A stretch of 64,000 nt of DNA from Aureibaculum sp. 2308TA14-22 (lineage in GTDB: Bacteria > Bacteroidota > Bacteroidia > Flavobacteriales > Flavobacteriaceae): the NCBI RefSeq assembly GCF_040538665.1, contig NZ_JBEWXT010000001.1:956501-1020500 (forward strand), written 5' to 3'. Positions within the stretch are counted from its first letter, which is position 1; each line of letters starts with the position of its first letter. Below are positions 1-64,000 of this stretch, in pieces. A model generated the notes under the pieces. It had not been told where the DNA came from, did no database searches, and saw nothing but the letters and a program-made list of their open reading frames with translations. A program made the translations under genes and the position numbers.

Positions 1-6
1 CTTATA

Positions 7-636
7 TTACAGAACGGGATGCCTGTTCGCTTCGATAAACGAAGTGTCGTAACCAGCAAATTTCTTTATGTAGTAACTTATGCTACTACCATAAGCATCT
101 TCAAAGGTTGTACGCCCGTAACTACGCAAGTATTTTTTTACATTACCAGCTCCAGCCAAGTGTGCGGCAGCCAAAATACCTGATTCCGTAATTGTTACAC
201 CATTAATTCTTTTGCCTACAAACCTTTTAATATCTCTTTTTAGAATCCATTTGTTTACCGAGCATAATGCTAGAAAGGCATCTTCTTGTAACTCAGCATC
301 TTTTAAGAATTCAGCAGTATTATAAATTTTAAAACGTTTTAGTGTTCCTTTTCCAAATTGATATTTACCCAAATACCCAAAAGTGTTAACTCTGTTGTAT
401 TTCCCTTGAGATTCTTTAAAAGCCAATGCTTCTTTAAAACCAATAAAAGATTTACCGGTAGTTGGAGAATCAAAAAAAGTAACGGGTTCAATTTCTTGTG
501 GTACGGTTGCAAAATAGTCAGTACTAGGTACATTGTATTTTGCTTCTTTAGTATCTATTTTGTACATACCAGTAAAACTGGATATTGTAAAAATGGTTAC
601 TAATAATACTAATAGTTTACTAGTTTTCTTTTTCAT
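7..636 (-). CDS. Exported lysozyme/transglycosylase-like protein
   Basis: 209 aa. A basic N-terminus followed by a hydrophobic stretch (about residues 8-24) looks like a signal peptide or N-terminal anchor, so the protein probably acts in the periplasm. The central part resembles small lysozyme-like or lytic-transglycosylase folds: a Glu in the segment ALAFKESQGKY (a candidate catalytic acid), then GYLGKYQFG, and near the C-terminus the alanine-rich helix AAAHLAGAGNVKKYL. A role in peptidoglycan cleavage is an inference from these patterns, not an assignment. ATG start at 636, with a good two-box promoter about 45 bp upstream. It is transcribed alone here; what follows its stop lies outside the window. 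Confidence 0.55.
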   Translation of the reverse strand: MKKKTSKLLVLLVTIFTISSFTGMYKIDTKEAKYNVPSTDYFATVPQEIEPVTFFDSPTTGKSFIGFKEALAFKESQGKYNRVNTFGYLGKYQFGKGTLKRFKIYNTAEFLKDAELQEDAFLALCSVNKWILKRDIKRFVGKRINGVTITESGILAAAHLAGAGNVKKYLRSYGRTTFEDAYGSSISYYIKKFAGYDTSFIEANRHPVL

Positions 637-680
637 TGTTGATGCATTAAAGGGGTTAAACGCATTTTCAATTCAGCCCG

Positions 681-711
681 CAAATATACAACAAAAATTT
701 TAATTACCAAA
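681..711 (-). promoter_or_regulatory. Bacteroidota promoter for the lysozyme-like gene
   Basis: On the minus strand the -7 box TATATTTG (681-688) is preceded by TTTTG ending at 708, with 19 nt between. This matches the TTG-N17/23-TAnnTTTG consensus of the Bacteroidota primary sigma factor. Predicted transcription start is near 676, giving a leader of about 40 nt. Confidence 0.65.
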
Positions 712-739
712 ATATTTTAAAAGACTGATTTTCAATTTA

Positions 740-1669
740 TTAAAAATAAAATAAATGAAATTTGCTACGCCCTTTAGAGTTGATTTCGAGCGTAGGAGCA
801 GGGATTTTGATAAAATTTATCGTAGAGAAGAGTGTTTTCAAAAATTTAGATTGTGTTTTTATTTTAGATAGGTCAACATCTAGACTTAAATAAAACTGTC
901 TATAACGCTCGGGAGGGTTTGCAATACTATTATCAATAAAATAATCATCACTACTTGAAATCATTCCCTCAGCTCCATAACCAACTGCAATATTCAGCCA
1001 TTTAGGGAAATTACTTTCTTTAGCAAATGACCATATATTGGCTGATAACCAATACGTTTGTCCGTTATAGTCTTTTAAGGTTTGTTCTAAGAAATTTTCT
1101 CCGAGTAATTCTGGACGTTGACTGGCATATTTTGTCGTATGGAACGAATATTTCATTAAAATACGCTGTTCGTCCCACAACAATTCTTGTCCTATTAACA
1201 ATCCTGTACCCGTAGCATTAGCCAAAATATCAGAAGGTGAAAATCCCCATTCTTCTGAAAAACCATCAAAAATTTCTACAACGCTTAAAAAGCCGAAGCC
1301 TAAGGTAGCCCCATATAGTAATTGATTCTTTTTACTTTCACCAGCCCAATCCAATACATTCATTCCCACTTTACCCACATAATAGGCTCCCATCGCATGT
1401 CCGGCTTTATCCATTTGTAGCCAATCGTTACTGTCGTTTATGGTGTGGAAAGAAGAAGAATCATAATTGGCATACCACAATTGGTGCATACCAACCAAAG
1501 TAAGACCCGTCAAAGAAGCTTCTGTAATATAAACTGCGTTTCTTCTTTTGGTATTTAAACTATCTGATTTTTCCCAAAAAGATATATTTTGTTGTGCAAC
1601 TGTTGTAAAACTAATAGAAAGCAGGAAAAGTAAGGTTGAAATTTGCTTATAACAGATACAACTAGACAT
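740..1669 (-). CDS. DUF2279 (YfiM-like) family protein
   Basis: 309 aa from the ATG at 1669. A longer in-frame reading from 1768 would overlap mltG by about 95 bp and place the signal peptide 34 residues inside, so the internal ATG, 4 nt after the mltG stop, is preferred. The N-terminus (MSSCICYKQISTLLFLLSISFTT up to VAQQ) is a signal peptide. The body contains segments typical of DUF2279/YfiM proteins: a DKAGHAMGAYYVG segment, a glycine-rich hydrophobic stretch, and GFSPSDILANATGTGLG-type spacing (here SPSDILANATGTGL). Envelope location is likely; the molecular function is unknown. It is the last gene of the dapF-GNAT-mltG unit. Confidence 0.7.
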   Translation of the reverse strand: MSSCICYKQISTLLFLLSISFTTVAQQNISFWEKSDSLNTKRRNAVYITEASLTGLTLVGMHQLWYANYDSSSFHTINDSNDWLQMDKAGHAMGAYYVGKVGMNVLDWAGESKKNQLLYGATLGFGFLSVVEIFDGFSEEWGFSPSDILANATGTGLLIGQELLWDEQRILMKYSFHTTKYASQRPELLGENFLEQTLKDYNGQTYWLSANIWSFAKESNFPKWLNIAVGYGAEGMISSSDDYFIDNSIANPPERYRQFYLSLDVDLSKIKTQSKFLKTLFSTINFIKIPAPTLEINSKGRSKFHLFYF

Positions 1670-1673
1670 AAAC

Positions 1674-2708
1674 CTATCTGTTAATGCCTTGTTTATTAAG
1701 CCAATCATGGTATTTCCGTGCATTTCTGAGATGCTGGGCTTGAGTTCTTGCAAAAGCGTGTGCTCCAATATCGGTTACATTGGCACACATATAATAGTAT
1801 TCGTGTTTTTCAGCATTTAGTACCGCATCTATCGAAGAAATATCGGGCATAGCAATTGGAGCAGGAGGTAAGCTTGCATTTTTATAGGTGTTATAGGGTG
1901 AATCGATTAAAAGATCATCATTCAAAACACGTTTTACCTCATAATCTTGACCATGTTTTTGTTTTAACGCAAAAATTACCGTAGGATCTGCCTGTAAAGG
2001 CCATCCATCCCGTAAACGGTTTAAATAAAGACCAGCCACAGTTGGGCGTTCACTAACTTTTGATGTTTCTTTTTGTACTATAGAGGCTAAAGTCATCACA
2101 TTATTTTTTGTCATGTTTAGTTTTTTAGCCTTGGATATTCGGTCATCGTTCCAAAACCTATTGTACTCTTTTAGCATCCTGTCTCTAAAGCTTTTTGCCG
2201 AAGTATTCCAGTAAAATTCATAAGAATTAGGAATAAAAATACCTAATACCTTGGCTTTGGTCAGTTTATTTTTGGACAAAAATTCACTATCGGACAGAGT
2301 ATTTAAAATTTGTATGGAGTCAGGTTCTATCTGAGAGGCTATTCTCCCCGCCAGTTTTTCTAGCGTGTCTTGATTGTTAAAGGTTAGAGTTAAAGGCGTT
2401 TGTTTTCCACTCCGCAATAAGTCAATTAAAGCATTATTGCTCATGCCTTTTTCAATGACGTATTTACCAGCTTTAATTACATTTGGGTAATTTTTTTGAT
2501 TGGCTACCCAGATAAAACTATCCATATTATTGACAACAGGCTTAATAACTTCTTTTACTTCGTCAAAAGATGCATCTGTAGGTATATAAACTGCTATATC
2601 TTCTTTAACATTGGAACTGTATATTTTACCATAGAACTTATAAACAATTAATGATCCAACAATAAGGACTATTGCAATTACGGACGGTATTATTTTTTTA
2701 AGATTCAT
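1674..2708 (-). CDS. mltG: Endolytic murein transglycosylase MltG
   Basis: 344 aa, normal length for MltG/YceG. One N-terminal membrane segment (about residues 8-24) is followed by a LysM-like region and the YceG catalytic domain. Diagnostic segments are ASIVQKETSKVSERP, containing the catalytic Glu, then VAGLYLNRLRDGWPLQADPT and SPYNTYKNASLPPAPI. MltG cleaves nascent glycan strands in the inner membrane and so sets peptidoglycan chain length. Its ATG overlaps the stop of the upstream acetyltransferase (ATGA overlap at 2705-2708), indicating translational coupling within the dapF operon. Confidence 0.95.
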   Translation of the reverse strand: MNLKKIIPSVIAIVLIVGSLIVYKFYGKIYSSNVKEDIAVYIPTDASFDEVKEVIKPVVNNMDSFIWVANQKNYPNVIKAGKYVIEKGMSNNALIDLLRSGKQTPLTLTFNNQDTLEKLAGRIASQIEPDSIQILNTLSDSEFLSKNKLTKAKVLGIFIPNSYEFYWNTSAKSFRDRMLKEYNRFWNDDRISKAKKLNMTKNNVMTLASIVQKETSKVSERPTVAGLYLNRLRDGWPLQADPTVIFALKQKHGQDYEVKRVLNDDLLIDSPYNTYKNASLPPAPIAMPDISSIDAVLNAEKHEYYYMCANVTDIGAHAFARTQAQHLRNARKYHDWLNKQGINR

Positions 2709-3229
2709 TTATTAAGTAATTGATATAAAACTTCATCTTTAAATTTTCCTTTACTAAAAATCCAATCCTTTTTGATGCCGATTTCGTTAAAGCTATGTTT
2801 TTTAAACAGTTTAATGCTCCTTTTATTGTCCGTGGTAATATTGGCAAACAATTGATGTAAATGGAGTATGTTAAAGCTATAGCCAATTAACAATTCAAGT
2901 GCTTCTGAAGCAAACCCTTTTTGTTGTTCGTTTTCTAATATTAAAATTCCAATTCCAGCACGTTTGTGTTGCGGATTAAAATCGAATAAATCGATTAAAC
3001 CGACAGCTTTGTTGGTTTTATTATGAGCTATCACCAGACGCAGTTGCTTTGCTTCATAAACATCTTGATGGGCATTTGCCAAATATTGTGTTAACATATA
3101 TTTGGAATAGGGTGCTTGTGTACTGCTAACTTCCCAAAAATTGGCATCATTTTCTACGGCATATAAAAAATCCAAATCCTCGGGTTCTAGAGCTCTTAAG
3201 TGAATAGTATTTCCAGTCAATACCTTCAT
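2705..3229 (-). CDS. GNAT family N-acetyltransferase (RimJ/RimL type)
   Basis: 174 aa, a single GNAT domain. The N-terminus (IHLRALEPEDLDFLYAVENDA) and the acetyl-CoA-binding region (RAGIGILILENEQQKGFASEAL) followed by an aromatic/hydrophobic helix match RimJ/RimL-like acetyltransferases, which modify protein N-termini or small amines. The substrate cannot be told. The gene lies between dapF (1-nt junction: its ATG ends right where the dapF stop begins) and mltG (4-bp overlap), so it is part of one transcription unit with cell-wall genes. Confidence 0.85.
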   Translation of the reverse strand: MKVLTGNTIHLRALEPEDLDFLYAVENDANFWEVSSTQAPYSKYMLTQYLANAHQDVYEAKQLRLVIAHNKTNKAVGLIDLFDFNPQHKRAGIGILILENEQQKGFASEALELLIGYSFNILHLHQLFANITTDNKRSIKLFKKHSFNEIGIKKDWIFSKGKFKDEVLYQLLNK

Positions 3230-4018
3230 TTATGCATTAATTTCAAATTCTCCATTAAAAACTTTAGTAGCTTTTCCTTTTAAAAACACGTTTTTATAAG
3301 AATTAGCATCAATATCAAAAGAAACTTCCAGAGTTCCCCCTAAGGTTTCTAGTGATATAGTTGTGTCATTTGTTTTGTTAGCTTTATGTGCAGCAATTGC
3401 AACTGCGGTAACACCAGTGCCACAGCTTAAGGTTTCATCTTCTACGCCACGTTCATAGGTACGCACTTTAAAGGTAGTATCATTCTTTTGTTCAACAAAG
3501 TTAACATTGGTACCTTTATCAAAATACGGAGCTCCGTTTCTAATTTTCTTACCCGTGCCATAAACATCAAAATTGTCAAGGTTTTTTACGAAGGCTATAT
3601 GATGAGGTGAACCCGTATCTAAAAATAAATGGCTGCTGAAATCTTCAATCTTAGTAACATTTTTCATTTTTAGGCTGACTAAATCATCAGTAATGTGAGC
3701 TTCATGTAAACCGTCTATGGCATCGAAAGTGGTATTTTTATCTATTATACCTAATTGTTTGGCAAAAGCAACTATACATCTACCACCATTACCACACATA
3801 CTACCTTCATTACCGTCAGCATTGTAATAAATCATGGTAAAATCCTGCAAATTTGACAGTTCTAAGAGTATTAAACCATCTGCACCTATGCCAAATTTTC
3901 GGTCACATAACCTTTCAATCAATTTGGTATCATTTTTGGGAAATTGTTGTTGACGATTATCAATCATTATAAAATCGTTTCCCGTACCTTGATATTTGTA
4001 AAATTCAATTTGGCTCAT
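3230..4018 (-). CDS. dapF: Diaminopimelate epimerase
   Basis: 262 aa, full length. DapF interconverts LL- and meso-diaminopimelate, the last step before lysine and the source of the peptidoglycan cross-linking residue. Both catalytic cysteines are in their signature contexts: GNEGSMCGNGGRC around residue 78 and ETLSCGTGVTA near residue 200. The N-terminal YQGTGNDFIMID and the GTGSPH-like DTGSPHHIAFV segment also match. It is the first gene of a four-gene unit continuing into the acetyltransferase, mltG and a DUF2279 protein. A -7 box lies only 4 nt before the ATG. Confidence 0.97.
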   Translation of the reverse strand: MSQIEFYKYQGTGNDFIMIDNRQQQFPKNDTKLIERLCDRKFGIGADGLILLELSNLQDFTMIYYNADGNEGSMCGNGGRCIVAFAKQLGIIDKNTTFDAIDGLHEAHITDDLVSLKMKNVTKIEDFSSHLFLDTGSPHHIAFVKNLDNFDVYGTGKKIRNGAPYFDKGTNVNFVEQKNDTTFKVRTYERGVEDETLSCGTGVTAVAIAAHKANKTNDTTISLETLGGTLEVSFDIDANSYKNVFLKGKATKVFNGEFEINA

Positions 4019-4022
4019 GTTG

Positions 4023-4030
4023 CAAATGTA
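4023..4030 (-). promoter_or_regulatory. -7 promoter box upstream of dapF
   Basis: The minus strand reads TACATTTG, a perfect TAnnTTTG box. It ends 4 nt before the dapF ATG (4018), so if used it would give an mRNA with almost no 5' leader. No convincing -33 TTG is visible at the usual distance. Confidence 0.4.
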
Positions 4031-4112
4031 AACATTTTTTTAATCCGCCTTGTTGAATTATTTTTTGTTAAAGTACAGTTAATATTGGCGTTAAAGTATA
4101 GTTAAAGTCAAA

Positions 4113-4140
4113 TTTGATATAAAATAAGATGTTAATTTTG
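4113..4140 (+). promoter_or_regulatory. Promoter for htrA/degP
   Basis: TTTG at 4113-4116 is followed after 16 nt by TAATTTTG (4133-4140), matching the TAnnTTTG consensus with a slightly short spacer. The predicted start is near 4145, about 40 nt before the ATG at 4187. Confidence 0.45.
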
Positions 4141-4186
4141 AGTGTTAAAAGAATACAATAATTTAAGAACATAAAATTTTTTGAAG

Positions 4187-5626
4187 ATGAAAAAAATAGT
4201 AAGTTTAGTTTTTGCTTCCGTATTGGGCGGGGTTATGGCCTTAGGTGCTTATGTTTATGTAATTGGAAATGGTGAGATAATTAGTAATTCTGAAAATAAA
4301 TTACAGCCTAAAGTAGTTCAAGCTAACTATAATATTCCAAGTTCAAACTATGCTGCTGAAGCCACTGATTTTACAAAAGCCGCAGAAGAAACAGTTCATG
4401 CTGTGGTTCACGTTAAAAATACAACCATGTCAAGATCAAATCCTTTAGTAGAGTTTTTCTACGGAGAGGGTGCAGGTGGAGGTGGAAGACCAACGATAGG
4501 AACTGGATCAGGTGTAATTATTTCACCTGACGGATACATCATCACCAATAATCATGTAATTAAAGGCTCTAAAAAATTAGAGATTACCTTAAATAATCAA
4601 AAATCATATCCTGCCAAAGTTATTGGAGCAGATGAGAGTACGGACATAGCCTTAGTAAAAATAGATGCTGAAGATTTACCTTTTGTTGCTATTGCTAATT
4701 CAGACAATGTTAAAGTGGGCGAGTGGGTGTTGGCCGTTGGTAATCCCTTTAATCTAACATCAACCGTAACTGCGGGTATTGTAAGTGCCAAAGCTAGAAA
4801 TATTAATATATCCGGTGGTAAAATGGTAGAATCATTTATTCAAACGGACGCTGCGGTAAATCCTGGTAATAGTGGAGGAGCATTGGTAAATGTTAGAGGA
4901 GAATTGGTAGGTATTAATACGGCAATAAGTTCACAGACAGGGTCTTATGTTGGGTATTCTTTTGCGGTACCTTCGAATATCGCAAAAAAAGTTGTGGAAG
5001 ATTTAATGGAATTTGGAGATGTACGTACTGCCTATTTAGGGATACAGCCTGCTGAATTGAACAGTGAATTGGTTAAGGAGCTTGGTTTAAATCAAACTCA
5101 AGGTGTTTTGGTAGCTAATGTAACAGAAAATGGAGGAGCTATAAAAGCAGGAATGAAAAAAAATGATATTATTATTCAAGTAAATCAGGTTAAAATTAAT
5201 AAGTTTTCGGATTTAAAAGGGTTTTTAAGTACTAAACGCCCTGGTGATGTTGTTAATGTTACTGTACTTAGAGACAGTAAGGAAAAACAATTTGAAGTAA
5301 AATTAGGAAATCAGTTTGGTAAAGTTACCATTGATAAATTAGATTTTTCTAAAAACTATTTAGGTAACCTTGAAAAAATATCCAAGAAAGAAGCCGCTGA
5401 AAATCGTATCAATTATGGCTTAAAATTGAAAACGGTTAAAAGCCCCTACTTAATTGAGGGAGAAGTTAAGGCTGGAAATATCATACTAAAGATTGCCGGG
5501 GAGAAAGTTTACAATGTACAAGATGCTGAAGATGTTTTAAGAAAGAATAAGGGTAATCAAATTATGGTACAAGTGTTAAATAATGAAGGTTACGCTGAAT
5601 ATCATGCTATCTATGTACCTAATTAA
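4187..5626 (+). CDS. degP: HtrA/DegP-type periplasmic serine protease
   Basis: 479 aa from the ATG at 4187; a TTG two codons upstream (4181) is less likely. The N-terminal hydrophobic segment directs export. The trypsin-like domain shows the triad: His in GYIITNNHVI, Asp in ESTDIALVKI and Ser in NPGNSGGALV. Two PDZ-like regions follow, one starting at YLGIQPAEL and a shorter second one at the C-terminus (residues ~385-479, with GNIILKIAGEKVYNVQDAE). The family degrades or chaperones misfolded envelope proteins. It is monocistronic: it has its own promoter and a strong terminator. A Gly-rich loop (GEGAGGGGRP) lies in the LA-loop position. Confidence 0.93.
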   Translation: MKKIVSLVFASVLGGVMALGAYVYVIGNGEIISNSENKLQPKVVQANYNIPSSNYAAEATDFTKAAEETVHAVVHVKNTTMSRSNPLVEFFYGEGAGGGGRPTIGTGSGVIISPDGYIITNNHVIKGSKKLEITLNNQKSYPAKVIGADESTDIALVKIDAEDLPFVAIANSDNVKVGEWVLAVGNPFNLTSTVTAGIVSAKARNINISGGKMVESFIQTDAAVNPGNSGGALVNVRGELVGINTAISSQTGSYVGYSFAVPSNIAKKVVEDLMEFGDVRTAYLGIQPAELNSELVKELGLNQTQGVLVANVTENGGAIKAGMKKNDIIIQVNQVKINKFSDLKGFLSTKRPGDVVNVTVLRDSKEKQFEVKLGNQFGKVTIDKLDFSKNYLGNLEKISKKEAAENRINYGLKLKTVKSPYLIEGEVKAGNIILKIAGEKVYNVQDAEDVLRKNKGNQIMVQVLNNEGYAEYHAIYVPN

Positions 5627-5650
5627 TAGTTTTATAATCTTAGTGAGAAA

Positions 5651-5678
5651 TCCCTCAACTTAGTTGAGGGATTTTTTT
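5651..5678 (+). terminator. Rho-independent terminator after degP
   Basis: Stem TCCCTCAAC (5651-5659) pairs perfectly with GTTGAGGGA (5663-5671) around a 3-nt loop and is followed by a run of seven T. Confidence 0.9.
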
Positions 5679-5711
5679 ATACTAAAGCTTTTACGAAAAC
5701 GTTTGAAATAG

Positions 5712-5719
5712 TACTTTTG
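5712..5719 (+). promoter_or_regulatory. -7 promoter box of the GAPDH gene
   Basis: TACTTTTG fits TAnnTTTG and sits 17 nt before the ATG at 5737, which would give a leader of about 14 nt. No clear -33 box is seen at 17-23 nt upstream. Confidence 0.45.
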
Positions 5720-5736
5720 CAAAAACTTTTAATAGT

Positions 5737-7182
5737 ATGTCAACAGACCAAACGTACGAATCAGAATTAGCCTTTCAAGCCGATAGAAGAAGGGCAACAG
5801 TAGAGTTTATTAAAATTGTTAGCGACCTTTGGTACGACAATGCTATTGAACTAATATTGTTCAGAAATCAATTGATTAATAGAAATGTTAGTGAAATCCT
5901 CAATTTGATTGAATACGCTAGTGAGTTTGTGCAAAAACCCATTTCTATTTTTGATGCTGTAGAAATTTCTAGAGCTATAAAAGAAGTAGATTTACCTCCG
6001 GCAAAATTAGATATTGGTAAACTGGCGTATGAGTTCCACCTTGCCGAAGATGAAGAAGACGTGGTGGATTTTGTAAGTAATAAATTAAAAGGAGCTGAAA
6101 AAACAAATGGTATAGAGCCTAAAGATGTTGTGTTATACGGTTTTGGTAGAATAGGCAGATTAGTTGCCAGAGAATTAATGGTAAGGACGGGTAAAGGCAA
6201 ACAAATGCGTTTACGTGCCATTGTAACTCGTGGAGAAATTACCGAAACCATTTTAGAAAAAAGAGCTTCTTTATTAAGAAATGATTCCGTTCATGGTAAT
6301 TTTCCCGGAACCGTTAAAGCCGATATTAAAAATAGTGCTTTGATAATAAATGGCACTACAGTCTATATGATTTCTGCCAATAACCCTGAGGATATAGATT
6401 ATACAAAATACAGCATTAATGACGCTTTGATTGTTGACAATACAGGTGCCTTTAGAGATAAAGAAGCCCTTAGTCGCCATTTATTGAGTAAAGGAGCCGA
6501 TAAGGTTTTATTGACCGCTCCGGGCAAGGGTGTGCCCAATATTGTACATGGTGTTAATCATTTTGAACATAATCCTGACGAGGTTTCTATTTTTTCTGCG
6601 GCTTCATGTACTACCAATGCCATTACACCTGTACTAAAAGTTATGGAAGATAGTTTTGGAGTTGTAAGTGGGCATTTAGAAACTATTCATGCCTATACCA
6701 ACGACCAGAATTTAGTTGATAATATGCATAAAAAATATCGTAGAGGTAGAGCGGCAGCCTTAAATATGGTAATTACAGAAACAGGAGCGGGAAAGGCGGT
6801 TGCCAAAGCACTACCATCCTTAGAAGGTAAATTGTCTTCAAATGCCATTAGAGTTCCAGTACCTAACGGATCTTTAGCAATTTTAAATTTGCAATTAGAT
6901 AACTCTACAAGTAAGTCAAGTTTAAATTCTGTAATGAAAAAATATGCCTTGGAAGGTGATTTAGTTGAGCAAATCCGATATTCACTAAGTAATGAATTGG
7001 TGTCTTCTGATATTGTAGGTTCTTCCGCCCCAGCCATTTTTGATAGCAATGCAACTATTGTAACTGATGATGGAAAAACGGCAATTATTTATGTTTGGTA
7101 CGATAATGAATACGGGTACAGCCATCAAGTAATCAGATTAGCAAAGCATATTTCTGAAGTTAGACGGTTTTCGTATTACTAA
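5737..7182 (+). CDS. gap: Glyceraldehyde-3-phosphate dehydrogenase, long form
   Basis: 481 aa. Residues about 130-475 are a GAPDH: NAD-binding GFGRIGRLVARE near residue 136, catalytic Cys in SAASCTTNAITP, substrate-binding HAYTNDQNLVDNMHKKYRRG, and C-terminal WYDNEYGYSHQV. It interconverts glyceraldehyde-3-phosphate and 1,3-bisphosphoglycerate in glycolysis or gluconeogenesis. The protein is about 140 residues longer than ordinary GAPDH (about 335 aa) because of an N-terminal helical region (YESELAFQADRRRATVEF onward) with no recognisable motif. Long GAPDH forms of this kind occur alongside a standard one in Bacteroidota, as far as I recall; which direction this one favours is not visible. 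It is monocistronic with its own -7 box. Confidence 0.93.
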   Translation: MSTDQTYESELAFQADRRRATVEFIKIVSDLWYDNAIELILFRNQLINRNVSEILNLIEYASEFVQKPISIFDAVEISRAIKEVDLPPAKLDIGKLAYEFHLAEDEEDVVDFVSNKLKGAEKTNGIEPKDVVLYGFGRIGRLVARELMVRTGKGKQMRLRAIVTRGEITETILEKRASLLRNDSVHGNFPGTVKADIKNSALIINGTTVYMISANNPEDIDYTKYSINDALIVDNTGAFRDKEALSRHLLSKGADKVLLTAPGKGVPNIVHGVNHFEHNPDEVSIFSAASCTTNAITPVLKVMEDSFGVVSGHLETIHAYTNDQNLVDNMHKKYRRGRAAALNMVITETGAGKAVAKALPSLEGKLSSNAIRVPVPNGSLAILNLQLDNSTSKSSLNSVMKKYALEGDLVEQIRYSLSNELVSSDIVGSSAPAIFDSNATIVTDDGKTAIIYVWYDNEYGYSHQVIRLAKHISEVRRFSYY

Positions 7183-7248
7183 CGTGTAGAATTTCCATAT
7201 CTTTAAGGTGTCAAATTGGTTTTTGGCTATAACTAACTGCATTAAATT

Positions 7249-7677
7249 ATGGACATATCTATACTAAAACCCTCCGATGTTACCGAAAACCTTTCGTTAC
7301 AAGTAAAAGAACTTTTCAATCAATTAAATTCAGAAATAAAACAGAAAGATTTATCGGAACTTTTTAATCCAAAAAATGAAATTGTTTTTGCCTGTTGTAT
7401 GGATGGTGAAAAATTAGCAGGGATGGCATTAATGGCCACTTATACGGTTATTTCCGGGTATAAAGGCTGGGTAGAGGACGTTGTAGTAGATCCTAATTAC
7501 AGGGGAAAGGGCCTGGGCAGAAAACTGATGAACAAATTACTAGAAAAAGGTAAAGAAATGGGACTTTCGGAAATATTACTTTTTAGCAATGAGAAACGCC
7601 AAGCAGCAATCAGCCTCTATAAGAGTTTAGATTTTAAACAAAAACATAGTGGATTATATATTCTTAAAATGAGTTAG
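7249..7677 (+). CDS. GNAT family N-acetyltransferase
   Basis: 142 aa, one GNAT domain. The acetyl-CoA loop is seen as DPNYRGKGLGRKLMNKLLEKG (R/Q-x-x-G-x-G/A pattern), preceded by the typical strand GWVEDVVVD and followed by LLFSNEKRQAAISLYKSLDF. Small single-domain acetyltransferases of this kind modify amines of small molecules or proteins; no substrate can be named. It stands alone between gap and the S9 peptidase gene, with 66 nt to the former. Confidence 0.85.
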   Translation: MDISILKPSDVTENLSLQVKELFNQLNSEIKQKDLSELFNPKNEIVFACCMDGEKLAGMALMATYTVISGYKGWVEDVVVDPNYRGKGLGRKLMNKLLEKGKEMGLSEILLFSNEKRQAAISLYKSLDFKQKHSGLYILKMS

Positions 7678-7721
7678 GTTTTATTTTTGATTGACGGTAA
7701 TTGTGACATAAATGGTTCGTC

Positions 7722-7757
7722 ACCCTGTCTCGATAGCTATCGGGATTGTTTCAGGGT
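7722..7757. repeat. Dispersed palindromic repeat, nested hairpin
   Basis: The core 7728-7745 is an 18-nt near-palindrome (TCTCGATAGCTATCGGGA), one base different from the perfect copies at 23493-23510 and 23617-23634. Here it is enclosed by a second inverted repeat, ACCCTG (7722-7727) with CAGGGT (7752-7757). It lies between two plus-strand genes. Confidence 0.7.
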
Positions 7758-7833
7758 AGCAATGACGCTACTCAGTATTATCACTAATTAAGTATATTAA
7801 AAATTTATTTCTGCCTCAACAAAAAATCAACTG

Positions 7834-7866
7834 TTTGCTACAATTTTATTTAAAATTGTATCTTTA
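7834..7866 (+). promoter_or_regulatory. Possible promoter of the S9 peptidase gene
   Basis: TTTG (7834-7837), 21 nt, then TATCTTTA (7859-7866), which differs from TAnnTTTG in the last base. It is placed 24 nt before the ATG. Confidence 0.35.
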
Positions 7867-7889
7867 GCATTCAATTAATCCAATTAACT

Positions 7890-10727
7890 ATGTTTCAAAA
7901 AATTGCCCTTTTCGTATTTGTATTCTGTTTTTCATTAAGTAGTTACTCACAACAAAAAAGAAGTTTAACCCATGATGATTACGATTTATGGAAAAGGATA
8001 CAGAGTCCTCAGGTTTCAGATAACGGAAAATTGATTGTAACTACAGTAGCTACGGCTACAAGTAGAGGCGATGGTTATTTAAGGATTTATAATGCAAAAA
8101 CAGGAAAAAGTAACAAGTTCCATAATGGTTACGGAGCAAAAATTTCCAATGATAATAACTACATTTTCTTTTTACAAAAACCCGATTACCAAACGGTTAG
8201 AAAAGAAAAAAAGAAAGAAGTTAAAAAGGACAAACAGTCTAAAAACAAATTGCTTATCTATGATGTAAATGCTAATAAAATTACTGACAGCATTTTAAGG
8301 GTAAAGAGTTTTGATATTCCTAAAAAATATGATGGATGGGTGGTAATAGAAAAATTTAAGAATTTAAAACCTAAAAAAGATACTACTAAGACAAAGACTG
8401 AAAAGAATAAAGATAGTATCAAGGAAGCTGTAAAAGAAAAGAAAAATAAAAAGAAAAATCCTGCATTGGAAGCCGATTATGGATTGGTATATAACCTAAA
8501 AAGCAAGACTTCTGATACTATTTTTCACATTAAGTCTTTTAAATTGGCTGAAGAAGCACAAGCCTTATATTTTACAAAAATGAAAACCAAAAAGAAAGGT
8601 GACATTGGTATATTTCTATATGATTTTCATGGTTTTGAAAGAGTTATTGATACAGGTAGATATGCCTATGATCATTTGGCCATTGACAAAAAAGGTATGC
8701 GTTTGGCCTATCTGTCGGCTAAGGATTCTGTTGCTAAAGATTCGTTGAAGTACGAATTATTCTATGTTGCCGATAATAATCTACAACAAATTACCGATAC
8801 CTTAGGTAAAAATTTACGCAACGATTGGGAATTAAGTGGTGCACAAACACCGTATTTCTCGGAAAACTCAAAACGACTTTATTTTTATTCAAAACCGACT
8901 GTAACATTTAATATTGATACTACCTTGTTAGATGATGAAATTCCAGAGGTTGATGTTTGGAACTATAAGGACAAATTGATTCAGCCTGAACAAAAATCAA
9001 AATTAGAATCTTTAAAAGATAAGGCTTATTTGTCTTTTGTTAATTTGAGTACTAATAATGTAATCGCGTTACAAGACAAAAACATAGATAATCTGCTTTT
9101 AGATAAAGATAGGGAGCAGAAATATGTGTTGGGTAATACTTCTAGTCCTTATGACGTTTCAAGGTCTTGGGAATATCCTTGGCTGTCAGACTACTATATT
9201 GTGAACACTGAAACTGGTGCAAAAGAACTGGCCTTACAAGGTACTTCAGCTCGACCAAATTTATCTCCTGACGGTAACTATGCCGTTTATTTCGATCAAG
9301 AGAGTCAACATTGGTGGTCACTAAATTTAGCCACTAAAGAGAAAAGAAATGTAACACAAAATTTGAATGTGCCTTTTTATGATGTTGAAAATGATGTACC
9401 TGCAGCTGCTTGGTCATATGGTTTTGGAGGTTTTGACAAAGAGGGATATGCATTGTTGAACGATCAGTTTGATGTTTGGAAAGTTGATTTGTCAGGTAGT
9501 AAAACACCAATAAATATTACTAAAGACGGACGCACAAAAAATATAGAATACCGAACTTTACGATTAGATGTTGAAGATAGAAGCAAAGCTTCTTATTTTA
9601 AAAAGCAGTTATTGATTGAAGCTTTTGATAAAACAAAGAAAACGAATACCCTTTTGGGGCTTAATCCAAAAAACTATAGAAAAAAAGTGATATTAACTAC
9701 TGAAAATATGTTGTTAGGAGGGTTCAGAAAAGCAAAAGAAACCGATGCATTGTTGTACACAAAGCAGAATTTTCAAACGTTTCCAGATCTGTATTATTTT
9801 GACGGAAGAAAATCAAAACGGATTACAGATGCCAATCCTCAGCAAAAAGAATTTTTATGGGGGACTTCAGAAAAGTTCAGTTGGACGGCATATGACGGTA
9901 CAAAATTAGACGGAATTATTTACAAACCCGAAAATTTTGATGCCACCCGAAAATACCCTATGATTAGTTATTTTTATGAAAGACGAAGTGATAACCTAAA
10001 CAGTTACCATACACCAAGGCCTAGTGCTTCAACAGTTAATATGAGCTTTTTAGCAAGTAATGGGTATGTGGTTTTTGTTCCGGACATTGTTTATAAAGAA
10101 GGGAAACCGGGTGGAAGTGCTTATAACTGTATTGTTTCGGGTATAGAAGCCGTTGAAAAATTAGGTTATATCGATTCCGATAATATTGCCATACAAGGGC
10201 AGAGTTGGGGTGGCTATCAAGTAGCACATTTGGTAACTAAAACCAATAAATTTAAGGCGGCTATGGCGGGTGCACCTGTAAGTAATATGACTTCGGCCTA
10301 TGGTGGTATTCGTTGGGCTAGTGGTTTAAGCCGAGCGTTTCAGTATGAAAAAACACAGAGTAGAATTGGTAAAAACCTTTGGGAAGGTTTTGATTTGTAT
10401 ATTGAGAATTCACCATTATTTGGTATTCCAAATATAGAAACTCCTTTACTAATGATGCATAACGATGCCGATGGAGCGGTGCCGTATTACCAAGGTATAG
10501 AAATGTTTATGGGTATGCGTAGGTTAAACAAACCTGTTTGGTTATTGGTGTATAATAATGAAGCACATAATTTAAGGAAAAACAAAAACAGACAAGACTT
10601 ATCTATACGTATGATGCAGTTTTTTGATCATTATCTAAAAGGAGCTCCTGCACCCAAATGGATGACCGAAGGGCTGCCCGCGGTTAGAAAAGGAAAGGAT
10701 TTTGGTTATGATTTAGAGGGTAACTAG
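7890..10727 (+). CDS. S9 family prolyl-oligopeptidase-type peptidase
   Basis: 945 aa with an N-terminal signal peptide (hydrophobic residues 5-18, then SYSQQ). A long beta-propeller-like region is followed by a C-terminal alpha/beta-hydrolase peptidase domain. The triad is visible: Ser772 in GQSWGGY, Asp861 in DADGAVP and His893 in NNEAHNL. Enzymes of this family release dipeptides or cut after Pro in oligopeptides; here it would act in the periplasm on peptides taken up as nutrients. A very lysine-rich, low-complexity insert (about residues 105-195, KKEVKKDKQSK and similar) interrupts the propeller. It is monocistronic, with a weak hairpin overlapping its stop codon. Confidence 0.9.
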   Translation: MFQKIALFVFVFCFSLSSYSQQKRSLTHDDYDLWKRIQSPQVSDNGKLIVTTVATATSRGDGYLRIYNAKTGKSNKFHNGYGAKISNDNNYIFFLQKPDYQTVRKEKKKEVKKDKQSKNKLLIYDVNANKITDSILRVKSFDIPKKYDGWVVIEKFKNLKPKKDTTKTKTEKNKDSIKEAVKEKKNKKKNPALEADYGLVYNLKSKTSDTIFHIKSFKLAEEAQALYFTKMKTKKKGDIGIFLYDFHGFERVIDTGRYAYDHLAIDKKGMRLAYLSAKDSVAKDSLKYELFYVADNNLQQITDTLGKNLRNDWELSGAQTPYFSENSKRLYFYSKPTVTFNIDTTLLDDEIPEVDVWNYKDKLIQPEQKSKLESLKDKAYLSFVNLSTNNVIALQDKNIDNLLLDKDREQKYVLGNTSSPYDVSRSWEYPWLSDYYIVNTETGAKELALQGTSARPNLSPDGNYAVYFDQESQHWWSLNLATKEKRNVTQNLNVPFYDVENDVPAAAWSYGFGGFDKEGYALLNDQFDVWKVDLSGSKTPINITKDGRTKNIEYRTLRLDVEDRSKASYFKKQLLIEAFDKTKKTNTLLGLNPKNYRKKVILTTENMLLGGFRKAKETDALLYTKQNFQTFPDLYYFDGRKSKRITDANPQQKEFLWGTSEKFSWTAYDGTKLDGIIYKPENFDATRKYPMISYFYERRSDNLNSYHTPRPSASTVNMSFLASNGYVVFVPDIVYKEGKPGGSAYNCIVSGIEAVEKLGYIDSDNIAIQGQSWGGYQVAHLVTKTNKFKAAMAGAPVSNMTSAYGGIRWASGLSRAFQYEKTQSRIGKNLWEGFDLYIENSPLFGIPNIETPLLMMHNDADGAVPYYQGIEMFMGMRRLNKPVWLLVYNNEAHNLRKNKNRQDLSIRMMQFFDHYLKGAPAPKWMTEGLPAVRKGKDFGYDLEGN

Positions 10728-10740
10728 CAAAGCTAGTATT
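10723..10740 (+). terminator. Weak hairpin at the end of the S9 peptidase gene
   Basis: ACTAGC (10723-10728), loop AAA, GCTAGT (10732-10737), then ATTTT. The stop codon is inside the stem. The T-run is short, so this is only a possible terminator. Confidence 0.35.
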
Positions 10741-10784
10741 TTCATATAGATTGTTTCTTGTACAAAATAATTTCGGTTAAGCCC

Positions 10785-10889
10785 GTCTGTACGCAAGAAA
10801 TAATGAGTGAAGAAATGGAGTTGCAGAGCGTTAGCTCTAAGCATGTAATTTCGAGAGCGAATGCTGCGAAGCAATTTCCTCGTACAGAC
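10785..10889. repeat. About 105-bp intergenic element with 9-bp inverted ends
   Basis: GTCTGTACG (10785-10793) and CGTACAGAC (10881-10889) are perfect inverted repeats that bound a segment with no reading frame but with internal short palindromes (for example GAGCGTTAGCTC). It lies between convergent genes. It resembles a small non-coding dispersed element, though no second copy is in this window. Confidence 0.5.
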
Positions 10890-10936
10890 TAGATTTTTTT
10901 GTTTCGTTTTTTCATCAATGGAAAAAATGAAAGAAA

Positions 10937-12205
10937 TTAAGTTAAGTTCTTCGTTTTCCTATACAACCTATAATAATACCAAGCAGCAATACCACCAATA
11001 AAAGAAAATAACGCTAACATCCAAAATACATGTTGATGGCCTATTTTTCCAGGTGAACTATCCAATAAATACCCCATAACAGGACTGGCAAAAATATCTG
11101 GGGTATAGCCTATCAAAGAAATCAGCCCAACAGCAGTTCCCGTAAGTACTAAAGGAATTTGCCCGCGTTCCATTACCGCAAAATACAATGAACGTGCGGC
11201 GTAAACCCCCGTAGCCACAATCAGTATAGAGATAAAAAACAATGCTGTTAAAGAAGTAGAGACAACACCTGTGGCAAATAATAAGGCTCCGCAAAACGAA
11301 ATGATAAAACTAACTAACAACCAAAAAGTAATTTGCGAACGGTCTGCCAAAATACCTATCAACACCCCAACAACAGGACGAATAAACAACAAAAACGTTC
11401 CTACTTTAGCAGATTCTACTTGGTCATAACCCATTACGTCTTGGGCATAAAGTGAAAAATCATCGGTTAATTTATAGCCCACATAGGCACATAAAATAAT
11501 GATCGTCAATAGCCAAACGGAAGGTAAACGCAATACTTCACGTACTTGAGATAAGGTTATTTTTTCCAACAAAATAGCTTTTTCCAGTTTTTGGTCGGTT
11601 TTCATAAAGAACCAGACCAAAATTCCCACAACGCTAACTATACCCACCGTGGTTAAAATTACATATCTAAAAGCTGCTTTGCTTTCGGAGACTGTAGCTT
11701 CGGCAATATTGGAAACGATAAACAACGAAAAAATGAGTACACCCATAGCTCCGAACAACGCCCCTACCAAGCCACGACCGCCATCTAAAAACCCAAAAGC
11801 TTTACCTTGTGAAGTGTTTCCGCCCCAAACCCGTGTCGCTTTTATCATAGGTGCCCAAAATAAAAAGATAGTGGTAAAACCCCAATACCCATATAGTAGT
11901 TGCAATACGCCAACACTTGGAAACCTAGCATACACCAAACCACCTAAGGCGGTCATCCATAGGGCTACTGCAATTAATTTTCTGGGAGCAAATTTATCTG
12001 CCAAAGGCCCACCAAAAGGGTATGAAACCATGGCTACAATACCATAAACGGAATAACACAAGCCCAATTCTACATTGGTTAATGCAAAGGCATCTAAAAC
12101 AGTGGGTCGAAATACCCGTGCCAATACAAAGGGCAGAATAAATACGGACTCCCCAGCTAATATCAGCAATACCAAATAATACCAAGGCGTTTTGTTGGGG
12201 TTCAT
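10937..12205 (-). CDS. MFS family transporter
   Basis: 422 aa, about 12 hydrophobic segments, no signal peptide. Family features are the loop 2-3 motif region (PFGGPLADKFAPRK, corresponding to the G-x-x-x-D-R/K pattern), and a long central loop with the mirror motif GILADRSQ after helix 8. It moves a small solute across the inner membrane by proton symport or antiport. Overall look is that of the organic-anion or sugar-phosphate type MFS proteins, but the substrate cannot be told. It ends close to the small 105-bp element and stands next to the Fic/AIPR islet, with no sign of co-transcription with either. Confidence 0.85.
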   Translation of the reverse strand: MNPNKTPWYYLVLLILAGESVFILPFVLARVFRPTVLDAFALTNVELGLCYSVYGIVAMVSYPFGGPLADKFAPRKLIAVALWMTALGGLVYARFPSVGVLQLLYGYWGFTTIFLFWAPMIKATRVWGGNTSQGKAFGFLDGGRGLVGALFGAMGVLIFSLFIVSNIAEATVSESKAAFRYVILTTVGIVSVVGILVWFFMKTDQKLEKAILLEKITLSQVREVLRLPSVWLLTIIILCAYVGYKLTDDFSLYAQDVMGYDQVESAKVGTFLLFIRPVVGVLIGILADRSQITFWLLVSFIISFCGALLFATGVVSTSLTALFFISILIVATGVYAARSLYFAVMERGQIPLVLTGTAVGLISLIGYTPDIFASPVMGYLLDSSPGKIGHQHVFWMLALFSFIGGIAAWYYYRLYRKTKNLT

Positions 12206-12280
12206 GCTTTAAAAGTACGGTATATTTAGTAAATGGAAGTAGTAGGCTTGAGTTATGTCTCAAACAATGTCCAATATTTA

Positions 12281-12339
12281 GTCCAATGTACGTTTCTTGG
12301 TGTTAGTGCAAGGGTTACTGGTGTTGTGCCCCGTTATTT
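12281..12339. repeat. 59-bp repeat overlapping the 3' end of the Fic gene
   Basis: This segment aligns without gaps to 13450-13508 with about 41 of 59 identical positions. Both copies start GTCCAAT and end with GTTATTT, where the Fic gene's stop codon (TTA on this strand) lies. Neither copy is coding apart from the last codons. Confidence 0.6.
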
Positions 12340-13287
12340 TAAACGATAGATTGTTTTATTTTTTTCTCCAATTTTTTCAAATAAGCCTAATTCAGTTCCT
12401 TTCTTTAAGTCTCTACTTGCTGTCGCTGAAGAAATGATTTTAAAGATATCCATATAATCTTTTCGAGTAAATTCAGTTTTATTTAATGAAATAAAATATT
12501 CTAATCTTTCTTTTACGTTTAAAGTTCGATTATTAAAATCTAATAATTCACTTAATGAAATGTCTATCACGTTTAGCATATATTCAATAAATTTTGTTGA
12601 TTTTCCAGATTTATCACTTTCAGCCAAAGCTTTATAATATTTTTCTTGGTCTTTACTAATTAATGTTTCAAAGGGTAAAAACTCGAATACTGGATATTTT
12701 TCCATTAAAATTAAAGTTTGCCATAATCTTCCCATTCTTCCGTTTCCATCTGAAAATGGATGAATAAATTCCATTTCGTAATGAAAAACACAACTTTTTA
12801 TTAATACAATTTCCTCTGACTTATCCAAGTAGTTAAAAACGTCTTTCATTAAGTAAGGAACATTTTCAAAAGGTGGTGCCAAATGCTCAACTTTTGAACC
12901 TTTTACAATTCCGACACTTTGATTTCTATATTTTCCGGCATTTTCAATAAGACCTTCCATTAAATTTTTGTGAGCTTTTAAAAAAGACTTTTCATTAGAA
13001 GGATTATATTCTTCTAAATTTTCATAGATTTTTAGAGCATTTAAAACTTCGAGAACGTCTTTTTTTGGACCCATAACTTTTTTATTTTCGAGAAGTGCTG
13101 TTATTTGTTCTTCTGTAAGTGTATTTCCTTCTATTTTTAAAGAAGAATGAATAGTTTTGATTCTATTCTGTTTTCTTAATTTAGGTGAAGGTCTATTTAA
13201 TAAGTTAGCATTTACTTCACCTATTTTTTCTGAAATAGATGTAATTAATTTTAAAATGGAAGATGTTATTTCGTAAGGTGGTTTCAT
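12334..13287 (-). CDS. Fic/DOC family AMP-transferase-type protein
   Basis: 317 aa from the ATG at 13287 (MKPPYEIT, the usual family start); an ATG five codons upstream is possible. The Fic core motif HPFSDGNGRMGRLW is complete, with its catalytic His near residue 176, so it should transfer AMP or another nucleotide moiety to a protein target. Upstream, SLKIEGN (around residue 50) fits the inhibitory helix motif S/T-x-x-x-E-G, meaning the protein is self-inhibited from its own N-terminus. The C-terminal part (from about residue 255) looks like a winged helix. Such chromosomal Fic proteins are often regulators or toxin-like accessory genes. It has its own -7 box and is bracketed by a matched inverted repeat. 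Confidence 0.9.
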   Translation of the reverse strand: MKPPYEITSSILKLITSISEKIGEVNANLLNRPSPKLRKQNRIKTIHSSLKIEGNTLTEEQITALLENKKVMGPKKDVLEVLNALKIYENLEEYNPSNEKSFLKAHKNLMEGLIENAGKYRNQSVGIVKGSKVEHLAPPFENVPYLMKDVFNYLDKSEEIVLIKSCVFHYEMEFIHPFSDGNGRMGRLWQTLILMEKYPVFEFLPFETLISKDQEKYYKALAESDKSGKSTKFIEYMLNVIDISLSELLDFNNRTLNVKERLEYFISLNKTEFTRKDYMDIFKIISSATASRDLKKGTELGLFEKIGEKNKTIYRLK

Positions 13288-13312
13288 TAGTGATACTATC
13301 ATTTGATACTAT

Positions 13313-13320
13313 CAAAGATA
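13313..13320 (-). promoter_or_regulatory. -7 promoter box of the Fic gene
   Basis: The minus strand reads TATCTTTG, matching TAnnTTTG, 26 nt before the preferred ATG at 13287. No -33 box is evident. Confidence 0.4.
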
Positions 13321-13449
13321 CAATCATTTAACCTAAATTATGGATTGAAACGGAATTTTTTAATTGGGCACAACGGTAAAAAATATTAAAAATCGTAGTA
13401 TGAAAATTTATAGCACCTCTTAACATGGCCAAAAACCGGTCATTCATCA

Positions 13450-13508
13450 GTCCAATACGTGTTTTTAGGTGCTTGTGCCACGGTTAGCATTTTTGTAGCC
13501 AGTTATTT
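13450..13508. repeat. 59-bp repeat overlapping the 3' end of the AIPR gene
   Basis: Second copy of the sequence at 12281-12339. It again begins GTCCAAT and ends at the stop codon of the gene on its right. Just to its left, CCAAAAACCGG and AGCACCT/AGGTGCT (13413-13419 with 13466-13472) can pair, suggesting a folded structure. Confidence 0.6.
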
Positions 13509-15383
13509 ATTTTCTTGTTGTTATGAATTTAGCAATTCGATTATCTAGTTCAGTCTTTCTAACCCCAGTCACTATTGACTCTTTTCTATTCCCAACTGAT
13601 GATTTTAATATTTTTTCAAAATTGACCAATGCGTCATTAAAATGAGTATCGAAATTGTTTTCTATTTCATTAAGTATTGTTTCTGAATTTTTCACAATAC
13701 CTTTTTTTCCGTATTCTCCTTTGAGTATTGAGCTTAGAACAAAACAACCAAAATGTAATTTCCCATATGATAACATTGTAAGTTGATATTTATCTGTTAT
13801 TTCATCGTCTCTTCTTACTTGTCTGATTTTTTGACTTAACTTAAGATCAACTTTTATGGGAATTAAATATAATAAAAAATTAATTGAATTAACTTCTGGT
13901 GAAGGAAAGACAGCATCATATGTTGCAATAAACATTGTTTTTGGTCTAGTCTTAACTTGCGATGGTTTTAATAGTATTTGAGAAGTAAATAATTGAAATA
14001 ACTTTTGAATGTTAACGATATTCTTTTTTCCTTTATTCTTGTAGAAGTTTATTCTTCTCTCATACCAGATTTCATTATTTACGAGGTATTGCTCTATTAG
14101 CATTTGAATGTCGTCATTTGCTTTTAACGAAAACGCCTTAATTGGTGTTTGAGAATTTGTTGTTTCAGTAATTTTATAAACTAAATCGTCACTTTTTGTT
14201 TCAATAATTTTTACCAGAATCGTTGTTTGATCGTTGAATTGTAAATTTTCTTTTGAGTTTAGTTCTTCAGATTCTTTTTTTGTTAATTCTTCTCCTTTTT
14301 CAACTTTTCCTTTTAACTCATCAACTCTTTCTCTATTCTTTACAGCTTGGTAGATTGCATTTGATGTTTGACAACCATTTACAATTTGCAAATTGTAAAG
14401 TTTATACTTATCGTTAGGAAGTTCGTCAACTTTACTACAGGTCATTGTCAATCCATTATTAAAACTCCAAAAGAATTTAGCTTCTTCTTCACTAGAACTT
14501 GTCTCCGTAATTTTACTATTTAAACCACTTCGTTTGTAATAATCTCTGATATTAGCTTCAAAAATTGATGATTGATGTTTTCTAACTAATTCAGCAATTT
14601 CTTTTCCTTTTAAAATTGAAATATAACCATTGAGTTTATCAACTTTAGAAGAACCTGTTATATACTTAAATGTTTTTTCATATTCAATAATGTCAATGAT
14701 TTGTTCATTGCTTGAAGATTTTATTAACTTTTGGCAATCAATAACATTTATCTCATTGTTAGTGAAACCATTATTCTGCAATAGTATTTGAATATTATTT
14801 AATTCTTCACGTAGTAAAGGATCTGAAGAAATATTTTTTTCTATACCACCAAATACAATATTGCATACAACCTTTATATTGTCAGGTGTGAAATCTTGAT
14901 AAAGAGATGCTTTTATTTCATTTAAGTCAAGCATTCTATTATAAAAGTACAGATTATCAGTATCAGATATATCTTCATTAATGAGAACCTTTTCTATGCC
15001 ATTTTTAAATTTTAGTAGATCTCCTTGAGAAACACCTGTGCCTTTTTTAAACTGAAATAAATGAATTACAAATTTAGTGTCTTCATTATAAGATTCTAAT
15101 TGTTCAATATTTTCAATAAAATCTTTAGAACCTGTTATATAAATTGCATCAATTCCAAAATCATAAGTTTCACCTCTGTATGCACTATCTACAACTCCTA
15201 ATTCAATTTCTTCCATTGAATTATTTCTAAATGACTGAGAAAGTGCATATAACATAAATTCAGATCCTTTTAAAATGTCTCCTTTTTTATCTGAAAGATA
15301 TTCCGAGAAGTTTTCTGATTCAATTTTAATTTTATCTTCTAATACTTTAAAGATGCTCATATGTTTGTTTTAATTGGCTACAA
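13493..15383. other. Cassette-like unit enclosing the AIPR gene
   Basis: A perfect 9-bp inverted repeat, TTGTAGCCA (13493-13501) and TGGCTACAA (15375-15383), encloses exactly one gene. Compared with the Fic unit the repeat differs at several bases, yet both arms have changed together so that complementarity is kept. The inner 5' flanks of both genes also share AATT next to the repeat. Confidence 0.4.
13507..15360 (-). CDS. AIPR family abortive-infection protein
   Basis: 617 aa. The AIPR family (abortive infection phage resistance) is recognised by FWSFNNGLTMTC followed by YNLQIVNGCQTSNAIYQA in the middle of the protein. The N-terminus looks like a restriction-endonuclease-type fold: FGIDAIYI with Asp71, then HLFQFKKG giving a Q-x-K pair near residue 103-105, a known variation of the PD-(D/E)xK site. 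The likely role is phage defence by nucleic-acid cleavage, inferred from family knowledge. It shares its surroundings with a Fic gene, and both are enclosed by matched inverted repeats. It is more AT-rich than neighbouring housekeeping genes. Confidence 0.8.
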   Translation of the reverse strand: MSIFKVLEDKIKIESENFSEYLSDKKGDILKGSEFMLYALSQSFRNNSMEEIELGVVDSAYRGETYDFGIDAIYITGSKDFIENIEQLESYNEDTKFVIHLFQFKKGTGVSQGDLLKFKNGIEKVLINEDISDTDNLYFYNRMLDLNEIKASLYQDFTPDNIKVVCNIVFGGIEKNISSDPLLREELNNIQILLQNNGFTNNEINVIDCQKLIKSSSNEQIIDIIEYEKTFKYITGSSKVDKLNGYISILKGKEIAELVRKHQSSIFEANIRDYYKRSGLNSKITETSSSEEEAKFFWSFNNGLTMTCSKVDELPNDKYKLYNLQIVNGCQTSNAIYQAVKNRERVDELKGKVEKGEELTKKESEELNSKENLQFNDQTTILVKIIETKSDDLVYKITETTNSQTPIKAFSLKANDDIQMLIEQYLVNNEIWYERRINFYKNKGKKNIVNIQKLFQLFTSQILLKPSQVKTRPKTMFIATYDAVFPSPEVNSINFLLYLIPIKVDLKLSQKIRQVRRDDEITDKYQLTMLSYGKLHFGCFVLSSILKGEYGKKGIVKNSETILNEIENNFDTHFNDALVNFEKILKSSVGNRKESIVTGVRKTELDNRIAKFITTRK

Positions 15384-15387
15384 CAAT

Positions 15388-15412
15388 GGTATAAACGCAT
15401 TGCGTTTATACC
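15388..15412. repeat. 25-nt perfect palindrome upstream of the AIPR gene
   Basis: GGTATAAACGCA (15388-15399) and TGCGTTTATACC (15401-15412) are perfect inverted repeats around one T. It lies 27 nt before the AIPR start and directly beside the right arm of its inverted repeat. It could be an operator or part of the unit end. Confidence 0.6.
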
Positions 15413-15578
15413 GCTTATGGTTATTCTTTTACGCTAAAAAAATCGAGTTATTAAAAAAAATAAGTATTACGGGCAGTCTTCTTTTAGCGACAACAACCAC
15501 AAAGTTAAGTGTTTAAGTTTAAAATCTGCTTATATTTTATTAACTAAGCGGTGGTTTTATTAACAAGTAGTTATAATA

Positions 15579-17033
15579 CTAAGCCTTTTTTTGAGGTATC
15601 TCCTTTAAAATTTCTTGTATATACTTCCAAAATTTTTGTGTAGAACTAATACTTGCTCTTTCGTCAGGAGAGTGTGCTCCTTTTATGGTGGGTCCAAAAG
15701 ATATCATATCCATATCTGGGTAGTTCTGCCCTAAAATACCACATTCTAGTCCCGCATGGCAAGCTATAATGTTAGCCTTTTCCTTAAATAAATTTTGATA
15801 GGTCTTATCTAATACTTTTAAAATGGCAGAATCAGGGTTTGGTTTCCAACCAGGATACGCCCCAGAGGTTTTTACCGAATAATGGGCCAATTGAAAAACA
15901 GCCGATATGGTATTTACCAAATTGTTTTTACCGGATGCTACGGAACTGCGGGTAAGGCATAATATCTTAATCTGTCCCTCTTTTACCAATACACGAGCAA
16001 CATTATTTGAAGTTTCTACCAAATCAGCAATATCAGGACTCATTCTAAAAACACCATTATGTACAGCATAAATAGTTTTTAATAACGTGGCTTGTTCTTG
16101 TTTTGACAGTACATTAGCGGGTTTATCACAAGGTTGAACCGTAATTTCAATATCCTTTTCAATAGTGTTGTACTCCGCAATTATGGCGTCAGCAATATCC
16201 GTAAACCGATTGGTAAATTCCGCTTTATTTTGGGTTACAATTATGGCATTGCTTTCCCTTGGAATAGCGTTTCGCAAACCACCACCATCAATTTCAGCAA
16301 TGGAAACCATATTCTTTAACGCAAATAATACACGGTTCATCAATTTATTGGCATTGCCAAATCCTCTATGGATATCCATTCCGGAATGGCCACCTTGCAA
16401 TCCTTTAACGGTAATTTTAAATGCCTCGGCCTGCTCTTGTGTTTTTACAGGGTTATAGGATTTTGTGGCGGTAATATCTATACCACCGGCACAGCCCACA
16501 CCAATTTCATCATCATCTTCGGTATCTAAATTCAATAAAATTTCACCTTCTAACCAGCCTGCTTCTAAGCCCATAGCACCTGTCATTCCCGTTTCTTCGT
16601 CAATGGTAAATAAAGCTTCAAGAGCAGGGTGTGCTATGTCTGTACTTTCTAAAATACTCATTATGGTGGCAACACCCAATCCGTTATCGGCACCCAATGT
16701 TGTGTCTTTGGCTTTCACCCAATCACCATCAATTTGCATTTCAATGCCTTGGGTGTCAAAATCGAAATTGGTATCATTGTTTTTTTGATGTACCATATCT
16801 AAATGCGATTGCAATACTACCGTTTTTCTATTCTCCATACCTTTAGTGGCAGGTTTTGTGATGATAACATTACCCACCTTATCTACTTTAGTGGGCAAAT
16901 CTAATTTTTTGCCAAAATCGACCATAAATTGAATGACACGCTCTTCTTTTTTGGATGCTCGTGGCACTGCATTTAGGTCTGCAAAATTATTCCAAATCGC
17001 TTTTGGCTCTAGGTTTCTTATTTCTTTGTTCAT
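15579..17033 (-). CDS. pepD: Xaa-His dipeptidase (aminoacyl-histidine dipeptidase), M20 family
   Basis: 484 aa, cytosolic, the usual length for PepD. Metal-site segments are visible: VVLQSHLDMVHQ with the first His and Asp, DTTLGADNGLGVA with the bridging Asp, TIDEETGMTGA with the general-base Glu pair, LNLDTEDDDE, and a late His in IKGAHSPDERA. The family hydrolyses dipeptides, classically those with C-terminal His such as carnosine, and supplies amino acids. It is transcribed alone, opposite no neighbour. Downstream (toward 15.4 kb) is the AIPR promoter region. Confidence 0.93.
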   Translation of the reverse strand: MNKEIRNLEPKAIWNNFADLNAVPRASKKEERVIQFMVDFGKKLDLPTKVDKVGNVIITKPATKGMENRKTVVLQSHLDMVHQKNNDTNFDFDTQGIEMQIDGDWVKAKDTTLGADNGLGVATIMSILESTDIAHPALEALFTIDEETGMTGAMGLEAGWLEGEILLNLDTEDDDEIGVGCAGGIDITATKSYNPVKTQEQAEAFKITVKGLQGGHSGMDIHRGFGNANKLMNRVLFALKNMVSIAEIDGGGLRNAIPRESNAIIVTQNKAEFTNRFTDIADAIIAEYNTIEKDIEITVQPCDKPANVLSKQEQATLLKTIYAVHNGVFRMSPDIADLVETSNNVARVLVKEGQIKILCLTRSSVASGKNNLVNTISAVFQLAHYSVKTSGAYPGWKPNPDSAILKVLDKTYQNLFKEKANIIACHAGLECGILGQNYPDMDMISFGPTIKGAHSPDERASISSTQKFWKYIQEILKEIPQKKA

Positions 17034-17067
17034 TTTTAATCATTTTTTGTTTAATTGTGTACCTGTC

Positions 17068-17087
17068 ATTCCCGCCTTTGCGGGAAT
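17068..17087. repeat. Short inverted repeat ATTCCCGC/GCGGGAAT
   Basis: ATTCCCGC (17068-17075) and GCGGGAAT (17080-17087) form an 8-bp stem with a 4-nt loop. It lies in a 273-bp gene-free stretch (17034-17306) made of short dispersed-repeat-like pieces. It is too GC-rich for its surroundings and has no T-run, so it is not called a terminator. Confidence 0.55.
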
Positions 17088-17233
17088 CTCATAAAACATT
17101 CCTTGCTGTTTGTAAGGGACTTCGCTATGAGATAAAGCTCTCTATTAGCGGTTGTGAGATTCTTCGCTCATGTTGAATGATAATTAATAAAGAACCTTTC
17201 GTTTATTCACTCTGAATGAAAGATTCCAAAACG

Positions 17234-17260
17234 TTCTCGACTCCGCTCGAACTGACATTC
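17234..17260. repeat. Dispersed-repeat-like segment with nested TCGA
   Basis: The stretch TTCTCGACTCCGCTCGAACT can fold on itself through TTC/GAA and CGA/TCG pairs and is markedly more GC-rich than its surroundings. Similar motifs are common interspersed elements in flavobacterial genomes as far as I recall; no second copy was found in the window. Confidence 0.4.
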
Positions 17261-17306
17261 GTTTTGACTATCAACTGCTACTGATCCCAATAGTCATCAG
17301 GACTAT

Positions 17307-17939
17307 CTACCTTATAATCACCGTTTCATCAATAGGTTTTCTTACCTTTTTTAAGGTACTCATAAAATCGTCATCGGCTCTATACCCAACAGGTAATACC
17401 AAAACCGATTTTAAATTTTGTTTTTTTAGTTCTAAAATTTCATCAAACTTTTGGGCATTAAAACCCTCCATAGGGCAGGAGTCTATTTTTTCTAAGGCAC
17501 ATACGGTCATCAAATTGCCCAATGCAATATAGGCTTGATTAATAGCTGATTTCTGTTTTTCTAAGGTAGATTTATTTGCAAAAATATTTTTGAGTTGAGT
17601 TCTGTATTTACCTAAAATTTCTTCGGAAGTACCCCTAATTTCTTTTTCTAAATCAAAATAGGCATCAATATCTTCTAGTGTAAAATAATCGTGAATGCAA
17701 ATAACCAGCACATGAGATGCAGTACTTACTTGAATTTGCTCAAAAGAATGCTCCATCAGTTGCTGTTGAAGCTTCTTATCACTGATAATTAGCATTTTAA
17801 TGGGCTGCAAGCCGAAAGAAGTTGCAGTTAAATTGAATGCTTCTGATACTACCTCAATTTTATCATCAGAGATAACTTTCGTATCATCAAATTTTTTACA
17901 AGCATATCGCCATTTTAGGCTTTTGATAATATTGTTCAA
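17307..17939 (-). CDS. NAD(P)H-dependent nitroreductase-family oxidoreductase
   Basis: 210 aa. The N-terminus (IIKSLKWRYACKKFDDTK) and the FNLTATSFGLQPIKMLII segment are those of flavin (FMN) nitroreductases of the NfsB type, and the second half contains NQAYIALGNLMTVCALEKIDSCPMEGF, the FMN-binding and dimer part. These reduce nitro compounds or quinones. The start is unusual: the codon that aligns with the family start is TTG at 17939, and no ATG is available in frame either upstream or near the N-terminus. Single gene, downstream neighbour of pepD. Confidence 0.88.
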   Translation of the reverse strand: MNNIIKSLKWRYACKKFDDTKVISDDKIEVVSEAFNLTATSFGLQPIKMLIISDKKLQQQLMEHSFEQIQVSTASHVLVICIHDYFTLEDIDAYFDLEKEIRGTSEEILGKYRTQLKNIFANKSTLEKQKSAINQAYIALGNLMTVCALEKIDSCPMEGFNAQKFDEILELKKQNLKSVLVLPVGYRADDDFMSTLKKVRKPIDETVIIR

Positions 17940-18021
17940 TGTATTATAATTTAATTTCGTAAGAGGCGATACACCGCATCTTTACTATTTCAGTTATTAA
18001 GGTTTTGACGCACTATGTACT

Positions 18022-18050
18022 CCTCCCCTTGGGGGAGGCTGGGTGGGGCT
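18022..18050. repeat. GC-rich hairpin repeat behind the ABC exporter gene
   Basis: CCTCCCC (18022-18028) pairs with GGGGAGG (18032-18038), followed by CTGGGTGGGGCT up to the stop of the ABC gene at 18052. The base composition is unlike the AT-rich surroundings. It may attenuate or end transcription of the ABC gene, but it lacks a T-run. Confidence 0.5.
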
Positions 18051-18051
18051 T

Positions 18052-19875
18052 TTAACCTAAGGACTGCATTTCAACTAATTTTTTATAGATACCATTTTTA
18101 TCTAATAATTCTTGATGTTTACCTTGCTCCATAATTTCACCTTTTTGCAGTACAACAATGGTATCTGCTTTTTGAATGGTGGATAAACGGTGGGCAATGA
18201 CTAGAGAGGTTCTATTTTTCATCATATTTTCTAAGGCTACTTGCACCAATCTTTCTGATTCGGTATCTAAGGCAGAAGTAGCTTCATCTAGCACCATAAT
18301 GGGCGGATTTTTAAGTACAGCTCTGGCAATACTTAAACGTTGTTTTTGTCCACCTGATAATTTGCCACCGGCATCACCAATATTGGTTTCAATACCGTTC
18401 GGTAATTCGTTGACAAATTCCCATGCATTGGCAATTTTTAAGGCTTCGATGATTTGCTCATCTGTTGCATCTTCAGCCCCCAACAACATATTGTTCTTGA
18501 TGGAATCATTAAACAGAATAGCATCTTGTGTTACAATGCCCAATTGAGCACGTAATGACTTTTTTGTCAAGTCTCTTATGTCAATACCATCGATACTAAT
18601 TGTACCTGAATTCACATCATAAAATCGTGTAATTAAATTGGCCAGTGTAGATTTTCCACTGCCAGATTGCCCAACTAAAGCTACGGTTTTTCCTTTAGGG
18701 ATAGTTAACGAAAAATCTTTCAGTACAAATTCATCTTCGTATTTAAAAGAAATATTCTCAAATTTTATTTCCGAATCAAAACCATCTTTTGTAATGGCAT
18801 TTTCTTTATCTTTTAATGGGTTCTCCGTTTCAATAATTTCTAGGACCCGTTCTGCTGCGGCATTCCCTTTTTTAACACCGTAACTGGCTTTGGATATGGC
18901 TTTTGCAGGTGTTAAAATTTGATATGCTAAGCCCATATAGGTTATAAAAAGTTCGGGCTCAAGAGTTTTTTCTTCTAATACCATATTGCCACCATACCAC
19001 AATAAAATACCGATTACGGTAATTCCTAAAAACTCACTAGTAGGTGATGCTAAATTTTGCCTGTTCAATAAACTATTTGAAAATTTATAAAACCGATCTG
19101 TTGATGCTCTGAATTTTTCGCCAAATATTTTTTCGGCATTAAAACCCTTGATGATTTTCAATCCTCCAAGGGTCTCTTCCAAAATAGATAAAAAATAACC
19201 TTGTTCTTTTTGAACTTTATCGGATTTTCGCTTTAACGATTTTCCGATAAGAGAAATTAAAAACCCGGAAATGGGCAAGAAAATAAATACAAACAACGTT
19301 AATTGTGGACTGATAAAAAGCATGGCAATAATTGTAAAAAGTATGGTCAACGGTTCTCTTACAATCAATTCTAAAATGGAAAGAAAAGAATGCTGAATTT
19401 CTAACACATCTGAAGATATTCTTGCTATAGTGTCCCCTTTTCGTTTTTCTGAATAAAAGGAAACCGGTAAATTAACGGTTTTATCATACAATTCATTTCT
19501 TAGGTCTTTTAAAACCCCATTACGTAAAAACGTAATGAAATACATGGCCAAATAACTAAAAAAATTCTTTAAGAAGAACATCAAAATCACCAAGCCTACC
19601 ATATAGATTAAGGCATTACCTTCACCATCTCCAGACTTTAACGTAACAAAATAGTTCAGGTAATTTTCTACATAATCTTTGATATTACCCATACCAGCCC
19701 AAACAGGCTTTGTGGTAATCCTTTCCGTTTGATTAAAGAGTACCGACAGCATCGGAAATAAGGAAACCATTGCTAAGGTGCCAAACAGGGCATAAAAAAT
19801 ATTTGCTATAATATTACCAACTGCAAACCGTCTGTAGGGTTTGGCAAAACGTAGAATTTTTTTGAAATACTCCAT
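18052..19875 (-). CDS. ABC exporter, fused membrane and ATPase domains (MsbA-like)
   Basis: 607 aa half-transporter. Residues about 1-320 hold six membrane segments of the type-I exporter fold; the C-terminal ATPase shows Walker A GQSGSGKST, the signature LSGGQKQR, Walker B IMVLDEATSALD and the switch His in VIAHRLSTI. Proteins of this type export lipids, lipid A precursors or drugs across the inner membrane as dimers. MsbA-type lipid flipping is plausible because an outer membrane is present, but not proven. The start codon overlaps the stop of the phosphohexomutase gene by one base, so the two are translationally coupled. Confidence 0.9.
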   Translation of the reverse strand: MEYFKKILRFAKPYRRFAVGNIIANIFYALFGTLAMVSLFPMLSVLFNQTERITTKPVWAGMGNIKDYVENYLNYFVTLKSGDGEGNALIYMVGLVILMFFLKNFFSYLAMYFITFLRNGVLKDLRNELYDKTVNLPVSFYSEKRKGDTIARISSDVLEIQHSFLSILELIVREPLTILFTIIAMLFISPQLTLFVFIFLPISGFLISLIGKSLKRKSDKVQKEQGYFLSILEETLGGLKIIKGFNAEKIFGEKFRASTDRFYKFSNSLLNRQNLASPTSEFLGITVIGILLWYGGNMVLEEKTLEPELFITYMGLAYQILTPAKAISKASYGVKKGNAAAERVLEIIETENPLKDKENAITKDGFDSEIKFENISFKYEDEFVLKDFSLTIPKGKTVALVGQSGSGKSTLANLITRFYDVNSGTISIDGIDIRDLTKKSLRAQLGIVTQDAILFNDSIKNNMLLGAEDATDEQIIEALKIANAWEFVNELPNGIETNIGDAGGKLSGGQKQRLSIARAVLKNPPIMVLDEATSALDTESERLVQVALENMMKNRTSLVIAHRLSTIQKADTIVVLQKGEIMEQGKHQELLDKNGIYKKLVEMQSLG

Positions 19876-21596
19876 TAATTCAGTTTCATCTCTCGGATAA
19901 TTCTATCGATTTTTTGGGTGAGTAATTTTTCAACAACAACTGCTTCCTCCGTTTTTTCTAAAGGTAAATTCACGCTAAAATAGAATTTGATTTTGGGTTC
20001 TGTACCACTTGGCCTAGCCGCTACTCTTGTTCCGTCTTTAGTTTGATAGATTAGCACATTAGAGTTTGGTAAATCTATCTTAGTTTTCTCTCCAGTTATC
20101 AGATTATTGCAGATAGAAGTGTCATAATCATATAAAAATTCTACAGGAGATCCATCAATTTCCTTTACTGGATTTTTACGTAAATCAACCATCATTTGAC
20201 TTATTTGTTGAGCTCCATCCATACCTTTTTTTGTCAAGGAAATTAGGTGTTCCTTGTAATAGCCATGCTTGGAATACAAGTTTAATAACTCTTTATAAAT
20301 AGTAGAATTGTTATTTTTTGCATGAGCTGCAATTTCGCAAGCTAATAGTGTAGCAGTTACTGCATCTTTATCACGAATAAAATCGCCCACCATATAACCA
20401 AAACTCTCTTCGCCACCACCAATAAACTCTTGAGTGCCTTCTACATCTCTAATTAGTTTTGCAATCCACTTAAATCCTGTTAAACATGTTTTGGTTTCAA
20501 CATTATAACTTTGGGCAATATTATTAACAAGTTCTGTAGATACAATAGTTGTTCCAACAAATTGTTTACCATTCAATCTGCCATCTTGATGCCATTGTTT
20601 TATCAGATAATCGGTCATTACTGCCATGGTTTGGTTACCATTTAGCAATTTTAAATTACCCTCTAAATCCCTTACAGCAATACCTAATCTATCAGAATCA
20701 GGGTCAGTACCAATAACAATATCAGCACCAATTTTTTCGGCTAAATCTGTCGCCATTTTTAAAGCTGCTGGTTCTTCTGGATTTGGAGATGCTACTGTAG
20801 GGAAATCGCCATCAGGCTTTTTCTGTTCTTTTACAAGACTTACATCAGAAAAACCTGCCAGTTTCAACACTTGAGGAACTGACATTATTGAAGTACCATG
20901 CAAAGAGGTAAATACAATTTTTAGGTTGTTTCTGTTGGGTGTATTAAAAGTTCCATTGGCAACAGAAGCTTTATTGAATTCTTTATCAACCTCTTTACCA
21001 ATACTAATTAATAAATTTTCGTTGGCCTTAAAGTTAATATTAGCAAAATCAACAGCATTGACTTCATCTATTATTTTTTTATCGTGTGGCGGAACTATTT
21101 GTCCACCGTCGTTCCAATATACTTTATAACCATTATATTCGGGAGGGTTATGAGAAGCTGTTAAAACGATTCCCGCATCACATTTTAAATGCCTAACGGC
21201 AAAAGAAAGCTCAGGTGTTGTTCTTAAATCATCAAACAATAATGCTTTTATGTTATTAGCGGTAAGCACATCAGCCACCACTTTTGCTAATGATTTGCTA
21301 TTATGACGACAATCATAAGCAATAGCTACTTTTAGCTCTTTATCAGGAAAAGTTTGATGTAAATAATTTGCCAACCCTTGTGTAGCTCTACCTAAGGTGT
21401 ATTTGTTAATCCTGTTAGTACCTACACCCATTATGCCACGCATACCACCCGTGCCAAATTCCATATCTTTATAGAAACTTTCAGTTAAAGTTTCCTGATC
21501 ATTATCTATTAATTCTTTTACATTCTGTTGGGTTTCTACATCAAAAGGTTCAGCTAACCATTGTCTGGCTTTTTCTAGTATTTGTTGACTGCTCAT
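19875..21596 (-). CDS. Phosphoglucomutase/phosphomannomutase
   Basis: 573 aa, four-domain alpha-D-phosphohexomutase of the long PgcA-like form. Active-site Ser is in GIVLTASHNPPEYNGYK, the metal loop is GTDPDSDRLGIA, the sugar loop GGGEESFGYM, and the phosphate loop RPSGTEPKIKFY. It interconverts hexose 1- and 6-phosphates and feeds nucleotide-sugar synthesis. It precedes the MsbA-like exporter with a 1-nt overlap and has a -7 box 17 nt before its ATG. Confidence 0.93.
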   Translation of the reverse strand: MSSQQILEKARQWLAEPFDVETQQNVKELIDNDQETLTESFYKDMEFGTGGMRGIMGVGTNRINKYTLGRATQGLANYLHQTFPDKELKVAIAYDCRHNSKSLAKVVADVLTANNIKALLFDDLRTTPELSFAVRHLKCDAGIVLTASHNPPEYNGYKVYWNDGGQIVPPHDKKIIDEVNAVDFANINFKANENLLISIGKEVDKEFNKASVANGTFNTPNRNNLKIVFTSLHGTSIMSVPQVLKLAGFSDVSLVKEQKKPDGDFPTVASPNPEEPAALKMATDLAEKIGADIVIGTDPDSDRLGIAVRDLEGNLKLLNGNQTMAVMTDYLIKQWHQDGRLNGKQFVGTTIVSTELVNNIAQSYNVETKTCLTGFKWIAKLIRDVEGTQEFIGGGEESFGYMVGDFIRDKDAVTATLLACEIAAHAKNNNSTIYKELLNLYSKHGYYKEHLISLTKKGMDGAQQISQMMVDLRKNPVKEIDGSPVEFLYDYDTSICNNLITGEKTKIDLPNSNVLIYQTKDGTRVAARPSGTEPKIKFYFSVNLPLEKTEEAVVVEKLLTQKIDRIIREMKLN

Positions 21597-21612
21597 AAGG
21601 TTTAATTTTAAA

Positions 21613-21620
21613 CAAATATA
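21613..21620 (-). promoter_or_regulatory. -7 promoter box of the phosphohexomutase gene
   Basis: The minus strand reads TATATTTG, 16 nt before the ATG at 21596. A -33 TTG is not evident. Confidence 0.45.
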
Positions 21621-21728
21621 AGGATTTATTAGATGATTAAAAGATTAAAGAATAGTTAAAAAAGGAACGGTAAATAAAATACGAAATACGAGGAAAAACT
21701 TTGTACGTCCCTTATTTAGGCTGATCAC

Positions 21729-22670
21729 TTAAACTTGCTCACTTATTTTATAGCGTTCATCATTTCGTTTAGAACGCAAAATAAGTTCTCCTAAAAAGCC
21801 TGCCAAAAATAATTGTGTACCAATTATCATGGCTACGATTGAAGCATAGAATTGAGGTCTGTCGGTAAGCAATCTTCCAGTTGTATTAAAAAACAATTTG
21901 TCTATACCTAAATACAATCCAAAACAGAATCCAATAAAAAACATAAAACTACCCAATAAACCGAATAAATGCATTGGGCGTTTGCCAAATTTTGATAAAA
22001 ACCAAATGGTAATTAAATCTAAAAAGCCGTTTATAAATCTATCCATACCAAATTTTGTTGTTCCGTATTTTCTAGCCTGGTGTTGTACTACTTTTTCATC
22101 AATTTTGGTAAAACCTTCATTTTTAGCCAAAACGGGAATGTAACGATGCATTTCTCCATACACATCTATGCTTTTTATAACTTCGTTTTTATAGGCTTTT
22201 AGTCCACAGTTAAAATCGTGTAAATGTAATCCCGAAGTTTTTCTGGCAGCGGCATTAAATAATTTTGACGGTAAATTCTTTTTGATCTTAGAATCGTAGC
22301 GTTTTTGTTTCCATCCAGAAACAAGGTCTAAGTTATTTTCGGTAATCAGGTTGTATAATTCTGGAATTTCATCTGGACTATCCTGTAAATCGGCATCCAT
22401 GGTAATAACCACATTGCCTTTAGCAATTTTAAATCCTGCATTTAAAGCTTGTGATTTACCGTAGTTTTGCTGAAAGCGTATACCTCTTACTGATGGATTT
22501 TTTTTTGATAATGCTTCAATAACTTGCCAAGAGTTATCGGTACTACCATCATCAATAAAAATAATTTCATATAAAAACTGATTGGATTGCATAACTCTTG
22601 CAATCCAATCATGTAATTCTTGTAAAGATTCTTCTTCGTTAAGTAGTGGGATAACTACTGAAATATTCAT
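21729..22670 (-). CDS. Family 2 glycosyltransferase with C-terminal membrane helices
   Basis: 313 aa. N-terminal GT-A domain: SVVIPLLNEEESL, IFIDDGSTDNSW, and the metal-binding DADLQDSPDE. Two membrane segments lie at about residues 230-300, as in the dolichyl/undecaprenyl-phosphate sugar transferases (DPM1/GtrB/ArnC type). It is expected to transfer a sugar from a nucleotide donor to a polyprenyl phosphate at the inner membrane for envelope glycan modification. The following DUF4199 gene is only 14 nt away on its upstream side, so both are probably co-transcribed. Confidence 0.9.
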   Translation of the reverse strand: MNISVVIPLLNEEESLQELHDWIARVMQSNQFLYEIIFIDDGSTDNSWQVIEALSKKNPSVRGIRFQQNYGKSQALNAGFKIAKGNVVITMDADLQDSPDEIPELYNLITENNLDLVSGWKQKRYDSKIKKNLPSKLFNAAARKTSGLHLHDFNCGLKAYKNEVIKSIDVYGEMHRYIPVLAKNEGFTKIDEKVVQHQARKYGTTKFGMDRFINGFLDLITIWFLSKFGKRPMHLFGLLGSFMFFIGFCFGLYLGIDKLFFNTTGRLLTDRPQFYASIVAMIIGTQLFLAGFLGELILRSKRNDERYKISEQV

Positions 22671-22684
22671 AGATATATTTGATT

Positions 22685-23209
22685 TTAGTGCATTTCTTCA
22701 GTTCTTTTCATTACTAATGAGGCTATTAAAGATACAACAAAACCTATAAAAAGGCTCCAAACTAACCCAACTGCTGCAATAATTGCTGGACTAGAAAATT
22801 TTCTTTGCATTTCTAAACCTTGATCAATTTGGTCTTCTGAAAGATTTGGATTTTCTAACATTTTCTGACGGCTAATTTCTAAAGTTTTTTCCATAAAATC
22901 TGGCTCTATCACATTTATAAAGATTAATGTATATGCTATACCGATTACAGCACCAATTAAAGCTATGCCAACACCAGTTTTTAATCCTTGACCTAAGCTA
23001 AGAAAACCATTATTAGCTTCTTTGTATTTTTTTATACCTAAAATAATTACTACTATGGTTATAATAAAACTAATAGAGCCAGTCTTCCAATCTTGCTTAT
23101 AAGCCATACCCATGGCATAGATTATTACACTTAATAGAATTGAGGCAACTCCTAAAATTAGTCCATAATTTAAAGCTATGTTTTTTGTGGGTTTCTGTTG
23201 ATTTTCCAT
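22685..23209 (-). CDS. DUF4199 domain membrane protein
   Basis: 174 aa with four hydrophobic segments, typical of the DUF4199 family common in Bacteroidota: an IALNYGLILGVASILLSVI-like first helix, a GFLSLGQGLKTGVGIALIGAVIG stretch, and a last helix ending in SLVMKRTE. The function of the family is unknown. It is first in a two-gene unit with the polyprenyl-phosphate glycosyltransferase, and a -7 box precedes it. Confidence 0.85.
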   Translation of the reverse strand: MENQQKPTKNIALNYGLILGVASILLSVIIYAMGMAYKQDWKTGSISFIITIVVIILGIKKYKEANNGFLSLGQGLKTGVGIALIGAVIGIAYTLIFINVIEPDFMEKTLEISRQKMLENPNLSEDQIDQGLEMQRKFSSPAIIAAVGLVWSLFIGFVVSLIASLVMKRTEEMH

Positions 23210-23235
23210 TGTTTTAATTTTATAGTTAGTTACAG

Positions 23236-23243
23236 CAAATATA
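23236..23243 (-). promoter_or_regulatory. -7 promoter box of the DUF4199-GT2 unit
   Basis: The minus strand reads TATATTTG, 26 nt before the ATG at 23209; no -33 box at the expected spacing. Confidence 0.45.
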
Positions 23244-23308
23244 AGTATTTAACTATTAAACATTTAGTTTTTAAACAAAATCTATCTTTAAAATTTTATG
23301 AAAAACCC

Positions 23309-23338
23309 TTGCAGGGAACTAAATTGATTGTATTTTTG
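23309..23338 (+). promoter_or_regulatory. Promoter of the SRP RNA gene
   Basis: TTG (23309-23311), 19 nt, then TATTTTTG (23331-23338): both boxes and the spacing match the Bacteroidota consensus, and the predicted start falls on the first bases of the SRP RNA. Confidence 0.7.
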
Positions 23339-23340
23339 CC

Positions 23341-23440
23341 GTGGGTAAGTCCTACACAACCAGCTCCCTTTGAATCCTCCAGGGCAGGAATGCAGCAAAG
23401 GTATTAGGTCGTAGCGGTGTGATGTAGATCGCTTACCCAT
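23341..23440 (+). ncRNA. ffs: Bacterial small signal recognition particle RNA (4.5S)
   Basis: About 100 nt. The apical domain contains the conserved asymmetric and symmetric loops (TCCAGGGCAGGAATGCAGCA, residues 23377-23396), the part bound by Ffh. The terminal stem is closed by GTGGGTAAG (23341-23349) with CTTACCCAT (23432-23440). The RNA is part of co-translational targeting of membrane and exported proteins. A run of T follows directly after the stem. It has its own two-box promoter. Confidence 0.92.
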
Positions 23441-23455
23441 TTTTAATGAGACTTT

Positions 23456-23483
23456 AGTTTTAAGAGCGTAGCGAATTAAAACT
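23456..23483. repeat. Hairpin AGTTTTAA/TTAAAACT behind the SRP RNA
   Basis: AGTTTTAA (23456-23463) and TTAAAACT (23476-23483) are perfect inverted repeats with a 12-nt loop (GAGCGTAGCGAA). It starts 16 nt after the SRP RNA. Confidence 0.6.
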
Positions 23484-23492
23484 AATTAGTCG

Positions 23493-23532
23493 TCCCGATA
23501 GCTATCGGGATAATCCCGCTGTATAGCGGGAT
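23493..23532. repeat. Perfect 18-nt palindrome plus second hairpin
   Basis: TCCCGATAGCTATCGGGA (23493-23510) is a perfect palindrome. ATCCCGCT (23513-23520) pairs with AGCGGGAT (23525-23532) right after it. The first part recurs at 23617-23634, with one change at 7728-7745, and with two changes inside a tRNA remnant at 40235-40252. Confidence 0.8.
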
Positions 23533-23616
23533 CTCTTTGATTTAACTACCTCATTTTTTTGATTAATGATATTAAAAACCGTTAAGAGTCGAAGACGAAT
23601 TGAAAATTGCTGGTCG

Positions 23617-23634
23617 TCCCGATAGCTATCGGGA
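23617..23634. repeat. Second perfect copy of the 18-nt palindrome
   Basis: TCCCGATAGCTATCGGGA, identical to 23493-23510 including the preceding CG and following T. The stretch 23441-23733 between SRP RNA and the SDR gene holds only these repeats and the SDR -7 box. Confidence 0.8.
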
Positions 23635-23708
23635 TTTCGTCAAGCTTTCCCCTAAATATTTTTTTACTAACCGCTACGCACTATCCACTAAAGACTGCTT
23701 AATTTCCT

Positions 23709-23716
23709 TACATTTG
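23709..23716 (+). promoter_or_regulatory. -7 promoter box of the SDR gene
   Basis: TACATTTG (TAnnTTTG), 17 nt before the ATG at 23734. Confidence 0.45.
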
Positions 23717-23733
23717 TATTTCAAAAGCATAAC

Positions 23734-24537
23734 ATGTCTAAAGTAGTATTAATTACAGGTGCTTCATCGGGAATTGGTAAAAGCATTGCCGAATATTTAC
23801 ATCAAAAAGGGATGCTGGTTTATGGCACTAGCCGTAAACCGAAAGAGAAGAATATGAATGGCGTTAAACTATTGCCTTTAGATGTAACTGATGTTGCTAC
23901 AATTAAAAAAGCTGTGGAAACAATTATTGCTAATGAAGGTAAATTAGATGTGCTAATTAATAATGCCGGTATGGGTATTACGGGGCCTATTGAAGATACA
24001 CCAACCGATGAAATGCGACGTGTTTTTAATACTAATTTTTTTGGTGCTATTGATGTTATTAAAATGGTTTTACCGCAAATGCGTAAACAAAAATCGGGAT
24101 TAATAGTCAACGTTACTTCAATAGCTGGTTATATGGGTTTGCCCTTTCGGGGAATTTATTCCGCTAGTAAAGGAGCGTTAGAAATTATTACCGAAGCGAC
24201 ACGGATGGAAGTTAAACAATTTGGAATTATAATTACGAATATAGCTCCTGGAGATTTTGCAACAAATATTGCCGCAGGGAGGTATCATACCCCTGTTTTT
24301 GAAGACTCGGCTTATAAAGAAAAATATGCTGAAAATTTAGCTTTATTGGATGAGCATGTTGATAGCGGTTTAAACCCTCAAATTATGGCTGAATCCGTTT
24401 ATAAAATTATAACGAAAAAGCAACCTAAAATCCATTATAAAGTAGGTGGGTTTATGGAAAAATTCTCCATAGTTTTAAAAAGAATATTACCAGATACTTG
24501 GTATGAAAAGTTGTTAATGAACCACTACAAGTTATAG
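23734..24537 (+). CDS. Short-chain dehydrogenase/reductase
   Basis: 267 aa, classical SDR. NAD(P)-binding TGASSGIG at residues 8-15, LINNAGMG, catalytic Ser in VNVTSIAGYMG and the Tyr-x-x-x-Lys pair in YSASKGAL. The C-terminal extension with HYKVGGFMEKFSIVLKRILP is like that of SDRs acting on lipids or retinol-like substrates, but the substrate is not known. Monocistronic with its own -7 box. It should not be confused with the fuconate-pathway SDR at 44407. Confidence 0.88.
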   Translation: MSKVVLITGASSGIGKSIAEYLHQKGMLVYGTSRKPKEKNMNGVKLLPLDVTDVATIKKAVETIIANEGKLDVLINNAGMGITGPIEDTPTDEMRRVFNTNFFGAIDVIKMVLPQMRKQKSGLIVNVTSIAGYMGLPFRGIYSASKGALEIITEATRMEVKQFGIIITNIAPGDFATNIAAGRYHTPVFEDSAYKEKYAENLALLDEHVDSGLNPQIMAESVYKIITKKQPKIHYKVGGFMEKFSIVLKRILPDTWYEKLLMNHYKL

Positions 24538-24632
24538 CCGTAGTTACATTCAATAAGGTATAAACCTAATAACATTAACCAATATGTTAATAAGTTAGAC
24601 GTTATCATTATAAGCAAATTTTATGTAAGCCT

Positions 24633-24640
24633 TATATTTG
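24633..24640 (+). promoter_or_regulatory. -7 promoter box of the transaldolase gene
   Basis: TATATTTG, 29 nt before the ATG at 24670; -33 box not evident. Confidence 0.45.
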
Positions 24641-24669
24641 CCCAACCAAACTTAAAAAGAGATCAAAAT

Positions 24670-25323
24670 ATGAAGTTTTTTATAGATACTGCAAACCTAA
24701 ATCAGATAAAAGAAGCCCAAGAGTTAGGTGTTTTAGATGGTGTAACCACCAATCCATCATTAATGGCTAAAGAAGGTATAACTGGCCATGAAAACATAAT
24801 CAACCATTATAAGGCAATTTGTGAAATAGTTGATGGAGATGTTAGTGCTGAGGTAATTGCAACAGATTTTGAGGGTATGGTAAAAGAAGGGGAGGCATTG
24901 GCTAAATTGAATCCTCAAATTGTAGTAAAAGTACCCATGATAAGAGAAGGTGTTAAGGCCATAAAATACTTTTCAGATAAAGGAATTAAAACGAATTGCA
25001 CTTTGGTTTTCTCGGCTGGGCAAGCTTTACTAGCTGCTAAAGCGGGTGCAACCTATGTATCTCCGTTTATTGGTCGTTTAGATGATATTTCTACTGATGG
25101 ACTAGGTTTAATTCAAGAGATTAGGTTAATTTATGATAATTACGGATTTGAAACTCAAATATTAGCAGCCTCAATTAGACACACCATGCATATTATGGAT
25201 TGTGCTAAAATTGGTGCTGATGTAATGACTGGTCCATTAAGTGCGATTGACGGATTATTAAATCATCCATTAACCGATATTGGTTTGGCAAAGTTCTTAG
25301 CTGATTTTAAAAAAGGAAATTAG
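24670..25323 (+). CDS. Small transaldolase / fructose-6-phosphate aldolase family
   Basis: 217 aa, the short (about 22 kDa) transaldolase form. [30 protein letters not shown], the Schiff-base Lys in [10 protein letters not shown], and [32 protein letters not shown] are all diagnostic. It either moves a dihydroxyacetone unit in the non-oxidative pentose phosphate pathway (transaldolase) or cleaves fructose-6-phosphate; members of this subfamily in Bacteroidota are usually annotated as transaldolase. It is monocistronic with a -7 box and a strong terminator. Confidence 0.93.
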
Positions 25324-25357
25324 TTTATACTATTCAGAAATTGAAAAAGTTAATTCT

Positions 25358-25384
25358 AAATCCCACTACTAGTGGGATTTTTTT
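25358..25384 (+). terminator. Rho-independent terminator after the transaldolase gene
   Basis: AAATCCCACT (25358-25367), loop ACT, AGTGGGATTT (25371-25380) and a T-run to 25384. The A-run at its left end could let it serve the convergent lactonase-like gene as well. Confidence 0.9.
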
Positions 25385-25385
25385 G

Positions 25386-26513
25386 TTAGAACAAGATGCA
25401 AACAGGTGAAGGGACTTTAACTTCTTCTACAAAGGTTAGTAGCCCAGTTATTTTATCCCTTTTAAAAGACACAATATTTTCCGAACGTTGATTGGCTACC
25501 AGTAAAAATTCATTGTTTGGAGATAGTGCAAAATTTCTGGGCCAATCTCCTTTTACTGATTCATATCCTATAGCTTTTAAAGCTCCAGATTCTTGATTAA
25601 TTTCAAAAATGGCAATGCTATTATGTCCACGGTTGGAGCCATACAAAAACTTACCGTCATTTGAAATATGAATGTCCGCACAGTAACTTTTTTCGGTATA
25701 ACCTTTCGGTAAGGTAGAAAAGGAATTTTCTACTTCGTATTTTTCATCTTTATTTTTTCTTATTAAAGAAACAGTACTGTTCAATTCATTGATTACATAT
25801 ATCCAATCTTTTTTAGGATGAAAAGCCAAATGCCTAGATCCAGGATTTTCACCAGCTATTTGTAATGTTGGAGGTTGATTGGGTACTATTTTATCATTCT
25901 CAGTATCAACAGAAGAGAACCACAGTTGGTTTGTGCCTAAATCTGCTGAGATAAACTGATTGCTACCAATAAAATACGCAGAATGAGCACGAGCTGTTTT
26001 ATCTTCGTTTTCTATATTTTTATTATGGTTTTGTGTGTCGAGTAATTCTGACAACCTTCCCATTTCGTTTAGTTTAAGTAAGCCCAAATTACCACTTGAA
26101 TAGTTTGCTGTCAATACATATCCATTTTTATTTGTTGCAACAAAACAAGGATGTGCACCGCCCGATGATTGCTTACTGATTAACTCCAAACTATCACCAA
26201 CAATTTTGTAAGACTCCACCGTACCCATTCCGTTTACTGAATTGAGTTCATTTACCGCCAATAAATAGTTGCCGTCAGTTGATTTGGTTAAAAAGGAAGG
26301 GTTTTCTGTTTTAGCCGCCAACCCAACTTTTTTAATTTTACCACTATCCGAAAGAGCATAGGTATAAACCCCTTCGCTCTTGGTATCGGTATAAGTACCG
26401 ACGAAGAAAGACATCCTATTTTCGTTTTCTATTGAAGGTTTGGTATTCATTTTCTTGTCGTTTTTACAACTGAAAGTAATTATTAAAATAAGTATTAAGT
26501 AACTATATTTCAT
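25386..26513 (-). CDS. Lactonase family beta-propeller lipoprotein
   Basis: 375 aa from the ATG at 26513 (MKYSYLILILIITFSCKND), which gives a proper lipobox with Cys16; a start four codons further up would overlap the preceding gene. The mature part has the seven-bladed propeller pattern of the 6-phosphogluconolactonase/YbhE family (FFVGTYTDTKSEGVYTY, NPSFLTKSTDGNYLLAVNE, GGAHPCFVATNK, PGSRHLAFHPKKDWIYVINE). As a lipoprotein outside the cytoplasm it is unlikely to act on 6-phosphogluconolactone itself; another lactone is an inference. It follows the DinB-like gene after 1 nt and is probably its operon partner. Confidence 0.85.
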   Translation of the reverse strand: MKYSYLILILIITFSCKNDKKMNTKPSIENENRMSFFVGTYTDTKSEGVYTYALSDSGKIKKVGLAAKTENPSFLTKSTDGNYLLAVNELNSVNGMGTVESYKIVGDSLELISKQSSGGAHPCFVATNKNGYVLTANYSSGNLGLLKLNEMGRLSELLDTQNHNKNIENEDKTARAHSAYFIGSNQFISADLGTNQLWFSSVDTENDKIVPNQPPTLQIAGENPGSRHLAFHPKKDWIYVINELNSTVSLIRKNKDEKYEVENSFSTLPKGYTEKSYCADIHISNDGKFLYGSNRGHNSIAIFEINQESGALKAIGYESVKGDWPRNFALSPNNEFLLVANQRSENIVSFKRDKITGLLTFVEEVKVPSPVCILF

Positions 26514-26514
26514 A

Positions 26515-26976
26515 CTATTGAGCATTAAGAATATCTTTTATTATTTTAATGTGATGGTTGGTATGAATTTCTAAAAATCGAATGGTTTTTTTTAAGTGCA
26601 ATTTTCCAAATATATGATGGTCAAAATTACTTTTTGTAGGTAATTTTTCAATAGATTTTAATAATTGTTCAGCTTTTTCTAATTCTAATTTCAAATCCTC
26701 TATTCTAATATTTTCTGGTGGACGAACTTTTTTAGGAGCTTTAGCTCTTCCTCGAGGAATTGACCCTTTTAAAAAGATAATGAACCTCCACTTGTTGAAT
26801 TTCCATTTATATTCATTTGGATCAGAGGTGATTAAATAGTTACAGACCCTATGTATTACTTTTAGAGAATGGTCTATATGCCATGCTACATTACTTGCTG
26901 ATATTTTAGTCGCTATTTTATCAGAATTACTAATTGCTCTTTCTAGAAATGATAACTCTTGTTGTAATAAAGGCAT
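26515..26976 (-). CDS. DinB-like (DUF1569) protein
   Basis: 153 aa, all-helical. His residues in VAWHIDHSLKV, LHLKKTIRFLEIHTNHHIKII match the metal-binding pattern of the DinB/YfiT-like four-helix fold and the DUF1569 subgroup. The cellular function is unknown; some relatives are thiol transferases. Two nucleotides or less separate it from the lactonase-like lipoprotein gene, and 11 nt from the small helical protein upstream, so these three likely form one transcript. Confidence 0.75.
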   Translation of the reverse strand: MPLLQQELSFLERAISNSDKIATKISASNVAWHIDHSLKVIHRVCNYLITSDPNEYKWKFNKWRFIIFLKGSIPRGRAKAPKKVRPPENIRIEDLKLELEKAEQLLKSIEKLPTKSNFDHHIFGKLHLKKTIRFLEIHTNHHIKIIKDILNAQ

Positions 26977-26987
26977 ATTTTCGGGTT

Positions 26988-27461
26988 CTATAAAATTTCT
27001 TCCAATTCTAAATTATAATCGTATTGTAAATCTTCGTGCAATGTACCAATTGCTTTTTTTATAGTTAACACCTGTCTTTCAAAAATATTTAACAAACTAG
27101 TATTTCTATGCATTGACGGACGCATTTCTTTGAGTTGTTCACAAAAAAATAGCAGTAATTCTACTTCGGTTTCTTTCTTTTTGGAGTACCGGATGTATTT
27201 TTTTACCAGCCTTAAAATTTTCCGTACACTTTTCTTAATGTAGAAGTAACTAGAAGTGTTAATTTGATCGAACAATGCTACAATTTCATCTTTTACCCCT
27301 TGTATAAATACTTCTTCATTTTCAGCTTCAAATAGGAGGTAGGTAAGTAATTCTTTATTTTCTTTTTTAAACTTTGAAAGTGTTAAACATAAATTCAACA
27401 ACTCATCTTTAGACTTATGCTTTAATTCTCTTTTGAGTTCAGTTACAGTAGCTGTTTTCAT
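26988..27461 (-). CDS. Conserved helical protein of unknown function
   Basis: 157 aa from the ATG at 27461 (MKTATVTELKRELKHKSKDE); a TTG three codons upstream is less likely. Very rich in Lys, Glu and Leu and almost entirely helical by appearance, with no signal peptide or membrane segment. The N-terminal TVTELKRELKHKSKDELLNLCLTLSKF looks like a conserved module. I do not recognise a characterised family. It follows the terminator of the M28 peptidase gene and is the first of the DinB-like and lactonase-like genes. Confidence 0.7.
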   Translation of the reverse strand: MKTATVTELKRELKHKSKDELLNLCLTLSKFKKENKELLTYLLFEAENEEVFIQGVKDEIVALFDQINTSSYFYIKKSVRKILRLVKKYIRYSKKKETEVELLLFFCEQLKEMRPSMHRNTSLLNIFERQVLTIKKAIGTLHEDLQYDYNLELEEIL

Positions 27462-27491
27462 AGAATTCAAATTTAAGTTAATTTAAAGCAT

Positions 27492-27526
27492 AAAAAAAAC
27501 CTTGTCGTATCCAACAAGGTTTTTTT
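27492..27526 (-). terminator. Rho-independent terminator after the M28 peptidase gene
   Basis: On the minus strand, AAAAAACCTTGT pairs with ACAAGGTTTTTT (27494-27505 with 27514-27525) around an 8-nt loop, followed by a T-run. It separates the peptidase gene from the downstream helical-protein gene. Confidence 0.88.
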
Positions 27527-27541
27527 AGAATTATGTGTTGT

Positions 27542-29113
27542 TTATTCAGAATCTGTTGCTTTATCAACCACAATGCGTTCTGCACGATTTGCTAACTCCC
27601 AAGCAGTATGAAAAATTAAACGTGATCTGTTTTCTAATAAATCATATTCAATTTTATCTGGTGTATCTGTATGTTGATGATAGTCATCATGTGTACCATT
27701 AAAATAAAATATAATTGGAACATTGTTTTTAGCAAAATTATAGTGATCTGAACGGTAATAAAAACGATTAGGATCGTTTTCATCGTTATAGGTATAATCT
27801 AATTCTATGTTGGTATATTTTTTATTTACTTCTTCTGAAATATTATGCAAATCAGTACTCAACTTATCACTACCAATTAAGTAAATATAGTTTCTGTCGC
27901 CTTCTGTTCTTTTCGGATCTGTACGACCCACCATATCAATATTTAAATTGGCTACCGTATTTTCTAAAGGAAAAATAGGATCCATATCGGTATAATAGCG
28001 TGAACCAAGTAAGCCTTTTTCCTCTCCGGTTACGTGTAAAAACACAACAGATCTTTTTGGACCCTGTCCATTATCGGCGGCCATTTTAAACGCTTCAGCA
28101 ACTTCTAAAAGGGAAACAGTACCAGAACCATCATCATCAGCACCATTATAGATTTTGCCATCTCTCATACCCACATGGTCTAAGTGAGCAGATATTACAA
28201 TGTATTCATCAGGTTTTTCAGAACCTTTAATGTACGCAACTACGTTTTCCGAATTAAAATCTTCTTTATTGGTTTTATAATTTAAAGTAACTGGTGTTTT
28301 TACAACCTGTGATTTTTCATTTGTAGCAATATCGCTTACAATAGCTTCAGCTAAACTTGTGTTTACAAGCATAAAGTTCATTGTATCTTCTTTTTCTTCT
28401 TTGCTTTTAAGCCCCATACTGGTTCTGCCTTTACCAAAACGCTGAGCAATCATCCCGTAAACATCTGGGTTGTAATACAATGCTGCTTTTGCACCTTTAT
28501 CTTTAGCAATTCCACTTTTAGAACTAAATTCTTCACGCATGTTTGACCATTTTCCGGTACTTTCTTCGGTGCCTGAAATGATGTATTTTCCATCTTTACC
28601 TTTTGGTTCACCATTTTTAAATAATACGATCTTACCAGAAACGTCAATATCTTTATAACTGGAATAGTTATCGTCTTCAATTCCGTAGCCTACATACACT
28701 ACTTCATCGGTATTTATAGTGCCGTTACTACCAGCAAATGAAACAAAATTATCGACTGTTTTAAAATCCTTTCCGTTTACATTTAGGGTAACTACTGGTG
28801 CTGCTGTTCTTTCAAGAGGAACTTCTTGATAATAATCGTTATTTGGCAAAGCAGCAGGTATGCTCAATTCCACATAATGTTTCTTTAAAAATTCAATTGC
28901 CTTTTTTTGTCCAGGTTCACCTGTATCTCTTCCTTCAAACTCATCCGAGGCATATACATATAGAGCCTCTTTTAATTCGGCAGCCGTAATGGTTTTGGCA
29001 AAATCAGTAACCGTCATTGCTGGTTTAGCAGGTGCTGCTGTTGTTTGTTTTGAGCTACTGCAACCTACCAATAAAGCTGAGATTGCTACTAGAGATAATA
29101 ATTTTTTACTCAT
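27542..29113 (-). CDS. M28 family metallopeptidase lipoprotein
   Basis: 523 aa from the ATG at 29113 (MSKKLLSLVAISALLVGCSS); the 17 residues upstream in the same frame would put the lipobox too far in. Lipid-attached Cys18. A protease-associated (PA) insert lies in the first half. The zinc site is visible: His and Asp in SAHLDHVG, Asp in NGADDDGSGT, the Glu pair in VTGEEKGLLG, Asp in NIDMVGR and His in YRSDHYNFA. The family are aminopeptidases of the periplasm or outer membrane that finish protein degradation. It is monocistronic with its own terminator. A 17-nt palindrome (29123-29139) sits in its leader. Confidence 0.92.
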   Translation of the reverse strand: MSKKLLSLVAISALLVGCSSSKQTTAAPAKPAMTVTDFAKTITAAELKEALYVYASDEFEGRDTGEPGQKKAIEFLKKHYVELSIPAALPNNDYYQEVPLERTAAPVVTLNVNGKDFKTVDNFVSFAGSNGTINTDEVVYVGYGIEDDNYSSYKDIDVSGKIVLFKNGEPKGKDGKYIISGTEESTGKWSNMREEFSSKSGIAKDKGAKAALYYNPDVYGMIAQRFGKGRTSMGLKSKEEKEDTMNFMLVNTSLAEAIVSDIATNEKSQVVKTPVTLNYKTNKEDFNSENVVAYIKGSEKPDEYIVISAHLDHVGMRDGKIYNGADDDGSGTVSLLEVAEAFKMAADNGQGPKRSVVFLHVTGEEKGLLGSRYYTDMDPIFPLENTVANLNIDMVGRTDPKRTEGDRNYIYLIGSDKLSTDLHNISEEVNKKYTNIELDYTYNDENDPNRFYYRSDHYNFAKNNVPIIFYFNGTHDDYHQHTDTPDKIEYDLLENRSRLIFHTAWELANRAERIVVDKATDSE

Positions 29114-29356
29114 TAATTTTATATTTCCTTTAAGGAAATCGTGATTTTTCTTTGAAAAGTTCATTTAATCTTAGTTTAGTTAACTATTTGTTATTGTATT
29201 GTTGATATTCAGAAACTTAGTGCTGAATTTTCGGTGTACGATAATACGAAAAAATATAATAGTATTAAAGGTTTTATAGTAGTTTTTGATTGAATGTCGG
29301 AATTAACAATTTAACTTGACCGCTCAGAGATTTTCATTACAAATGAGAATAAGTAG

Positions 29357-30352
29357 TTATATACCCTTATTTTGAACGATATGATTAATTTCAGATTTAG
29401 ATAAACCTAACTTGTTTTCAAGTACTTGAATGTATTCTTTAGACATGTAAAGTGGGTAGTCGGTTCCGAAAGTTATTCTATTATAACCTAATTTATTACA
29501 GTAACTCTTGAGTTCTTTAAATTCACTTTTTGTAAGTTTTTCAACTCCCTCACTATCTTTATCTAGAGCAACTGCTGAAATATCAAATAATATCGTATGT
29601 CTATTTGAAATTTTATCATTTCTATAAAGCCCTACAAATGTGTCAATAACATTTCTAGTTTTTTGATTAAATCCACCTGAAGTTCCAAAATGAGCAATTG
29701 TCAACTTAATAGGTTTCAAATCGACTAAAATAGAATCGACTAAAATTTCCACATCAGGTTTTCCAAATTTTGGATGCCAATTGTCAAAATGTAGTAGTAT
29801 AGGTAAATTATTTTCAGCGGCAATTTTAAAAATAGATTTTACTTTTTTCAGGTGCTCATTTTCAGTCAAATACACTTGAGATGAGCTAAAATGAAGTTTC
29901 AAACCCCAATCCACATCTAATTTTAAGCATCTGTCAATTTCTTTTATTGCATATTCTTTTAATGGATCTATTGAGAAAAATGGTTTTACTTTTTTTCGAT
30001 ACTTCTTTGAAACCTCAAAAAGGTAATCATTTTCATACTTCAGTTTTTGATACTCATTTTCACCTTGATAAAATTCAGGACTTCCATAAACATAACCCAT
30101 TCCTATAAGGTTTATATTATCTGCTTGATTTATTTTGAGAATAGTATCTATATCTGAATAAAACCTTTCAGGTTTTGAAAAAGGGATGCCTAAATTTTTC
30201 CAATCTTTAATTAATTCGTGACTCATTATATGAACGTGACCATCATAAACAGAGTAATTACCCTCTTGTTCGGCTGAAACCTGCTTACTTTTTTCTTTAC
30301 AAGAAATAAAAACTAGAGGAACGACCAATAATATTCTATAAATTTTATTCAT
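29357..30352 (-). CDS. Amidohydrolase-family lipoprotein
   Basis: 331 aa from the ATG at 30352 (MNKIYRILLVVPLVFISCKE), Cys18 lipidated. The TIM-barrel amidohydrolase (PF04909-like) pattern is present: first-strand DGHVHI, LKLHFSS, ILLHFDNWHP, TIAHFGTSG and the final Asp in TFGTDYPLYM. Metal-dependent hydrolases of this group act on amides, lactones or decarboxylate acids; the substrate here is unknown. L-fuconolactonase belongs to the same superfamily, but this protein is a lipoprotein far from the fucose operon. A 243-bp gap separates it from the M28 gene. Confidence 0.8.
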   Translation of the reverse strand: MNKIYRILLVVPLVFISCKEKSKQVSAEQEGNYSVYDGHVHIMSHELIKDWKNLGIPFSKPERFYSDIDTILKINQADNINLIGMGYVYGSPEFYQGENEYQKLKYENDYLFEVSKKYRKKVKPFFSIDPLKEYAIKEIDRCLKLDVDWGLKLHFSSSQVYLTENEHLKKVKSIFKIAAENNLPILLHFDNWHPKFGKPDVEILVDSILVDLKPIKLTIAHFGTSGGFNQKTRNVIDTFVGLYRNDKISNRHTILFDISAVALDKDSEGVEKLTKSEFKELKSYCNKLGYNRITFGTDYPLYMSKEYIQVLENKLGLSKSEINHIVQNKGI

Positions 30353-30429
30353 TTCAATATATTTTATAGTTAACACCTTAGACCCAAGACCCAGTATTTA
30401 CGCTTTATTATACTAAGGCCTGATTGCAA

Positions 30430-30702
30430 TCAATTTCCAATTTGTTTTTTTAATTCTAACTTGAGTTCTTTCGGAATATCATCCCAATTTAAGTCTAATA
30501 AAGCACCTTCTAATGAATAAAGGTAATAACAAATTGGCAAACGCTTTTTATCGTTTTTCTCAACCATTTGTTTATAGGCATTCACGGGAGTAACCTTTGC
30601 AAGATCCGTAAGGCAATAAATTCCAATTTCATTTAAGCGTTTGGCTATTGTTGGACCAATGTTTTTTGCTTCATTTATAGCTATGTTAATTTTCGAGTTC
30701 AT
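30430..30702 (-). CDS. TfoX C-terminal domain protein
   Basis: 90 aa. AKNIGPTIAKRLNEIGIYCLTDLAKVTPVNAYKQM followed by YYLYSLEGALLDLNWDDIPKELKLELK is the TfoX_C (helix-hairpin-helix-like) pattern; shown here only in parts, GPTIAKRLNEIGI and LEGALLDLNWDDIP. In gamma-proteobacteria the domain is found in competence regulators, but stand-alone copies have no known role. It sits 2 nt from the glyoxalase-like gene and probably forms one transcript with it. Confidence 0.85.
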   Translation of the reverse strand: MNSKINIAINEAKNIGPTIAKRLNEIGIYCLTDLAKVTPVNAYKQMVEKNDKKRLPICYYLYSLEGALLDLNWDDIPKELKLELKKQIGN

Positions 30703-30704
30703 AT

Positions 30705-31088
30705 TTAATTATTTTCTGGTTTAGTGTATTTTACAATATCAATTCCAATTCCATTTGGGTCTTCTATAGCAAAATGTCTATCTCCCCAAGGTTCATTTCT
30801 TATTTCAACTTTTATTTCAACTCCTTTATTTTTTAATTCTTCATAAAGAGTGTCAACGTCATCCATTTCAATGGTCAGGTACATTCCTTTTCCGCTGAAA
30901 GGTGTATGGAAAAATTCATGTTGCGTGGGATGATTGGGCAATAAAAATGAGAGTTCAGCTTGTTTGTTAGGCGTATGCATTAAAAGGTAAAATTCGTTTT
31001 CAAATGTTACTCCAAATCCTAAATTTTCGATATAGAAAGTTTTACTTTCTGCTAACTTCTCTGTTAAAATTCCTGCGTTTAATTTCAT
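30705..31088 (-). CDS. VOC (glyoxalase/bleomycin-resistance) family protein
   Basis: 127 aa, two beta-alpha-beta-beta-beta halves. LAESKTFYIENLGFGVTFEN in the first half and PWGDRHFAIEDPNGIGIDIVKY at the C-terminus are family signatures; the final Glu/Asp of metal-dependent members is replaced by Asp in GIDIV. The family includes metal-dependent lyases and antibiotic-binding proteins. No substrate is suggested by context. Confidence 0.85.
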   Translation of the reverse strand: MKLNAGILTEKLAESKTFYIENLGFGVTFENEFYLLMHTPNKQAELSFLLPNHPTQHEFFHTPFSGKGMYLTIEMDDVDTLYEELKNKGVEIKVEIRNEPWGDRHFAIEDPNGIGIDIVKYTKPENN

Positions 31089-31164
31089 GATGTTATGTTT
31101 TTTTGATTAATAATACAGCAAATATCTTATAAGGTTGGCTACTAATATTGTAAAAAACGGACAT

Positions 31165-32010
31165 TCACTCTCTACCAAAAGCTTTTGAGGGCGTTACACC
31201 ATAGAAATTCTTGAATTCTTTTATAAAATGGGCTTGGTCAAAGTATCCTAAATCGAAAAAAATTTTATTCTTTCGTAAACTTTGAGTTGAAGGTTTTGCT
31301 TTTAAGATGTTTTGAAATCTAACTACTTTACTAAACGATTTTGGAGTAGCACCAATGTAATATTTAAAAAGCCTACGGAGCTGACGAGGACTTATGCCTG
31401 TATCTATATCTGATTCTAAGTTAACAACTCCGAAATTATCTAATATTATATTTATGGCATTATAAAGTCTATTGTCATTATTAAAATCATTTTTATTTAT
31501 TGTTTCAACAAGAAGATGGTCTAGTAATTTTATTATCCGTTCTGAATCTATATTTGATTTAAAACTATTTGATATAAAATCAGAAAAAGGTTTAGATACA
31601 TTCTGTATAGGTTGAAATTGGTTACTCAATTTAGAAGCATCTATCTTAAATAGTTGAGGAAATGCGGTAGGTAAAAAACGAATGCCAACATAATGAAATT
31701 CATTATCTAAAGAGAATTCTGTAAATTTTTTGCAAAAGCCCATTACATAATTCTCATTTGGGCGATTTAATTCAAAGAATATATCTATACATCCATCAGT
31801 TACTACTCGATAAGTGAAAGATTCTTTTAGTGATGTATTAGTTTTTAATTCCCAATAACAATAAATGTATGGTAGCAGTTCTGTTTGTGGCAAATGCTCA
31901 CAGTAAGATACCTTGTTATTTGAACGCCTTACTGAAGGTTGTAAAGGAGTGTATAAATTTCTTATGCCTTTTATAGCGTCCAAAGCATTGATTTTATTTA
32001 TTATTCTCAA
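31165..32010 (-). CDS. AraC family transcriptional regulator (DUF6597 type)
   Basis: 281 aa. The N-terminal part (LPYIYCYWEL, YRVVTDGCIDIFFEL, GIRFLPTAFPQLF) is the DUF6597-like sensor. The C-terminal AraC DNA-binding domain has two helix-turn-helix units, the first at SPRQLRRLFKYYIGATPKSF and the second with FFDLGYFDQAHFIKEFKNFYGVTPS. It presumably controls a nearby or unknown gene set. The start codon is unclear: a stop lies directly upstream in frame and only TTG codons (at 32010 or nine codons in) are available near the expected N-terminus. Confidence 0.85.
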   Translation of the reverse strand: MRIINKINALDAIKGIRNLYTPLQPSVRRSNNKVSYCEHLPQTELLPYIYCYWELKTNTSLKESFTYRVVTDGCIDIFFELNRPNENYVMGFCKKFTEFSLDNEFHYVGIRFLPTAFPQLFKIDASKLSNQFQPIQNVSKPFSDFISNSFKSNIDSERIIKLLDHLLVETINKNDFNNDNRLYNAINIILDNFGVVNLESDIDTGISPRQLRRLFKYYIGATPKSFSKVVRFQNILKAKPSTQSLRKNKIFFDLGYFDQAHFIKEFKNFYGVTPSKAFGRE

Positions 32011-32127
32011 TTAAGAGTAACCATTCTTTTAGTAAATAATTTAATAAATACTAAAATTTAACTGGTGTATTTTGTCATACTAACAAATTGTTTAATCATG
32101 GCTTAGCTTCTGATTATTTTAATAAAT

Positions 32128-32655
32128 CTATTTGTGTATAAATTTAGTCAATTCGTTTATACCATGTGCTTCATTGTACTCGTCTTCCCCGATACTGTTC
32201 GATTCATTTGAATCATAGTCCATTGTGATTTTCCAAATAGCATTCTCTTTTTTTAGAATAACATGAAATTGACCATAATAAGTTTGTTCATCAATTTTGT
32301 CTTTATTCCTAACCAATTTATAGATACCTCTTTCGCTGGCTATAGAATCGTTATTAATACGCTCAAAAAAACGAAGCGAAATAATATTTGTTATATTATT
32401 TTCTTTAGCATTTTTAAACTGTTTCTTATAACTCTCAATATAAGTTTTGTAATCTAGTATACGTTTTCCACCTGAAATACGCAACAGTTCTTTCGAATGG
32501 ATTTTGGCCATCGGTTTGTAATCTAATGAATCAAACGCCTGATAAAATTGATACCAAACGATATTAATATCTTTTAAATTCTGTAATTTTTGAGCATCAA
32601 CTCGGTTTGTAAATAGAGTTAACAATAAAATAGATGCTAAGCACTTTAGTAACAT
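32128..32655 (-). CDS. Exported NTF2-like/SnoaL-type protein
   Basis: 175 aa with a signal peptide (LLKCLASILLLTLFTNRVDAQ). The mature part, with INIVWYQFYQAFDSLDYKPMAKIHS at the start and YYGQFHVILKKENAIWKITMDYDS near the end, has the cone-shaped NTF2/SnoaL pattern of DUF4440-like proteins, shown here only in short pieces. Function unknown; such exported proteins often bind small ligands. It starts 18 nt after the acyl-CoA dehydrogenase stop and may be its operon partner. Confidence 0.75.
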   Translation of the reverse strand: MLLKCLASILLLTLFTNRVDAQKLQNLKDINIVWYQFYQAFDSLDYKPMAKIHSKELLRISGGKRILDYKTYIESYKKQFKNAKENNITNIISLRFFERINNDSIASERGIYKLVRNKDKIDEQTYYGQFHVILKKENAIWKITMDYDSNESNSIGEDEYNEAHGINELTKFIHK

Positions 32656-32673
32656 ATTTGTAGTCTTTACTTT

Positions 32674-33816
32674 TTAATCCTTTAGCACACTCCTTGAAAT
32701 CACAATCTTCTGAATCTCACTTGTTCCTTCATAAATTTGGGTAATTTTTGCATCACGCATCATACGCTCTACATGGTATTCTTTTACAAAACCATAACCT
32801 CCATGTATTTGAACAGCTTCGACTGTAATTCGCATGGCCATTTCGGCAGCGAATAGTTTTGCCATGGCACCTGATAAATCGTAATTTGTATGTTGGTCTT
32901 TGTCCCATGCCGCTTTTATGCACAAATGTCTTGCAGCTTCAATTTCGGTGACCATATCTGCCAATTTAAAGGCAATTGCCTGGTGTCGGCTAATTTCTTT
33001 ACCAAAAGCTTTACGTTCTTTAGAATATTGCAATGCCAATTCATAAGCACCAGAAGCTATTCCCAATGCTTGTGAGGCAATACCTATACGTCCACCTGCC
33101 AAGGTTTTCATGGCAAATTTGAATCCGAATCCATCTTTGCCAATTCTATTTTCCTTAGGCACTTTTACGTTTGTAAACATTAAGGAATGTGTGTCAGAAC
33201 CCCTAATGCCTAATTTATTTTCTTTAGGACCTACTACAAAACCATCCATTCCTTTTTCAACAATTAAGGCATTTATTCCTTTATGTCCTTTTTCAGCCTC
33301 AGTTTGAGCAATAACCAAATAAACACTTGCTGTACCGCCGTTGGTAATCCAGTTTTTTGTACCGTTTAATAGATAATGGTCATCCTTGTCAATGGCCGTA
33401 GTTTTTTGCGAAGTAGCATCACTGCCCGCTTCGGGTTCGCTTAGGCAAAATGCACCAATAATTTCTCCGGTCGCCAGTCGAGTTAAATATTTTTGTTTTT
33501 GTTCTTCCGTTCCAAAAGTTTCTAAACCCCAGCATACCAAAGAATTGTTAACTGACATTACCACAGAAGCTGAAGCATCGATCTTTGAAATTTCTTCCAT
33601 TGCCAATACATATGATATGGTATCCATACCGCCTCCGCCATATTTTGGATCCACCATCATACCTAAAAAGCCAAGTTCTCCCATTTTTTTGATTTGTTCA
33701 GTTGGGAATTCCTGTTTTTCGTCACGTTCAATAACTCCGGGCAATAATTCTGTTCTGGCAAATTCACGAGCGGCATCGCGAATCATGATATGTTCTTCGG
33801 TAAGATTAAAATCCAT
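32674..33816 (-). CDS. Acyl-CoA dehydrogenase
   Basis: 380 aa from the ATG at 33816 (MDFNLTEEHIMIRDAAREFA); the 41 residues that the reading frame extends upstream do not fit the family. FAD- and substrate-binding segments include FCLSEPEAGSDATSQ, WITNGGTA, AGGRIGIASQALGIASGAYELALQY, RHQAIAFKLADM and the C-terminal catalytic-base region IHGGYGFVKEYHVERMMRDAKITQIYEGTSEIQ (given here only in part). It does the first oxidation of fatty-acid beta-oxidation, short- to medium-chain type. It has its own -7 box. Confidence 0.95.
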   Translation of the reverse strand: MDFNLTEEHIMIRDAAREFARTELLPGVIERDEKQEFPTEQIKKMGELGFLGMMVDPKYGGGGMDTISYVLAMEEISKIDASASVVMSVNNSLVCWGLETFGTEEQKQKYLTRLATGEIIGAFCLSEPEAGSDATSQKTTAIDKDDHYLLNGTKNWITNGGTASVYLVIAQTEAEKGHKGINALIVEKGMDGFVVGPKENKLGIRGSDTHSLMFTNVKVPKENRIGKDGFGFKFAMKTLAGGRIGIASQALGIASGAYELALQYSKERKAFGKEISRHQAIAFKLADMVTEIEAARHLCIKAAWDKDQHTNYDLSGAMAKLFAAEMAMRITVEAVQIHGGYGFVKEYHVERMMRDAKITQIYEGTSEIQKIVISRSVLKD

Positions 33817-33851
33817 TATGTAATATTTATTTGAATAAGTATTTTCGACAT

Positions 33852-33859
33852 CAAATATA
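33852..33859 (-). promoter_or_regulatory. -7 promoter box of the acyl-CoA dehydrogenase gene
   Basis: The minus strand reads TATATTTG, 35 nt before the ATG at 33816. The rest of the 286-bp gap to the divergent dehydrogenase gene (33817-34102) shows nothing else recognisable. Confidence 0.45.
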
Positions 33860-34102
33860 CATTTTTTATAAAAATCTTGTTGTATTTTTACGGAATGAAT
33901 AATTTGTAATAAAATCAGAAGTCTAAAATTAAGGTGCAAGACTTCTATTTTGAAAGAAGAACTGGAATAGAAAAATTAACAACCAAACTATATTAATAAT
34001 ATTATGAATCAGTTGTAGCTACATTAATGATGTTTTATTTGAAGAGAAGTAAGTTCTAATCTTGCTTAAAAGATGTTAATGTTTAATTGAATTGTAATAA
34101 GA

Positions 34103-35335
34103 ATGAAAGATTTATTAAAAAAATACGAAGATAAACAGCCAGAAATTGTTTTCCATTGGCAAGATTCAGAAACGGAGGCAGAAGGGTGGACGGTAATAAA
34201 TTCACTTAGAGGTGGAGCAGCTGGAGGTGGTACAAGAATGCGTAAGGGTTTAGACCGAAATGAAGTTTTGTCTTTAGCAAAAACTATGGAAGTCAAATTT
34301 ACGGTTTCTGGCCCAGCCATAGGCGGAGCCAAATCAGGGATTAATTTTGACCCAAACGATATCAGGAAAAGAGGTGTGTTAGAGCGATGGTATAAAGCGG
34401 TTTCACCATTATTAAAACATTATTATGGTACGGGCGGTGATTTGAATGTTGATGAAATTCACGATGTAATTCCACTTACCGAAGAATGTGGTGTTTGGCA
34501 TCCGCAAGAAGGAGTTTTTAATGGACATTTTCAACCCACAGAAGCTGAAAAAATTAATCGAATTGGTCAGTTACGCCATGGAGTTATCAAAGTAATTGAA
34601 GACACAAAATTTACCCCTAAAGTTTCTAGAAAATATACGGTAGCCGATATGATGACTGGTTATGGTGTAGCTGAAGCCGTAAAACATTATTACAATATAT
34701 ATGGTGGAGATATAAAAGGAAAACGAGCTATTGTTCAAGGTTTTGGAAATGTTGGTTCTGCAGCCGCATATTATTTAGATCAATTAGGAGCAAAAATTGT
34801 AGGTATTATTGATAGGAGTGGAGGCGTAATCGATGAAAATGGTTTTAGTAGTGAAGAGGTAAAACAAATGTTCTTGAATAAAAGAGGGAATATGCTGGTG
34901 TCTAAGAAAATGATTCCTTTTGAAGAAATGAACAAACGTATTTGGACTATCCCAGCCGAAATTTTCATTCCAGCAGCAGCTTCAAGATTAGTTACAGAAG
35001 AGCAAATCTCTACAATGATTAAAACAGGATTAGAAGTAATATCGCCTGGAGCAAATGTTCCTTTTGCAGATAAGGAAATTTTCTTTGGTCCTATTATGGA
35101 ATATACTGATAAACAAATAAGTCTATTGCCAGATTTTGTTTCAAATTGTGGAATTGCTCGTGTTTTTGCCTATTTGATGGAGAGTAAAGTGGAACTACCG
35201 ATGCGAGATGAAGCCATTTTTAAAGATACTTCAGATACTATTTATAATGCTTTAGAAAAAATTCATACTTTACATCCTTATAAAACAGATATTTGTAAAA
35301 CTGGATTTGAGATTGCGTTGGAGCAGTTGATTTAA
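34103..35335 (+). CDS. Glu/Leu/Phe/Val dehydrogenase
   Basis: 410 aa. The N-terminal catalytic part has GGAAGGGTRMRKG and the substrate Lys in GGAKSGINFDP; the NAD(P)-binding part starts at KGKRAIVQGFGNVGSAAAYYL. It interconverts 2-oxoacid plus ammonia with an amino acid; glutamate is common but branched-chain or aromatic use is not excluded. The lack of a tightly linked partner and its isolated position (34 nt before nhaD) suggest possible co-transcription with nhaD. Confidence 0.92.
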   Translation: MKDLLKKYEDKQPEIVFHWQDSETEAEGWTVINSLRGGAAGGGTRMRKGLDRNEVLSLAKTMEVKFTVSGPAIGGAKSGINFDPNDIRKRGVLERWYKAVSPLLKHYYGTGGDLNVDEIHDVIPLTEECGVWHPQEGVFNGHFQPTEAEKINRIGQLRHGVIKVIEDTKFTPKVSRKYTVADMMTGYGVAEAVKHYYNIYGGDIKGKRAIVQGFGNVGSAAAYYLDQLGAKIVGIIDRSGGVIDENGFSSEEVKQMFLNKRGNMLVSKKMIPFEEMNKRIWTIPAEIFIPAAASRLVTEEQISTMIKTGLEVISPGANVPFADKEIFFGPIMEYTDKQISLLPDFVSNCGIARVFAYLMESKVELPMRDEAIFKDTSDTIYNALEKIHTLHPYKTDICKTGFEIALEQLI

Positions 35336-35369
35336 TTTTATATATTTAACCCCAACTAAAAATCAAACC

Positions 35370-36755
35370 ATGATCGCAGTAATTATTCTCGTTTTTGTAA
35401 TTGGCTATTTAGCAATTACCTTAGAACATCCTTTAAAATTAGATAAAACCGTACCTGCCTTACTAATGGCAGCCATAATGTGGGCATTGTTGGCTATTGG
35501 TTTTCAGCAAGGGTGGTTTAATGTTGTAGATGGGCACGAAAATGTTTTTGACTTTTTAGGAGGTGGTGATAAGCATCATGCAGAGGAAGGTTTTACAAAC
35601 ATGCTGTTGCATCATTTAGGTAAAACAGCAGAGATTTTAGTATTCCTAATTGGAGCGATGACGATTGTTGAAATTGTTGACTTACATCGTGGGTTTGATG
35701 TGTTAAAAAGCTGGGTAAAAACTAAAAGTAAGAAAAAGTTACTATGGATTTTAGCCATTTTAGCCTTTATTTTATCAGCTATTATAGACAATTTAACGGC
35801 TACTATTGTATTAATAACATTGCTGAGAAAACTAATTCCAGAAAGAACAGATAGGTTATGGTTTGCTGGTATGATTGTAATTGCAGCTAATGCCGGTGGG
35901 GCATGGTCACCTATTGGTGATGTAACTACGACTATGTTGTGGATTGGTAAAAAAGTTTCCGCATTACATTTGGTAGAAAGATTGGTTATACCTTCAATAA
36001 TTTGTATGGTAGTGCCTGTATTTATTGCTACTTTATTACCTGCTTTTAAGGGTAATGTGGAAACAGACACCAATGAGTATAATGAAGAAGATAAAAGTCT
36101 ATTAAGCAGTAGAACCATGTTATTTTTAGGTTTGGGAATGATAGTTTCCGTGCCAATTTTTAAAACAGTAACGCATTTACCCCCTTATTTAGGTATGATG
36201 TTAGCACTTGGTGTTGTTTGGTTGGTGTCAGAGTATATTCATCCTGAAGAGGATTTTACAAACGAACGGAAACATTTGTATTCCGCACACAAGGCATTAT
36301 CCCGTATAGAAATGTCCAGCATACTATTCTTCTTGGGAATTTTAATGGCAGTTGCTGCTTTAGAGGCATTGGTTTACGGAAGTGTAAATATTGATGGAGT
36401 AGAGGTTCAAGTTGGGACACTCAGATACGTGGCAGAAATATTGAACGGTGCCATACCAAATCAGTCAGTCGTAATATTTATTTTAGGGATTTTAAGTGCC
36501 ATAATTGATAATGTACCTTTGGTAGCTGCATCAATGGGTATGTATACAGCACCTATGGATGCAAGTTTGTGGCATTTAATTGCTTATTCAGCAGGAACCG
36601 GAGGAAGTATGTTAATTATCGGATCAGCTGCAGGTGTTGCTGCAATGGGCATGGAAAAGATAGATTTCATATGGTATCTTAAAAAAATAACTTGGTTAGC
36701 GGCCATCGGATTTATAGTCGGTTATTTTGCCTTACTCTTCATGGAGTCCTTGTAA
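35370..36755 (+). CDS. nhaD: NhaD-type sodium/proton antiporter
   Basis: 461 aa with about 12 membrane segments. NhaD-specific stretches include IVEIVDLHRGFDVL, LSAIIDNLTATIVLITLLRKL, IVIAANAGGAWSPIGDVTTTMLW (each an ion-transporter superfamily helix pair with Asp and Thr) and, near the C-terminus, LSAIIDNVPLVAASMGMY and AGTGGSMLIIGSAAGVAAMGME. It exports Na+ in exchange for H+, fitting a marine lifestyle. It ends in a strong terminator. Confidence 0.95.
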   Translation: MIAVIILVFVIGYLAITLEHPLKLDKTVPALLMAAIMWALLAIGFQQGWFNVVDGHENVFDFLGGGDKHHAEEGFTNMLLHHLGKTAEILVFLIGAMTIVEIVDLHRGFDVLKSWVKTKSKKKLLWILAILAFILSAIIDNLTATIVLITLLRKLIPERTDRLWFAGMIVIAANAGGAWSPIGDVTTTMLWIGKKVSALHLVERLVIPSIICMVVPVFIATLLPAFKGNVETDTNEYNEEDKSLLSSRTMLFLGLGMIVSVPIFKTVTHLPPYLGMMLALGVVWLVSEYIHPEEDFTNERKHLYSAHKALSRIEMSSILFFLGILMAVAALEALVYGSVNIDGVEVQVGTLRYVAEILNGAIPNQSVVIFILGILSAIIDNVPLVAASMGMYTAPMDASLWHLIAYSAGTGGSMLIIGSAAGVAAMGMEKIDFIWYLKKITWLAAIGFIVGYFALLFMESL

Positions 36756-36763
36756 AAATATTT

Positions 36764-36790
36764 ATCCCGCCAATTGGCGGGATTTTTTTT
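36764..36790 (+). terminator. Rho-independent terminator after nhaD
   Basis: ATCCCGCC (36764-36771), loop AATT, GGCGGGAT (36776-36783), then a run of T to 36790. Confidence 0.92.
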
Positions 36791-36858
36791 ATTAATCAAA
36801 CAATTTTTGCTAAAATAATTCGTTTACTATCTATTATCCCTTAAACTACTATTATTAT

Positions 36859-37560
36859 ATGTTATTCTCAATCCAACAAGGTGTTGATACTGCTCAAGAA
36901 AATTTAGATGAACTTATTCCAGATGAAAAAACGTTATCCATTTATGATCTCATTATGGAAGGTGGCCTGGGTGGTCAAATTATTATTGCCATTTTAGTCG
37001 TTTTACTTGCAGTTGCACTCTACATTTATTTTGAACGCTATTTAGCGATAAAAGCTGCTTCAAAAATTGATAAAAACTTCATGAACCAGATTAGAGACCA
37101 TGTCTCTAACGGAAAATTAGAAGCTGCTAAAATACTTTGTGCTCAAGCTAAATCACCTGCTGCAAGGTTGATTGAAAAGGGCGTTTCACGTATCGGAAAA
37201 CCTTTGGAGGATATTAATACAGCTATTGAAAACGCTGGTAAACTTGAAATTTATAAATTAGAAAGGAATGTAAGTGTAATAGCAACTATTGCAGGAGCCG
37301 CACCTATGATTGGTTTCTTGGGTACAGTTATTGGAATGATTGTTGCGATACATGAAATAGCTAATTCAGGTGGGCAAATTGATATTAAAATGTTGTCTGA
37401 CGGATTATATACAGCCATGACAACAACCGTTGCCGGATTAATTGTTGGTATTATAGCGTACATTGCATATAACCATTTGGTGGTGAGAACCAATAAAGTG
37501 GTTTATCAAATGGAAGCACAGTCAGTTGATTTCTTAGACCTTTTAAATGAACCTGCATAA
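36859..37560 (+). CDS. exbB: MotA/TolQ/ExbB proton channel family protein
   Basis: 233 aa. Three membrane segments: one at about residues 35-57, then the pair at about 140-160 (VIATIAGAAPMIGFLGTVIGMI) and 180-200 (LYTAMTTTVAGLIVGIIAYIAY). The conserved Pro and Gly/Thr pattern in the second and third helices lines the proton channel. With ExbD and a TonB-like protein (next two genes, 2 and 1 nt apart) it couples the proton gradient to outer-membrane transport. The first ATG is used; no earlier start is available. Confidence 0.93.
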   Translation: MLFSIQQGVDTAQENLDELIPDEKTLSIYDLIMEGGLGGQIIIAILVVLLAVALYIYFERYLAIKAASKIDKNFMNQIRDHVSNGKLEAAKILCAQAKSPAARLIEKGVSRIGKPLEDINTAIENAGKLEIYKLERNVSVIATIAGAAPMIGFLGTVIGMIVAIHEIANSGGQIDIKMLSDGLYTAMTTTVAGLIVGIIAYIAYNHLVVRTNKVVYQMEAQSVDFLDLLNEPA

Positions 37561-37562
37561 AG

Positions 37563-37955
37563 ATGAATTTTAGAGGTAGAAATAAAGTAAGTCCAGAGTT
37601 TAATATGTCATCAATGACAGATATTGTATTTTTGTTATTGATATTTTTTATGTTAACATCAACGTTGGTTACCGTAAATGCCTTAGATATTTTATTGCCA
37701 AAGGCAGAAGGGAAAACAGAAAATAATAAATCTGTTGCCATAAGTATTACTAAAGGATTAGATTTTTATGTGGATAGAAAAAAAGTAGGTGAGAACGAAA
37801 TTGAGCAAAATTTGGCTTCATTACTTTCTCAACAAGAAAACCCGACAATAGTCTTACGTGCAGAAGAAGGTGTGCCTATTGAGAAAGCGGTAAGTATTAT
37901 GGATATTGCAAATAGAAATAAATACAAAGTAATTTTAGCGGTAAGACCGAATTAA
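37563..37955 (+). CDS. exbD: ExbD/TolR family biopolymer transport protein
   Basis: 130 aa. A single N-terminal membrane helix with the essential Asp in the segment NMSSMTDIVFLLLIFFMLTS (residues about 14-33), then a small periplasmic domain ending in IANRNKYKVILAVRP. It forms the energising complex with ExbB. Start codon 2 nt after the ExbB stop. Confidence 0.95.
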   Translation: MNFRGRNKVSPEFNMSSMTDIVFLLLIFFMLTSTLVTVNALDILLPKAEGKTENNKSVAISITKGLDFYVDRKKVGENEIEQNLASLLSQQENPTIVLRAEEGVPIEKAVSIMDIANRNKYKVILAVRPN

Positions 37956-37956
37956 A

Positions 37957-38925
37957 ATGGAACTTTTAGATACAGAATACAAACGAAAATCAGCAGTATT
38001 AACGAGCATCATAATGGCGTTGATACTGTTTTTGATTTTTACTTTTGGATTAAAATATTTAGATCCGCCAGAAGAGTATGGCATTGCTGTAAATTTTGGC
38101 ACTTCAAATGTAGGTAGTGGCAACACGCAATCAGAACCCGCACCAGCATCTTCTGAACCCCAAGAGCAAGTTGAAGAAGTAGAACAAGAACAAGTGGAGG
38201 AAGTAGTTGAAGAAGTTCAAGAAACCCCAACAGAGCCGGTTTCTACACCTACAAAAGCGGAAGACGTTATCACAAACGATAATGTAGAAACTATCAAAAT
38301 AAACAAACAAAAAGAAGCAAAACGTAAAGCGGAAGAAGCTCAAAAGAGAATAGAAGAAGCGGAGCGGAAAGCCGAAAGAGAAGCCAAGTTAAAAGCTGAT
38401 CGAATAAAAAAACAAAAAGCTGCTGAAAAAGCTGCTAGGGATGCAAAAGCTGCAAAGGAAGCAAAAGAAAAAGCAGATAAAAGAAAAGGGATTGACAATT
38501 TATTGGGAGGACTCAATAAAGGTAATAGTAAAGGAAACGGGACTGGAGGAACTGGTAACGGAGGTGATGGTGATGATAATGGGTCTGGTGATAAAGGCTC
38601 TTTAGATGGTAACCCATATGGAAATTCTTATTATGGCTCAGGAAGTGGCAGTGGTGGAGGTTATGGTTTAAATGGTAGAAACTTGACCAAATCTGGACAA
38701 GGATTTAAACAAGATTGTAATGAGTATGGTAAAGTTGTTGTCCGTATTGAAGTAGATAAAAATGGAAGAGTGATAAAAGCTACACCAGGAGTTAAAGGTT
38801 CTACAAATACCGACCCATGTTTGTTAGCTCCAGCAAAGAAATCGGCCATGTCATTCAGATGGAATGCTGACTCTAAGGCTCCAACAAAACAGATTGGATT
38901 TGTTATTGTTAGTTTCAATAAGTAG
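37957..38925 (+). CDS. TonB/TolA-like energy transducer
   Basis: 322 aa. One membrane helix (about residues 15-32), then a low-complexity periplasmic stalk: a Glu/Val/Gln-rich part (about 50-85), an Ala/Lys/Glu helical part (about 105-170) like TolA, and a Gly-rich part (about 180-235). The C-terminus (YGKVVVRIEVDKNGRVIKAT to QIGFVIVSFNK) resembles the TonB C-terminal fold, with two Cys (about 250 and 290) that could form a disulfide. It would transmit energy from ExbB/ExbD to outer-membrane receptors. Confidence 0.85.
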   Translation: MELLDTEYKRKSAVLTSIIMALILFLIFTFGLKYLDPPEEYGIAVNFGTSNVGSGNTQSEPAPASSEPQEQVEEVEQEQVEEVVEEVQETPTEPVSTPTKAEDVITNDNVETIKINKQKEAKRKAEEAQKRIEEAERKAEREAKLKADRIKKQKAAEKAARDAKAAKEAKEKADKRKGIDNLLGGLNKGNSKGNGTGGTGNGGDGDDNGSGDKGSLDGNPYGNSYYGSGSGSGGGYGLNGRNLTKSGQGFKQDCNEYGKVVVRIEVDKNGRVIKATPGVKGSTNTDPCLLAPAKKSAMSFRWNADSKAPTKQIGFVIVSFNK

Positions 38926-38932
38926 TTTTTTA

Positions 38933-40150
38933 ATGACTTACAAAGCAACTTTAGATTGGATGTTTGCTCAGCTTCCAATGTATCAGTGTCAAGGCAAAAC
39001 TGCATTTAAAAAAGATTTAACCAATATTTTGGCTTTTGCCGAAAATCTTAACAATCCACATCAAAAATTTAAGAGTGTTCATATAGCAGGCACTAACGGA
39101 AAAGGTTCAACTAGTCATATGATTGCTTCGGTTTTACAAGAAGCTGGATATAATGTTGGATTGTATACTTCACCACATCTTAAAGATTTTAGAGAACGTA
39201 TTAAAGTTAATGGTAAATGTATCTCTAAAAAGAAGGTTGTTCAGTTTATATCGGAAAATAAAACTTTCTTAGAACAACAAAAATTATCATTTTTTGAAAT
39301 GACTGTTGGTATGGCATTTGATTATTTTGCCAAGCAAAAAGTTGATATTGCTATTATTGAAGTTGGTCTTGGCGGGAGGTTGGATTCTACTAACATTATT
39401 AAACCCGAAGTTTCAGTAATTACCAATATCGGTTTCGACCACACACAAATGCTTGGTAATACCTTGCAAGAAATTGCCCATGAAAAAGCAGGCATAATCA
39501 AAGAAAACACTCCTGTCGTTATAAGTGAAAGACAGGAAGAAATACAGAATATTTTTTTAAAAAAAGCAGACGAATTGAATGCATCAATTTGTTTTACTGA
39601 AGATGAAATTCTTGAAACGTATAAGACGGATTTATTAGGATCTTACCAACTAAAAAATTGCAACGCCGCTGTCAAGACTCTAAATATTTTAAAAACCAAA
39701 GGATTTGACGTTTCAAGAAGTAATATAAAAAAAGGATTACAACAGGTAGTCAAAAATACAGGCTTGTTGGGTAGGTGGCAAATCTTAAGTCAAGAACCAT
39801 TGATTATTTGTGACACGGCACACAATAGAGAAGGCTTAACGTATGTAATAAAACAGTTGCACGAGCAAAAATTTGATAATTTACATATTGTTATTGGAAC
39901 GGTCAACGATAAGGACTTAAACAGTGTTTTGCCGTTATTTCCTAAAAAAGCTACCTATTATTTTTGTAAGCCTGATGTTATACGAGGTTTGGATGCAGAA
40001 AAATTACAAAAGAAAGCCAGTAACTGTCATCTTATTGGAGCTACATACAGCTCGGTAAAAGAAGCTTTTCAAAGTGCAAAGAATGAAGCAAAAACCAATG
40101 ATTTAATTTTTGTTGGAGGTAGTACTTTTGTAGTTGCTGAAGTAGTTTAA
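38933..40150 (+). CDS. folC: Bifunctional folylpolyglutamate/dihydrofolate synthase
   Basis: 405 aa from the ATG at 38933 (MTYKATLDWMFAQLPMYQ); the reading frame extends 23 codons upstream through the TonB 3' end and was not used. The Mur-ligase P-loop HIAGTNGKGSTSHMIASVLQ, the TSPHL stretch, DYFAKQKVDIAIIEVGLGGRLDSTN and the C-terminal ICDTAHNREGL are all characteristic. It adds glutamates to folates and converts dihydropteroate to dihydrofolate. It sits 7 nt after the TonB-like gene and so is probably read from the same mRNA. Confidence 0.93.
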   Translation: MTYKATLDWMFAQLPMYQCQGKTAFKKDLTNILAFAENLNNPHQKFKSVHIAGTNGKGSTSHMIASVLQEAGYNVGLYTSPHLKDFRERIKVNGKCISKKKVVQFISENKTFLEQQKLSFFEMTVGMAFDYFAKQKVDIAIIEVGLGGRLDSTNIIKPEVSVITNIGFDHTQMLGNTLQEIAHEKAGIIKENTPVVISERQEEIQNIFLKKADELNASICFTEDEILETYKTDLLGSYQLKNCNAAVKTLNILKTKGFDVSRSNIKKGLQQVVKNTGLLGRWQILSQEPLIICDTAHNREGLTYVIKQLHEQKFDNLHIVIGTVNDKDLNSVLPLFPKKATYYFCKPDVIRGLDAEKLQKKASNCHLIGATYSSVKEAFQSAKNEAKTNDLIFVGGSTFVVAEVV

Positions 40151-40178
40151 TAGTTGGAAAATATTTTATTAAAAAACC

Positions 40179-40209
40179 TTTGCGATAATGAAAAACTAAT
40201 TTATATTTG
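40179..40209 (+). promoter_or_regulatory. Two-box promoter of the tRNA-Val locus
   Basis: TTTG (40179-40182), exactly 19 nt, then TATATTTG (40202-40209). The distance from its last G to the tRNA-like remnant at 40221 is 12 nt, the same as that between the second tRNA's -7 box and that tRNA. The promoter therefore seems placed for the remnant rather than for the intact tRNA 71 nt away. Confidence 0.75.
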
Positions 40210-40220
40210 CATCCGCTTTA

Positions 40221-40261
40221 GGGCAATTAGCTCATCCCGATAGTTATCGTGAGGTTCAGAG
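40221..40261 (+). pseudogene. tRNA-Val 5'-half remnant interrupted by a palindromic repeat
   Basis: GGGCAATTAGCTCA (40221-40234) and GGTTCAGAG (40253-40261) are identical to the first 26 nt of the intact tRNA at 40280, except that the three bases between (GTT) are replaced by an 18-nt copy, with two changes, of the dispersed palindrome (40235-40252). No 3' half follows. Confidence 0.8.
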
Positions 40262-40279
40262 TTCAAAAGTAATGCAATG

Positions 40280-40354
40280 GGGCAATTAGCTCAGTTGGTT
40301 CAGAGCACCTCGTTTACACCGAGGGGGTCGGGGGTTCGAATCCCTCATTGCCCA
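40280..40354 (+). tRNA. tRNA-Val (anticodon UAC)
   Basis: 75 nt. Acceptor stem GGGCAAT (40280-40286) pairs with ATTGCCC (40347-40353); D-arm with GCTC/GAGC; anticodon stem CCTCG/CGAGG with loop TTTACAC, anticodon TAC; T-arm GGGGGTTCGAATCCCTC. Discriminator base A at 40354; no encoded CCA. It is followed by a terminator. Confidence 0.96.
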
Positions 40355-40364
40355 CATCAATCAC

Positions 40365-40397
40365 AATCCCGATACAATTTCTTGTATTGGGATTTTT
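40365..40397 (+). terminator. Terminator after tRNA-Val(UAC)
   Basis: AATCCCGATACAA (40365-40377) pairs with TTGTATTGGGATT (40382-40394), with one G-T pair, loop TTTC, followed by T-rich sequence. Confidence 0.85.
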
Positions 40398-40489
40398 ATT
40401 TTCGCATAACAAAGTTCGCTTTTGTTTAAATTAAAACTTTTATGCGAATTTTCTCCATTGAAAGATATATTAAAGACAAAATAAATCTT

Positions 40490-40497
40490 TAAATTTG
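40490..40497 (+). promoter_or_regulatory. -7 promoter box of tRNA-Val(GAC)
   Basis: TAAATTTG fits TAnnTTTG and ends 12 nt before the tRNA; -33 box not clear. Shows that this tRNA can be made separately from the first. Confidence 0.5.
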
Positions 40498-40508
40498 AAT
40501 AGTAATTT

Positions 40509-40583
40509 GGGTCATTAACTCAGTTGGTTCAGAGTGTTACCTTGACAGGGTAGAAGTCACTGGTTCGAATCCAGTATGACCCA
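40509..40583 (+). tRNA. tRNA-Val (anticodon GAC)
   Basis: 75 nt. Acceptor GGGTCAT (40509-40515) pairs with ATGACCC (40576-40582); D-arm with CTC/GAG; anticodon stem TTACC/GGTAG with loop TTGACAG, anticodon GAC; T-arm CTGGTTCGAATCCAG. Discriminator A; no encoded CCA. Together with the first tRNA it covers all valine codons. Confidence 0.96.
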
Positions 40584-40585
40584 CA

Positions 40586-40619
40586 TTGTATGCAATACAA
40601 ATTCGATTATGTATATTTG
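40586..40619 (+). promoter_or_regulatory. Promoter of the PD40 lipoprotein gene
   Basis: TTG (40586-40588), 23 nt, then TATATTTG (40612-40619), 20 nt before the ATG at 40639. The spacer is at the upper end of what the consensus allows. Confidence 0.5.
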
Positions 40620-40638
40620 TTGATATGACATTACATAA

Positions 40639-41538
40639 ATGAATCAATCAACTAAAATACTTTTATTTCTAATTGTAAGTCATCTGTTAAGTTGTGGTTC
40701 TTCTAAATCAGATTTGCAATATATAGATAAAAACAAACCATCTTTAACTGCAAAAGTATTTGCACCAAATTTTATTTCTAAGGAAGATGAGTCTGAATTT
40801 GGGTCTGTTTTTTCAAAAGATGGCACCGAATTTTATTATGCTGTTGATACACACGGAAAGGCAGAAATAAGATACTCCAAGCTTGAAGGTGAAAAATGGA
40901 CTATACCAATTACCATAATTTCCGACGAAAAATATGGCTATAACGATCCGTTTTTATCTCCCAGTGAAAATGAACTGTTCTATATTTCTGATATGCCTAG
41001 AAATGAGTTAGACACTATAAAAGATATTGACATTTGGTATTCAAAAAAAATAAATAATAAATGGTCTAAGCCCATCAATGCAGGTGATTTGATTAATTCT
41101 GATAAGAACGAGTATTATATTTCATTTACGTCAAATGGTAAAATGTATTTTGCCTCAAATAAAAATGCGGCTGTAGGTAGAAATCATGATTTTGATATTT
41201 ATACTGCTACAAGAAAAGACAAAGTATTTGATAAACCACTAAAATTAAGCGATTCTGTTAATACAAAAAGATATGAAGGTGATGTGTTTGTTTCGCCGGA
41301 TGAATCATATTTGATAGTTTCATCTGCACGTAGGGAAGGGTTAGGTAAAGGAGATTTGTACATTAGTTTTAACAATAAAGATGGTGTTTGGAGCAAAGCC
41401 AAAAATATGGGCGAGGTTGTAAATACTAGCGGTCATGAGATTTGCCCATTCGTTACGCATGACGGAAAGTATTTGTTTTATACGAGCAATCAAGATATTT
41501 ATTGGATAAGTACTAAAATATTTAACAATTTTAAGTAG
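40639..41538 (+). CDS. PD40 (TolB-like propeller) repeat lipoprotein
   Basis: 299 aa. Lipoprotein signal MNQSTKILLFLIVSHLLSCG (Cys19). The body has several repeats of the PD40 kind: SVFSKDGTEFYYAVDTHGK, PFLSPSENELFYISDMPRN, SFTSNGKMYFASNKNA, VFVSPDESYLIVSSARR, PFVTHDGKYLFYTSNQD, so it forms a beta-propeller outside the cytoplasm. Its role is unknown: propellers of this kind bind peptides, sugars or partner proteins. It is the first gene after the tRNA pair and is followed by a VOC-type gene after 15 nt. Confidence 0.85.
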   Translation: MNQSTKILLFLIVSHLLSCGSSKSDLQYIDKNKPSLTAKVFAPNFISKEDESEFGSVFSKDGTEFYYAVDTHGKAEIRYSKLEGEKWTIPITIISDEKYGYNDPFLSPSENELFYISDMPRNELDTIKDIDIWYSKKINNKWSKPINAGDLINSDKNEYYISFTSNGKMYFASNKNAAVGRNHDFDIYTATRKDKVFDKPLKLSDSVNTKRYEGDVFVSPDESYLIVSSARREGLGKGDLYISFNNKDGVWSKAKNMGEVVNTSGHEICPFVTHDGKYLFYTSNQDIYWISTKIFNNFK

Positions 41539-41553
41539 TATAAAAAAGTGATT

Positions 41554-41928
41554 ATGAAAACTAAACTTTTTGAAGTTATACCTGTATTACCAAGTTCAGA
41601 TATTGATAGAGATGTGACTTGGTATAAGCAGCAGGTAGGTTTTGAACCACTTTATAAAGACAATATGTATGCTATATTAAAACGAGAAAATATAACTATT
41701 CATCTGCAATGGCATGCTGATACTGTAGATGATCCACTATTAGGTGGTTCAGTTATAAGAATAGCTGTAAAAAATATTGAATCTATTTTTCAAGAATTTG
41801 TAAAAAGAGGGACGGTATCAGTCGATAAACTTCGCGAAAATACAGACTGGAATACTAATGAATTTGGTTTTTACGATTTAAATAAAAATGCCGTATTTAT
41901 TTTTGAAGTTGTAAAGAAGATTAGTTAA
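41554..41928 (+). CDS. VOC (glyoxalase/bleomycin-resistance) family protein
   Basis: 124 aa from the ATG at 41554; a GTG two codons upstream (41548) is possible. LFEVIPVLPSSDIDRDVTWYKQQVGFEP is the opening strand-helix of the fold (given in part), with HLQWHAD in the middle and EFGFYDLNKNAVFIFEV at the end. Resembles bleomycin-resistance-type binding proteins. Fifteen nucleotides separate it from the PD40 lipoprotein gene, suggesting one transcript. The 192 nt after it (41929-42120) hold no recognisable feature. Confidence 0.8.
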   Translation: MKTKLFEVIPVLPSSDIDRDVTWYKQQVGFEPLYKDNMYAILKRENITIHLQWHADTVDDPLLGGSVIRIAVKNIESIFQEFVKRGTVSVDKLRENTDWNTNEFGFYDLNKNAVFIFEVVKKIS

Positions 41929-42120
41929 AATCAAATCTTCTTTTTGGACTTACTCTAATAATTCTGTAAATGATTTTTAATATGCATTTTAATTTGTAGT
42001 AAAGTTACTATAGAAGAACTTGTATGTTACATTTAAAGAATTAATAGAAGTACTTTTTTTGCCGAAATTTAAATTTTATCACCTATTTTGTATATTTTTA
42101 CAAAAATCAATATACAATAA

Positions 42121-42981
42121 ATGAAACTTCATTTATTAAATAGAACAAGTTCTCAAGATTGCTCTTTTACGGTAACTCATAATAATTATCCTTACTTTTT
42201 AAAGGTATGGCATTACCACCCTGAATTAGAGTTGAGTTTAATTTTGAAAAGCACTGGTGCATTATTTGTTGGTGATGCAATAGTTGACTTTAAAGAATAT
42301 GATGTGGTTTTAATAGGCAAAAATTTACCGCACATGTGGTTAAATAATGAAGTTTACTTTGATGAAAATTCTAATTTAAAATCTGAAGCCATTGCTATTC
42401 ACTTTAACGAATTATTTTTAGGGGATGGTTTTTTTAATATCCCTGAAATGAAAAAAATAAATCAAATGATTAATAAGTCGAGTCATGGTATTAAATTTCT
42501 TGACATCGGAAAAGAACTTATTAATGACATTGTAGCTCTTAAATCGTTAGATGCATTTACAAGAATTACTAATTTTATTAAAATACTTCATAAATTATCT
42601 AAAACAAAATCTGAAAGTTTGGTGAGTTCAGGGTTCATTAAAAACTTTAATAGAACTGAAAATAAGACCCTAGACAAAGCTTATGAATTTATTTTCAATA
42701 ACTTTAATGAACCAATTACCTCAAAAGATGTGGCTAATGTTGTACAAATGAATAGTTCTGCTTTTAGTCGATTTTTTAAACGTATGCACAGAAAAACATT
42801 TACTGGATTTTTAAATGAATTAAGAATAGGGTATGCCTGTAAATTATTAATTGAAGAAAAACAGAACATTACCTCAATTTGTTATGATTGTGGTTATAAC
42901 AATATTTCCAATTTTAACCGTCAATTTAGAAAGATTAAGGGAATGTCTCCTTCACAATATCTAAAAGCATATTCAAATTAA
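42121..42981 (+). CDS. AraC family regulator, cupin sensor (probable regulator of the fucose operon)
   Basis: 286 aa. The N-terminal cupin-type sensing region (KVWHYHPELELSLILKSTGALFVGD, KEYDVVLIGKNLPHMW, shown in parts) typically binds a sugar or small acid; the C-terminal AraC domain (about residues 190-286) has its first helix-turn-helix at SKDVANVVQMNSSAFSRFFK and second at ITSICYDCGYNNISNFNRQF. It ends 91 nt before the fuconate dehydratase gene on the same strand, and the operon promoter lies in that gap, so it is the natural candidate for activating the locus, probably in response to a fucose-derived compound. This is an inference from position. Confidence 0.88.
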   Translation: MKLHLLNRTSSQDCSFTVTHNNYPYFLKVWHYHPELELSLILKSTGALFVGDAIVDFKEYDVVLIGKNLPHMWLNNEVYFDENSNLKSEAIAIHFNELFLGDGFFNIPEMKKINQMINKSSHGIKFLDIGKELINDIVALKSLDAFTRITNFIKILHKLSKTKSESLVSSGFIKNFNRTENKTLDKAYEFIFNNFNEPITSKDVANVVQMNSSAFSRFFKRMHRKTFTGFLNELRIGYACKLLIEEKQNITSICYDCGYNNISNFNRQFRKIKGMSPSQYLKAYSN

Positions 42982-43026
42982 TATGGACTAAAGCAAAAAA
43001 AGTATTTGTTTTTTAATTATATGTGG

Positions 43027-43057
43027 TTGGTATAAAATTGGTGATACGATAACTTTG
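43027..43057 (+). promoter_or_regulatory. Promoter of the fucose/sulfatase operon
   Basis: TTG (43027-43029), 20 nt, then TAACTTTG (43050-43057). Predicted start near 43064, only about 9 nt before the fucD ATG. All fourteen downstream genes to the window end are within 26 nt of each other or overlap, with no terminator visible. Confidence 0.65.
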
Positions 43058-43072
43058 TTTTTTTAAAATAAA

Positions 43073-44389
43073 ATGAATAAAAATATTATTATTACTGCCA
43101 TTGAAGTAAAAGACATTCGTTTTCCTACGAGTAAATCTTTAGACGGGTCTGATGCCATGAATCCTGATCCTGATTATTCTGCCGCTTATGTTGTCCTTAA
43201 GACCAATCACCCTAAAAATATAGAAGGACATGGACTTACTTTTACCATTGGTAGAGGCAACGAATTGTGTGTTGCTGCCATAAAATCGATTTCTCCTTTA
43301 GTTTTAAACAAAACGCTTGAAAGTTTTACTAAAAATATGGGTGATTTTTATAAAATGATAACTGGTGATAGTCAATTAAGATGGTTAGGGCCTGAAAAAG
43401 GTGTTATCCATTTGGCAACTGGAGCAGTAATAAATGCAGTATGGGATTTATATGCCAAAGTAGAGCAAAAGCCGTTATGGAAGCTATTAGCTGATATGAG
43501 TCCCGAAGAACTGGTTTCATGTATTGATTTTACCTATATAACAGATGCTATAACACCTGATGAAGCATTGCAGCTATTGAAAGAAAAAGAGCAAACAAAG
43601 CAAGATCGAATAGATGATTTATTAAATAATGGATATCCTGCATACACAACTTCTGCAGGTTGGTTAGGCTATTCTGATGATAAAATGAGACGTTTATGTA
43701 GAGAAGCCAAAGAACAAGGCTTTAAACACATGAAAATTAAAGTAGGCTCTGATTTAGAAGATGATATGCGTAGGGCAGAAATCATTCGTGAAGAAATTGG
43801 GAGTGATTTAAAATTAATGATGGATGCCAATCAAAAATGGGATGTTGATGAAGCTATTGCCAATATGGAATCTTTAAAACAATTTGCCCCTTGGTGGATA
43901 GAAGAACCTACCAGTCCTGACGATATTTTAGGACATGCTAAAATTGCAAAAGCGGTACATCCAATTAAAGTGGCAACTGGTGAGCATTGTCAGAATCGTG
44001 TTATGTTCAAGCAATTGATGCAGGCAGATGCCATAGGGATTTGTCAGATAGATAGTTGTAGGGTAGGTGGTGTTAACGAGATATTAGCTATTTTACTCAT
44101 GGCGGCCAAATTTAAAATTCCGGTTTGTCCTCATGCAGGTGGTGTGGGATTGTGTGAATATGTTCAACATTTGTCAATGATAGATTATATTTCAATTAGC
44201 GGATCAATAGAGGATAGAATTATTGAATATGTAGATCATTTACATGAGCATTTTTACGACCCCGTGGTAGTAAAGAATGGTGCTTATATGCCACCTTCTT
44301 TGGCAGGATATAGCATAACAATGAAAGAGGAATCATTAAAAGAGTATAGTTTTCCTGCTGGTAAAGTCTGGAAAGAAATTTTATCATAA
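43073..44389 (+). CDS. L-fuconate dehydratase
   Basis: 438 aa, enolase superfamily. Converts L-fuconate to 2-keto-3-deoxy-L-fuconate with loss of water. Visible active-site residues: Lys221/Lys223 in HMKIKVGSD (the KxK motif, second Lys as base), metal ligands Asp251 (LMMDANQKWD), Glu277 (WWIEEPT) and Glu304 (VATGEHCQN), and His354 in VCPHAGGVG; the spacing between these matches the characterised FucD of Xanthomonas as I recall it. The N-terminal DIRFPTSKSLDGSDAMNPDP segment is also typical. It is the first gene of the operon, directly behind its promoter, so fucose catabolism is switched on together with the extracellular enzymes. Confidence 0.92.
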   Translation: MNKNIIITAIEVKDIRFPTSKSLDGSDAMNPDPDYSAAYVVLKTNHPKNIEGHGLTFTIGRGNELCVAAIKSISPLVLNKTLESFTKNMGDFYKMITGDSQLRWLGPEKGVIHLATGAVINAVWDLYAKVEQKPLWKLLADMSPEELVSCIDFTYITDAITPDEALQLLKEKEQTKQDRIDDLLNNGYPAYTTSAGWLGYSDDKMRRLCREAKEQGFKHMKIKVGSDLEDDMRRAEIIREEIGSDLKLMMDANQKWDVDEAIANMESLKQFAPWWIEEPTSPDDILGHAKIAKAVHPIKVATGEHCQNRVMFKQLMQADAIGICQIDSCRVGGVNEILAILLMAAKFKIPVCPHAGGVGLCEYVQHLSMIDYISISGSIEDRIIEYVDHLHEHFYDPVVVKNGAYMPPSLAGYSITMKEESLKEYSFPAGKVWKEILS

Positions 44390-44406
44390 AAAAATTATGA
44401 ATAAAG

Positions 44407-45183
44407 ATGAAAAAATTTAGTTTAAAAGATAAAATTGCTATTGTTACAGGCGGTGGTAGCGGTATAGGTGAGGCAATTTCTCTAGCTCTAGCTGAACAAG
44501 GAGCCACAGTTCATGTTTTGGACATAGGTATTGAAGAATCCCAAAGAACAGTTTCAACAATCAATTCAAATGGTGGTGAAGGGAAAGCATATCAATGTAA
44601 TGTGGCCAAGCAAAAAGAAGTGAATGAAGTTGTCAAAAAAATTACTGAAGATGGTGAAATTGATATTTTAATTAACAATGCTGGTATTGCCCATGTTGGT
44701 AATGTAGAAAACACTACTGAAGTTGATCTAGATAAGATTTACAGCGTCAATGTAAAAGGTGTTTATAATTGTATTCACAGCGTTATGCCATCTATGAAAA
44801 AGAAAGGTGGTATAATAATAAATATGGCATCTATCGCTTCGTCGGTAGGGATATCTGATCGTTTTGCATATTCAATGTCGAAAGGAGCGGTTTTAACAAT
44901 GACCTATTCCGTAGCAAAGGACTATTTAGATTTTGGTATTAGGTGCAATAGTATTTCTCCGGCGAGAGTACACACGCCATTTGTTAATGGGTTTATAAAG
45001 GAGAATTATCCTGGTAAGGAAGAAGAAATGTTTGAAAAATTATCTAAAACGCAACCCATCGGTAGAATGGGAAAACCAGAAGAGATTGCCAATTTGGCGG
45101 TCTATTTGTGTTCTGATGAAGCTTCATTTATTACAGGAACGGATTTTCCTATTGATGGTGGTTTTATTAAACTAAATGGTTGA
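44407..45183 (+). CDS. SDR dehydrogenase, probable 2-keto-3-deoxy-L-fuconate dehydrogenase
   Basis: 258 aa, classical SDR. TGGGSGIG (NAD binding), LINNAGIA, Ser in NMASIASSVG and the catalytic Tyr-x-x-x-Lys in YSMSKGAV, and C-terminal SFITGTDFPIDGGF. Its position directly after fuconate dehydratase and upstream of a FAH-family hydrolase in the same operon suggests it oxidises 2-keto-3-deoxy-L-fuconate to the 2,4-diketo acid. The SDR fold alone does not prove this. 17 nt after fucD. Confidence 0.82.
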   Translation: MKKFSLKDKIAIVTGGGSGIGEAISLALAEQGATVHVLDIGIEESQRTVSTINSNGGEGKAYQCNVAKQKEVNEVVKKITEDGEIDILINNAGIAHVGNVENTTEVDLDKIYSVNVKGVYNCIHSVMPSMKKKGGIIINMASIASSVGISDRFAYSMSKGAVLTMTYSVAKDYLDFGIRCNSISPARVHTPFVNGFIKENYPGKEEEMFEKLSKTQPIGRMGKPEEIANLAVYLCSDEASFITGTDFPIDGGFIKLNG

Positions 45184-45196
45184 AAAGGTACGTAAT

Positions 45197-47530
45197 ATGT
45201 TATTAAAAAAAATAAAATTAGCATCCAAAATTTTAACCCTAATACTGACTTTATTGGCACTAAATTCTTGTTCAGAAAAAGAGCTTGAACTTAAAGTTGG
45301 AAAAGCACATATTATGCCAAAACCGTTGAGTTATATTGAAGAAAAAGGACATTTTGAGTTAACATCATCTTCTATAATAAGTGTTGAAAATGAAGCTCAA
45401 AATACGATTGCAAGTCAATTTTTTAGTCAGTTTAACACTGTGGCAGGTTGGGTACCAAAAATAAACATAGGAGGTCAAGGAGATATTAGATTTGAAACTA
45501 ATAAAAGTATTGAACCGGAAGGATATGAATTAAAAGTAACTACCAACAATATAATCATAAAATCAGGCTCAGAACCTGGTTTTTACTATGCATTACAGAG
45601 CTTAAAACAATTACTTCCAGTAGCTTTTTATAAAAAAATATTACAGGAAATAAGATGGGGCATTCCTGTAGTTGATATCAAAGATAAACCTGCATTTGGG
45701 TGGCGTGGGTATATGCTTGATGTATCAAGACATTTTTTTGATAAAGATCAAGTAAAACAGGTATTAGATTTTATGGCAGAGTTGAAAATGAATCGGTTTC
45801 ATTGGCATTTGGCAGATGACCAGGGTTGGCGATTGGAAATTAAAAGTTATCCAAAACTTACAGAAATTGGAGCATGGAGAGTAGATTATAATATTACTGA
45901 TGAAACCAAATCCAATTGGTGGGGCAGGCCAGAGCAAAAACCTAATGAAAAAGCAACATACGGCGGATTTTACACCCAAGAAGATGTTAAAGAAATAATT
46001 GCCTATGCAAAAGAACGTCATATTGAAATTATTCCGGAAATTGATATGCCAGGGCATGCTCAAGCCACTATTGCGGCTTACCCTGAAATTGGTAGTGTTA
46101 ATGCGGCACCTTATGTGGCCACTGGAGGTGTTATGAAGAATAATACTTACAATCCTGGCAAAGAAGAAACTTTTGAGTTTGCAGAAAAAATGTTGAATGA
46201 AGTGATGGATTTATTTCCCTTTAAATATGTCCATATTGGCGGTGATGAGTGTAATAAGGAACAATGGAAACGTGATCCTTATGCACAACAAAAAATAAAA
46301 GAAGAAAAATTAAAAGACGAACATGAATTGCAAAGTTATTTTATAAAACGTATCGAAAAAATAATTAACAAACGTGATCGTATCATGATAGGTTGGGATG
46401 AAATATTAGAAGGCGGTTTAGCACCTAATGCGACAGTAATGAGTTGGCGAGGAGAAAAAGGAGGAATTATTTCTGCAAAGGCCGGTCATGAAGTAATTAT
46501 GACTCCAAGTAATTATTGTTATATAGATTTAAAACAAGGACATGACGATTTAGAGCCGAATTTAGGATATTCTCGCTTATTACTTTCTAAGTCATATGGC
46601 TATAAAGTAATTCCAGATGCATTAACTCCAAAAGAAAGTAAATTAATCAAAGGTATTCAAGCAAATATGTGGACAGAATCTATTAGTGATTGGAGTAAAC
46701 TAACCTATATGTCTTTTCCAAGAACTTATGCTATTGCTGAATCTGCATGGACATCCCATGAAAATAAAAATTGGAATGATTTTACGAATAGGTTGTACAC
46801 TCAATTTGATAGGCTTGACGCTCAAGATGTTCGTTATGCTGTGAGTGCTTTTAGTCCATGGATAGACCATGTAGGAAATGGAAATGAAATAGAAGTACAA
46901 ATGAAAACAGAGGTAAATGGATTAGATATTTATTATACGTTGGATGGTGAAACTCCAACGCCTCAATCTTTTAAATATAAAGATCCATTTACTATTGACA
47001 GTTCTGCTCACTTACAAGCAAGGGCATATAAAAAAAATAAAGCGGTTGGTTATCTTTCGTCTAAAAAATTTCAAATTCATAAAGCAAAAAATATGAAAGC
47101 TTTGGATGGTCAAGGCAAAGAAATAAAAAAACTAACAGATTTAAGTTATGGATCCCTTTCTAAAGGGGATAAGGCGTGGCATCATTTTTCTGATAAAGCA
47201 GAGATAAATCTTTTTTTTGATAGTGCAATTCAAGTTAAAGAAATACAATTTAATGCATTGAGATTTACTATTTCAGGAATTTATCCTCCAACATCCATAG
47301 AAGTTTTTGGTTCAACTGATGGAAAAACTTTTAAATCCTTAGCTAAGAAAGAGCAATTACAAAAAGGAACAGAGCAAGGTAGAAATAAGGTAAATACAAG
47401 TTTATCTTTTATTCCTGTTAATATAAAAGCATTAAAAATTAAAGCAACAGGTTTTAACGCTATTCCAGATGAACACCATCAAGGTGGAACACCATCACAT
47501 ATTTGGATAGATGAAATTATTGTCAATTAA
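45197..47530 (+). CDS. GH20 beta-N-acetylhexosaminidase lipoprotein
   Basis: 777 aa from the ATG at 45197 (the frame is open a further 7 codons into the SDR gene). Lipidated Cys at LLALNSCSE. Domains: GH20b-like N-terminal (about 30-155), GH20 catalytic barrel (about 160-505), CHB_HEX_C-type (about 540-610), and an F5/8-type carbohydrate-binding-like end (about 640-777). Diagnostics: RFHWHLADDQGWRLEIK, EIDMPGHAQA and the catalytic Asp350-Glu351 in HIGGDECNKEQW. It removes terminal GlcNAc or GalNAc and so indicates that the target glycan contains N-acetylhexosamine. 13 nt after the SDR gene. Confidence 0.93.
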   Translation: MLLKKIKLASKILTLILTLLALNSCSEKELELKVGKAHIMPKPLSYIEEKGHFELTSSSIISVENEAQNTIASQFFSQFNTVAGWVPKINIGGQGDIRFETNKSIEPEGYELKVTTNNIIIKSGSEPGFYYALQSLKQLLPVAFYKKILQEIRWGIPVVDIKDKPAFGWRGYMLDVSRHFFDKDQVKQVLDFMAELKMNRFHWHLADDQGWRLEIKSYPKLTEIGAWRVDYNITDETKSNWWGRPEQKPNEKATYGGFYTQEDVKEIIAYAKERHIEIIPEIDMPGHAQATIAAYPEIGSVNAAPYVATGGVMKNNTYNPGKEETFEFAEKMLNEVMDLFPFKYVHIGGDECNKEQWKRDPYAQQKIKEEKLKDEHELQSYFIKRIEKIINKRDRIMIGWDEILEGGLAPNATVMSWRGEKGGIISAKAGHEVIMTPSNYCYIDLKQGHDDLEPNLGYSRLLLSKSYGYKVIPDALTPKESKLIKGIQANMWTESISDWSKLTYMSFPRTYAIAESAWTSHENKNWNDFTNRLYTQFDRLDAQDVRYAVSAFSPWIDHVGNGNEIEVQMKTEVNGLDIYYTLDGETPTPQSFKYKDPFTIDSSAHLQARAYKKNKAVGYLSSKKFQIHKAKNMKALDGQGKEIKKLTDLSYGSLSKGDKAWHHFSDKAEINLFFDSAIQVKEIQFNALRFTISGIYPPTSIEVFGSTDGKTFKSLAKKEQLQKGTEQGRNKVNTSLSFIPVNIKALKIKATGFNAIPDEHHQGGTPSHIWIDEIIVN

Positions 47531-47536
47531 ACTAAA

Positions 47537-49786
47537 ATGAAAAATATTTTTACATTTATCATAATTACGTCATCATTAATTTCTTGTGTTCAAGAAAAGG
47601 TAAAGGTTAATGCATCGCTAATGCCTGTTTCAAATACTATTAAGATCGATGATAATGATACCAATGACTCTATAATTCTCAAAGCGGCACATGTAGTACC
47701 CACTAAAAGTCAATATGAAGCTTTAAAAAATGAATTCATTGCGTTTATTCATTTTGGTCCCAATACTTTTACACGGATGGAATGGGGAAATGGTATGGAA
47801 GACCCAACGATATTTAATCTTCAAAATTTAGATACAGATCAATGGTGCAAAGCCATGGTAGCTGCCAAAATGAAAATGGTCATCATTACTGTAAAACATC
47901 ATGACGGATTTGTTCTCTGGCAAAGTCGCTATACCAAACATGGTATTATGTCAACTCCTTTTCAGGATGGTAAAGGTGATATTTTAAAAGAATTATCAGA
48001 ATCTTGCAAAAAGTATGGTTTAAAATTAGGCGTTTACCTTTCTCCTGCTGATTTATACCAAATAGAAAATAAAGATGGACTTTATGGAAATCTTAGTGAA
48101 TACTCAGAACGAACCATTCCGCGTCCAGTTGAAGGTCGTCCGTTTGAAAATAGAACTACTTTTAGCTTTAATGTTGATGATTATAATGAGTACTTTTTGA
48201 ATCAACTTTTTGAGTTATTGACGGAGTATGGACCTATCCATGAAGTATGGTTTGATGGTGCTCATCCTAAAAGAAAAGGAGGTCAAACCTATAATTACTT
48301 AGCATGGAAAGAGCTGATAAAGAAATTGGCTCCTAAAGCTGTTATTTTTGGGAAACAAGATATCCGTTGGTGTGGCAATGAATCAGGAGGAACTAGAGAT
48401 ACCGAATGGAACGTAATTCCATATTCAGAAGACCCCAAATTAATGAATCGCTTTGGAGACTTAACAGAGATAGACATAGGTAGTAGAGAGAAATTGTATG
48501 CAGGAAAATTCTTGCATTATCAACAAGCGGAAACTAATACCTCTATTCGAGAAGGTTGGTTTTATCGTGATGATGACAAACAAAAAGTTAGAAGTGCAGA
48601 TGATGTTTTTGATATTTATGAAAGGTCTGTTGGTGGTAATTCCACTTTTTTATTAAACATTCCTCCAAATAGGGAAGGTAAGTTTTCTGATGAAGATGTT
48701 AAAGTATTGAAAGAAGTAGGGCAACGTATCACCACGACTTATGGTAAAAACCTGTTTCATGGAGCTGAGAGTTCAACCAAGGTGTTGGATAAAGAGATTT
48801 TGAGTTTTGAAGTATTAGATTCCATTAATGACGAAATTGTTATCAATACAAATGAGCCAATAACTATTAATAGGCTTATTATTCAAGAAGCTATTACAAC
48901 CCATGGCGAACGTGTTGAGAAACATGCAGTTGATGCTTGGATTGATAGTGGATGGAAAGAAATCGCTACCGCCTCAAACATTGGCTATAAAAGGATTTTG
49001 CGTTTTCCAGAAGTTACAACAAGCAAATTTAGAATTAGAATATCGAAGTTCCGATTTTATCCAGCTATTTCTAATATTACGGCACATTATTATAAGCCCA
49101 AACCACCTCAACTTACTATATCTAGAGATATAGAAGGTAAGGTAAACATCCAACCCAAACAACACAATTTTGGTTGGAAGCCGCATGGCGAAAATGCTTC
49201 TGAAAATATCAATTCGGGCGTAAAAGTTTATTATACAACAGATGGTACGGAACCAACAGCGGATTCTGAAATTTATAAAGAGTCTTTTTTACTGGAATCT
49301 GGCGAAGTAAAAGCCAAGTCTGAAGTAAATGGCGAAAAAGGGAGTTTAGCGACACAATTATTTGGCATCATAAAAAAAGGTTGGAAAAAACTGGGTGAAG
49401 ATAGTTTTTCAGAAAAGCAAAAGCCTGAATTCGCTTTTGACGAAAATCCAACTACGTATTGGCAATCTGGCGAAAAAAGCAAACCTAATTACTTGGAAAT
49501 TGACTTGGGCAAAACTTATGATTTAAAAGGCTTTATCTACACACCTCAAAAAAAACATAACGAAGGAATGATAGAAAAAGGTATTATAAGAATAAGTAAT
49601 GATGGAAAAACATGGCAACTTTTAGAAGAGTTTGAATTTGGCAATTTAATCAATGATCCTACACCAAGAACTCATTATTTTAAAACACCGATTAAAACAC
49701 AATTTGTAAGGATTGAAGCTAAAACAATTGCTGGCGGAGGTAGGACAGCCGCGATAGCAGAATTAGATTTTTTAATGGAAGAATAA
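47537..49786 (+). CDS. GH29 alpha-L-fucosidase lipoprotein with carbohydrate-binding C-terminus
   Basis: 749 aa. Lipoprotein Cys17 (SSLISCVQEK). Catalytic barrel about residues 55-400: FIAFIHFGPNTFTRMEWGNG, the His pair in VKHHDGFVLWQ (121-122), and the nucleophile Asp240 in EVWFDGAHP. C-terminal parts resemble CHB_HEX_C (about 530-605, VYYTTDGTEPT) and an F5/8 discoidin-like domain (about 620-745, YWQSGEKSKPNYLEIDLGKT, in part). It removes alpha-linked L-fucose outside the cell. The general acid/base cannot be pointed to from sequence alone. 6 nt after the GH20 gene, and the second of two GH29 genes is at 60631. Confidence 0.93.
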   Translation: MKNIFTFIIITSSLISCVQEKVKVNASLMPVSNTIKIDDNDTNDSIILKAAHVVPTKSQYEALKNEFIAFIHFGPNTFTRMEWGNGMEDPTIFNLQNLDTDQWCKAMVAAKMKMVIITVKHHDGFVLWQSRYTKHGIMSTPFQDGKGDILKELSESCKKYGLKLGVYLSPADLYQIENKDGLYGNLSEYSERTIPRPVEGRPFENRTTFSFNVDDYNEYFLNQLFELLTEYGPIHEVWFDGAHPKRKGGQTYNYLAWKELIKKLAPKAVIFGKQDIRWCGNESGGTRDTEWNVIPYSEDPKLMNRFGDLTEIDIGSREKLYAGKFLHYQQAETNTSIREGWFYRDDDKQKVRSADDVFDIYERSVGGNSTFLLNIPPNREGKFSDEDVKVLKEVGQRITTTYGKNLFHGAESSTKVLDKEILSFEVLDSINDEIVINTNEPITINRLIIQEAITTHGERVEKHAVDAWIDSGWKEIATASNIGYKRILRFPEVTTSKFRIRISKFRFYPAISNITAHYYKPKPPQLTISRDIEGKVNIQPKQHNFGWKPHGENASENINSGVKVYYTTDGTEPTADSEIYKESFLLESGEVKAKSEVNGEKGSLATQLFGIIKKGWKKLGEDSFSEKQKPEFAFDENPTTYWQSGEKSKPNYLEIDLGKTYDLKGFIYTPQKKHNEGMIEKGIIRISNDGKTWQLLEEFEFGNLINDPTPRTHYFKTPIKTQFVRIEAKTIAGGGRTAAIAELDFLMEE

Positions 49787-49789
49787 ATT

Positions 49790-51379
49790 ATGAAAATTAT
49801 ATTTAACTATTTTTTTACATTTTTAGTACTGTTAGTTATTGGTTGCAACCCTAAAGAAAAAAACCAAGTAGTTGAAGAAAATAACCTCCCAAATATAATT
49901 TATGTTCTTGCAGATGATTTAGGCTATGGTGATATAGGTGCTTTTAATCCCGATGGAAAAATTAAAACACCAAGCTTAGATCAATTAGCAAATGATGGTA
50001 TCAAGTTTACTGATGCTCATACATCTTCTGCAGTGTGTACCCCAACACGATATGGGATATTAACTGGTAGGTATAATTGGAGAAGCCCAATTAAAAATGG
50101 GGTATTAACAGGTGTTTCTAAAGCACTAATTCCAAATGATAGAACAACTGTTGCCTCATTATTGCAAAAAGAAGGTTACGAAACGGGCTTTATCGGCAAA
50201 TGGCATTTGGGTTGGGATTGGGCTCTAAAGCGAGGCGATTCTGTTGGAGGTACTGGTTGGAATGCCAATGATTATGATAATATTGACTTTTCTAAACCCA
50301 TTAAAAATGGACCAGCAGCATTAGGATTTACCAATTCTTACGGACATTCTGGTTCTTTAGATATGGCACCCTATGTTTATGTGGAAAACGGAATGCCAAC
50401 CGCTATTCCAGATACGGTAACTGTAGATAAAGGAAAATATACTTGGTGGCGAGAAGGTCCAACAGCTTCTGATTTTATTCATGTTGATGTTACCCCAAAC
50501 TTTTTTCGAAAATCATTTTCGTATATTAAGAATAGGGCAAAAGAAGAGAAACCATTCTTTTTATATTTAGCATTGCCATCGCCACACACGCCAATTTTAC
50601 CAACAGAAAAATGGCAAGGTAAAAGTGGACTGAACCCATATGCAGATTTTATGATGGAGATTGATGATTATATGGGTCAATTACAAAAGGTAGTTGAAAA
50701 AGCGGGTATTTCAGAAAATACTATAATCATTTTTACAAGTGATAACGGTTGTTCTCCGCAGGCGGATTTCAAAATTTTAGAGGAAAAAGGGCATAATCCG
50801 AGCTATATTTATCGTGGACATAAAGCTGATATTTATGAAGGTGGACACCGAGTACCCTTCATTGTAAAATGGCCAAAAAAAATCGAACCCAATTCAGTTT
50901 CTAACAAAACCATTTGCACAACCGATTTATTGGCCACTGTGGCAGATTTAACCAATACAAAGTTAGAAGACAACGAAGGCGAAGACAGTTTTTCTATGCT
51001 ACCCCTGTTTACCAATAATGGTGATTATTTACGAGAATCCACCGTGCACCATTCCATCAATGGCAGTTTTGCCATCCGAAAAGGAAAATGGAAGATGATC
51101 TTTTGTTCGGGTTCAGGAGGTTGGTCCGATCCGAAACCTAATTCCGATATAATTAAAACTCTACCAAAATATCAATTGTATGATTTGGAAAAGGATCCAT
51201 CTGAGCAACAGAATTTATATGAAAATAACGATGAAATTGCATTAGAACTAGAAAAATTAATAATTGATATTATAAAAAATGGTAGAAGTACGGTAGGTAA
51301 AAATCAACTAAATGATGTACCGATGAATGAAAAAGAATGGAAACAAATAAAGAGGTTTAGTATACCAATGCAAAACTAG
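49790..51379 (+). CDS. S1-type sulfatase lipoprotein
   Basis: 529 aa. Lipidated Cys19 (VLLVIGCNPK). The formylglycine site is Cys83 in CTPTRYGILTGR, a standard C-x-P-x-R. Other signatures: IYVLADDLGYGDIG with metal-binding Asp pair, GYETGFIGKWHLG, IIFTSDNGCSP and GGHRVPFIVKWP. It removes sulfate esters from the glycan in the periplasm or on the cell surface, once a maturase makes formylglycine. Sub-family cannot be assigned safely. 3 nt after the GH29 gene. Confidence 0.94.
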   Translation: MKIIFNYFFTFLVLLVIGCNPKEKNQVVEENNLPNIIYVLADDLGYGDIGAFNPDGKIKTPSLDQLANDGIKFTDAHTSSAVCTPTRYGILTGRYNWRSPIKNGVLTGVSKALIPNDRTTVASLLQKEGYETGFIGKWHLGWDWALKRGDSVGGTGWNANDYDNIDFSKPIKNGPAALGFTNSYGHSGSLDMAPYVYVENGMPTAIPDTVTVDKGKYTWWREGPTASDFIHVDVTPNFFRKSFSYIKNRAKEEKPFFLYLALPSPHTPILPTEKWQGKSGLNPYADFMMEIDDYMGQLQKVVEKAGISENTIIIFTSDNGCSPQADFKILEEKGHNPSYIYRGHKADIYEGGHRVPFIVKWPKKIEPNSVSNKTICTTDLLATVADLTNTKLEDNEGEDSFSMLPLFTNNGDYLRESTVHHSINGSFAIRKGKWKMIFCSGSGGWSDPKPNSDIIKTLPKYQLYDLEKDPSEQQNLYENNDEIALELEKLIIDIIKNGRSTVGKNQLNDVPMNEKEWKQIKRFSIPMQN

Positions 51380-51404
51380 TTACGAATATATAATAATACA
51401 GAAA

Positions 51405-52259
51405 ATGAAATTAATAAGATTTGGAGCAATAGATCAAGAAAAACCAGGAGTACAATTAGAAAACGGAAAAAGAATTGATGTCTCAACATTTGGTGAAGAT
51501 TATAATGAGTCTTTTTTTGGAGGTGATGGTTTAGAAAGATTAGAAGAATGGTTGGAAACCAATCAAGATAGCTGTCCAGAAATTCCGAAAGGGACTCGAT
51601 TGGGCTCGCCGCTGGTTCAACCGTCAAAATTAGTTTGCGTAGGGTTAAACTACGCAAAACATGCCGAAGAAGCAGGCATGACCATACCCAAAGAACCAGT
51701 GCTGTTCTTTAAATCTACAACGGCTATTTGTGGTCCTTATGATAATGTAATTATCCCAAAAAATTCTGAAAAAACGGATTGGGAAGTTGAATTGGCAATC
51801 GTAATTGGTAAAAAAGCATCGTATATAGAAGAGGCAGATGCTTACGATCATATTGCAGGATATGTACTTCATAACGATGTTTCGGAACGAGCATTTCAAA
51901 TTGAAAAGGAAGGCCAATGGTGTAAAGGAAAAGGTTGCGACACATTTGCCCCTTTAGGACCCTATATCGCTACAAAAGACGAAATTTCAAATCCCAACAA
52001 CTTGGAATTATGGTTAGATGTTAATGGTGAACGTTTACAGCACTCCTCAACCTCAGACTTTATTTTTAACGTACAAGAAGTGGTCAGTTATATCAGTCAG
52101 TATATGACCTTACTTCCTGGAGATATCATATCAACTGGAACGCCCTTTGGTGTTGGTTTAGGGTTTAACCCTCCTAAATATTTAAAACCTAGCGATGTTA
52201 TGGAATTGGGAATTGAAGGATTGGGAACTTCAAAACAAAAGGCGGTGGCTTACAAATAA
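51405..52259 (+). CDS. Fumarylacetoacetate hydrolase family, probable 2,4-diketo-3-deoxy-L-fuconate hydrolase
   Basis: 284 aa. FAH C-terminal domain with LVCVGLNYAKHAEEAG, the metal-ligand Glu pair in DWEVELAIVIGKKA, and GDIISTGTPFGVGLG near the end. In the known non-phosphorylating L-fucose route a FAH-family enzyme splits 2,4-diketo-3-deoxy-L-fuconate into pyruvate and L-lactate, and the fuconate dehydratase and SDR of the same operon supply that substrate. The assignment is by context; other FAH-family activities (isomerase or hydrolase in aromatic breakdown) are formally possible. 25 nt after the sulfatase gene, the largest gap in this stretch. Confidence 0.87.
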   Translation: MKLIRFGAIDQEKPGVQLENGKRIDVSTFGEDYNESFFGGDGLERLEEWLETNQDSCPEIPKGTRLGSPLVQPSKLVCVGLNYAKHAEEAGMTIPKEPVLFFKSTTAICGPYDNVIIPKNSEKTDWEVELAIVIGKKASYIEEADAYDHIAGYVLHNDVSERAFQIEKEGQWCKGKGCDTFAPLGPYIATKDEISNPNNLELWLDVNGERLQHSSTSDFIFNVQEVVSYISQYMTLLPGDIISTGTPFGVGLGFNPPKYLKPSDVMELGIEGLGTSKQKAVAYK

Positions 52260-52271
52260 TCAATAATAATT

Positions 52272-53276
52272 ATGAACAAAAATTATGAAGAATCGGAGAC
52301 TCTAGCTTCAAGCAGAAGAGATTTTTTAAAGTTATCATCATTGGCAGGTGCTGCCATGGTTTTACCCATAAATTTATTTTCATCTAATCTAGGAAGGGGA
52401 AACATTGAGATTGGTATTATTGCTGATGTTCATCAAGATGTAATGCATGATGGAGAAAAACGTTTGCAAGCTTTTATTAATGTAGCAAAAAAAAGAAATC
52501 CTGATTTTATTATTCAAATGGGAGATTTTTGCCGTCCTTACGATTATAATAAACCATTTTTAAATATTTGGAACGAATTTTTAGGAGAAAAACATCATGT
52601 TATTGGAAATCACGATATGGATGGAGGCTTTAGTCGCGACCAAGTGAGGGCGTATTGGAATATGCCATCTAATTACTACTCTTTTGATAAGCAAGGCGTT
52701 CATTTCATAATATTAGATGGTAATGATCAAAATCCCAAACCATGGTCTGGTTATAAACGCTACATTGGTAAGGAGCAGCAAGAATGGTTAATTGAAGATT
52801 TAAAAAAGACGAACAAACCAACGGTTGTATTTAGTCATCAATCGTTAGAATTAGAAGAAACTGGAGGTGTTGCCAATTTTAAAGAGATACAAGAGATCTT
52901 TGAGAATGCAAATAGTAAGGCTGGGTTTAAAAAAGTGATGTGTTGTTTAAGCGGGCATCATCATACCGATTTTATGACAAAAATCAATGATATTTATTAT
53001 GTACAAATAAATAGTGCATCGTATTATTGGGTTGGTGGTGATTATAAAAGAATTAGGTATAGTACAGCAATTGATAAAACACATGAATATATAAAATACA
53101 CAATCCCTTACAAAGAGTCTCTTTTTACATTTATGACCATAAAGAATAGTAAAATAATAATTGAGTCTCGAAAAACAGAGTTTGTTGGTCCAGGACCTGA
53201 TGATTTGGGAATGCCAAAACGACATCCACACGAACCTATTGTGCCAACAATTTCAGGGTTTAAAATGAAATTATAA
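52272..53276 (+). CDS. Tat-exported metallophosphoesterase
   Basis: 334 aa. The N-terminus carries a twin-arginine signal (SRRDFLKLS, then the hydrophobic LAGAAMVLP), so it is exported folded. All calcineurin-type metal motifs are present in order: IADVHQD, MGDFCR, GNHDMDGG, FSHQSLE and SGHHHTDF. It hydrolyses phosphate mono- or diesters with two metals. Its place inside a sulfatase/fucosidase operon suggests action on a glycan-linked or glycan-derived phosphate, but nucleotides or other phosphodiesters are possible. Confidence 0.88.
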   Translation: MNKNYEESETLASSRRDFLKLSSLAGAAMVLPINLFSSNLGRGNIEIGIIADVHQDVMHDGEKRLQAFINVAKKRNPDFIIQMGDFCRPYDYNKPFLNIWNEFLGEKHHVIGNHDMDGGFSRDQVRAYWNMPSNYYSFDKQGVHFIILDGNDQNPKPWSGYKRYIGKEQQEWLIEDLKKTNKPTVVFSHQSLELEETGGVANFKEIQEIFENANSKAGFKKVMCCLSGHHHTDFMTKINDIYYVQINSASYYWVGGDYKRIRYSTAIDKTHEYIKYTIPYKESLFTFMTIKNSKIIIESRKTEFVGPGPDDLGMPKRHPHEPIVPTISGFKMKL

Positions 53277-53294
53277 ATAAAAAAACAGAAAGTG

Positions 53295-54752
53295 ATGAAA
53301 AAAACAACTTGGTTACTAATAGTCTTTAGCATATGTTTTTTTGGATGTAAAAAGAATGTACAAAATTCTGTAGCTGATGTTGAAATAGCCAAAAAACCAA
53401 ATATCATTTTTCTTTTTGCTGATGACCAAAGTTATAAAGCTGTAAGAGCTTTAGGTAACAAAGAGATCAAAACGCCTACTATGGATTCATTCGCTGAAAA
53501 TGGGACAACATTTAACCATGCTTATAATATGGGTGGTTGGAATGGGGCTATATGCTTAGCTTCCAGAGCTATGATTATGAGTGGACGTTCATTATGGCGT
53601 GCTCAAGAAATTTCAAAAGAATACAGAAATAAGAAGGAAACTGATAAAACATGGTCTAAGCTTATGGAAAGTGCAGGTTATGAAACTTATATGAGTGGTA
53701 AATGGCATATTTCTGCAAAAGCTGATACTATTTTTAATCACGTTGGTCATGTGTTAAGAGGAATGCCTTTTGATACACCAGAAGGATATAATCGTCCAAA
53801 GAGTAAAACAGATACAATTTGGCAACCTTGGAAAAAAGAATTTGGTGGCTACTGGAAAGGTGGAAAGCATTGGAGTGAACTTGTTAAAGATGATGCTGTT
53901 AGTTTTTTGGACAGTGCTGCAACCAAAGAAAAACCATTTTTTATGTATGTGGCATTCAATGCGCCACATGATCCTAGGCAAGCACCTAAAAAGTATGTAG
54001 ATATGTACCCTTTGGATAAGGTGGCATTGCCAGATAGTCATTTGCCCGAATATCCCTATGCTGAGGAAATGGGTGCTGGAAAAAAATTGAGAGATGAGCG
54101 TCTAGCTCCTTTTCCAAGAACAGAATATGCCGTAAAAGTAAACCGTCAGGAGTATTATGCAATCACAACACATTTAGACGATCAATTGGCACAGATTGTA
54201 GCCACATTAAAAAAGAATAACCAATTGGATAACACATATATTTTCTATACAGCAGATCATGGTCTATCTGTTGGGGAACACGGACTTATGGGCAAACAAA
54301 ATATGTATGATCATAGTATTCGGGTGCCATTAATGGTTGTTGGGCCAGATATTCCAAAAGGGAAAAAGGTTGAAGCTGATGTGTATTTGCAAGATGTTAT
54401 GGCTTCGGTATTGGAGATTGCAGGAATAGAAAAGCCTGACTATGTAGAATTTCATAGTTTGATGGAATTTGCTCGTGGTGATAGAACCAAAAGTAATTAT
54501 AATTCAATTTATGGTGCTTATGAAAAAGGTTCTCAACGTATGATTCGGAAAGATGGTTTTAAACTGATTGTTTATCCAAAAATTGAAAAAATACGTTTGT
54601 ACAATCTCAATAAAGACCCACAAGAACTTAATGATATTGCTGAGAACCCTGCCAATTCAGAAAAAATAAAAAGCCTTTTTTCTGATTTGATTGTATTGCA
54701 AAAGCAAATGGGAGATAAACTAGATATACAATCTATTTTTGACAAGTTATAA
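53295..54752 (+). CDS. Sulfatase lipoprotein with CxAxR active site
   Basis: 485 aa from the ATG at 53295; a GTG directly before it is less likely. Lipidated Cys18 (FSICFFGCKKN). The formylglycine position is Cys87 in ICLASRAMIMSGRS, that is C-x-A-x-R rather than C-x-P-x-R, a variant accepted in the family. LFADDQSYKAV, YETYMSGKWHI, FYTADHGLSVGEHGLMGKQNMYDHSIRVPL (in part) complete the fold, close to choline- or arylsulfatase-like S1 branches. It removes sulfate from another position than the first sulfatase. Its stop overlaps the next start by one base. Confidence 0.92.
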   Translation: MKKTTWLLIVFSICFFGCKKNVQNSVADVEIAKKPNIIFLFADDQSYKAVRALGNKEIKTPTMDSFAENGTTFNHAYNMGGWNGAICLASRAMIMSGRSLWRAQEISKEYRNKKETDKTWSKLMESAGYETYMSGKWHISAKADTIFNHVGHVLRGMPFDTPEGYNRPKSKTDTIWQPWKKEFGGYWKGGKHWSELVKDDAVSFLDSAATKEKPFFMYVAFNAPHDPRQAPKKYVDMYPLDKVALPDSHLPEYPYAEEMGAGKKLRDERLAPFPRTEYAVKVNRQEYYAITTHLDDQLAQIVATLKKNNQLDNTYIFYTADHGLSVGEHGLMGKQNMYDHSIRVPLMVVGPDIPKGKKVEADVYLQDVMASVLEIAGIEKPDYVEFHSLMEFARGDRTKSNYNSIYGAYEKGSQRMIRKDGFKLIVYPKIEKIRLYNLNKDPQELNDIAENPANSEKIKSLFSDLIVLQKQMGDKLDIQSIFDKL

Positions 54753-56848
54753 TGAAGAAACAAACTCTTTTTGCCATACTATTTTGTCTATTTGTTTATA
54801 TAGGACATTCACAAGAACCATTAAAAATTGCCTGTGTGGGTAATAGTATTACCTATGGTTCTGGTGTTGTTAATAGAGAAATGAATGCTTATCCACAGCA
54901 ATTACAGCATTTATTGGGCGATAAATTTTTGGTAAAAAATTATGGGGTAAGTGGAAGAACATTATTGAAAAAGGGTGATTATCCGTATTGGGAAACTAAT
55001 GAATATATGGAAGCTCTTGAATTTAATCCTGATATCGTGTTTATTAAATTAGGTACTAATGATAGTAAACTGCAAAACAGAATACATTTAGAAGAATTTG
55101 AAAGCAATTACAAGGAATTAATCAATTCCTTTAAGCGACAAAATGAAAATGCGAGAATTATTTTATTACTTCCTGTTCCAGCATTTACAAAGGATACAAC
55201 GAGTATATGGGATAAACCTATCAAGAATAAAATTATCCCTATTACGCAAAAAGTAGCATACAAAACCAATGTTGAAGTTTTGGATTTGTATCATCTCTTT
55301 TTAGATAGGTCTAATTTGTTACCAGATGGAGTACATCCATCAGGTCTAGGAGCAACTGTTATTGCTAAGAGATTGTATGAAGCGATTGTACAAAAGGAAA
55401 GTCAGGCAATCGATTTTTCAATTAAAAATGAATTTAGTGAAGTTTCCAATGGGAATTTCTACGGATATAATTTAACCAATTTTAAGTTTAATCAAGTTGA
55501 TTGTAAGGTAGTAGTGCCAAAAAAGCCAGCGATAGGTAAACCTTGGGTGCTGCGTGCTCGTTTTTGGGGGCATGAGCCACAAACAGATATTGCTTTATTA
55601 GAAAGAGGATTTCATATTGCTTATTGTGATGTGGCAAATCTTTACGGAAACAAACAAGCGGTTAAACGATGGAATAAATTTTACAAATTGATGACTAATG
55701 CTGGCCTTTCAAAAAAAGTAGTGCTGGAAGGCATGAGTCGTGGAGGATTAATAGTTTACAATTGGGCGGTTAAAAACTCTGAAAAGGTTGCTGGTATTTA
55801 CGCTGATGCTCCCGTATTGGATGGTAAAAGTTGGCCAAAAAAGCGTAGCAACGTTGATTGGGAAAAGTTCAAAAAGGCTTATGGACTTAAAAATCATTCG
55901 GATGTAGATACTTTTAAAGGTAATCCTATTCATAAAATAAATCAAATAGCTAAGGCAGGTTTCCCGATGCTGCACGTTGTAGGAGAGGCCGATAAAGTAG
56001 TACCCATTTCTGAAAATACAGTTCCCTTTGAAAATGGAATTAAGACTTCCGGTGGAAATATTAAGGTTATCTACAAACCCAACAATGGGCATCACCCACA
56101 TAGTTTAAAAAACCCAACTCCCATTGTAGATTTTATATTGAGGGCAACTGGACAAAAAGTAAATTTTGCAGTAGTTCCATCTCCATCAGCAGAATTTCGT
56201 TCCGCTGCAGGTTGGGTCAAAGGCAAAGGTTGGTGGGCACAAGCAAATGATATTGATTCGCTCTGCCAAAATTCAGGAAAAGTAGATTTATTGTTAATGG
56301 GTAATTCTATTACTCAAGGTTGGGGCGGAAATAGACCTAATGTTACCCATTATCCAGGGAAGAAAGCAGTGGAGACTTATTTTGAAGATTTAAAAATAGT
56401 TGGGGCTGGTATTTCAGGAGATAGAACACAACATATTTTATGGCGATTGCAAAATGGCAACTATGAAAAGGCTAATCCAACCATTGTTGTTTTAGCTATT
56501 GGGGTAAATAATTTTGGAGACAATACGGCATCTGAAATTGTTGTTGGGATAAAGAATGTAATGCATTTGGCACGTGAAAAGTTTAAATCCAAAACTAAAA
56601 TTTTGCTTTTGGGGCCTTTGCCAACTGGAATTGACCCAAAATCGGATAGAAGAAAAAAATATAATGATATTCATAAAGCGTTGAGTAATTTAAAAATGCC
56701 AAATAATGTCAGTTACCATAATCTTATTTCTTTATTCACTGATGATAAGGGATTTTTAAAAGAAGAATATTATTCAGGTGACGGTATTCATTTAAAACCT
56801 GAAGGTTACAACGTTTGGGGAAAATACCTAAGAGAAATTATAAAATAA
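54752..56848 (+). CDS. Three-domain esterase: SGNH, alpha/beta hydrolase, SGNH
   Basis: 698 aa with a signal peptide (residues 1-20). Domain 1 (about 22-215) is a GDSL/SGNH hydrolase: Ser32 in GNSITYGSG, GTNDSKL, and Asp/His in LLPDGVHPSG. Domain 2 (about 220-460) is an alpha/beta hydrolase: nucleophile in EGMSRGGLIVYN, Asp in GEADKVVPIS and His in NNGHHPHSL. Domain 3 (about 480-698) is a second SGNH hydrolase: GNSITQGWGGN, GVNNFGD, and Asp/His in SGDGIHLKPEG. All three active sites look complete, so one protein may remove esters (such as acetyl groups) from several positions or two sugars. It directly follows a sulfatase, with which it overlaps by 1 nt. Confidence 0.9.
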   Translation: MKKQTLFAILFCLFVYIGHSQEPLKIACVGNSITYGSGVVNREMNAYPQQLQHLLGDKFLVKNYGVSGRTLLKKGDYPYWETNEYMEALEFNPDIVFIKLGTNDSKLQNRIHLEEFESNYKELINSFKRQNENARIILLLPVPAFTKDTTSIWDKPIKNKIIPITQKVAYKTNVEVLDLYHLFLDRSNLLPDGVHPSGLGATVIAKRLYEAIVQKESQAIDFSIKNEFSEVSNGNFYGYNLTNFKFNQVDCKVVVPKKPAIGKPWVLRARFWGHEPQTDIALLERGFHIAYCDVANLYGNKQAVKRWNKFYKLMTNAGLSKKVVLEGMSRGGLIVYNWAVKNSEKVAGIYADAPVLDGKSWPKKRSNVDWEKFKKAYGLKNHSDVDTFKGNPIHKINQIAKAGFPMLHVVGEADKVVPISENTVPFENGIKTSGGNIKVIYKPNNGHHPHSLKNPTPIVDFILRATGQKVNFAVVPSPSAEFRSAAGWVKGKGWWAQANDIDSLCQNSGKVDLLLMGNSITQGWGGNRPNVTHYPGKKAVETYFEDLKIVGAGISGDRTQHILWRLQNGNYEKANPTIVVLAIGVNNFGDNTASEIVVGIKNVMHLAREKFKSKTKILLLGPLPTGIDPKSDRRKKYNDIHKALSNLKMPNNVSYHNLISLFTDDKGFLKEEYYSGDGIHLKPEGYNVWGKYLREIIK

Positions 56849-56862
56849 TAAAATAGAGTCTT

Positions 56863-58287
56863 ATGAAAAAAATAGTCTTATTAATCATCACAATCTTCTT
56901 TTTTAATCAAGCTTTTGCAGAGATATGGTTGCCATCAATCTTATCAGATAATATGGTGTTGCAACAACAATCTGAAGTTACTATTTGGGGTTGGACTACC
57001 AATGCAAATGAAAAGCTAAGCATCACTCCATCTTGGGATAATAATTCTGTAGAAATTCAAGCCTATCAGGGCAAGTGGAAAGGAACGTTGACAACTCCAA
57101 AAGCAGGAGGGGTTTATACTATAACTATCAAGGGACATGAAGAAATAATAATAAAAAATGTGCTGATTGGCGAAGTTTGGTTAGGCTCTGGGCAATCCAA
57201 TATGCAATGGACGCCATCACAAGGTCTTGTGAATGCTGAAAATGAAATTAAAAATGCCAGCTATCCTGAAATTCGTTTCTTTCAAGTAGTAAGGCATACC
57301 GCATTAACACCACAAGAAACTACTAGGGGCAAGTGGTTGGTTTGTTCTCCAGAAACTATGAAAAATTTTAGCTCGGTCGCCTATTTTTTTGGCAGGAAAT
57401 TACATAAGGATTTATCAGTGCCTGTAGGTTTAATCAGTAGTAATTGGGGAGGTACACCAGTTGAAACTTGGATTAAGGAAGAATTGATTATTGAAGATGT
57501 TAAATTAAATAAGGCAGCAAAAAAAATACAAAGCAATCCTTGGCGACCAAATAAACCGGGATATGCTTATAATGCAATGATCTACCCATTGTTAAACTTT
57601 AATATAGCTGGTGTTATCTGGTATCAGGGAGAATCAAACACTGCTAATGCACTTTCGTATTATAAATCTTTTCCCTTATTAATTAACTCTTGGAGAAAAG
57701 CATTTGCTAAGGATTTTTCATTTTATTTCGTTCAAATTGCTCCATTCAATTATGGGAATCCACAAGGTGTTGATGCCGCTGTGGTTAGAGATGCTCAATT
57801 AAAAACAATGTTAACTGTACCTAAAACAGGTATGGTAGTGGTTAACGATATAGGAAATTTAGAAAATATTCATCCAACTAATAAACAAGATGTAGGTAAA
57901 CGATTAGCCTTGTGGGCATTGGCAAAAGACTATGGTAAGAGTAATCAAGTTTATAGCGGACCAATTTATAAATCTATGGAAATCAAAAAACGAAAAATTA
58001 TGTTGCATTTTGATCATATAGGCAGTGGATTAATGCAATCCCGAAAGCTTTCTGGAGGAAAGAACTTGAAAGAGTTTTATATCGCAGGTGAAGATCAAAA
58101 ATTTTATCCTGCCAAGGCAAAAATTGTTGGGAATTCAGTAGTAGTTACATCTAAAAAAGTAAAAAAACCTGTGGTAGTTCGGTTTGCTTTTACCAATGCT
58201 GCGTTACCAAATTTATTTAATAAAGAGGGCTTACCAGCTTCAGCTTTTAGAACAGATGATTGGGAATTGAATTTAAAATCAAAATAA
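56863..58287 (+). CDS. Sialate O-acetylesterase-type (SASA) esterase
   Basis: 474 aa with a signal peptide (MKKIVLLIITIFFFNQAFAE). The catalytic Ser112 in LIGEVWLGSGQSNMQW and the second motif GVIWYQGESNT are those of the SASA family, and a late His is likely in the region EDIHPTNKQDVGKR. Despite the family name such enzymes in polysaccharide loci deacetylate various sugars, so no sialic acid is implied. It follows the three-domain esterase by 14 nt, giving four ester-cleaving sites in this part of the operon. Confidence 0.9.
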   Translation: MKKIVLLIITIFFFNQAFAEIWLPSILSDNMVLQQQSEVTIWGWTTNANEKLSITPSWDNNSVEIQAYQGKWKGTLTTPKAGGVYTITIKGHEEIIIKNVLIGEVWLGSGQSNMQWTPSQGLVNAENEIKNASYPEIRFFQVVRHTALTPQETTRGKWLVCSPETMKNFSSVAYFFGRKLHKDLSVPVGLISSNWGGTPVETWIKEELIIEDVKLNKAAKKIQSNPWRPNKPGYAYNAMIYPLLNFNIAGVIWYQGESNTANALSYYKSFPLLINSWRKAFAKDFSFYFVQIAPFNYGNPQGVDAAVVRDAQLKTMLTVPKTGMVVVNDIGNLENIHPTNKQDVGKRLALWALAKDYGKSNQVYSGPIYKSMEIKKRKIMLHFDHIGSGLMQSRKLSGGKNLKEFYIAGEDQKFYPAKAKIVGNSVVVTSKKVKKPVVVRFAFTNAALPNLFNKEGLPASAFRTDDWELNLKSK

Positions 58288-58289
58288 TT

Positions 58290-60653
58290 ATGCAGTTAAC
58301 AAAGTCGCTTTTTTTTATACTGATCGTAACCTTTATAACCTCTTGCGAAAAGAAGCAAATTGAGCAGCCAACTTCAGAAATATGGTATACTAAACCTACT
58401 GCACAATGGATGGAAGCTTTGCCTGTTGGTAATGGTCGTTTAGGAGCGATGGTATTTGGAAATCCAAATCACGAACGTATTCAGTTAAACGAAGATTCCC
58501 TTTGGGCTGGTGGGCCAGATTGGGGGAATTCTAAAGGCAATAAAAATGATTTAGAAGAAATTCGACAGCTTTTAAAAGACGGCAAAGCCCATGAAGTTGA
58601 TAAATTAATTGTTGATAAATTCTCTTATAAATCTATTGTGAGGTCACATCAAACCATGGGCGACTTGTATATCAATTTTATGAATGAAAATGAAGTTACT
58701 AATTATAGGCGATCACTAAATTTTGACAATGCCTTGGCAAAAACCACGTACAGTATAGATGGTCATCAATTTAGTCAAAAAGTATTTGCTTCCAACCCAG
58801 ATGAGGTGTTGGTTATTCAGTTAAAAACTACGAATCCTGATGGGATAGATTTTTCATTAAAAATGAATCGCCCTCAAGATAAAGGTCATGAAACAGTAAT
58901 CGTAAACAATCCTTCCGAAAATGAAATCAGCATGAAAGGTATGGTAACCCAATATGGTGGTAAAAAGTTTTCAGAACCTTTTCCAATAGACTACGGAGTA
59001 AAATTTGAAACACGTCTAAAGGTTATAAATAATTCAGGAGAGGTAAGTGCTGAAAATGGAATGTTGAAATTAAATGATGTTAAAGAAGCTACGATTTACT
59101 TGGTAGCCAATACGTCATTTTATCATGACAATTTTGAGGATAAAAACACAAAAACGTTAGCTAAGGTTGCTCAAAAATCATTCAATGATTTGTTTGAAAC
59201 ACACAAAAAGGATCATCAAGAATTATATAATCGTGTTGATTTAAAATTAGGAGATAGTGCGTTAGACAGTTTGCCAACTGATGTGCGTTTGCAACGTATA
59301 AAGGACGGGAACGATGATCCTGATTTAGCAGCTAAATTATTTCAATATGGACGTTACCTGTTGATTGCTTCTTCTCGTGAAGGTACTAACCCTGCTAATT
59401 TACAAGGGTTGTGGAACGAGCATATAGAAGCCCCTTGGAATGCAGACTATCATTTAAATATCAATTTGCAAATGAATTATTGGCCGGCTGAGGTGACGAA
59501 TTTAAGTGAGTTGCATGCACCTTTTTTTAATTTTATGGATAGAGTGGTTGAACGTGGAAAAGTTACTGCAAAAAATCAGTATGGTATTGAAAGAGGTTCT
59601 GTGGTGCATCACACTACTGATTTATGGGCAACACCTTGGATGCGGGCTGAGCAAGCCTATTGGGGATCTTGGATTCATGGAGGCGGTTGGTCAGCACAGC
59701 ATTATTGGGAACGTTACCAATTTACTGAGGACAAAGAATTTTTAAAAAATAGAACGTATCCAATATTAAAAAGTTTATCTGAATTTTATTTAGATTGGTT
59801 AGTTTGGGATGAAAAGAGTGAAACTTGGGTTTCTAGCCCCGAAACTTCTCCTGAAAATTCTTATTTGGCAAATGATGGTAAGCCTGCTGCAGTTTCCTTT
59901 GGAAGTGCTATGGGGCATCAAATTATTAGTGAAGTTTTCGATAATACGATTGAATCGGCCAAAATTTTAGGCATAAACGATGCGTTTGTGAATGAGGTAA
60001 AAACCAAAAGAGACAAACTCCATCCTGGCGTTGTTGTAGGCAAAGATGGGCGGATATTAGAATGGAACGAACCTTATGAAGAGCCAGAGAAAGGACATAG
60101 GCATATGTCACACCTATATGCCTTACATCCCGGAGATGATATTACTGAAAGTAAAAAAGATGAATTTGACGCTGCTCAAAAAACAATTGATTACCGTTTG
60201 CAACACGGTGGTGCCGGTACAGGTTGGAGTAGGGCTTGGATGATAAACCTGAATGCAAGATTATTGGATGCAAAATCTGCTGAAGAAAATATTACTAAAT
60301 TTATGCAGATTTCTGTTGCTAATAATCTGTTTGATGAGCATCCACCATTTCAAATTGATGGTAATTTTGGTTATACGGCTGCGGTTGCTGAATTGTTGTT
60401 GCAATCGCACGAAGGTTTTTTAAGGATTTTACCTGCATTGCCCAACAATTGGCAAACTGGTAAAATAAAGGGACTAAAGGCTAGAGGAAATATTGAAGTT
60501 GATATAGCTTGGGATAAAGGCAAATTAGAACAATTGACACTGGCATCGGTAGCTGATAAAACAGTAAGAATTAAGTATAAGAATAGAGAAGTTGAAATAA
60601 AATTGACAAAAAATAAAAAAACAATAGTAAATGAAAATCTTGAAGAAATATAA
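58290..60653 (+). CDS. GH95 alpha-L-fucosidase lipoprotein
   Basis: 787 aa from the ATG at 58290, 2 nt after the previous stop; a frame open from 58260 would overlap it. Lipidated Cys19 (FITSCEKKQ). An N-terminal beta-rich domain (about 28-280) precedes the (alpha/alpha)6 barrel. Family fingerprints: NLQGLWNEHIEAPWNADYHL, then NINLQMNYWPAE with the Asn pair of the inverting mechanism, SPETSPENSY with the probable general acid, and PFQIDGNFGYTAAVAE with the Asp. GH95 enzymes release alpha-1,2-linked L-fucose or L-galactose, complementing the GH29 enzymes. The last 23 nt overlap the next gene. Confidence 0.94.
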   Translation: MQLTKSLFFILIVTFITSCEKKQIEQPTSEIWYTKPTAQWMEALPVGNGRLGAMVFGNPNHERIQLNEDSLWAGGPDWGNSKGNKNDLEEIRQLLKDGKAHEVDKLIVDKFSYKSIVRSHQTMGDLYINFMNENEVTNYRRSLNFDNALAKTTYSIDGHQFSQKVFASNPDEVLVIQLKTTNPDGIDFSLKMNRPQDKGHETVIVNNPSENEISMKGMVTQYGGKKFSEPFPIDYGVKFETRLKVINNSGEVSAENGMLKLNDVKEATIYLVANTSFYHDNFEDKNTKTLAKVAQKSFNDLFETHKKDHQELYNRVDLKLGDSALDSLPTDVRLQRIKDGNDDPDLAAKLFQYGRYLLIASSREGTNPANLQGLWNEHIEAPWNADYHLNINLQMNYWPAEVTNLSELHAPFFNFMDRVVERGKVTAKNQYGIERGSVVHHTTDLWATPWMRAEQAYWGSWIHGGGWSAQHYWERYQFTEDKEFLKNRTYPILKSLSEFYLDWLVWDEKSETWVSSPETSPENSYLANDGKPAAVSFGSAMGHQIISEVFDNTIESAKILGINDAFVNEVKTKRDKLHPGVVVGKDGRILEWNEPYEEPEKGHRHMSHLYALHPGDDITESKKDEFDAAQKTIDYRLQHGGAGTGWSRAWMINLNARLLDAKSAEENITKFMQISVANNLFDEHPPFQIDGNFGYTAAVAELLLQSHEGFLRILPALPNNWQTGKIKGLKARGNIEVDIAWDKGKLEQLTLASVADKTVRIKYKNREVEIKLTKNKKTIVNENLEEI

Positions 60654-62004
60654 AAGAACTGGTCTAATATTTAAAAAAATAATTCTATTTATTTTCTTAT
60701 TGTCATTTGCGTTTTCATGGTCTCAAAACGTTGATTCTGTAAAAGTTAATGATGAAAAAATGCAATGGTTTAAAGATGCCAAATTGGGTATTTTTATCCA
60801 TTGGGGTTTATACGGTGTAAATGGTATTGATGAATCATGGTCTTTTTTTAACGGATATATTTCACATAAAGACTACCTAAAACAAACAAAAGGGTTCACC
60901 GCTAAAAATTATGACCCTAAAGCATGGACAGCATTAATAAAAAATAGCGGGGCAAAATATTCTGTAATTACTTCAAAACACCATGACGGATTTGCTTTAT
61001 GGAATTCGAAACATGGAAATTTTAACGCTGTAAAGGGAGCAGCATCTAAAAAAGATGTATTGACTCCTTTTGTTAATGCTCTTAGAAAAAACAAGTTAAA
61101 AGTAGGAATTTATTATTCACTTCCCGATTGGTCTTACAACGATTACACTCATTTTACGCGAGATTCTATCCGTTATAAAATTAAAGATGAACCTAAAAGA
61201 TGGGAAAAGTTTCTAAATTATTATCAGGGTCAATTAAAGGAACTTTCTGATAATTACAATCCAGATTTATATTGGTTCGATGGAGATTGGGAACACAATT
61301 CTGATGAGTGGCAAGCACCAAAAGTGAGGAAAATGCTGTTGGAGAGAAACCCGAATACTATTTTAAATTCACGGCTTAATAATCAAGGAGATTATGCCAC
61401 ACCGGAACAAGGCATGCCCATTACCAGACCAAAAAACAACTATTGGGAACTATGTATGACAATGAACGATTCTTGGGGGTATCAAAAGAACGACCATAAT
61501 TATAAAACAACTGATCAGATTATAGGAATTTTTGCTGACGTTATTGGAAATGGAGGTAATTTGTTATTAGATATTGGACCTAAAGGCGACGGTACAATCC
61601 CAAAAGAACAAGTGGAAGTTTTAGAAGGTTTAGGCAGATGGACAAATAAGCACAAAGAAGCTATTTATGGTACGGTAGCTGGTATTCCCAAAGAACATTT
61701 TTATGGGCCAACTACCTTATCAAAAGACAAAACGATGCTGTATTTATTTGTAAAAGGAGACCCAAAAGGTGATGTGGTTATACGCGGCTTAAAAAATAAA
61801 ATAAATCGCATTTGGGTGGTGGGAGAAGGCACAAAGTTATCCCACAAAGTGATTAGTAAAGTGTATTGGAGCCATTATCCAGGCATAACCTATATTGATG
61901 TTCCCGAGTATGTCTTAGATAAAAACATGACCGTTTTAGCCGTTTTATTGGATGGTAAAGTTAATCTTTATCGTGAAGATGGTGCAGTAATCGAAAGTAA
62001 TTAA
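60631..62004 (+). CDS. GH29 alpha-L-fucosidase
   Basis: 457 aa, short form without C-terminal binding domains. Signal peptide at about residues 12-32 (FKKIILFIFLLSFAFSWSQ). KLGIFIHWGLYGVNG, the His pair in TSKHHDGFALWNSKHG, and the nucleophile Asp217 in DLYWFDGDWEH are typical, and INGNGGNLLLDIGPKGDGTIP (in part) closes the barrel. It has a different substrate pocket from the 749-aa enzyme and likely a different linkage or leaving group. Its ATG lies 23 nt inside the GH95 gene, in another frame, consistent with translational coupling. Confidence 0.93.
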   Translation: MKILKKYKRTGLIFKKIILFIFLLSFAFSWSQNVDSVKVNDEKMQWFKDAKLGIFIHWGLYGVNGIDESWSFFNGYISHKDYLKQTKGFTAKNYDPKAWTALIKNSGAKYSVITSKHHDGFALWNSKHGNFNAVKGAASKKDVLTPFVNALRKNKLKVGIYYSLPDWSYNDYTHFTRDSIRYKIKDEPKRWEKFLNYYQGQLKELSDNYNPDLYWFDGDWEHNSDEWQAPKVRKMLLERNPNTILNSRLNNQGDYATPEQGMPITRPKNNYWELCMTMNDSWGYQKNDHNYKTTDQIIGIFADVIGNGGNLLLDIGPKGDGTIPKEQVEVLEGLGRWTNKHKEAIYGTVAGIPKEHFYGPTTLSKDKTMLYLFVKGDPKGDVVIRGLKNKINRIWVVGEGTKLSHKVISKVYWSHYPGITYIDVPEYVLDKNMTVLAVLLDGKVNLYREDGAVIESN

Positions 62005-62014
62005 GAACTAAAAA

Positions 62015-62926
62015 ATGAGAAAATCCTATTTATATTTAGCGTTGATATTGCTGGTATTTTTGACTGCCTGCAAATCTAAAAAGGTTGAAGCCAATACTTC
62101 ACAAGTCATTGTTAAACACGTTATTCTCATTGGTTCTGATGGTTTTGGGGCTTATGCCTTTGATAAAGCGAAAGTACCTAATTTAAGGATGATGATGAAT
62201 AAAGGTTCATACTCACTAAAAGCAAGGTCAGTTTTACCATCTTCCAGTGCGGTCAATTGGGCATCGATGATTATGGGCTCGGGTCCTGAGTTACACGGTT
62301 ATACTGAATGGGGTAGTAAAACTCCCGAATTGCCATCGCGAATTATAGAAAAAGACAGTATGTACCCTACAATATTTAGTTTGATTGACAAGCAACTACC
62401 AAATTCAAAAATGGGTGTTTCTTATACTTGGGGTGGCATTGGATATTTGTTTGAAAAAAGTATTGTTGACTTGAATTATAATGGTACTTCAGATAAAAAA
62501 ACTATAGAAAAAGCCTTGGATTTCTTTTTAAAAGAAAAACCTGTCTTAACTTTTATTCACTTAACACATCCTGATAATGAAGGCCATGAAATAGGCCACG
62601 ATACTCCTGAATATTATACTGCTGTGGAGAAAATTGACAGTCAGATAGGCGGTATTATCAATACCTTAAAAGATAATAATATGATGGATAATACCGTGAT
62701 TATTTTTAGTTCCGACCATGGCGGAGTGGGCAAAGGACATGGTGGTAAAACCTTACTAGAAGTTGAAATACCATGGATTATATATGGTAAAAATATTTTA
62801 AACAAAGGAAAATTGGAAACGAGTATTGTAACCTATGATACCGCTCCGACTATTGCCTATTTATTAGGATTAAAGGCACCAGATTTTTGGAGAGGAAAAC
62901 CCGTTAAAGAAGTAGTAAAACAATGA
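62015..62926 (+). CDS. Alkaline-phosphatase superfamily phosphodiesterase lipoprotein
   Basis: 303 aa. Lipidated Cys19 (LVFLTACKSKK). Metal and nucleophile pattern of the nucleotide pyrophosphatase/phosphodiesterase (NPP, PF01663) branch: LIGSDGFGAYA, Ser in place of the usual Thr in LPSSSAVNWASMIMGS, HPDNEGHEIGHD with two ligands, and FSSDHGGVGKGHGG. There is no sulfatase Cys motif, so it should cleave phosphodiesters or pyrophosphates. Such a gene in a sulfated-glycan operon hints at phosphate-bearing substrate or at nucleotide-sugar scavenging. Overlaps the next ATG by 4 nt. Confidence 0.85.
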   Translation: MRKSYLYLALILLVFLTACKSKKVEANTSQVIVKHVILIGSDGFGAYAFDKAKVPNLRMMMNKGSYSLKARSVLPSSSAVNWASMIMGSGPELHGYTEWGSKTPELPSRIIEKDSMYPTIFSLIDKQLPNSKMGVSYTWGGIGYLFEKSIVDLNYNGTSDKKTIEKALDFFLKEKPVLTFIHLTHPDNEGHEIGHDTPEYYTAVEKIDSQIGGIINTLKDNNMMDNTVIIFSSDHGGVGKGHGGKTLLEVEIPWIIYGKNILNKGKLETSIVTYDTAPTIAYLLGLKAPDFWRGKPVKEVVKQ

Positions 62927-64000
62927 AAAGAACGAATACAATTTGCTTGATTTTTAGTCTGTTGTTGATTGTCAATTGTAAATCAAAAGACAAGCAAGAG
63001 GAGGAAACCAATGAAACAACCCAACCCAATATTGTACTTTTTTTAGTTGATGATATGGGCTGGCAAGATACTTCTGTTCCGTTTTGGGATAAACGCACAC
63101 CCTTTAACGATCTCTATCAAACTCCAAATATGGAACGTTTGGCAAGTGAGGGTATGAAATTTACCCAAGCTTACGCTACAGCAGTCTGTTCACCAACACG
63201 TATAAGTTTAATGACAGGAATGAATGCCGCCAGACATCAAGTAACCAATTGGACATTGAGGAAAGATGCACTGCAACCTATGGAAACCAATCATAAAACG
63301 TTATCATTTCCAAAATGGAACGTTAATGGTTTGAGTCCTGTGGCAGGAGATGAAAACGCTATCCATGCAACATCTTTACCACAGCTATTAAAGGATGCAG
63401 GTTATTTTACAATTCATTCAGGGAAAGCTCATCTAGGAGCTATTGGCACTCTAGGAGAAAACCCTCTAAATTTAGGTTTTGATGTAAATATAGCAGGTCA
63501 TGCCGCTGGTGCACCTGAAAGCTATCTAGGAATGGAAAATTTTGGGAATGGCAAAAAGGGAAAAGCTGTTTGGGCAGTTCCAGGACTAGAAAAGTATCAT
63601 GGCAAAGATATATTTTTGACAGAAGCAATTACGTTAGAAGCAAAATTGGCTATTGATAAAGCTCAAGAGAAAAAGAAACCTTTCTTTTTATATATGTCAC
63701 ATTATGCTGTACATACACCACTTTATGGTGATGATAGATTTGTACAAAAATACTTGGATGTTAACCTTGACCCAAAGGAAGCCAAATATGCCTCTATGAT
63801 TGAGGGGATGGATAAAAGTCTGGGTGATATTATGGATTATTTGGAAGAAAATAAGCTAGACAAAAATACGATAATCTTATTTATGTCAGATAATGGTGGA
63901 CTTAGTGTTCACGCTAGAGGAGGGAAACCCAATACCCATAACAAACCATTAAGTAGTGGAAAAGGCTCTGCCCATGAAGGTGGTATAAGAGAGCCAATGC
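62923..64000 (+). CDS. Sulfatase lipoprotein, cut by the window end
   Basis: At least 359 residues, open to the end of the window. ATG at 62923 overlaps the previous stop (ATGA). Lipidated Cys19 (FSLLLIVNCKSK). The formylglycine motif is Cys89 in CSPTRISLMTG; NIVLFLVDDMGWQD, GYFTIHSGKAHLG, FFLYMSHYAVHTPLYGDD and LFMSDNGGLSVHARGG follow the S1 fold. This third sulfatase differs clearly from the other two in the middle, suggesting a separate sulfate position. The operon continues beyond the window. Confidence 0.93.
   Translation, partial: MKRTNTICLIFSLLLIVNCKSKDKQEEETNETTQPNIVLFLVDDMGWQDTSVPFWDKRTPFNDLYQTPNMERLASEGMKFTQAYATAVCSPTRISLMTGMNAARHQVTNWTLRKDALQPMETNHKTLSFPKWNVNGLSPVAGDENAIHATSLPQLLKDAGYFTIHSGKAHLGAIGTLGENPLNLGFDVNIAGHAAGAPESYLGMENFGNGKKGKAVWAVPGLEKYHGKDIFLTEAITLEAKLAIDKAQEKKKPFFLYMSHYAVHTPLYGDDRFVQKYLDVNLDPKEAKYASMIEGMDKSLGDIMDYLEENKLDKNTIILFMSDNGGLSVHARGGKPNTHNKPLSSGKGSAHEGGIREPM

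Follow-up and report, generated by a model that had tools for sequence, protein, structure and literature searches.

A broken tRNA-Val copy in Aureibaculum as a probable relic of a small GIY-YIG element of Bacteroidota tRNA genes

The window, which is the whole 64,000-nucleotide stretch of Aureibaculum sp. 2308TA14-22 DNA analysed here, contains a tRNA-Val(UAC) gene preceded by a copy of its own 5' end, and in this copy three D-loop bases give way to an 18-nt palindrome. The same arrangement recurs at many tRNA genes of Bacteroidota, and the window copy therefore appears to be what remains of a very small mobile element. Our preferred reading, to which we give a probability of about two-thirds, takes the tRNA-Val feature for an ORF-less relic, or else a non-autonomous copy, of a compact homing-type element resident in the tRNA genes of Bacteroidota. 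A complete unit of this element comprises two parts, namely a duplicated tRNA gene end that is kept by the native promoter or 3' flank and has arm or loop bases exchanged for a palindrome, and a gene for a GIY-YIG nuclease of ~95 aa between this remnant and the intact tRNA. We propose that the nuclease would be matched to a single tRNA gene and cut it in or near an arm, and that repair from an element-bearing copy would install the ORF together with a new tRNA end, leaving the host with a working tRNA. The palindrome would break the leftover copy, which could then be neither recut nor folded as a tRNA. At the tRNA-Val copy the ORF has likely been lost, and the remnant would be decaying. The weak point of this account is that the duplicated stretch is still whole in the regenerated tRNA; immunity to recutting would thus need a recognition that reaches into the native flank, and a role of the palindrome in purely blocking recutting leaves the retained stretch unexplained.

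The tRNA-Val locus of the window

The features of the locus are as follows.

40179..40182, + strand: TTTG, a -33-like promoter box (read from the sequence)
40202..40209, + strand: TATATTTG, a -7-like promoter box, 11 nt 5' of the remnant (position computed)
40221..40234, + strand: tRNA-Val remnant, tRNA nt 1-14, GGGCAATTAGCTCA (sequence)
40235..40252, + strand: 18-nt palindrome TCCCGATAGTTATCGTGA in place of tRNA nt 15-17 (GTT) (sequence)
40253..40261, + strand: tRNA-Val remnant, tRNA nt 18-26, GGTTCAGAG (sequence)
40262..40279, + strand: 18-nt spacer from the remnant to the intact tRNA-Val; no ORF here
40280..40355, + strand: intact tRNA-Val(UAC) (ARAGORN; Rfam RF00005, 71.1 bits)
40365..40397, + strand: terminator-like hairpin and T run 3' of tRNA-Val (by eye, from the sequence)
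40509..40584, + strand: tRNA-Val(GAC), intact, no remnant seen (ARAGORN; sequence)

The sequence at 40221-40261 agrees with the initial annotation, which had described an interrupted 5' copy of tRNA-Val with three D-loop bases exchanged for an 18-nt palindrome carrying two changes; the palindrome at 40235-40252 differs from TCCCGATAGCTATCGGGA at two bases. The copy had been given as 26 nt, and this is right as a span, but strictly only 23 tRNA bases are present. Its distance from the intact gene is 59 nt from start to start (40221 vs 40280, ARAGORN), as described. The TTTG and TATATTTG boxes are promoter-like by the flavobacterial consensus. The spacing from the box to the remnant, formerly put at 12 nt, is 11 nt, and the equality with the second tRNA that had been pointed out still holds because that gene (40509) likewise has 11 nt after its box TAAATTTG. 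The proposal that the remnant occupies the original gene start is borne out by relatives: of the 13 congeneric loci that could be read, seven are empty, and in these the intact tRNA directly follows the TATATTTG box. As the promoter adjoins the intact tRNA at these empty sites, the remnant sits where the gene formerly began.

A chance duplication was considered and is ruled out by shuffle controls and distant-window controls. The remnant 14-mer did not occur in 20000 mononucleotide shuffles of the region, and the 18-mer with up to three mismatches has seven matches in the window, where shuffles average 0.02; these matches lie at four places, three of which count on both strands. We also looked for a group I intron: the intact tRNA-Val is contiguous, and no intron family exceeded the threshold in the window or in L002-L005. 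The window copy contains no endonuclease ORF but only the 18-nt spacer, and for this reason we call it a relic and not a complete member of the homing-type mobile ORFs. The spacer (40262..40279) holds the place that the GIY-YIG nuclease ORF occupies in the tRNA-Asn relatives.

The same arrangement at other tRNA genes of the genome and genus

A DNA search of the same genome returned matches that include two further tRNA loci with this pattern, a tRNA-His (L002) and a tRNA-Asn (L004), both on the minus strand. The D arm of the 5' remnant reads AGCTCA-[TCCCGATAGCTATCGGGA]-GGTTAGAGC at both, with exactly GTT missing. The exact three-base replacement described by the initial annotation for tRNA-Val, which is one of GTT, is also found at tRNA-His, at tRNA-Asn and at the tRNA-Trp of a relative. 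Between the remnant and the intact tRNA, the Asn locus has a 96-aa ORF with a GIY-YIG domain (PF01541, 44.3 bits vs a cut-off of 22.6). This is the single ORF of at least 40 aa in that element, and no integrase gene lies within the element. The relative G009 has both forms, an Asn unit with the ORF and a tRNA-Trp unit without it, the latter with the palindrome TCCCGATAGATATCGGGA. Six GIY-YIG hits were obtained in the Aureibaculum genome, and among the five scanned for tRNAs (L038 was left out) tRNAs were found only at the Asn locus. As a separate observation, a 3' piece of tRNA-Ala, AATCCGATATGCTCCAC, lies at L003:1703-1719 of the same genome, ~125 nt past the intact tRNA-Ala (1502-1576) and with no palindrome.

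The gapped D-arm pattern in its palindrome form occurs at 10 places in eight of 299 genomes of the family, one of the 10 being a one-base variant without the ORF (G312). Six further genomes have the gapped pattern without the palindrome, and the reversed control gave one match. The ORF followed by tRNA-Asn was found in seven of the eight palindrome-form genomes, the Aureibaculum genome included, and in G009; in G219 the contig end falls within tRNA-Asn. A further pattern, GGTNNNGAG, matched only the window copy among 395 genomes of the order, but it fits Val and not Asn, so that this single match is uninformative on Asn, His and Trp.

Occupied and empty sites alternate within the genus. Six of the 13 readable tRNA-Val loci have a remnant and seven are empty; the remnant stands in G000, G003 and G005, while those of G001, G002 and G004 are decayed and lack the palindrome. 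The initial annotation had held that relatives with the same layout and no palindrome would speak against it. Such layouts do exist in these last three genomes, but as decayed remnants. The tRNA-Val of G003 is accompanied by two tandem remnants, the second carrying TCCCGACGCTTCGGGA. All 13 readable tRNA-Val loci lack a nuclease ORF. For tRNA-Asn, three of 17 genomes of the genus are occupied (G000, G005 and G009), one is decayed (G007) and 13 are empty; the ORF of the G005 unit is open but encodes YIV instead of YIG, and the palindrome of this unit carries a single change. The tRNA-His remnant is palindromic in G000, other remnant-like stretches are present in G005, G011 and G012, and nine of 13 readable genomes are empty. 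This presence/absence polymorphism at a single site is seen between species, not within one.

The nuclease-bearing family across Bacteroidota

Named genomes were scanned with an alignment of eight Asn-unit proteins (A1), and the best 80 of 144 relatives correspond to 79 loci. The hosts of these 79 are nearly all Bacteroidota; the outlying hosts among them are, by title, Chlorobiota (L109) and Algicola (L070), and the host-order count includes one Alteromonadales row. Of the 79 loci, taken from the best of the 144 relatives, 68 have a tRNA on the same strand no more than 300 nt upstream or 600 nt downstream. We scored a remnant as interrupted if tRNA sequence flanks an insert of 12-33 nt on both sides and a same-strand tRNA is present. 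By this rule, 58 of the 68 tRNA-adjacent loci carry an interrupted tRNA remnant, with the endonuclease ORF between the duplicated gene parts; the control rates are 5 in 1160 for shuffled regions and 1 in 374 for distant windows. The rule left 11 of the 79 loci unscored, as they have no same-strand tRNA; by eye, nine of the 11 have a palindrome-interrupted remnant (L062, L080, L090, L104, L115, L119 at a tmRNA, L123, L136 and L137) and L081 and L117 have none. Inspection by eye of the 10 tRNA-adjacent loci that fail the rule revealed a palindrome-interrupted remnant at L087, L098, L110, L116, L130 and L138 and none at L112, L124 and L134, L089 being cut by the contig end.

The units adopt two layouts. 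Layout A consists of a 5' remnant, the ORF and the intact tRNA, and layout B of the intact tRNA, the ORF and a 3' remnant; in layout B the terminator of the tRNA is usually co-duplicated, e.g., in the G138 array. The inserts measure 15-29 nt and are exactly 18 nt long in 47 of the 58 loci. Self-complementarity from end to end reaches 75% or more in 51 of 58, and the remaining seven are, by eye, palindromic with an offset or an internal loop. There are 28 distinct insert sequences in the 58 loci, such as TCCCGATAGCTATCGGGA, TTCCGATAGCTATCGGAA, TGCCGATAGCTATCGGCA, CCCCGAAGCTTCGGGG and TCGCGAAGCCTCGCGA. The insert takes the place of exactly GTT in 32 of 58 (the D loop in 17 cases, the T loop in 15), in loci that are related and thus not independent; in the other 26 different arm bases are replaced and a few inserts sit between arms. 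The target of L119 (Chitinophagales) is a tmRNA (RF00023, 117.4 bits), and its 5' tmRNA remnant has AGTT replaced. Tandem arrays (L260, L259) with units of 379-391 bp comprise five units in G138 and seven in G172. The five units of remnant plus nuclease gene in G138 stand behind tRNA-Met, whereas the remnants of G172 are Phe-type, with no tRNA in the stretch examined and a seventh ORF that was matched only in part.

Some layout-A copies have no ORF of their own. Those of L110 and L116, both 5' of tRNA-Asn, retain the ORF leader (an equally good match arose in 0 and 10 of 500 shuffles, respectively), and both loci have an ORF behind the tRNA. The spacers of the Val, His and Trp copies show no significant similarity to the ORF leader (57, 102 and 198 of 500 shuffles as good), and no ORF-bearing tRNA-Val unit of layout A was seen. 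To call the window Val copy a proven ORF deletion is unsupported, since 57 of 500 shuffles match the ORF leader no worse than its spacer does. A further locus of the Aureibaculum genome, L036, has a GIY-YIG ORF between a gene end and a 98-nt copy of 89.8% identity (1101-1198 and 1772-1869); a 32-nt hairpin repeat is likewise duplicated, one copy standing on either side. The gene, judged by eye, is a putative dihydrolipoamide acyltransferase, and the locus is possibly a protein-gene version of the element.

The nuclease, ~95 aa in length, is a single domain and barely more than the catalytic domain. Its PF01541 domain and conserved residues place it in the GIY-YIG superfamily: Y6, Y17, R27, H31 and E65 are invariant in 23 aligned proteins, and Y6, Y17, R27 and H31 have the same numbering as catalytic residues of I-TevI. 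AlphaFold models the L061 protein with confidence (pLDDT 94.9). Slx1 and At-HIGLE were the first matches of this model in VIA-align with Z 8.1 (6sei_A, rmsd 3.0, 92 aligned), followed by UPF0213 (Z 6.4) and I-TevI (Z 6.1), Z values that are middling, and in Foldseek every E-value exceeded 0.001. The nuclease might conceivably read structure, as Slx1 does. For the L004-L044 pair, dN is 0.139 and dS 0.443; dN below dS suggests, at the level of sequence, that these genes are under purifying selection.

The nuclease tree holds 76 of the 79 proteins, with 37 of its 72 inner branches open. Over 57 rows, the tRNA isotype changes 12 times on this tree, whereas 300 shuffles never gave fewer than 23 changes, and the nuclease lineages therefore tend to stay mostly with one tRNA isotype. 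The isotype changes twice within Flavobacteriales (25 rows; at least 4 in shuffles) and 11 times outside it (32 rows; at least 13 in shuffles), where the tracking is weaker. Changes of layout (7 vs at least 13), of the interrupted arm (12 vs at least 16) and of the host order (13 vs at least 16; 46 rows) are likewise below the shuffles.

Palindromes, rival explanations and known systems

Palindromes also occur away from tRNA genes. The 17-nt core, with two mismatches allowed, is matched 43 times on the forward and 40 times on the reverse strand of the Aureibaculum genome (most sites count twice), and the reversed control has 0. The exact palindrome is present in 79 of the 299 genomes of the family, with a maximum of 53 copies per genome and again 0 in the reversed control. 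Within these 299 genomes, called nuclease-positive at E up to 1e-15, it was found in 32 of 53 positive vs 47 of 246 negative genomes, and at least three copies in 20 of 53 vs 21 of 246, an association that is partly circular because complete elements contain the palindrome. At 7728-7745 of the window, and also in L011, the palindrome sits in the loop of a dispersed non-tRNA hairpin, CACCCTG...TTGTTTCAGGGT; judged against the plain hairpin of other Flavobacteria, the copy at 7728 may replace AAC, the complement of GTT. Window 23336-23634 holds a small SRP RNA gene (Bacteroidales_small_SRP, 113.6 bits) and, behind it, two exact palindromes that are spaced by 124 nt and share the 23-mer GTCGTCCCGATAGCTATCGGGAT. 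No convincing SRP RNA remnant was found near these palindromes (23493 and 23617), and the dispersed copies at 23489 and 23613 read GTCGTCCC, which contains CGTC. In L119, a TCCCGATAGCTATCGGGA palindrome at 1940-1957 lies within an intact tmRNA (Rfam match 1697-2085, Chitinophagales). The notion that palindromes always sit in hairpin loops is only partly true, as some tRNA insertions lie between arms, and flank stems at 17 palindrome sites of the Aureibaculum genome are weakly above shuffles, the few beyond z -2 being tRNA sites.

Copies away from tRNAs, together with the one inside the intact tmRNA of L119, indicate that the palindrome may move alone. It could then be an autonomous, very small mobile repeat that enters hairpin loops and survives in tRNA genes only in duplicates that arose otherwise, and its abundance in the Aureibaculum genome and in the family, against empty controls, as well as the copies in the non-tRNA hairpin loops of window 7728 and L011, would fit this. 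We nevertheless consider it unlikely. An interrupted remnant at 58 of 68 tRNA-adjacent nuclease loci is too regular for independent hits, the insert varies among lineages (28 distinct in 58), and the flank stems single out little beyond the tRNA sites. The idea of the initial annotation that a free 18-nt repeat had been caught inserting finds no support in that form: the architecture is that of a stereotyped family, normally with a GIY-YIG gene, in which the palindrome varies between lineages. In a different proposal the GIY-YIG protein would be an RNase that attacks tRNA, with the broken remnant serving as its RNA decoy, like a toxin-antitoxin pair. The isotype tracking of the nuclease tree and the remnant being a partial copy of the same tRNA would agree with this, but the nearest folds are those of DNA nucleases (Slx1, I-TevI and UvrC), copies without the ORF persist, and presence and absence at the empty sites resemble insertion, so we hold it to be very improbable.

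Closer to the preferred reading is a version that leaves the element otherwise as described and lets the palindrome act in RNA, its hairpin preventing the remnant from competing with the intact tRNA in folding and processing. In the window precursor fold, pairing with the 3' acceptor strand has a probability of 0.24 for the remnant strand and 0.15 for the intact strand, and the competition for this strand suggested in the initial annotation is thus possible there, the energy models of the ORF-bearing relatives being uninformative on it. When GTT is restored in the window precursor, the remnant pairs with the D arm of the intact tRNA, and the probability of native acceptor pairing drops from 0.15 to 0.00; moreover, the insert varies in sequence but mostly keeps its self-complementarity. 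The fold test covered 48 of the 58 interrupted-remnant loci, 15 of layout A and 33 of layout B. In layout B, acceptor pairing is higher by >0.02 with the palindrome in 3 of 33 loci and lower in 0 of 33, but the mean intact acceptor-stem probability is only 0.029 for the actual, 0.007 for the reverted and 0.010 for the shuffled sequences, and the test is mostly uninformative. Layout A gave means of 0.032, 0.030 and 0.047, respectively, with the reverted form higher in 4 of 15 loci and lower in 1 of 15. Some palindromes, besides, lie between arms rather than in a loop, and an RNA role appears doubtful to us. A bolder extension of the preferred reading, which we regard as less likely than not, is suggested by L036, the palindrome-nuclease co-occurrence and the palindrome in the L119 tmRNA: small Slx1-like GIY-YIG nucleases and the dispersed Bacteroidota palindromes may form one general system that invades gene ends (tRNA, tmRNA and protein genes such as that of L036), makes the gene whole again and leaves behind a remnant broken by a hairpin, with the palindrome being the recognition or immunity mark of the nuclease and the free palindromes its footprints.

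With regard to the homing-type element itself, the nearest precedent found is a mobile ORF of fungal mitochondria that brings along a duplicated gene end (PMC3630166). Such mORFs are reported in atp6, atp9, cox2 and nad3 of Glomus and atp6 of Allomyces, the mORF of atp9 being a GIY-YIG protein (PMC3630166). Like the tRNA element, they combine an endonuclease ORF with a duplicated gene end, leaving the host gene usable and its native end displaced, but they reside in mitochondrial protein genes, whereas the element here occupies bacterial tRNA and tmRNA genes and has a ~95-aa isotype-matched nuclease. A palindrome in the remnant, present in the tRNA element, is not described in the first half of the mORF account (PMC3630166). 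Titles and abstract openings in the open-access literature, a range outside which most subscription papers fall, yielded no prior description of a GIY-YIG element in tRNA genes.

Ssn proteins are single-strand-specific GIY-YIG nucleases with NTS repeats in Neisseria. They resemble the tRNA element in joining a small GIY-YIG protein to many genomic repeats, but residence in tRNA genes, duplication of the gene end and interruption of the remnant, all present in the tRNA element, are not known from Ssn/NTS. Cyanobacterial small dispersed repeats are reportedly (Elhai, 2008) ~20 nt long and inserted in other sequences; the tRNA element differs from them in that a nuclease gene and a target duplication accompany the repeat. 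Phages and ICEs in tRNA genes regenerate an intact tRNA upon integration and leave a tRNA remnant, as the tRNA element does, but in the Asn element of Aureibaculum the sole ORF of at least 40 aa is GIY-YIG and not an integrase. REPs have a dedicated enzyme, the RAYT tyrosine transposase, whereas that of the tRNA element is of the GIY-YIG type. The palindromic repeats themselves are a likeness between the tRNA element and REP/RAYT (PMC3116915, PMC3733652). No GTAG/CGTC tag was seen by eye at the tRNA sites of the Aureibaculum genome, whose flanks are tRNA sequence.

If the preferred reading is true, Bacteroidota would harbor a very small bacterial selfish element, with tandem units of about 360-390 bp each, that restores the tRNA genes it enters and so makes their occupation safe, coupling an isotype-matched nuclease with a built-in hairpin scar. 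It may provide a cause for otherwise unexplained Bacteroidota palindromes, would call for caution in tRNA annotation and in the mapping of tRNA precursors, and would offer a compact model of how homing nucleases gain targets in essential genes.
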